DNA of 22,817 bases from a virus, in the IMG/VR virus record IMGVR_UViG_3300025102_000312, positions 1 through 22,817 of that record; one strand, given 5' to 3'. The translations under genes and the position numbers were made by a program. Below the pieces are notes generated by a model, which was not told the origin of the DNA, ran no database searches, and saw only the letters and a list, made by a program, of their open reading frames with translations. Below, one piece after another: positions 1-22,817 of the stretch. Position 1 is the stretch's first letter. Each line of letters begins with the position of its first letter.

Positions 1-102
1 ATCTGCACTAAGGTTGTTCCACACGGCAGGGTATTGTGTGCCGTTGTTATCAGTCCACGCCTTACCAACTCTGATTATTCTTCCGCTATATTTCCACGGC
101 AT
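1..102 (-). CDS. Small tail-associated protein, N-terminal 34 aa (cut by window edge)
   Basis: An ATG on the minus strand opens a frame that stays open to the left edge, giving 34 residues that begin MPWKYSGRIIRVGKAWTD and end in a YPAVWNNLSAD segment. An AGGAG Shine-Dalgarno sits at 109-113, 6 nt before the ATG and overlapping the stop of the upstream adhesin gene, so the start is well supported. From memory, short proteins with a 'G..IR.GK.W.D..G..YP..W' opening follow tail-fibre genes in marine phages; their function is unknown to me. Position after two host-recognition genes suggests a fibre accessory, chaperone or further tail component, which is inference. The C-terminus lies outside the window. 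Confidence 0.72.
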   Translation of the reverse strand, partial: MPWKYSGRIIRVGKAWTDNNGTQYPAVWNNLSAD

Positions 103-111
103 TGTTATCTC

Positions 112-3100
112 CTATCGCGCATTAGCAAATTTGAATGGGGATTCGGCCAAAGAAAGAAAAATATGATTAGCGCCGCTGGTGTTCAAATCGCCATATGTGT
201 TTCTCATTTTGAATCCGTTTGATAAAAAATCAATTAACAATGAAGAATTGTCTGCAAACTCAGCATCAGAACCATTGGTAATAATACCATCGTTAACTAC
301 ATTAAAAGTTGACCTTTTGTTATCAAAAATCCACGAATTTGTACCATTAGCATCAGTGCGTTTTATCAGCAGAAATGAAGGACGGTGTCCTGTGTAGACA
401 AACGGCCCATCTGTGCTTCCGTTTCCAGTGTAGGAGCCGACCTTTGAGTAGCCTTCAACGCTGTGAAAACAGTACGCTATAAAGTCTTCAGCAGAGCCAA
501 ATATTGTATTGCTAAATACGGTGGTTGTTGGGGCTGAAGCACCAGAAATATTTGAATTAGCATCTGTGGTATCTAGTCTTAGGAAATCATAACTGCCATC
601 AACGGATTCATGTGTAAAATACCAACCACCCGAACTTCGTGACTTGTACAACACAGCCTCCGGCTTTGCACTCAAGCCGTGAGCAATGGTATCGCTGCCA
701 CTCGACGTTCTAGTATAACTCACGATACAAAACCCAGCCGTTGCGTTTACCTGACCTGACGATGCTATTGTTGCGCCATTTGCACCAGCAGAGTTGCTGA
801 ACGCTGTACCGGCTAGCCAGTTCCAAGCAACAAAAGTTTGACTGTTTTGGTTGGTGCCAACATTATTACCAAGCGTAAATCCATTGCTATCTAAAGAATT
901 TACAGAACCAAAATTACCATCTTCAGCATTTGTTAAATTAGGAAATATTCTTTGGTTTACGCCAGATGCAACCCTGACAGAATCAAACATCATGTGATTG
1001 TCTGCGCTTGACCGTCTTTTAATCCAAAGCCAATCTGGGCTGAAATTAACCCCTGTTATAGCTGTGCCATTAGTGCCATTGCCAGTATAAAGCACCGTAT
1101 TAAAATGCTCACTGCCATCAATGATGTCTACGTCTGGCAAATTTTGAGAACAAAGAGCAAGGTATCCGCTTGGCGGTGCGTAGGCAAAACTGCCGTGACC
1201 GTTGCCATCTGCGTTGGAGTTGGCTGTGGATTTTGCACCAGAAAAAGAACTGTCTTGTCCAAAGTTATAAACCAATGTTGTGCTTCGGTTGTCCCCAGAA
1301 TTTTGACCAAACAAAGGTTTTATTTTACCAGTAATTGTACCGGCTTCATTTGAACTAGACGCTGGGTTTCCGCTGCCGCCATAAGTATTGTTTTTACCAA
1401 GCCATACTTTGCCAGTATCAGCATCAAAAGCACATTGTAAAATGTCTCCAACTGCCCAATCAGGAACCCAATCAGTAGTTGATGAGCCATTGACAAACAA
1501 TCGCCCACTATCTTGAAAGCTAATCCCACCGCTTGACGACTGCGGGTCAGTGCTTGGTAAGGATGCTTCTGGTGCTACGCCAAAATTTGCCCAACTTGCA
1601 ATTGCGCTAATGACTTTAACATTTGCCTCAAAATACCATTTCCCACTTGCGGGAATAAAGTTACCAAATGAGCTTCTAGCTCCACTTGTAGTGGTGGCTA
1701 TTTGAAGGTTTCCTTCAGACAAAGAAAACCCAGACGCTAAATCCAGTGCATTAAGAACAGCAAAATTATTCGTTGGTACATCAGGCACACTATCCCGATA
1801 GTCTAGATTCACAGGTGTGAAGTGATTGCCGTTGCTTGAAACATCTTTGAAGAAGGCTGCTTCACGAGAATCGCCAAAGGCCATCCAGATATATGTGCCG
1901 CCCGAATTGTTTGATGCTGCGTTTGTTCCGTCCAGCGTAAAACCATCTGAGTCAAAATCTAGATCATACGTTGATGATGTAGCTTCAGCACTACTGTCGC
2001 TAGGAAAAAGTAATAGATTTCTAGGGTCAACTACATCTCTTGTGTTGTCATATATTCTCCAACTTCCAGCGGAATCAGTGCGCTTGATCATCAGAAAAGC
2101 TGGCTTAAAGCCTAAACCTGTAATAGCATTACCAGACGAACCTGTGCCACTGTATGTTCCAAATGCACTGTAGCCAGAAATTTCTGCCCAACAATACGCC
2201 ACAAAAGTTTGACTATTCTCATTAACACCATTTGATTGACCCAAGCTAAACACGCTGCTTGTCGGGGCTGTATCGTTGTAAACTGTGCCAGTAAAAGCGG
2301 CATTGGTTGTGTTTAGATTTATGCCTTTAGTCGCACCAAGCGCATCATGGTAAACAAACCAATCGTCAGCACCGCCTCGTTTTTTTATAAGAATCCATTT
2401 TGGTGCGCCAACACTATCTAAACCATGAGCAACAGTAGCACCAGCAGTATAATTGCCTGTGTAAGTGACTATGCTGAAACCCTTAGATGTATCTGCCGAT
2501 AACCTTGTTGCAGCTATTGACCCACCCAACGCAGAACCAAGATTAGAGCCATCTATCTTTACTGACCCCGCTGTTGGGGTTGCCCCTGCACCAGCACTGT
2601 TATCGGCTGTTGGTGTGCCGCCAGCCTCCCAACACCAACCCACAAAAGTCTCACCGCTTTCATTTACTGATGTGCCGTTCCCCATAGTAAAACCATCAGC
2701 ATCTAAGGAACTTACATTGGTTGTTCCACTGTAAACAGTGCTTTCTTCTGCGGCATTTAAACTAGAATATAATCGGCGAGGGCCATCTGAATCTGAACGC
2801 AATACATCAAACAGATTGTGGTGCTGGTCAGTTGACCTCCCTTTAATCCACGCAAGACTCGGACTAAAACCCACACCACTGATACTTTGCGTTGCACCTG
2901 TTCCAGTATAGGTAACAGTATTGAACCCCTCAGAAACCACATCATCTTTAAAAGTAAGGTGAAAACCATTGGTTCCAAATGTCAAGCCGCTGGTATCTTT
3001 TGGTATCCAGATACCGTCCTTAGTCTCGCCAAAGCTGTCGGCGGTCAATTGAGTGCCATCAACAAAGTTAACTTCGGCTATATACCCATCGAACGTATTT

Positions 3101-3606
3101 GAACTAGCATCACCGTAAGCGCCAACAACTTGGCCCGAATTATTATTTATTCCTGACTCACCATTCAAAGTAGTTGCATTAACTTGGGTTAAAGTTTGAC
3201 GCACACCATTTACGTAAATAATTGAGCGTTCTGACTCGGTTGAATTTGTAGAATCAAATGCCCAGACTATGTGATAAAACGCACTGACATCTCTAAATTT
3301 TCGAGCCGTTGTATATTGACTGACATAACCACCATTATAAAGATAAGCCCTAATAATGTCAGTATTGTCAAATCTCAAACCATCTTCAATACCGGAACCA
3401 CCTGCTCCCATCAAACCAGAGTATATGCTTATATTGCTTCGCTTAACCCAACCACTCCAAGTCCAAGTTTTTCGGTTGCCAGCAGATGCAGGAGTTCTCG
3501 TTAGATACTGAGCATCGTCATCATTAAATTTCAACGACTGGTCAAGCAGATGCTTGTAAAAGCCTGTGCTGACTTCACCCGCGCCTTGTCCTTTAATTAG
3601 AGACAT
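112..3606 (-). CDS. Distal tail adhesin-like protein with LamG, SPRY and six repeat domains
   Basis: A 1164-aa protein, probably at the tip or side of the tail fibre and binding the host surface or its glycans. Residues about 23-200 look like a LamG/concanavalin-type jelly roll (LKFNDDDAQYL start, WTWSGWVKRS, YVNGV, GYIAEVNF). Six units of about 90-105 aa follow, each with a V.YTG(N)G opening, a P..(L)(W)IK.R core, and an N.(S/N)SG or NSQTFVA end. They occur as A (227-328), B (376-476), C (477-582), then A' (834-932), B' (957-1048), C' (1051-1156). Between the two triplets lies a SPRY-like domain (about 625-815: GKWYFEANV, GVAPE, DILQCAFDADTGKVWLGKN). The repeats resemble the marine-phage family I recall as DUF7483. 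The gene lies 9 nt downstream of the fibre gene with a good AAGGA Shine-Dalgarno. No enzymatic motif is evident. Confidence 0.85.
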   Translation of the reverse strand: MSLIKGQGAGEVSTGFYKHLLDQSLKFNDDDAQYLTRTPASAGNRKTWTWSGWVKRSNISIYSGLMGAGGSGIEDGLRFDNTDIIRAYLYNGGYVSQYTTARKFRDVSAFYHIVWAFDSTNSTESERSIIYVNGVRQTLTQVNATTLNGESGINNNSGQVVGAYGDASSNTFDGYIAEVNFVDGTQLTADSFGETKDGIWIPKDTSGLTFGTNGFHLTFKDDVVSEGFNTVTYTGTGATQSISGVGFSPSLAWIKGRSTDQHHNLFDVLRSDSDGPRRLYSSLNAAEESTVYSGTTNVSSLDADGFTMGNGTSVNESGETFVGWCWEAGGTPTADNSAGAGATPTAGSVKIDGSNLGSALGGSIAATRLSADTSKGFSIVTYTGNYTAGATVAHGLDSVGAPKWILIKKRGGADDWFVYHDALGATKGINLNTTNAAFTGTVYNDTAPTSSVFSLGQSNGVNENSQTFVAYCWAEISGYSAFGTYSGTGSSGNAITGLGFKPAFLMIKRTDSAGSWRIYDNTRDVVDPRNLLLFPSDSSAEATSSTYDLDFDSDGFTLDGTNAASNNSGGTYIWMAFGDSREAAFFKDVSSNGNHFTPVNLDYRDSVPDVPTNNFAVLNALDLASGFSLSEGNLQIATTTSGARSSFGNFIPASGKWYFEANVKVISAIASWANFGVAPEASLPSTDPQSSSGGISFQDSGRLFVNGSSTTDWVPDWAVGDILQCAFDADTGKVWLGKNNTYGGSGNPASSSNEAGTITGKIKPLFGQNSGDNRSTTLVYNFGQDSSFSGAKSTANSNADGNGHGSFAYAPPSGYLALCSQNLPDVDIIDGSEHFNTVLYTGNGTNGTAITGVNFSPDWLWIKRRSSADNHMMFDSVRVASGVNQRIFPNLTNAEDGNFGSVNSLDSNGFTLGNNVGTNQNSQTFVAWNWLAGTAFSNSAGANGATIASSGQVNATAGFCIVSYTRTSSGSDTIAHGLSAKPEAVLYKSRSSGGWYFTHESVDGSYDFLRLDTTDANSNISGASAPTTTVFSNTIFGSAEDFIAYCFHSVEGYSKVGSYTGNGSTDGPFVYTGHRPSFLLIKRTDANGTNSWIFDNKRSTFNVVNDGIITNGSDAEFADNSSLLIDFLSNGFKMRNTYGDLNTSGANHIFLSLAESPFKFANAR
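139..1107 (-). repeat. Second A'-B'-C' repeat triplet in the distal tail protein
   Basis: This encodes residues 834-1156. A' carries HFNTVLYTGNG, FSPDWLWIKRR and NSQTFVAWNW; B' carries GFCIVSYTRT, AHGLSAKPEAVLYKSR and EDFIAYCF; C' carries GYSKVGSYTGNG, HRPSFLLIKRTD and SWIFDNKRS. Order and spacing match the first triplet (A to A', B to B', C to C'), with the SPRY-like domain in between. Confidence 0.7.
1861..2928 (-). repeat. First A-B-C repeat triplet in the distal tail protein
   Basis: This encodes residues 227-582 of the adhesin. Unit A contains GFNTVTYTGTG, FSPSLAWIKGR and ESGETFVGWCW; unit B contains GFSIVTYTGN, HGLDSVGAPKWILIKKRG and NSQTFVAYCW; unit C contains GYSAFGTYSGTG, GFKPAFLMIKRTD and SWRIYDNTR. 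Each unit has a counterpart in the same order in the second triplet, which makes this a duplicated block of three domains. Similarity was judged on the protein by eye, not by alignment. Confidence 0.7.
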
Positions 3607-3615
3607 ATGTAATCC

Positions 3616-5406
3616 TTATGTCAAAGCAGCGGATGCAGACACTAATATAGTGTTGCTGCCGCTAGCCGCGCTACAATAGTAAGCTAGATGATATGTGCCT
3701 GTTGCTGAAATAGCAGTGAGTGAGTCTGCGCTTATTGCTACATCAGCATGGGCTGCGATAGTATGGTTGCCGCCATTGATAAACATGATGTTGCCTGACT
3801 GCCCAGCCGCTGCATTTGTAAAAGTAAGCGTTAAACCGCCAGCCGTGGTGCATTTGAAATCGTTGCCTACCGCCAAATCAAAGCTGCCATCATTGTCGGT
3901 TGTAACGTGACCAGATGCCCTACCAGCTACAGTAACATCATCACCCACAACAACATCACCGCCAGAAATTGTGCCAGTGGTAGTAATAGATGATGCACCG
4001 TTGTCTATATTGCCAAATCCAGATGTAATGCTCCCGCCAGTGCTTAATGTTTTATTAGTAAGTGTGTCGGCTGAAATCAAAGATACCAGCGTTGAGTCGC
4101 CACCAATTGGCAGCAACATAGTGTTTGTTATGCCGGAACTATGCAGTTGTGCTTTAAGGGTTTGACCGTGTGAATTATCTGAACAATTTAAAGTTAACGT
4201 GCCAGAGTTTGTGTTTCCCCTTATAACAACAGTGCCAGTGCCATGTGGCGCAAGGTCAATGCTTCTATTGCTACTAGACACAATATCTCTAGCTAAAACA
4301 TCAAGGTCGCCACCTAACTCTGGGCTTGTATCATCAACAACATTGGTAAGATTACCAGCACCATCTGCGCCAGAGTAATTAAAATCTATTGTAATCCCAT
4401 CAGTGTTACTAAACGAGCCGCTAGATGTAATAAATGTTACTGGTACTTTAGAATAACCAGATGCATTTGTAACAGCACCAGTTACTTTAAATAATGCGTA
4501 TGTACTAGGAGTGTTTTCTTTAGTTATAAATAAAATACCGCGTGCAGTAGCATTAGTTACATCATCCCAGCTTTGTACAAATGTACTTATAGTTGCGCCA
4601 TTGTCATCAACATCATCAAAGTACATTTCAGTAACAGAACCAATGCTACCATTATTAAACGCAAGTTTACCTGCACCCGGATCAGCATCAGATGTACTAT
4701 TACTAAATGTCATAGCAAGCCCTGAATGACTGCCAGTTGCGCCAGTCGAACCAGTTGCACCTGTGTTACCTGTTACAAGACCAAAAGCTAATGCTAATGC
4801 GCCTGTACTTCCTGTAAAAGTAGCACTTGCTGTTGGTGTGCCGCCAGCAGATACGGCTGATACACTTGCTGATACTGAGCTAACCTTACCTTCTTCAGCT
4901 ACAAGATTACCACTACCATCAAACCCAAGCTGTTTATTTGCTCTGGTTGTTATATCAGGAAGAGTAAGTGATGCTGTTGTATCAAAGTCTGATAATATCA
5001 AAGCACGATTTGATGCATCATCAATATCAGCAGCAATTGCTATAATTCTATCTAATTCAGTATTTAACGTACTTACATTAAATGGGCCTGATAATGGAAA
5101 GTCAGTTACACGATCTATATCTATATCACGTGTTATAACAACACTTGAACCACCAGTAGCACCAGTAACATGATTACCAGATGTAAAATGTATAAAGCCA
5201 GTTGTACCTGATGTATGAGCTTGAGAGTTACCAGAATCATCAGCAGTTGTATAATGTGTTGTTAATGTTTTAAGTGTGCCATCAACGTATACATTAAGAT
5301 CATCATCATCAAAAAATTCAAAAGGCACAGCAAATGCACTCTGCGTAGCACCTTGCGACACAGTGTAATTTACTCGAGGTGAATTATCGCTCAAATTAAT
5401 TGTCAT
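3616..5406 (-). CDS. Tail fibre protein, T7 gp17-like N-terminus
   Basis: A 596-aa fibre. Residues 1-150 match the T7 gp17 N-terminal type that attaches the fibre to the tail: a YTVSQGATQSAFAVPFEFF start, D.LNVYVDG, a VVITRDIDIDR.TDF strand, then an ELDRIIAI..DI...SNRAL helix. A short collagen-like stretch (GNTGATGSTGATGSHSG, about 213-229) follows. Residues 350-596 are repetitive and Gly/Ser/Thr/Asn-rich, starting at an SPELGGDLDV motif (361-370) of the kind I recall as common in marine phage fibres; they probably form a beta-rich shaft. Base composition changes near this motif, which suggests a swapped distal half. An AGGGG Shine-Dalgarno precedes the ATG. The gene sits between the last internal virion protein and the adhesin, so this protein likely carries the adhesin or acts alongside it. 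Confidence 0.88.
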   Translation of the reverse strand: MTINLSDNSPRVNYTVSQGATQSAFAVPFEFFDDDDLNVYVDGTLKTLTTHYTTADDSGNSQAHTSGTTGFIHFTSGNHVTGATGGSSVVITRDIDIDRVTDFPLSGPFNVSTLNTELDRIIAIAADIDDASNRALILSDFDTTASLTLPDITTRANKQLGFDGSGNLVAEEGKVSSVSASVSAVSAGGTPTASATFTGSTGALALAFGLVTGNTGATGSTGATGSHSGLAMTFSNSTSDADPGAGKLAFNNGSIGSVTEMYFDDVDDNGATISTFVQSWDDVTNATARGILFITKENTPSTYALFKVTGAVTNASGYSKVPVTFITSSGSFSNTDGITIDFNYSGADGAGNLTNVVDDTSPELGGDLDVLARDIVSSSNRSIDLAPHGTGTVVIRGNTNSGTLTLNCSDNSHGQTLKAQLHSSGITNTMLLPIGGDSTLVSLISADTLTNKTLSTGGSITSGFGNIDNGASSITTTGTISGGDVVVGDDVTVAGRASGHVTTDNDGSFDLAVGNDFKCTTAGGLTLTFTNAAAGQSGNIMFINGGNHTIAAHADVAISADSLTAISATGTYHLAYYCSAASGSNTILVSASAALT

Positions 5407-5426
5407 AGCTTATCCCCTAACATGAT

Positions 5427-5443
5427 GTTGAATAAAATTCAAC
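5427..5443 (-). other. Short intergenic hairpin before the tail fibre gene
   Basis: A perfect 7-bp inverted repeat, GTTGAAT/ATTCAAC, with a 3-nt loop lies in the 43-nt gap between the 1075-aa internal virion gene and the fibre gene. No T-run follows on either strand, so it is not a standard intrinsic terminator. It may protect or punctuate the mRNA (inference). The fibre Shine-Dalgarno lies just downstream and outside the stem. Confidence 0.5.
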
Positions 5444-5449
5444 GCACAA

Positions 5450-8400
5450 TCAGTTTCTACCAACGCTTCCAACAAACTCTCTCATATCATCTCGAAAAGG
5501 TTGTAGCCCTATAAATGGCAGAGAATACTTCAATCTTTCTGCTGCATCAGATTCTCGACCAGCAAAATAATCATCAATTGAACGATAATAATCTGTAGCT
5601 AAACCTGCTGGCGCACCGAAAGGTTCTATAAAAGCATCTAACAATCTTTCATCTCTATCTGGATTTATATATTTAGGAGGGATAATAGCATCTTTTGTAA
5701 CAACTCCTGTGTTACCAGCAATCTGTAATCCAGTATACGCAAGGTCACTATATATACCTAACACACCAGAATGATCTACAATACGAGCCATAATGTCAGG
5801 CGATGTACGTTTTTCAAACCAGTAATCAGGTTTTTTTGCAGCTAGTGAAAGATAAGATAAACCAAGCAATGCAACTATACCTTGCATTCTATATCGTCTA
5901 TTTGGATCTCTAATTGCACCTAATATTTTATTATTTGCACCAAATGCAAAGTTCATAAATGTAAATGGAATAGTCAGTAAACCTGATTCAACACGAACCA
6001 TATTTACATCTCCTGTACGCAATCGTTTTTCAATCTTAAATTGAGTTGGAAATGTTTTTCTTACAGATTGGAAAAATGGATTATCACGCATATAAACAAC
6101 ACCATCCATAATCAATGGCTTATCAAATGTCTGCCCCATAACAATAGTATTGTTAGCATGTGATGCCAGTGCTGCTTGATATTTACGTACTATCTCTCTT
6201 GCTTGAGACGTAGATTGATCCCATGCATCTGTATTAGATATTTCAAAATCTCTGCTTTCATGTTTTTGCGTAGGAGCTTTGGCAATAAATTTAGCCATAT
6301 CTTCATCAATACCATACCTAGCTAAATATTCACGCTCGAACTTCGATATTGTACCATTAGCCCAGTTACGCGATTGTTTTATAAATTTATTCTGAACAAT
6401 CAAGGTATCTAATGATTTACCTGCAAATGTAAATGGTGCCAAAAGGTTGGCTGTATAAAAAACCTGATTTCCTACTTGAATTGTTTTTTCAAGTTTTGTT
6501 GGCTTTACACGCCTAACTGTATCGTTAAGCATTTCTCTTGCATAAACATTTTTAGTTACATCGTATAACTCACCTGCTAGTTGAGCTTCTTTAATTGCTT
6601 TACCTAAAAATGCTGTATCTGTTGCAGCAATACCTGCTTGTATTACATCCTTCATACCATGAGCCATAACAATAGACCCTGCATCTGTTATAGCAGATAC
6701 ACCTGCTAATGGCAGATATGTCCATGCTGTCCATGCTCTTGCTGCTTTAAGTGCTTGCGTATCCCAACGATCATTGCTTCTTTGCAATGTTCCCATAACA
6801 CGCTCATAGTCACCATAGAAACCAGCTTTTAATGATGCTATCTCTTTATCATTTAAACCATCTACACGTGCATCATATTCCAAATCTTCAAGCACTTCAT
6901 CAATACTTCTGCCGCCATATTTATTAGCAAAAGATACTTGTCTACCCATGCGGTCAATATATGTATGCAACGCTTGCATATCAGCGTGAATAAAATCTAT
7001 TACTTTTGCTACATCTACATTTGTTTTACGTGTTTTTAAATGTTTCATAGTTGGCTTTTTGCCAGTATCACGTAATGGATTTTGCATATCATCGCCATCT
7101 TCTTGCAAAATTTTACGCAATGTTTTTTCAGCATCTTCAAATGCACCAAATGTATCTTTGCCAGCAGCTAATCGTTGTGCTTCATAATCTTCACTAAATA
7201 TCCTTGTTAAAGTTTGTCTTGCTTCATCACTTGTAGATAATAATTCTTTGTTATAAAAAATAGGAAAGGTGTAATCTTCTCTAGTAAATTGACCTAACTT
7301 ACCTTCATAGTCAGTAATTCTTGCTCGTAATCGAGATTGTCGATTTTCTAAGGTTTTTAACAAATCTATTTGCTTTTTAGTACCAGCTTTATTAGGCATT
7401 TTATTTATATCAGCTTCTAACTTAACTAATCTATTAGTTACTGTATCAACTTCATTTTGAATTTTTGTAATGTATGCTAAAAGTTTTTCGTCTGTTCTCA
7501 TTTTATAATAATGAATATCATCACGAAAACCGCCAAATAGTTCAGTCATCAAAACACCAGCTTCTTTTTGCTGGTCACTAATGCCGTCATTACCAATTCT
7601 TTGTAATCGTGGATCAGGTGAGCTACGTAAAATATAACGTCTTATTGTATCACCAGCCCAATCATCAAAACCTGTAAAAGGCAAAGGGACAGTTGCTACT
7701 CTGGATGCTTTTTTAATCCCTCTTACTTCTAAAGAATGGAGATCTTCCATTTTACGTCGTAAACCTTCATACAAACCTTGATATGTAACTGATTCCTGAG
7801 AGACAGATTGAAAGCCATATCCTCGTCTAGCGCCTTGTGTAGAAACAGATCCATTATAGGCAAGCAATGCAAAGTAATTTTTTAATTTTTCAGAATATTT
7901 TTTATTACCCATTACCCTATTCGTAAAAGAACCTAAAATATTTGTTTGAACTAAATCTAGATTACCACCTTCAGCAGGTGTGTATGCTTCATCTAGTTCA
8001 GCAACTTCATCAGTTTTACCAAACACATGTTTAAAACTTTTACCTTGATATAGCTTGTTTACTTTACTTGCAGAACTAGCAAGAAACGGCCCAGCATATC
8101 CAGCACCTTTCAATACACCACCAAAACCTGCTGAGAATATTGTAGATGCTGCAACATTAGCGACTGCTTCGCCCGGCTCATCAGCTACAGCAAACGGCGC
8201 ACGCCTAGCCTCAGATGCAACACCATAACCAAGACCTGCAATAGCACCACGACCTACTGCTTGTGTAAATGTTTTACCTAATTTTACATAGTTAAGGCCG
8301 GGAATAAATGCTGTTACAGCTAATGGATCTGTAAAACCACCTGCAATTTGTGCTGTCAAAGGAGCATTAGACGCTATACGTCTACGTTCTATTGCTTCTC

Positions 8401-8677
8401 TTGCTCTTGCTTCTAAGTATCTAAGATGACGTTCATTTTTAGCTTTTACTAAATCATCATAATATGGCAACACATCTTCAGAAATATTTTCTGCTACATT
8501 AAAGTTATAATCATATTCTTCGTTTTTAAATTCAATAGCTTCTTGTATTGATTCAACTAATGGCATGTTGTTATATGCAACATTAGCTATCCAGCCCTCA
8601 TACCATGACGCAGGAGTGTCATCAGATATAGCTGCTGGTATTGGAATAAAAAAATCTTGTCTGTTTATATCAACCAT
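5450..8677 (-). CDS. Large internal virion (ejection) protein, T7 gp16-like position
   Basis: A 1075-aa protein occupying the gp16 slot of the T7-type order (gp14, gp15, gp16, gp17). Such proteins sit in the head core, enter the cell first and help form the channel for genome entry. Visible parts are a charged N-terminal helix (71-101), Gly/Ala-rich hydrophobic stretches (109-200) that could contact membrane, a strong predicted coiled coil (about 397-462), and further hydrophobic stretches (650-680 and 932-947). The C-terminal region includes DPNRRYRMQG and FGAPAGLATDYYRS. I see no lytic transglycosylase motif, which T7 gp16 carries at its N-terminus. The start has only a weak Shine-Dalgarno, 14 nt after the preceding stop. 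Assignment rests on size and gene order more than on clear similarity. Confidence 0.72.
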   Translation of the reverse strand: MVDINRQDFFIPIPAAISDDTPASWYEGWIANVAYNNMPLVESIQEAIEFKNEEYDYNFNVAENISEDVLPYYDDLVKAKNERHLRYLEARAREAIERRRIASNAPLTAQIAGGFTDPLAVTAFIPGLNYVKLGKTFTQAVGRGAIAGLGYGVASEARRAPFAVADEPGEAVANVAASTIFSAGFGGVLKGAGYAGPFLASSASKVNKLYQGKSFKHVFGKTDEVAELDEAYTPAEGGNLDLVQTNILGSFTNRVMGNKKYSEKLKNYFALLAYNGSVSTQGARRGYGFQSVSQESVTYQGLYEGLRRKMEDLHSLEVRGIKKASRVATVPLPFTGFDDWAGDTIRRYILRSSPDPRLQRIGNDGISDQQKEAGVLMTELFGGFRDDIHYYKMRTDEKLLAYITKIQNEVDTVTNRLVKLEADINKMPNKAGTKKQIDLLKTLENRQSRLRARITDYEGKLGQFTREDYTFPIFYNKELLSTSDEARQTLTRIFSEDYEAQRLAAGKDTFGAFEDAEKTLRKILQEDGDDMQNPLRDTGKKPTMKHLKTRKTNVDVAKVIDFIHADMQALHTYIDRMGRQVSFANKYGGRSIDEVLEDLEYDARVDGLNDKEIASLKAGFYGDYERVMGTLQRSNDRWDTQALKAARAWTAWTYLPLAGVSAITDAGSIVMAHGMKDVIQAGIAATDTAFLGKAIKEAQLAGELYDVTKNVYAREMLNDTVRRVKPTKLEKTIQVGNQVFYTANLLAPFTFAGKSLDTLIVQNKFIKQSRNWANGTISKFEREYLARYGIDEDMAKFIAKAPTQKHESRDFEISNTDAWDQSTSQAREIVRKYQAALASHANNTIVMGQTFDKPLIMDGVVYMRDNPFFQSVRKTFPTQFKIEKRLRTGDVNMVRVESGLLTIPFTFMNFAFGANNKILGAIRDPNRRYRMQGIVALLGLSYLSLAAKKPDYWFEKRTSPDIMARIVDHSGVLGIYSDLAYTGLQIAGNTGVVTKDAIIPPKYINPDRDERLLDAFIEPFGAPAGLATDYYRSIDDYFAGRESDAAERLKYSLPFIGLQPFRDDMREFVGSVGRN

Positions 8678-8691
8678 TGTTAATTATCTAA

Positions 8692-10824
8692 TTATAAAAG
8701 TTTAGGATTTACTTCAAATAAATTCCCATTATTGTAAAGTTTTTGAGTCTTTTCATAACGACTTTCTGCTGTTCTTGCTCTAGCACGCAGTTCTTCAAGA
8801 CTTTTTCCTGTACGTATTTGAGATTGTTGAAGAACATATTGTGGGCCAACAAGTATAGGTTTTCCATTTCGTCCTTTAATTGGAAGTTTATCTTTATCAA
8901 CAAGAGCATATACGGGCAATGCTGTGCCTGATCGTCTATCAGGAACAAGAAACACATTAACACCTAACTTTAATTTTTTATCTGATGATGGTTGTACTAA
9001 TAACAATTTATCTTCAACAGATTTTTTAAAATCATTTAACTCAGCAGGTATATCACCATAAGCACGTTCTGGAGTAAAACGAGAACGTCTTATTGAGCTA
9101 TGCATTAAGTTGCTTTCTTTAAATACAGCACCAGCAGAATTTTTTAGAATAGTTGATGCTCGTTCTTTACCAGACACAGAAACAACAGTAGGAATATATG
9201 ATTCATAAAATGCTATTTCTTCTTCAGTTGCATCACTATCAACATTTTCTCTAATAAACTGTCTTACAGATACATCGTCACCTAATACAGTTCGTAACAT
9301 TTCATCTTTTGATTCTTTTGGCTTATCCATATATATTTGAAGTTTATTTAAAAACTCAGGCGCAGCATCATTACCCAATGTATCTACAACATTAGCTAAT
9401 GCTTCAAACTTAACACGTGTATCATCTTTTATTCCGCGAGGATTGATACGTGTAAATCTTCCATCAAAAGATCTTGTAGATTGTTTATATAAACTTACTG
9501 CCGTAAGAACCTGATCTGAATCTAAATTATCAACATTGTCAAAATAATCTATTACTTGTTGTGGTAATGCACCTTTACCACCAAGTATCATTTCTTGCAT
9601 GGGGCCATAATATTCTTCCCATGATTTTCTTTGTTGTTCATTTTGAGGTGGTATTAATATCTGATCCATTAGACGAGCAAAGTCTACACCAGACGTTACA
9701 CCATAACTATTAGATATAAGATCTGCATCATCTTGACCTACTCCACCAAATTCTCCTAATTTGGTTTTGGCTGCATCTGTTAATCTTTCGATGCTTTGTT
9801 TATTAAATTGATCTTGTACAGTATTTTTTAATGTTGTTAGGTGACGAGACATTTCAATTTGCACACCAGCAAATTGTTTAGAATTAATAACTGCATCTGT
9901 AAGACCTGCACGCCCTAAACCACGTTGTATATTTGCAGGTATCTTTGAGGTGTTTACAGTTCCTTCTCGTAAAGCTATTGTCATATAATTTAATATAGAT
10001 GTCATATGAGGAGCTTTTCTTGCTGGGTCAGCATTAGGAAATGCACCATCCCACAATTCCCCTGCTTTATTAGAAATTCTAGTTAATGTACCTCTTGCAT
10101 ATGAAGCATTTAATTTTTGTATTCCATTTGAAAGAAATGATGTGCTAGCAGATTCATTTGTAGATTGAATTAAAACAAGATTATCTACCTCTTGTTTATA
10201 TCTTGCGTCTGCTGCACCTTCACCACCATCTGTAGATGCTAATGTTTCAACATCAGAGTTTGCTATATTTTGATTTGCTACTGCAAAAGCAAGTGCTACA
10301 CCTTCATCGTGTTTAACTTTATCTTGAGCTAATTTTGAAGCATATTGTTTGCTTGCAAGCAAACCTATTTGCTTAGTAAAATTACTAAACTTACCACTAT
10401 CTTCAACTTGCTTATCTAAATAAGCACCAAACTGTTCTTCAAATCCTTCTGGATTTCTTTTATTAACTTCCAAGTTTGCTAAAGCCTGTGCAGTTGAATC
10501 AATATTTACTTTTAATTCATTTATAAATCTTTCTTGAGCAATAGGCTCATAATACTTTTCTGCAACAGGAGATAATGATTTCGGTGTATCAGCAAAAGAT
10601 AACGTACCAGTTTTTTCATCTCTTATACTTATTGCTGCTAGCTGTGCCTCTTTTGTACCTTTGTTCTTTTCAATATCATAAGCATACTTATAGGCTTGCT
10701 CACGAATATTTCTGCCAGCAATAGCCATCTGCTGCCCAATACGAGCAGCACCATCCCCCATTGTAACAATACCAATAGGGCCAATTCTAGGTGCGTTACT
10801 TTTTAATACTTCAATTTTTGCCAT
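8692..10824 (-). CDS. Internal virion protein, T7 gp15-like position
   Basis: A 710-aa protein placed between a gp14-like and a gp16-like protein, the position of T7 gp15, which forms the middle of the ejected tube. It is mostly helical and hydrophilic, with repeated Gln/Lys/Asp-rich stretches, no membrane segment and no signal peptide. The N-terminus (IGPIGIVTMGDGAARIGQQMA, about 15-35) is the sort of short hydrophobic opening seen in these proteins. I see no catalytic motif and no internal repeat. The ATG follows the upstream stop by 3 nt with an AGGA Shine-Dalgarno inside the end of that gene. Function is inferred from order and size. Confidence 0.7.
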   Translation of the reverse strand: MAKIEVLKSNAPRIGPIGIVTMGDGAARIGQQMAIAGRNIREQAYKYAYDIEKNKGTKEAQLAAISIRDEKTGTLSFADTPKSLSPVAEKYYEPIAQERFINELKVNIDSTAQALANLEVNKRNPEGFEEQFGAYLDKQVEDSGKFSNFTKQIGLLASKQYASKLAQDKVKHDEGVALAFAVANQNIANSDVETLASTDGGEGAADARYKQEVDNLVLIQSTNESASTSFLSNGIQKLNASYARGTLTRISNKAGELWDGAFPNADPARKAPHMTSILNYMTIALREGTVNTSKIPANIQRGLGRAGLTDAVINSKQFAGVQIEMSRHLTTLKNTVQDQFNKQSIERLTDAAKTKLGEFGGVGQDDADLISNSYGVTSGVDFARLMDQILIPPQNEQQRKSWEEYYGPMQEMILGGKGALPQQVIDYFDNVDNLDSDQVLTAVSLYKQSTRSFDGRFTRINPRGIKDDTRVKFEALANVVDTLGNDAAPEFLNKLQIYMDKPKESKDEMLRTVLGDDVSVRQFIRENVDSDATEEEIAFYESYIPTVVSVSGKERASTILKNSAGAVFKESNLMHSSIRRSRFTPERAYGDIPAELNDFKKSVEDKLLLVQPSSDKKLKLGVNVFLVPDRRSGTALPVYALVDKDKLPIKGRNGKPILVGPQYVLQQSQIRTGKSLEELRARARTAESRYEKTQKLYNNGNLFEVNPKLL

Positions 10825-10827
10825 TAC

Positions 10828-11289
10828 TTATCCTGTATTAGATACGTTATATGCTTTCATTCCCAAATCTGAAATTGCAGAAAATGATTGTAAAACAGAT
10901 AGCTGCATAGCTTGCTCTCCTTCAAATTGTGCAAACTGTGCGCGTCTTTCTGCTCTTCCCATTGAAAATAAACTTTGAACTTGTATAGCCTTCAATTCGT
11001 CTGTTGTTTTTTGTTTTGCTGCTTCCTGTATAGCCATAAGAGATCGATCTGCACCTCGTCTATTATATCCAGTAATAGCAGATGAATTTTTTAAAAAATC
11101 TGAATATGCTTTTGATCGTGCAGTAGCATCACGTTCAGCCTGTAATTGTATAGCAAGTTTATTATCACGTGACTGCCTTGCTATTTCATCCTGTTTAATT
11201 TTTTCCGCACGTGCAGCTTGATCATATCCAGTAATCTGTAATGCTGTACCCATTCCCATTGCTGCATATGCTAACCATTCAAGTGCCAT
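10828..11289 (-). CDS. Internal virion protein, T7 gp14-like
   Basis: A 153-aa protein with a short hydrophobic N-terminus (ALEWLAYAAMGMGTALQIT, residues 2-20), a long Lys/Arg/Gln/Ala-rich helix, and an NRRGAD..LMAIQEAAKQKT segment. This is the usual layout of gp14-type proteins, which form an outer-membrane pore during ejection. Its place directly after tail tubular protein B and before two large internal proteins supports the call. The AGGAG Shine-Dalgarno overlaps the stop of the upstream gene and lies 7 nt before the ATG. Length is shorter than T7 gp14 (196 aa). Confidence 0.75.
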   Translation of the reverse strand: MALEWLAYAAMGMGTALQITGYDQAARAEKIKQDEIARQSRDNKLAIQLQAERDATARSKAYSDFLKNSSAITGYNRRGADRSLMAIQEAAKQKTTDELKAIQVQSLFSMGRAERRAQFAQFEGEQAMQLSVLQSFSAISDLGMKAYNVSNTG

Positions 11290-11298
11290 ATATATCTC

Positions 11299-13869
11299 CT
11301 ACTGAAATGCTACCTCAACAACCATACCATTTAGTTGCATATTTAATGGTGCAATCTGAGATATAGTTACTGTTGGATCTTTACTATAACCTAAAACTCT
11401 AAACTCTTTTTTACCTGTAAATGCTTCTCTTGGTGTTGCAGGATTAAAATTAACATTGCGAATAATCATATTTGTACCATTAACAGAAACACTTAATGTT
11501 TCCTGTAAATCTAAAATAACATTTGTAATTTTACGAGGTCTGCCTGTTAAAGGGCCGCCGGGGACCTGTGCATCGATAGGCATTGTTTGCAACTCTGGAA
11601 CAAATTTAAATCCTATTTCTGCTGAAATAGATGCCTTAACAGCACTTACATCTACATTACCACCAGATACAGTAAATGAACCTAGATACTCTGTATTATC
11701 TATAACATCAACTACAGCACCGTTTGAAAAGTGACTTGATACACTAAACACACCAGCAGTACCATTAAAGTCATCTGCAAAATCCATATTTATATTTTTA
11801 TCAAACTGCTCTAAAAAAAACTTATTTGTGCCTGAGCCATCATCTCTAACAGAAACACTAAACAAACTTTCATCTATTGCACATATAGAATGAGATCTAC
11901 CTTCTGTTGTCCAACGCATCCATCCAGCACGTTTTTCTGCTCGTATGCTGTAAAATACAGCAACCTCACCATTATCCATTAAAAAGAATGCATATGCACC
12001 CGGCCTGTTTAATGAACCCTTTACAGATGTAAGCTGTAATGGATTTGATATTAAGTGAGATGACAATATAGAAATCATATTTGTTACATATGCGCCTTCA
12101 GTATCACTAAATAAAAATTCACGTACAGCAGTGCCAGTTGCTTGTACAAATAATGTACCGCCATCAAGTGATAATGGTCTTACAAAGCCAGTACCAAAAG
12201 GAGTCTGTTCAGATACTTTTGCTATAGAAGGTGTAATAGGTTGATCCTGAAATGCAGGTATAAAAAATTCACCTTGATTACAAAAAACCTGCAAATCTCT
12301 ATTTGAAACAAGATGTCTAATAAAATTAGTTACACCAACAGCAACTTCTAAATCTATTGCATTAGATGCTTCACCTTTGCCAACATCAAAGTTAAAAAAC
12401 TCACCACTTGCTGATGACCATATTCCACTTGGTTGGGATGGTGTACCACCAAACCATAGCCTATCTTCATGAAATGTTATAGCTGCTGGATAGCCTCGAA
12501 GATCACTATAAGATTGTTCAAACCATTCTGTTGTTGCTGTATTAGCACTAGTTATAATTGGATTACCACCACCAGTTGCAGTTGAAGTTGCACTGCCACC
12601 AGCAGTATATTCAAACTCATTATCGTCTATAACTGCACTAACAGTTCTACTACCATTAATATTTGAGTTACTAATACCACCTAAAGAGCCAGCATTTGAT
12701 ATTGTAATAGTAACACCTGATGCCAAACCATGATCTAAATGTACAACACGAACTTTATTTGATCCTTCTGTAGTATTCAAAGAATCAAAATCTAATCGTC
12801 TTTCTATTGTACCCTGCACATTAGCTGTTGCCGTTGTTGTGTTTGTTACACCAGTAATATCTACTTGTGTATTATTTATTAAAAGACTTGTACCAACATG
12901 ACCTGAAACAAAATAACCTGCACTTGTTGTAAGGGTAATTCCATTTCCTGATACTGCTGATGGTGTGATTGTCATACCACTAGCCTGAAAATGATAATAT
13001 GGTTGTAACTTTTTATTGCCATCAGCAGATGTATCAAATGCAAAAGTACGCACCTCAAAACTTGTTAATCCAGTTCTTACAAGTTCTCTTGGCATAAAAT
13101 CATTATGTGCAATAAACATAAAGTCACCAGATTGTGCATATGTAAATTGCGTAAGATTAGTATCTGTAAATGGAAGAGATGCACTATCTACATCTTGTGT
13201 AAGTGTAGATACTAAAGAATTAAATGATCCATTAGCATTAACTCTAAATATCTCAATTTTTCCTGAACTAAAAGCTACAATATATTTTTCATCACTAGAA
13301 AATATAAATGGCTCTAATCTTATTTTTTGAGATACAACAGTAAAATCTGTTACTGCTAATCGTGTTGAATCAGTTGTTGTAACTGTTCTGTTATCTGTAC
13401 TTAATCCATCACGTTTTACCGTAACAACATTTGCTGCTGGATTAGTAACAGTTAAACCTGATACTGCATTTAGAGCAGTAAAAATATTATCTGCTGTCGT
13501 ATTATTATCTGCATTTGCTCTTACAAAATGAGTATTACCTGATGAAGCACTTGGAGAACTACTACCAGATGCTTCAAACTCAAGTGTAATTATAGTATTA
13601 TCACTTAATGTAAAAGTAAGCTGTGTTCCGACCACTATATTTGCGAAATCAGTAACAGTCACAGTACAGCTTGGTTGATCATATGTTTGTGAAAAGTTGT
13701 GAAGTCTTTTAGAGCCGGGACGATTTATAACCCCACCTTCAGCACGAATAAACACATTTTTCACAGATTGACCAGCTTGATTGTAAACTGCTGAATCTAT
13801 GCGGCTAGTTAGTGAAGGATTAATTTCACCAAAAATAAAGTTGTTTAGCGGTACACGTATCCTCGCCAT
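11299..13869 (-). CDS. Tail tubular protein B (nozzle), T7 gp12-like
   Basis: An 856-aa nozzle protein that closes the podovirus tail. The N-terminus is typical: NNFIFGEINPSLTSRID followed by QSVKNVFIRAEGGVINRPG. The central and C-terminal beta-propeller region shows the family pattern YPAAITFHEDRLWFGGT, then PSGIWSSASGEFFNF, LQVFCNQGEFFI, and AVFYSIRAEKRAGWMRW. Two stretches look inserted: about 66-180 (Thr/Val/Asn-rich beta) and about 375-440, an HGL..G..I.ISN..S..GI...N..R.V..V...EFEY pattern like the E1_FCCH-type fold. I chose the ATG at 13869 over a TTG one codon upstream; it overlaps the previous stop as TGATG and has AAGG upstream. It should stack on tail tubular protein A. Confidence 0.9.
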   Translation of the reverse strand: MARIRVPLNNFIFGEINPSLTSRIDSAVYNQAGQSVKNVFIRAEGGVINRPGSKRLHNFSQTYDQPSCTVTVTDFANIVVGTQLTFTLSDNTIITLEFEASGSSSPSASSGNTHFVRANADNNTTADNIFTALNAVSGLTVTNPAANVVTVKRDGLSTDNRTVTTTDSTRLAVTDFTVVSQKIRLEPFIFSSDEKYIVAFSSGKIEIFRVNANGSFNSLVSTLTQDVDSASLPFTDTNLTQFTYAQSGDFMFIAHNDFMPRELVRTGLTSFEVRTFAFDTSADGNKKLQPYYHFQASGMTITPSAVSGNGITLTTSAGYFVSGHVGTSLLINNTQVDITGVTNTTTATANVQGTIERRLDFDSLNTTEGSNKVRVVHLDHGLASGVTITISNAGSLGGISNSNINGSRTVSAVIDDNEFEYTAGGSATSTATGGGNPIITSANTATTEWFEQSYSDLRGYPAAITFHEDRLWFGGTPSQPSGIWSSASGEFFNFDVGKGEASNAIDLEVAVGVTNFIRHLVSNRDLQVFCNQGEFFIPAFQDQPITPSIAKVSEQTPFGTGFVRPLSLDGGTLFVQATGTAVREFLFSDTEGAYVTNMISILSSHLISNPLQLTSVKGSLNRPGAYAFFLMDNGEVAVFYSIRAEKRAGWMRWTTEGRSHSICAIDESLFSVSVRDDGSGTNKFFLEQFDKNINMDFADDFNGTAGVFSVSSHFSNGAVVDVIDNTEYLGSFTVSGGNVDVSAVKASISAEIGFKFVPELQTMPIDAQVPGGPLTGRPRKITNVILDLQETLSVSVNGTNMIIRNVNFNPATPREAFTGKKEFRVLGYSKDPTVTISQIAPLNMQLNGMVVEVAFQ

Positions 13870-14453
13870 CAACTTCGCCTTTCAGTAATAAACCTCGATG
13901 TAACAAGTTTTCTAGTTGTTTGCTGTTGACTATCTAATGTTTTTGCCTGTTGAAGCAATGCTCCACCTTTCTGCTCAAGAATAGATGAGAGTTGCTCATC
14001 TCTTGCTATTGCTAAAGCAAATGATGCTGCAAGAGAAAACTCTAGTGCAACAGTAAAATATGATGGAAAATCTTGTTCTAATGCACGAAATGTATAGTCA
14101 GCTACTAATGTATCTTGTGTTGATGCATCACTAAATACTTTGTCACCATAAATATTATATTCAATAATAGCATCGCTAATTGTAACAGCATGTAACATTA
14201 ACATATCTGTTGGTAGTTGATGCGCTGTATCATATCTACCAGTAGGAACATTAGTAAGTAAATTTAATTGCGCTTGGTTTGTAGCAAACCTCCATCTGCT
14301 AGAACATAATGTAGTACGGACTATATCTTCATAGATAGCATTTGCTACAGTTGATTCAGTGGTTGAGGCAGTAAATGATGTAATTGGATCTGCACCAATA
14401 AGAATCAACCCTCTGGATGCAATATCAATATCTGAATTAGCTGCTGATGGCAT
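13869..14453 (-). CDS. Tail tubular protein A (adaptor), T7 gp11-like
   Basis: A 194-aa protein that links the portal to the nozzle. The family pattern is clear: an N-terminal helix with ASRGLILIGADPI.SF, then ES..ANAIYEDIVRTTL.S.RWRFAT..A.L, then YDTAHQLPTDMLMLHAV, then EYNIYGDKVFSD, and a C-terminal helical pair (FTVALEFSLAASFALAIARD, then LLQQAKTLDSQQ). Length matches T7 gp11 (196 aa). The ATG has no nearby Shine-Dalgarno: the 13 nt before it are the end of a hairpin plus ATAACATCAC, so initiation may depend on structure or on a purine-rich sequence upstream of the hairpin. It overlaps the next gene by 1 nt (TGATG). Confidence 0.9.
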   Translation of the reverse strand: MPSAANSDIDIASRGLILIGADPITSFTASTTESTVANAIYEDIVRTTLCSSRWRFATNQAQLNLLTNVPTGRYDTAHQLPTDMLMLHAVTISDAIIEYNIYGDKVFSDASTQDTLVADYTFRALEQDFPSYFTVALEFSLAASFALAIARDEQLSSILEQKGGALLQQAKTLDSQQQTTRKLVTSRFITERRS

Positions 14454-14463
14454 GTGATGTTAT

Positions 14464-14495
14464 GGGAGAGGTAAGTTGATACCTTGACCTCTCCC
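14464..14495 (-). other. 9-bp hairpin between capsid-adjacent gene and tail adaptor gene
   Basis: On the minus strand GGGAGAGGT pairs perfectly with ACCTCTCCC around a 14-nt loop that can form a further 3-bp pair. No T-run follows on either strand, so a classic Rho-independent terminator is not supported. It lies just after the highly expressed capsid genes and 10 nt before the start of the tail adaptor gene. The 5' arm contains a GGAGAGG purine run that would be hidden in the stem, so it could act as an mRNA stability or cleavage element, or lower downstream translation (inference). Confidence 0.65.
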
Positions 14496-14503
14496 AAACT
14501 CCT

Positions 14504-14767
14504 TTAGTCTGAGTCTGTTTCAGTTATAGCCAAACCATCGGTTACGTCTACAACAGTACCAGTATTAGACTTTACACTAACAAAACTTGTTGTTGGTGTA
14601 TTCGTATCAGCTACAATAATAACATCACGAACAGAAAGCATGTTCGCAGCACTATTAAAGTAACCTTCTGTGTTTACAGCGGCAATTGCATCTGTAGTTG
14701 TATAAAACCACAGATCACCATTAGAAGCACCACCAATACGGGTTAAACCACTTGCTGCATAAGCCAT
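14504..14767 (-). CDS. Small capsid-adjacent protein, possible decoration protein
   Basis: An 87-aa protein, MAYAASGLTRIGGASNGDLW..TTDAIAAVNTEGYFNSA.., followed by a beta-rich Thr/Val C-terminal half (DVIIVAD, SFVSVKSNTGTVVDVTDG). I recall this 'SGLTR..G..N...W.Y.TTDA...VN..GYFN' type as a common neighbour of the capsid gene in marine phages. The gene has the strongest ribosome-binding site in the window (AGGAGG, 8 nt before ATG, overlapping the capsid stop), implying high copy number. Adjacency and expression suggest a capsid decoration or stabilising protein; this is inference. The sequence itself carries no known catalytic motif. Confidence 0.75.
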   Translation of the reverse strand: MAYAASGLTRIGGASNGDLWFYTTTDAIAAVNTEGYFNSAANMLSVRDVIIVADTNTPTTSFVSVKSNTGTVVDVTDGLAITETDSD

Positions 14768-14775
14768 ATCTTAAT

Positions 14776-14781
14776 CCTCCT
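14776..14781 (-). promoter_or_regulatory. Strong Shine-Dalgarno for the 87-aa capsid-adjacent gene
   Basis: A full AGGAGG on the minus strand, 8 nt before the ATG. Its 5' end overlaps the TAG stop of the major capsid gene, so ribosomes finishing the capsid protein terminate on top of this site. It is the best ribosome-binding site I saw in the window. Confidence 0.8.
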
Positions 14782-15592
14782 AGTTGTTGTCTAAGACTTC
14801 ATAGACACCGTTGTCATCAATAACAACAGAACCCATTGACATCATAGAGGTTGCAAGATGCGCGGCTTTCTCAGGTACATAATTAATCTCTGTTTGTACA
14901 TCAGAGTTAATACCCAATCCAATCGCAGAAGAATGATAACCCATATTTTTACCTGCGGTTATTGCAGAGGTTGAGAAAATCTTAAATCCAAGAAATTCTT
15001 TCATGCTCATACCGCCAGCAAAAGGTAGGTTTTGTTCTCCAACAAAATCAGATGATGCAAACTCTGTAATCAAAAACAGATCAGCATATCCTTTAGGATG
15101 CATGGCAAGATAACGTCCACCATCTTCAGGAATATTTGCTGAACCCATTGTTTCAAACAAAGCAAGCAAATCAGCTTTGTCTACTGCTGCACCAGTAGAG
15201 TTAATCTGCGTACTGTTTGCACCAGCATCCATTGCTGTATAGATGATTTCGTCAGTCTTACGACCAAGTGCAGCAGCAGCAGATTGTGCTACAGCTTGAC
15301 GCTCATCAATGTTTGTCTTTAACTCGTCTAGCTTATCAATATACTCAGGAGCATAAAAATCTGCCATTGTTGCTTCCACATTAGTATGTGCAAGTTCCAT
15401 TGGAGTTACATTACCATTTCGAGACTTTGTATTTGCTGAACCAGTGCCAATCTTTTGGAACCGAACAACATTTCCACGAACATTACCAGCAGTGCGAACA
15501 GTGCCACGGAGTTTAGAACCCATACGCTGATAAGCAAGATGAACTTCAGTCTCAAACTGTTTAATAAAGGCTTGATCTATTGTATTAGCCAT
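14780..15592 (-). CDS. Major capsid protein
   Basis: A 270-aa protein starting MANTIDQAFIKQFETEVHLAYQ. I recognise the type: a short capsid family with a 'G.KLRG.VR' segment, 'VRFQKIG.G', 'ATMADFYAPEYIDKLDELKTN' and a C-terminal 'LGINSDVQTEINYVPEKAAHLAT' (from memory the family called Phage_capsid_2, PF19821), likely of HK97 fold but not similar to T7 gp10. It follows the scaffold by one gene, is preceded by a 103-nt leader with hairpins, and has a GAGAGG Shine-Dalgarno 8 nt before the ATG, all fitting strong expression. The N-terminus shows no long delta domain, which fits the use of a separate scaffold protein. The assembled shell is filled by the terminase through the portal. Confidence 0.88.
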   Translation of the reverse strand: MANTIDQAFIKQFETEVHLAYQRMGSKLRGTVRTAGNVRGNVVRFQKIGTGSANTKSRNGNVTPMELAHTNVEATMADFYAPEYIDKLDELKTNIDERQAVAQSAAAALGRKTDEIIYTAMDAGANSTQINSTGAAVDKADLLALFETMGSANIPEDGGRYLAMHPKGYADLFLITEFASSDFVGEQNLPFAGGMSMKEFLGFKIFSTSAITAGKNMGYHSSAIGLGINSDVQTEINYVPEKAAHLATSMMSMGSVVIDDNGVYEVLDNN

Positions 15593-15695
15593 TATTCAGT
15601 CCTCTCATTAAAGTTTCACTACACCAACGGTTGTCCGTTTCCTTCGTCGTCCAGTTATCTCATTGCGAGGCTGTCAGATAAAACAGGCCGTAATA
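15593..15695 (-). promoter_or_regulatory. Leader before the capsid gene with two small hairpins
   Basis: This 103-nt stretch is the longest gap between genes in the window. On the minus strand it holds a bulged 6-bp hairpin (GGCCTGT / ACAGCC, 15669-15689), then a 5-bp hairpin with a 4-nt loop (AACGG ACAA CCGTT, 15626-15639), then a GAGAGG ribosome-binding site. No -35/-10 pair or clear T7-class promoter stands out, and no T-run follows either hairpin. It may contain a phage-specific promoter or an RNA processing site that raises capsid expression; this is inference from position. Confidence 0.45.
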
Positions 15696-16235
15696 TCAAT
15701 CCCATGCCATATTTTCAGATAAATTACAACGCACAAAACGCACACATTGGAATCCATTTATAGTGGTTGCCTTCTTTGCAAACTGAAAACCTAACCAATT
15801 CAACCACTTAATTGTTTTTGTGTGATCTATAGGAACTAAATTTTCTAATATATCATAGTCAATTAACAGTATATCTATGATACGTTTGGTAACTCTACAA
15901 AATTTTAAAGGCTCTTCTTCACATAAATTGCTTCCAAGCAACCAAATTACAGCACTTCTATATTCTTTATCAAAAGAAATATCTGATACACCAAACATTG
16001 CACATGGTTTATTGTTAATGATTATTGTCCATGTTTTACCATTGGGATCTCTTAATGGCTCATGCAATGCTGCCCAAGGCGATGCACCAACAATCATGCA
16101 TTCTCTTATATCAGTAGGACGTAAATGATGCTGAAGGTAGCCAGCATGCTCACTTGTAGCATTGACTACCTTTGCATCGATAAACTCAATCTTATTTATA
16201 TAGTTGATTGAATCCTTCTTCGACTTCTCTAACAT
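15696..16235 (-). CDS. T7 gp13-like / GNAT-fold protein
   Basis: A 179-aa protein resembling the T7 gp13 group (DUF2833), which shares the GNAT acetyltransferase layout. Visible are an N-terminal VVNAT.EHA..L..HLRPTDIRE segment, P..AL...L, a central beta pair (GKTWTIIINNKPCAMFGVS), a WLLGS turn, and the conserved C-terminal LENLVPIDHTKTIKWLNWLGF motif, where GNAT proteins usually have N..s..wl..lGF. T7 gp13 is needed for virion assembly; whether this one acetylates anything cannot be told, and I do not see a clear Q/RxxGxG/A acetyl-CoA loop. It overlaps the scaffold gene by 44 nt, with an AGGG at about 10 nt before the ATG. Its place between scaffold and capsid differs from T7, where gp13 follows gp12. 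Confidence 0.72.
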   Translation of the reverse strand: MLEKSKKDSINYINKIEFIDAKVVNATSEHAGYLQHHLRPTDIRECMIVGASPWAALHEPLRDPNGKTWTIIINNKPCAMFGVSDISFDKEYRSAVIWLLGSNLCEEEPLKFCRVTKRIIDILLIDYDILENLVPIDHTKTIKWLNWLGFQFAKKATTINGFQCVRFVRCNLSENMAWD

Positions 16236-16893
16236 AACCAGCGTCCCTATGAACAGGATTCCAATATCTAGGATCTTGCATTTTAGTTCTTAGTTCATCT
16301 TCATTTGCTCGTAATGATGGCTGTGCATCAGATGATACTGTTGCATCTTTCATTTTACTCATAAGAAACTCCATCATTTCTATGCCTTTAGCTGATTGTC
16401 CAATGCCTAAGATTACATCTTCATATTCTGATGGAAAGAATTTCTGACTCCATAAACTTACAGCATCAATTCTAGCTTCTGCATTATCACCTAAATGAGT
16501 CATTTCAGAATCAAGATCTGGTTGCATAGCTTCCATTGCAGTATTAAATTGTTCAATGCCATTTACAAATTCTTCTTGCGAATATCCATTTTCAAACGCA
16601 TGGTTTGCCCACCATTGAAATAATGCATTATCATTAGCAAGCTCTTCATCAACAATATCAGGAATTTCATAGTGACCAGCACTTTCTGGTCTACTTGAGT
16701 ATGCTTCCTTTTCCATTTCTGAAATTAATTCATTACGAAGATCTTCTTCTCTTTTACCTTTCCAAGATTCAAGCTCACCATATGATTTTGCCATAGCTTC
16801 TGGTGATTCAAACTTTTCTGGCAACCATTCAGGTCTTTCTGATACAGGTGCTTCTGTAGCCTCTGCTACTTCAACATTATCTGTTTGTTCCAT
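16192..16893 (-). CDS. Capsid scaffolding (assembly) protein
   Basis: A 233-aa acidic protein with the usual scaffold features: a Glu-rich disordered N-terminus, then RPEWLPEKFESPEAMAKSY (a pattern common to T7-like and other phage scaffolds), a helical centre, and a C-terminal MQDPRYWNP..RD.GYVREVEEGFNQLYK tail, a typical capsid-binding end. It would guide capsid assembly and then leave. It starts within the end of the 89-aa gene (17-nt overlap) and lies one gene before the capsid gene, fitting the role. Confidence 0.88.
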   Translation of the reverse strand: MEQTDNVEVAEATEAPVSERPEWLPEKFESPEAMAKSYGELESWKGKREEDLRNELISEMEKEAYSSRPESAGHYEIPDIVDEELANDNALFQWWANHAFENGYSQEEFVNGIEQFNTAMEAMQPDLDSEMTHLGDNAEARIDAVSLWSQKFFPSEYEDVILGIGQSAKGIEMMEFLMSKMKDATVSSDAQPSLRANEDELRTKMQDPRYWNPVHRDAGYVREVEEGFNQLYK

Positions 16894-17146
16894 TCTTCTC
16901 TACCTTTTCTGCATGTTTAATACGTCTTTCAATTAAACCGACAATATATCGCTGCCCCTCAAGATGACGAAGTTCAGCATCGCTTGCGGCTGGCCCTGTG
17001 ACTGCTTCTATAGTTATAGAACGCAGATACTTTAAAACCTCTTGCCCAGATGGTTGTCTAAACAAGGTTCTTATATCCAATGATATTTTATTATCATCAG
17101 ATATTGTTCGTGGAAAATTATCTATACCAATTCTATTGTTGGACAT
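16877..17146 (-). CDS. Bbp19-like small head-module protein
   Basis: An 89-aa helical protein whose centre reads SGQEVLKYLRSITIEAVTG, followed by a highly conserved-looking ASDAELRHLEGQRYIVGLIERRI. From memory this matches the Bbp19-like family found between portal and scaffold genes in many phages; its exact job is not known to me. The gene overlaps the portal 3' end by 14 nt and the scaffold 5' end by 17 nt, so all three are likely translated in step. Its Shine-Dalgarno is weak (GAAG close to ATG), which suggests reliance on coupling. Confidence 0.78.
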   Translation of the reverse strand: MSNNRIGIDNFPRTISDDNKISLDIRTLFRQPSGQEVLKYLRSITIEAVTGPAASDAELRHLEGQRYIVGLIERRIKHAEKVEKNGTNR

Positions 17147-18665
17147 CTTCAGGGTTCATTTGCTGTTGTTGTTGCATTTGTTGTGCAGCCATAATTAGTT
17201 CTTCTCTATCAACTCTATCTCTAACTAATGTATCTGGGACTCCAAACTTTTTAGCTAAATGAACGGCTACTTCTTCTGAGCTTACAAGAAGATTTAATAT
17301 TTCTGGCCCAAATGTACCACCTACAAGTTGTAGGTATCTTGATATAGAAGATATATCCTGATTGGCTTGTGCTTGAGCTAATGGTGATATCGACCGTACT
17401 TTAATTTCTCTACCATTAACAGATGGTAATTCAATACGGCCTTGTTTTTTTAGAATGTAAACTACACGCTGTAATATGGGTTGTACCATTTCTGCTTGCA
17501 GTCTACCAAATGCTGACCCAATCCTTCTGGATAAATCAGCCATACGTTCTGCAACTTCTGTAGCAGATGCAGGTGTTTTATTGGGATCACCAAGCATGTC
17601 ATTATATAATGCACGCTTGATATTATTACGCATGTCACCAAGAACAAGCTGTGCTACATCAAAGTTGCCAGCATTTCTAATTGGCTGTAAACCTTGCGAT
17701 CCCATAGCTTTTGGAATAATAGTACCGGGAACAAGATTAATTGTATCAGTATTTATAATGCCATCATCATCCATCTGATAGATGCCAGAGATAGCCATTT
17801 GTGCATTTTCCAAAACCAGTTCAATGGTAAGGTTAGTAGTTTTGATTGCTGATAATGCATTGATTAATGGCCCTCTTCCATAAATTTCACCACTGGCTTT
17901 AGACCAGCGAAAACATATAAATGGGTTTGAACCTGTGCCTTTAAACAACTCTCTTTGTATTATTTCTTTTTCTGGAATATTAATTACAAAGAAATCAAAT
18001 CTATCTTCATTTAATTTTTCATAATTACGACAAACTATTTCGAGGATTTGTGTTTTTTCTTCTGGGTTGTTTTTGATCCTTTCACCTGTTTTTTCGGTAA
18101 AGTTTGCGTTTGGATACGCCACACGTAAGTCTTCATTTTTGAGTTTACGTTGCCTATAAACATGATCAATTTTATCATCTGGACCTGTATCAAGGTAAAC
18201 ACTCGGTAACGGAATAGCATTGAAACGTATCGGATTGATTGCATCACCTTCTTCGACGAGAAGGATGCCAGTTCCAACAGCAAGGTCCATAAACGATTCA
18301 TGTACTTCTTGCCCAAAGTTTGAATTTTGTATAACTTCAAATACATAATCAGTTACCTCGTCTAAAGTATTATTTACTTCATCACGCTCACCTTCTGGCA
18401 CTTCACTGCCAGCTAGAAGATCAGCCCAACGTGCAAAGTTTGGCACCAAGCCTGACTGTAAACGAGATGCAAATTCCTGTGTTCCTACAACAGCAGTCTC
18501 ATCAAAGATTTTATCATCTCTACGTTGACCCGGACTTTCATGGAAAAAGCTTTGCCTCATTGGAAGAGCATATTCAAAACACTCTTCAAACAATGACTCA
18601 AAAAGAACACGATTGGATTTAGCTTTATTAAAGCGTTCCAACATTTTTACAGCAGATGTATCCAT
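17133..18665 (-). CDS. Portal (head-to-tail connector) protein, T7 gp8-like
   Basis: A 510-aa portal of the T7 gp8/Head-tail_con type (PF12236). Marks are the N-terminal helical region with YALPMRQSFF and FDETAVVGTQEFASRLQSGLVP..RWADL (30-82), a GTGILLVEEG core (131-140), FRWSKASGEIYGRGP (252-266), and the wing/stem helix SATEVAERMADLSRRIGSAF (367-386). The C-terminus is Gln-rich (QQMQQQQQM). It forms the 12-subunit ring through which DNA enters and leaves. The ATG overlaps the stop of the upstream small gene as TAATG with only a weak Shine-Dalgarno. Length is close to T7 gp8 (536 aa). Confidence 0.92.
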   Translation of the reverse strand: MDTSAVKMLERFNKAKSNRVLFESLFEECFEYALPMRQSFFHESPGQRRDDKIFDETAVVGTQEFASRLQSGLVPNFARWADLLAGSEVPEGERDEVNNTLDEVTDYVFEVIQNSNFGQEVHESFMDLAVGTGILLVEEGDAINPIRFNAIPLPSVYLDTGPDDKIDHVYRQRKLKNEDLRVAYPNANFTEKTGERIKNNPEEKTQILEIVCRNYEKLNEDRFDFFVINIPEKEIIQRELFKGTGSNPFICFRWSKASGEIYGRGPLINALSAIKTTNLTIELVLENAQMAISGIYQMDDDGIINTDTINLVPGTIIPKAMGSQGLQPIRNAGNFDVAQLVLGDMRNNIKRALYNDMLGDPNKTPASATEVAERMADLSRRIGSAFGRLQAEMVQPILQRVVYILKKQGRIELPSVNGREIKVRSISPLAQAQANQDISSISRYLQLVGGTFGPEILNLLVSSEEVAVHLAKKFGVPDTLVRDRVDREELIMAAQQMQQQQQMNPEDVQQ

Positions 18666-18937
18666 TATAATGTCTCGTCAAAATAACCTATACCGCCACC
18701 CTGTCCAGTAATAAGAGATCTCTTTCCTTGCCCACCTCGTCTTTTTCTACGCATTTGCGTTTTTAATCTTTCCTGTCTTTCATCTGCTTGCTTTTGTTCC
18801 TGTTCAGCAATCATTTCTTTTTTCATTTGTCTAGCTTCTACTGCTTCAACAGGTTCAATAGGAGCTTTTGGTTTAGATATACCAAGCAAACCTCTTGTTA
18901 ATTTACGTATTGGTTTTAAAATTGAAGAGACACACAT
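18665..18937 (-). CDS. Small basic protein between terminase and portal
   Basis: A 90-aa protein starting MCVSSILKPIRKLTRGLLG. I chose the ATG at 18937 because AAGGAG precedes it; a longer reading from 19006 would overlap the terminase and lacks such a site. The middle is a charged helix (VEARQMKKEMIAEQEQKQADERQERL), followed by an Arg/Lys cluster (MRRKRRGGQGKRS) and a GQGGGIGYFDETL end. Proteins with an 'RG..SL(I/L)TG..GG.G' tail next to the portal are frequent in marine podoviruses from memory, of unknown function. Position suggests a role in packaging or portal assembly (inference). The end couples to the portal start through TAATG. Confidence 0.72.
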   Translation of the reverse strand: MCVSSILKPIRKLTRGLLGISKPKAPIEPVEAVEARQMKKEMIAEQEQKQADERQERLKTQMRRKRRGGQGKRSLITGQGGGIGYFDETL

Positions 18938-18947
18938 AGCTTTCTCC

Positions 18948-20468
18948 TTACATTCTTGACCATAAACCTTGCCTACGAGGTTTAGGTTTTCTGGAAAAGA
19001 CATCAAAATCCATCTTTGCCTGAAAAGGTTTAGTCGTCATTGATATATTTGACAAGATATTTCTACCTTCACCAGCACCCATCATCAAATATTGCAATGC
19101 ATCATGTATGTGTGAAAAGTGATTCTTTTCTGGTTTATCATCATATCGTTCTCCAGATACCTGCATACGTTTATACTGATACCCACCTTCAAAACCTTTG
19201 ATTAATGTACGACATCTAGGATCAACCAAGAATCCAGATTGACCATCAACCATTCTGTTAAGAGGCGCATTAACAGATTCAAGTCTCAATGATACATCGT
19301 TAGATTGTGCAGGGCGTGCATTTAATCCACAACCACGCAATATTTGAAATGGTGTTGATTCATCTGTCTGTGCGCGAAAGTCACCTGCTGGATCGCCAAT
19401 AATATTAACATCACAATCATTATATTTAGAAGCAAGTTCAACACGTAATACTTCACTAAACTTTACAATCCCCATGTCAAATGCAACTACTTCTTGCAAT
19501 ATAAGCCAACGCCCTCGAACCTTTTGTCCAAATACTGCTGCTGGTGTTAAACCAAAGTCAACACCAATAAATACTGGAATGCCAGATGCAATAGGTATTT
19601 CTTCTGTAGCTACATGCACCTCTGTTGCAAACATAGGATACACAGGCTTGCCATCCTTTATTGTTCCCAACTTATTCATTACATAAACATCAATCCAGCT
19701 TTTTGTTTTTCCTTTAACAATGTTTGAATAATAATCATCACGCATGTTCTTTATATTTTCAGCATCTTTATTCTTTGTGTATTCAGTTACATTTCCATCC
19801 TGATCTTTATATTCAAGCATAGCTGGGGGTTGATTAAAAAACTCCCAGTTATCTGGCTTAACAAGCATAGTAGCTTCTTCTCTAGGAATATGATCCGGTA
19901 TTGGAACTTCACCAGACATGATAGGCCACCAATGATCTTCTTCTGGTGCGTTGGTATCTGCAATTACACCTGTCCACGTACAGCCACCATCTTTCATAGA
20001 TGGATAACGACCAACACGCATAGTACAGGCATCAATAATAGATTTAGGTATTTCCCTAGCTTCATTAATCCAGATGCCAGTAAGTTCGAGTGATAAAAGT
20101 TTCTTTACATCTTCTGGTCTATCAAGAGCTAAAAACAAAACCTCTAAATCAATATCACCTTTTTTAATATGATGTGTATAGGGAACAGACCATAGAAACT
20201 TTCCCCACTCTTCTTCGGGAAACCAGTCTAACCATGTTTTGATTGTTGTTGTTCGTAGTTGTGGGTTGGTGTTTCTTATGATTGCCCATCTACTATGACG
20301 TTTACCATCTTCAGATTTCTGCTGCTGCAATGCTCTTCTAAACACCTCAACACAACAACCAACAGATTTACCAGAACCTACTGGCCCTCTAAGACCACGA
20401 AAGAATACATCAGACTTCATAAAGTCTTTTAATATATCTCCGTCAGGTTTGTATTTAAATTTGGTCAA
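18948..20468 (-). CDS. terL: Terminase large subunit (packaging ATPase/nuclease)
   Basis: About 506 aa. It pumps DNA into the prohead and cuts concatemers. Numbering from the TTG at 20468, the ATPase part has Walker A GPVGSGKS (28-35), Walker B GIWINEA with Glu136, and a coupling-type ADTNAP segment (170-175). The nuclease part has GVDFG with Asp304, a GDPAGD segment with Asp359, and HIHDA with Asp456, the expected three acidic residues of an RNase H-like fold. No upstream ATG fits. The TTG at 20468 has AAGGA 8 nt before it, while a TTG at 20486 has no Shine-Dalgarno. An ATG at 20420 is possible but would trim residues just before the ATPase domain. It overlaps the 64-aa gene by 14 nt. Confidence 0.93.
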   Translation of the reverse strand: MTKFKYKPDGDILKDFMKSDVFFRGLRGPVGSGKSVGCCVEVFRRALQQQKSEDGKRHSRWAIIRNTNPQLRTTTIKTWLDWFPEEEWGKFLWSVPYTHHIKKGDIDLEVLFLALDRPEDVKKLLSLELTGIWINEAREIPKSIIDACTMRVGRYPSMKDGGCTWTGVIADTNAPEEDHWWPIMSGEVPIPDHIPREEATMLVKPDNWEFFNQPPAMLEYKDQDGNVTEYTKNKDAENIKNMRDDYYSNIVKGKTKSWIDVYVMNKLGTIKDGKPVYPMFATEVHVATEEIPIASGIPVFIGVDFGLTPAAVFGQKVRGRWLILQEVVAFDMGIVKFSEVLRVELASKYNDCDVNIIGDPAGDFRAQTDESTPFQILRGCGLNARPAQSNDVSLRLESVNAPLNRMVDGQSGFLVDPRCRTLIKGFEGGYQYKRMQVSGERYDDKPEKNHFSHIHDALQYLMMGAGEGRNILSNISMTTKPFQAKMDFDVFSRKPKPRRQGLWSRM

Positions 20469-20649
20469 CCTTATGATCCTTGCCAAACTTTATCATACGC
20501 TCAATAACTTCTGGCCCTATGACAGCAATAACTTTATCAGCTTCACGATCTGTACAAAACTCTTTAGGATGGTGACAAAGATGTACCTTCTTCACCACTC
20601 TACGCAATACTTCACGTTCTTCTATTTTTAATGTATGTAAAAAACTCAT
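20455..20649 (-). CDS. 64-aa protein directly before terminase
   Basis: A helical, charged protein: EEREVLRRVVKKVHL at the front, HHPKEFCTDREADKVI in the middle and GPEVIERMIKFGKDHKVDQI at the end. I recall close relatives just upstream of the terminase in marine phages, without a known function. It starts at an ATGA overlap with the upstream gene and runs 14 nt into the terminase, so the three are probably translated together. Its slot is where a terminase small subunit often lies, but I see no helix-turn-helix and would not call it that. An HxCHH plus Cys pattern could bind metal, but this is weak. Confidence 0.7.
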   Translation of the reverse strand: MSFLHTLKIEEREVLRRVVKKVHLCHHPKEFCTDREADKVIAVIGPEVIERMIKFGKDHKVDQI

Positions 20650-20897
20650 CTGTACCTTTTGGCTATACGCCTTGCAGCTTTGGGCTGCTTTGAAAACTGT
20701 TTGCCTTTAGCAGTATCTTCACGCTTCTTTTTGCTGCTTGCAGCATATTGTGCGCTGCTCATAGCCCTAATAGCAGCCGCAGGTAGATAACGCTCACCAG
20801 TAGCTTTTGAACCTTGCGTTGATGGTTTACCAGATTTAGTTTGCCACTTCTGACCTGTCCATCTCATTAAGGATGTTTGTGATGGCGCACGTGCCAT
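20646..20897 (-). CDS. 83-aa basic small protein
   Basis: A Lys/Arg-rich protein with RWTGQKWQTKSGKPSTQ, then GERYLPAAAIRAMSSAQYAAS, then a basic tail SKKKREDTAKGKQFSKQP ending in RIAKRYR. From memory, proteins with 'G.RYLP..A...LS..E.AA...KK....GKQF..QP..IA.K...YR' occur in many marine phages, function unknown. The high charge suggests nucleic acid binding (inference). It starts in a TAATG overlap with the 48-aa gene and ends in an ATGA overlap with the 64-aa gene. Confidence 0.72.
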   Translation of the reverse strand: MARAPSQTSLMRWTGQKWQTKSGKPSTQGSKATGERYLPAAAIRAMSSAQYAASSKKKREDTAKGKQFSKQPKAARRIAKRYR

Positions 20898-21043
20898 TAC
20901 TTACCAACTTCTTTCTGTGCTGTTTTATGAGCCTGAGTAAATGATCGCCCCTGTTTCATAAGCTTACGCATTAAGACCATATGCTTTTTAGTATGATGCT
21001 TTGAGTGCTTTAAAAGCGTAGATTGTTGTCGTTTAGTAATCAC
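20897..21043 (-). CDS. 48-aa basic small protein with GTG start
   Basis: Translated by hand: (M)ITKRQQSTLLKHSKHH, then TKKHMVLMRKLMKQGRSFTQ and AHKTAQKEVGK. The GTG start overlaps the stop of the 55-aa gene (GTGA) and has a full GGAGG 9 nt upstream, which makes this start convincing. From memory the KHSKHHTKKHM..MRKLM..G.SFT.AHK.A...VGK pattern recurs in marine phages. It has many Lys and His residues and one long helix, with no known function. It ends in TAATG with the next gene. Confidence 0.78.
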   Translation of the reverse strand: MITKRQQSTLLKHSKHHTKKHMVLMRKLMKQGRSFTQAHKTAQKEVGK

Positions 21044-21207
21044 GATGTATAACCTCCACCTTTTGCTTTATAAGCCTTTGCAAGCATCTGTGCTTTACGC
21101 GCAGACCATTGACCCGGCGCACCACCCTTGCCACTAGCTTTTATTCTATTGAATAGACGCTTTCTCATGCCGGGCTTTGTATAGTTGCCAGCCTCATTGA
21201 CTGCCAT
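21040..21207 (-). CDS. 55-aa basic small protein
   Basis: Translated by hand: MAVNEAGNYTKPGMRKRLF, NRIKASGKGGAPGQWSAR, KAQMLAKAYKAKGGGYTS. I recognise this as a type often found in marine phage genomes: 'NEAGNYTKP.MRK.LF..IKA.GKGG.PGQWSARKAQ.LAK.YK..GGGY'. Function is unknown. The ordered SARKAQ(ML)AK motif and Gly/Lys-rich linker suggest a compact basic protein. The ATG lies 2 nt after the stop of the 42-aa gene (TAGTTATG), and the end overlaps the GTG of the 48-aa gene. Confidence 0.8.
   Translation of the reverse strand: MAVNEAGNYTKPGMRKRLFNRIKASGKGGAPGQWSARKAQMLAKAYKAKGGGYTS
21053..21057 (-). promoter_or_regulatory. Shine-Dalgarno that fixes the GTG start of the 48-aa gene
   Basis: GGAGG on the minus strand, 9 nt before the GTG at 21043. 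It lies inside the last codons of the 55-aa gene (the Gly-Gly-Gly-Tyr stretch), so the upstream protein's C-terminal glycines also encode the ribosome-binding site. Confidence 0.75.
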
Positions 21208-21209
21208 AA

Positions 21210-21338
21210 CTAAGCCTTTTTAGACTTCATAATTTTTTTCTTCAGTGCTTCAGGCAATGTTTTTTGTTTTGCAGTAAGCATTGATTTCTTTTTCGGACGA
21301 CCAACTTTCGATCCATAAGTTCCTTTTCCCATAGGCAT
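21210..21338 (-). CDS. 42-aa very basic protein with a GRP core
   Basis: Translated by hand: MPMGKGTYGSKVGRPKKKSM, LTAKQKTLPEALKKKIMKSK, KA. It has 13 Lys and 1 Arg against 1 Glu. Residues 13-18, GRPKKK, resemble the Gly-Arg-Pro core of AT-hook DNA-binding motifs, and the LPEALKKKIMKSK end is a short helix. From memory this 'MPMGKGTYGSK.GRP' type is common in marine phages, with unknown function. DNA minor-groove binding is inference. It starts in a TAATG overlap with the 84-aa gene. Confidence 0.8.
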   Translation of the reverse strand: MPMGKGTYGSKVGRPKKKSMLTAKQKTLPEALKKKIMKSKKA

Positions 21339-21592
21339 TATTTTTTACTCCTCTTCTTTTTAGCTGGTGCTTTACCACCAACCCACGCTTCATTAACATC
21401 TTTGGTAGACTTATCATCTGCCATAAAGCTACCATCTTCATCTCTTGCACGTTTTGATTTTACTACTACAGGTGGCTCAGTAAACAAACGCTGAGATTCG
21501 CTAGTATAAGTTGGGCCAGTAATCGCACGTCCATCAGGTAATATACATACTTCACCCTTGTATTCTGTACCATCACGATAATAATAAGCCAC
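21338..21592 (-). CDS. 84-aa small protein with basic C-terminus
   Basis: MAYYYRDGTEYKGEVCILPDG followed by RAITGPTYTSESQRLF, then a KRARDEDGSFMADDKSTKDVNEAW segment and a KKKRSKK end. The 'Y.ADD.STPDVNEA(W/Y)' pattern recurs in marine phage small proteins from memory. The front half is beta-like, the end charged and likely disordered. The start is GTG, sharing its G with the upstream stop (TAGTG). I cannot name a function; it belongs to the same packed cassette as its basic neighbours. Confidence 0.72.
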   Translation of the reverse strand: MAYYYRDGTEYKGEVCILPDGRAITGPTYTSESQRLFTEPPVVVKSKRARDEDGSFMADDKSTKDVNEAWVGGKAPAKKKRSKK

Positions 21593-21900
21593 TATGCTCT
21601 CGCTTTCTTTGCTTTGTTTCGTTTACTAATAGCCCTTGCTTTGGCTCTAGCATCAGCTTTTGAAGATGCACCCCACGCTCGAAGGGATAATAACAATCTT
21701 GTAGGTCTGCCTTTTGAATCACGTTCTGGCCCACTATTGCCTGCCATCCTTGATAGGAAGCTCGCCCTTCTTGGGTTGTCTCCTGACTTTACTGGCGGCT
21801 TGAGAGTTCCTTCTTTGTAAGAGGCGCGACCGGCAGCGTTGAGACCACCTTTGGGGTTCTTTCCTGCTTTTCTTGTCCATGCTGGTGTCTTTGGTGCCAT
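21592..21900 (-). CDS. 102-aa basic small protein with GGLN motif
   Basis: The N-terminus reads TPAWTRKAGKNPKGGLNAAGRASY, then DNPRRASFLSRMAGNSG, then SKGRPTRLLLSLRAWG and an Ala/Lys/Arg-rich tail. I recall a family with 'W.RKEGK(N/S)..GGLN..GR.SY......NPR(R/K).SF..RM......' (possibly DUF6321, not certain) in phages and some bacteria, function unknown. KGRPTR (63-68) is a second GRP core in this cassette, in the same neighbourhood as the 42-aa protein. It starts in a TAATG overlap with the 272-aa gene and ends in TAGTG. Confidence 0.75.
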   Translation of the reverse strand: MAPKTPAWTRKAGKNPKGGLNAAGRASYKEGTLKPPVKSGDNPRRASFLSRMAGNSGPERDSKGRPTRLLLSLRAWGASSKADARAKARAISKRNKAKKARA

Positions 21901-22718
21901 TAATCTATTGTGCTTTCATCTGCAATAGCGCGTTGAGCATCGTTCATTCTTCCATACTCATCATTGCCATCCATAGGAAATGGATCTTTACCTTTTACTT
22001 GAAGAATACGCATTGTTGAAAGATCACGTTTTAATCTAGGATCAACATTATCATTTGTCTGTGCTTCGGCTGGTGTAACTAACATGCTAGTAAAGGAATC
22101 CCATAGCGTCTTACGCTTGTTAGTCATCGGCCCTTCAAATACAAATGTTTCAGCTTCAGGATCTATGTCATCATCATAATCCATATCTACAACTTGCATT
22201 TGCTCGGGAAGGGTGATGTTTACTTTTAGTGTATCCTGACCACCTTCAGGCATCATAACACCGCCCATATATCTAGCTATAGGATATATATCACCAACAC
22301 TCCTAGCTTCATTTACAGATTCCATTGCAGCATCAAATCCACCTCTAGGTTCAAAATCATATAAATCAAATATCTTTATACGACCATCTATCTTTTGAAT
22401 ACCAAACTGACCCAAAGATGTTCTGATCTGATCACCTACAGATTCTATTTCATAGTTCTTTTCAAAAATAGAAACATCCTTAAAAAACTTTTGAGCATCT
22501 TCATACCCAATGCTGCCTACCTGACCCTCCTGTAAATCAGGATATTTATCATTTATCAAAAGACGTAATGCTTCCAATGCCTCACCAGAAACATTAGTTT
22601 CATTAATCTCTGAATCAAAAGGATCCATAAACTCAGGAAGCAAAGAGTTAATAACCCCTCGAAGATAGAAGTTCTTATGCATCGGCATGTCTTTGAGCAT
22701 GTCATTCAGAACTGGCAT
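21900..22718 (-). CDS. 272-aa protein of unknown function with DxYD motif
   Basis: I chose the ATG at 22718 (MPVLNDMLKDMPMHKNF) because AAGGG precedes it and it overlaps the end of the upstream gene; a TTG at 22784 lies in sequence better read in another frame. The central part has GSIGYEDA, SLGQFG (101-106), DGRIKIFDLYDFEP (111-124) and YPIARYMGG (145-153), a pattern I recall in hypothetical proteins of marine phages. DLYD recalls the Asp-x-Tyr-Asp catalytic core of colicin M-type lipid II phosphatases, but the His/Arg partners are not in the usual place, so this is weak. An acidic stretch (DMDYDDDIDPEAE) and a hydrophobic SFTSMLVTPAEAQ follow. No function is assigned. Confidence 0.7.
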   Translation of the reverse strand: MPVLNDMLKDMPMHKNFYLRGVINSLLPEFMDPFDSEINETNVSGEALEALRLLINDKYPDLQEGQVGSIGYEDAQKFFKDVSIFEKNYEIESVGDQIRTSLGQFGIQKIDGRIKIFDLYDFEPRGGFDAAMESVNEARSVGDIYPIARYMGGVMMPEGGQDTLKVNITLPEQMQVVDMDYDDDIDPEAETFVFEGPMTNKRKTLWDSFTSMLVTPAEAQTNDNVDPRLKRDLSTMRILQVKGKDPFPMDGNDEYGRMNDAQRAIADESTID

Positions 22719-22817
22719 TTTGCCCTTACCCACAAAATAAAAAATAACAATGTTATTAATGGATGAATGATTACAAACAACCAAACATTTATTTCCTGAT
22801 AAGTCAATACTGAATAA
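22706..22817 (-). CDS. Small membrane protein, C-terminal end (cut by window edge)
   Basis: A frame open from the right edge to a TGA at 22706-22708 reads ..YSVLTYQEINVWLFVIIH then PLITLLFFILWVRAKCQF. The stretch from VWLFV to ILWV is a clear single membrane segment with a positive, short cytoplasmic-type tail. It overlaps the start of the 272-aa gene by 13 nt, as neighbouring genes here do. The start is probably outside the window; a TTG at 22807 is possible but lacks a Shine-Dalgarno. Small one-segment proteins in phages are sometimes holins or spanin parts, but nothing here proves that. Confidence 0.6.
   Translation of the reverse strand, partial: YSVLTYQEINVWLFVIIHPLITLLFFILWVRAKCQF

Follow-up and report, generated by a model that had tools for sequence, protein, structure and literature searches.

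The window analysed here is the whole stretch of 22,817 nt, a partial record of a T7-like marine podophage (IMGVR_UViG_3300025102_000312) whose late genes lie on the minus strand. PHROG matches on that strand comprise portal, major head protein, tail proteins, internal virion proteins and tail fibre. The region studied is transcribed in the order U294, A102, B84, C42, D55, E48, F83, g64, terL, n113 and portal. Six open reading frames, A102 to F83, form a cassette on the minus strand at 20646–21900, with the lengths (102, 84, 42, 55, 48 and 83 aa) given in the original prediction. The prediction placed them just before the terminase, and the cassette does lead toward terL, the terminase large subunit gene (18948–20486, minus strand; phrog_2, E 4e-22), but a 64-aa gene, g64 (20455–20649, minus strand), intervenes between F83 and terL. 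The g64 product is not basic (+2) and belongs to a 101-member family; its gene overlaps F83 by 4 nt, and F–g64 junctions fall within −5 to 25 nt in 30 of 37 loci. On the other side lies U294 (21900–22784, minus strand), which encodes an acidic protein of 294 aa, overlaps A102 by 1 nt and has 33 relatives, with no family match in Pfam or PHROG. Its TTG start is uncertain: the ORF may extend or begin later. U–A junctions are tight in 6/13 loci. Past terL, the 113-aa ORF n113 (18665–19006) overlaps the end of the terminase gene by 59 nt; it resembles phrog_1320 (host range and adsorption protein) only weakly, at E 4e-4, and its C-terminus, RRSLxTGxGGGIGYY, is conserved.

Junctions from U294 through g64 measure, in order, −1, −1, −1, +2, −4, −1 and −4 nt, and this region is therefore likely to be one coupled transcript. 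A promoter scan found 10 sites against 11.6 in shuffled sequence, no excess, and terminator-like sites numbered 5 against 2.8 expected, none of them between A102 and F83. All six cassette ORFs are under purifying selection (median pN/pS 0.07–0.19 against relatives), and a single internal stop was met in about 180 comparisons. Given these values and the spacing of −4 to +2 nt, we conclude that the six ORFs are real, conserved genes.

Five of the six products are strongly basic, with net charge and pI of +22 and 12.0 for A, +13 and 10.8 for C, +11 and 10.9 for D, +12 and 11.8 for E, and +18 and 11.6 for F. B84 reaches only +4 and 9.2 and is basic solely in its last residues, so the description of each protein as Lys/Arg-rich or basic-tailed was correct. 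Net charge per residue is 0.20–0.31 for A, C, D, E and F; 22 spurious opposite-strand ORFs of similar size gave a mean of 0.037 (sd 0.067, maximum 0.19). The reported composition of C42 (13 Lys, 1 Arg, 1 Glu and a GRPKKK stretch) and the KGRPTR motif of A102 are both confirmed.

Family members were counted by iterative HMM searches over the ORFs of 340 sequences (the window and fetched loci), giving 157 for A, 163 for B, 76 for C, 227 for D, 42 for E and 226 for F. Loci are the best matches of each scan, sorted into 210 groups by shared exact 100-mers, so the numbers do not amount to a survey. The core of the set is the pair D and F. F was also found in 68 of 71 independent loci seeded with D alone, and D in 44 of 46 seeded with F, against a baseline of 3 in 39 for B-seeded loci (Fisher p ~6e-22). 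D is present in 61% of A-seeded loci, with greater variability for C, B and E. Phages also carry fused genes, D–F (132 aa) and F–A (187 aa), and in others F is joined to a C-terminal region that is tape-measure-like. These D–F and A–F fusions, together with an arrangement in which D and F share a strand with D first or fused to F in 141/141 loci, tie the cassette families to one another.

Whether the set stays together next to terL has a mixed answer. D and F are together in 95% of loci, and F lies on the terL strand in all 74 loci holding both; however, F is ≤400 bp upstream of terL in only 32 of these 74, and the presence of A, B, C and E varies from locus to locus. In HTVC035P the cassette genes close a block that has no annotated terL in its vicinity. 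The expectation that the cassette recurs among marine phages was borne out, on the late strand and translationally coupled toward terL. By gene order, the closest cultivated relative is Pelagibacter phage Hodr, with A, C, E, fused D and F, g64, terL and portal. Phages of the HMO-2011 type encode a protein of about 150 aa with a C-terminal hydrophobic stretch between D and F (L081, 3363–3824; L082, 6470–6925), and the D–F gap is near 463 nt in several of their loci. SAR11 single-cell genomes (L385, L389, L392, L393, L395–L397, L399 and L400) contain prophage-like loci in which a T7-type terL is followed by D and F and, about 3.5 kb on, by an integrase.

D55 (21040–21207, minus strand; 55 aa; phrog_17747, PHROG E 8e-31) and F83 (20646–20897, minus strand; 83 aa; phrog_14910, PHROG E 8e-27) correspond to the N- and C-terminal halves of a DUF5872-like protein. 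Scanning bacterial and archaeal genomes with the D alignment returned fused D–F proteins of ~120–190 aa in Hymenobacter, Spirosoma, Fibrella, Rubrobacter, Corallococcus, Acidobacteria and others, and the one-piece homology is plain (21 invariant columns in 22 sequences). Several of these proteins match DUF5872 across both halves. Only two relatives pass the Pfam cut-off of 27.5 bits, and narrowly (L401, 28.6; G007, 27.6), most others scoring 19–26, so the sequence link to the named family is borderline; D55 or F83 alone gave no match to the DUF5872 model at E≤1. An AlphaFold2 model of the fused D–F protein is moderately confident (pLDDT 86.4, pTM 0.55). By eye, D had also seemed akin to the ACYHKVKSRY module, and F to the SLRDWF module, of S-SM1 GC119, a likeness that we dropped when hhalign returned probabilities of ~1 or below.

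The fused gene is present in one copy per genome in 19 of 80 genomes of the family of the Hymenobacter isolate, 17 of 39 of the Rubrobacter class and 25 of 76 of the Corallococcus family. Many other genome-contig matches are phage contigs binned into MAGs and are uninformative on hosts. Short flanks fetched around the bacterial genes gave no match to cassette, terL, portal or head-protein models. Their neighbours include DUF3140, Hva1_TUDOR, hemerythrin, CsbD and OsmC proteins; DUF3140 recurs in 6 of 57 loci and in L404 and L406, and the other stress-type neighbours are single examples. One Verrucomicrobia record has A directly before D–F. Among SAR11-family genomes, 12 of 118 carry the reverse fusion, F–D, and a thirteenth has the prophage pair. 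Eleven of the F–D loci (138–155 aa; L417 4734–5150, with equivalents in L398, L408, L409, L415, L418 and L422–L426) are clustered on the chromosome with genes for DUF1365, CMAS, DUF3833 and TspO proteins and for short-chain dehydrogenases. In Rhodobacter, the singlet-oxygen response includes a comparable DUF1365/Cfa/DUF3833 cluster; the photolyase expected beside the SAR11 cluster was not found upstream.

A102 (21592–21900, minus strand; 102 aa, pI 12; 157 relatives, pN/pS 0.11) is a full-length, stand-alone member of DUF6321 (PF19846; Pfam E 6e-21), scoring 75.3 bits against a cut-off of 28.5 over model positions 1–72 of 72. It also falls in phrog_4689, which, like the PHROGs of D, E and F, is annotated as function unknown. 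DUF6321 was matched in 487 to 536 phage records and is named in no paper in the literature searched. The AlphaFold2 model of A102 is a compact helical fold, predicted with confidence (pLDDT 89.5, pTM 0.76). Two family A cysteines, one after SF and one near the C-terminal Trp, are both present in 26 sequences and both absent from 75, or vice versa, with none mixed (counts uncorrected for relatedness of the sequences); their occurring together or not at all suggests that they are in contact. Foldseek gave no match at E≤0.001 for the A or the fused D–F model, and the best VIA-align Z of 2.4–2.6 over 44–56 residues is not meaningful; these results show neither novelty of the two folds nor its absence. 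PDB sequence searches with A, D and F found no matches, and NCBIfam yielded nothing useful.

B84 (21338–21592, minus strand; 84 aa, GTG start, 163-member family) is mildly basic with a Lys-rich tail and has a conserved segment, RARxxxGxxxADDPSTPDVNEAW; its family often occurs without other cassette genes (D in 7% and F in 7% of B-seeded loci). A segment of this type, RARDxxGxFxxDDPxTPDxNEAW, also forms the C-terminus of a protein that has a phage tail assembly chaperone domain (L274, 5284–6189), and the B84 segment may therefore be a mobile tail segment. C42 (21210–21338, minus strand; 42 aa, Lys-rich) is homologous to gp30 of pelagiphage HTVC022P. E48 (20897–21043, minus strand; 48 aa, GTG start, phrog_31838) is basic and retains five His and several Met in an invariant arrangement, HSKHHTxKHMxxMrxxM...AHK, that may be a metal site.

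Evidence on where such proteins act comes mainly from T4-like cyanophages, in which DUF6321 is the C-terminal domain of proteins mostly encoded between or beside the terminase genes gp16 and gp17. Two of them begin like T4 internal proteins: P-SSM7_194 with MKTYSQFIEEG and S-SZBM1_192 with MKTFKQYITEA, against MKTYQEFIAEA for ipII and ipIII in the T4 record. The start pattern MK[TS][FY]..[FYL][ILV].E was met in 5 of 7443 ORFs scanned, namely T4 ipII, T4 ipIII, P-SSM7_194, S-SZBM1_191 and S-SZBM1_192. IPIII is targeted through residues 4 and 7 and processed through residues 8 and 10, and gp21 cleaves after L/I-X-E (PMC9026906). P-SSM7_194 matches all four IPIII positions (Y4, F7, I8, E10). A clear T4-type targeting sequence is present in only 2 of the 14 DUF6321 proteins examined (P-SSM7_194 and S-SZBM1_192), and these targeting-like starts are new here. 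Glu stands at −1/−2 of the module start AWT(R/K)K in 11 of 13 cyanomyovirus proteins against a background of 0.15, a count that is support rather than proof, the cyanophage sequences being related to one another; this Glu would be a putative cut site of a T4-type prohead protease. Past its targeting motif, P-SSM7_194 has a segment, GLWDNIHAKRKR, resembling a small basic protein encoded beside A in P-SCSP1k, KBS-P-1A and HTVC022P. A small basic family similar to this segment, GLYANIHAKRKRIxAGSGEKMRKxG, adjoins DUF6321 in T7-like pelagi- and cyanophages (L497, 6128–6274; L346, 4201–4377; L089, 3750–3905). S-SZBM1_191 (L498, 10312–10629), next to the DUF6321 gene, starts MKSFKSFLSES and is a candidate head cargo.

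Mass-spectrometric evidence on DUF6321 proteins in virions is split. S-CREM2 gp137, which matches DUF6321 at 40.8 bits, was detected in the virion proteome by 4 unique peptides at 4.1% coverage (PMC10665884, Table 3), a weak detection whose peptides may derive from the N-terminal part. S-SZBM1_192 is absent from the 30 proteins detected in S-SZBM1 virions (PMC9146016, Table 1). GenBank flags orthologues of GC119 just as it does those of the S-SM1 neck and cytidylyltransferase proteins, and the S-E7 annotation of a GC119 orthologue reads structural. Gene order and fusions in other phages also speak for a head role: HTVC022P has C and A between its scaffold and capsid genes, P-SCSP1k has A directly after its capsid gene, and some phages join F to regions that are tape-measure-like or minor-head-like. 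The P-SCSP1u cryo-EM paper models capsid, portal, adaptor, nozzle and fibre only, and an unordered interior protein would be missed. A102 (start MAPKTPAWTRK) and the other window proteins lack a T4-type targeting sequence, and none of the window genes scanned matched a prohead protease.

Taken together, the targeting-like starts, the Glu sites, the S-CREM2 detection, the gene order in HTVC022P and P-SCSP1k, the F fusions, and the tight junctions, shared strand and purifying selection of the cassette favour a role in the head, and we give an even chance to the cassette encoding small, folded, basic internal-head proteins that travel with the packaged DNA; virion evidence concerns the A family, the others being drawn in by association. 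The proteins would be made late, with synthesis coupled to that of the terminase. They would join the head as it assembles or attach to the genome during packaging, and would then accompany the DNA, which they would probably coat or protect and with which they may be ejected. As for D and F, they would be two subunits of one DUF5872-like protein, probably acting as a complex. For T4-like cyanophages, the A module would be a cargo domain of larger proteins, with the protease-type Glu site just before it; for podophages such as this one, it would be a separate small gene. That this phage's own proteins lie in the head, that all six act at the same place and that they bind DNA is what we infer. 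Counting against the head reading, DUF5872-like proteins are also encoded in bacterial chromosomes with no phage genes close by, and a head role is accordingly not their sole role.

The same proteins could instead be late helpers in DNA binding or packaging that work inside the cell, coating replicated phage DNA or loading it on the terminase, without being retained in the virion. The operon position directly ahead of terL, the basic charge and the missing S-SZBM1_192 would fit such helpers, but the targeting-like sequences and Glu sites on cyanophage DUF6321 proteins, the presence of S-CREM2 gp137 in virions and the many phages with the set away from terL argue against them, and we consider this unlikely. 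Rather improbable is a role in host takeover or DNA protection like that of T4 IPI, with ejected proteins acting in the next host against nucleases or damage and DNA compaction secondary. T4 internal proteins are indeed ejected (PMC9026906), in some bacteria the cellular relatives of D–F and A have stress-type neighbours (DUF3140, Hva1_TUDOR, hemerythrin, CsbD), and the SAR11 F–D gene has its DUF1365/CMAS/DUF3833/TspO cluster; yet the families are spread over very different hosts, which speaks against a host-specific inhibitor, and the stress context amounts to a handful of loci.

The weakest reading is the AT-hook. Among family A sequences with GxPTR, x is K in 20, R in 18 and E in 4, and GRP[RK] occurs in 0 of 60; family C has GRP in 24 of 39 relatives and GRP[RK] in 6 of 39, around a constant core of LTxKQKtLPxxLxxKI. 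GRP is thus not the conserved core of either family, and an AT-hook is unsupported for A, where we rejected it because the Arg varies and the predicted compact fold is not a hook-bearing disordered tail, and weak for C. Despite the GRPKKK of C42, its GRP-bearing relatives and a window GC of 38%, a nucleoid-binding AT-hook set is highly improbable given the variable Arg of A, the lack of GRP in families E and F, and the predicted compact fold of A with its covarying Cys pair. The original prediction was right about the cassette and, at least for family A, wrong about AT-hooks; its packaging role was roughly right, in that a head or packaging role is favoured, with A relatives in head gene blocks and one A-bearing protein in a virion.

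More broadly, it is conceivable, though less likely than not, that small, folded, basic modules, partly kin to cellular DUF5872 and DUF6321 proteins, are a common toolkit of marine phages and are loaded into heads with the genome, as protease-releasable cargo strings in T4-like phages with a prohead protease and as separate genes by the terminase or capsid in podophages. If true, this toolkit would serve the commonest viruses of the ocean as a chromatin-like system for packaging or protecting the genome. Marine phage genomes are full of small basic ORFs of unknown function. With one family tied to capsid targeting and a virion, and two tied to a single bacterial protein, head cargo becomes a testable hypothesis for phages of SAR11, SAR116, Roseobacter and cyanobacteria. 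If right, it would show how such phages condense or protect their genomes, with a protein module common to phages and bacteria.

Several known systems bear comparison with the cassette. The GRP tripeptide of AT-hook proteins is found in A102 and C42, yet neither family has it as its conserved core. The two halves of DUF5872 align with D and F, which in most phages are split into two adjacent genes; DUF5872 (PF19197) is named in one paper in the literature searched, where it is listed in an algal giant virus gene table (PMC12085832). A102 is a full-length DUF6321 member but a stand-alone small protein, whereas most T4-like cyanophages carry the domain at the C-terminus of larger proteins. T4 IPI, IPII and IPIII are likewise small, and their N-terminal targeting motif recurs on two T4-like cyanophage DUF6321 proteins; however, they are unrelated to DUF6321 proteins in sequence, and the podophage versions do without the targeting sequence.
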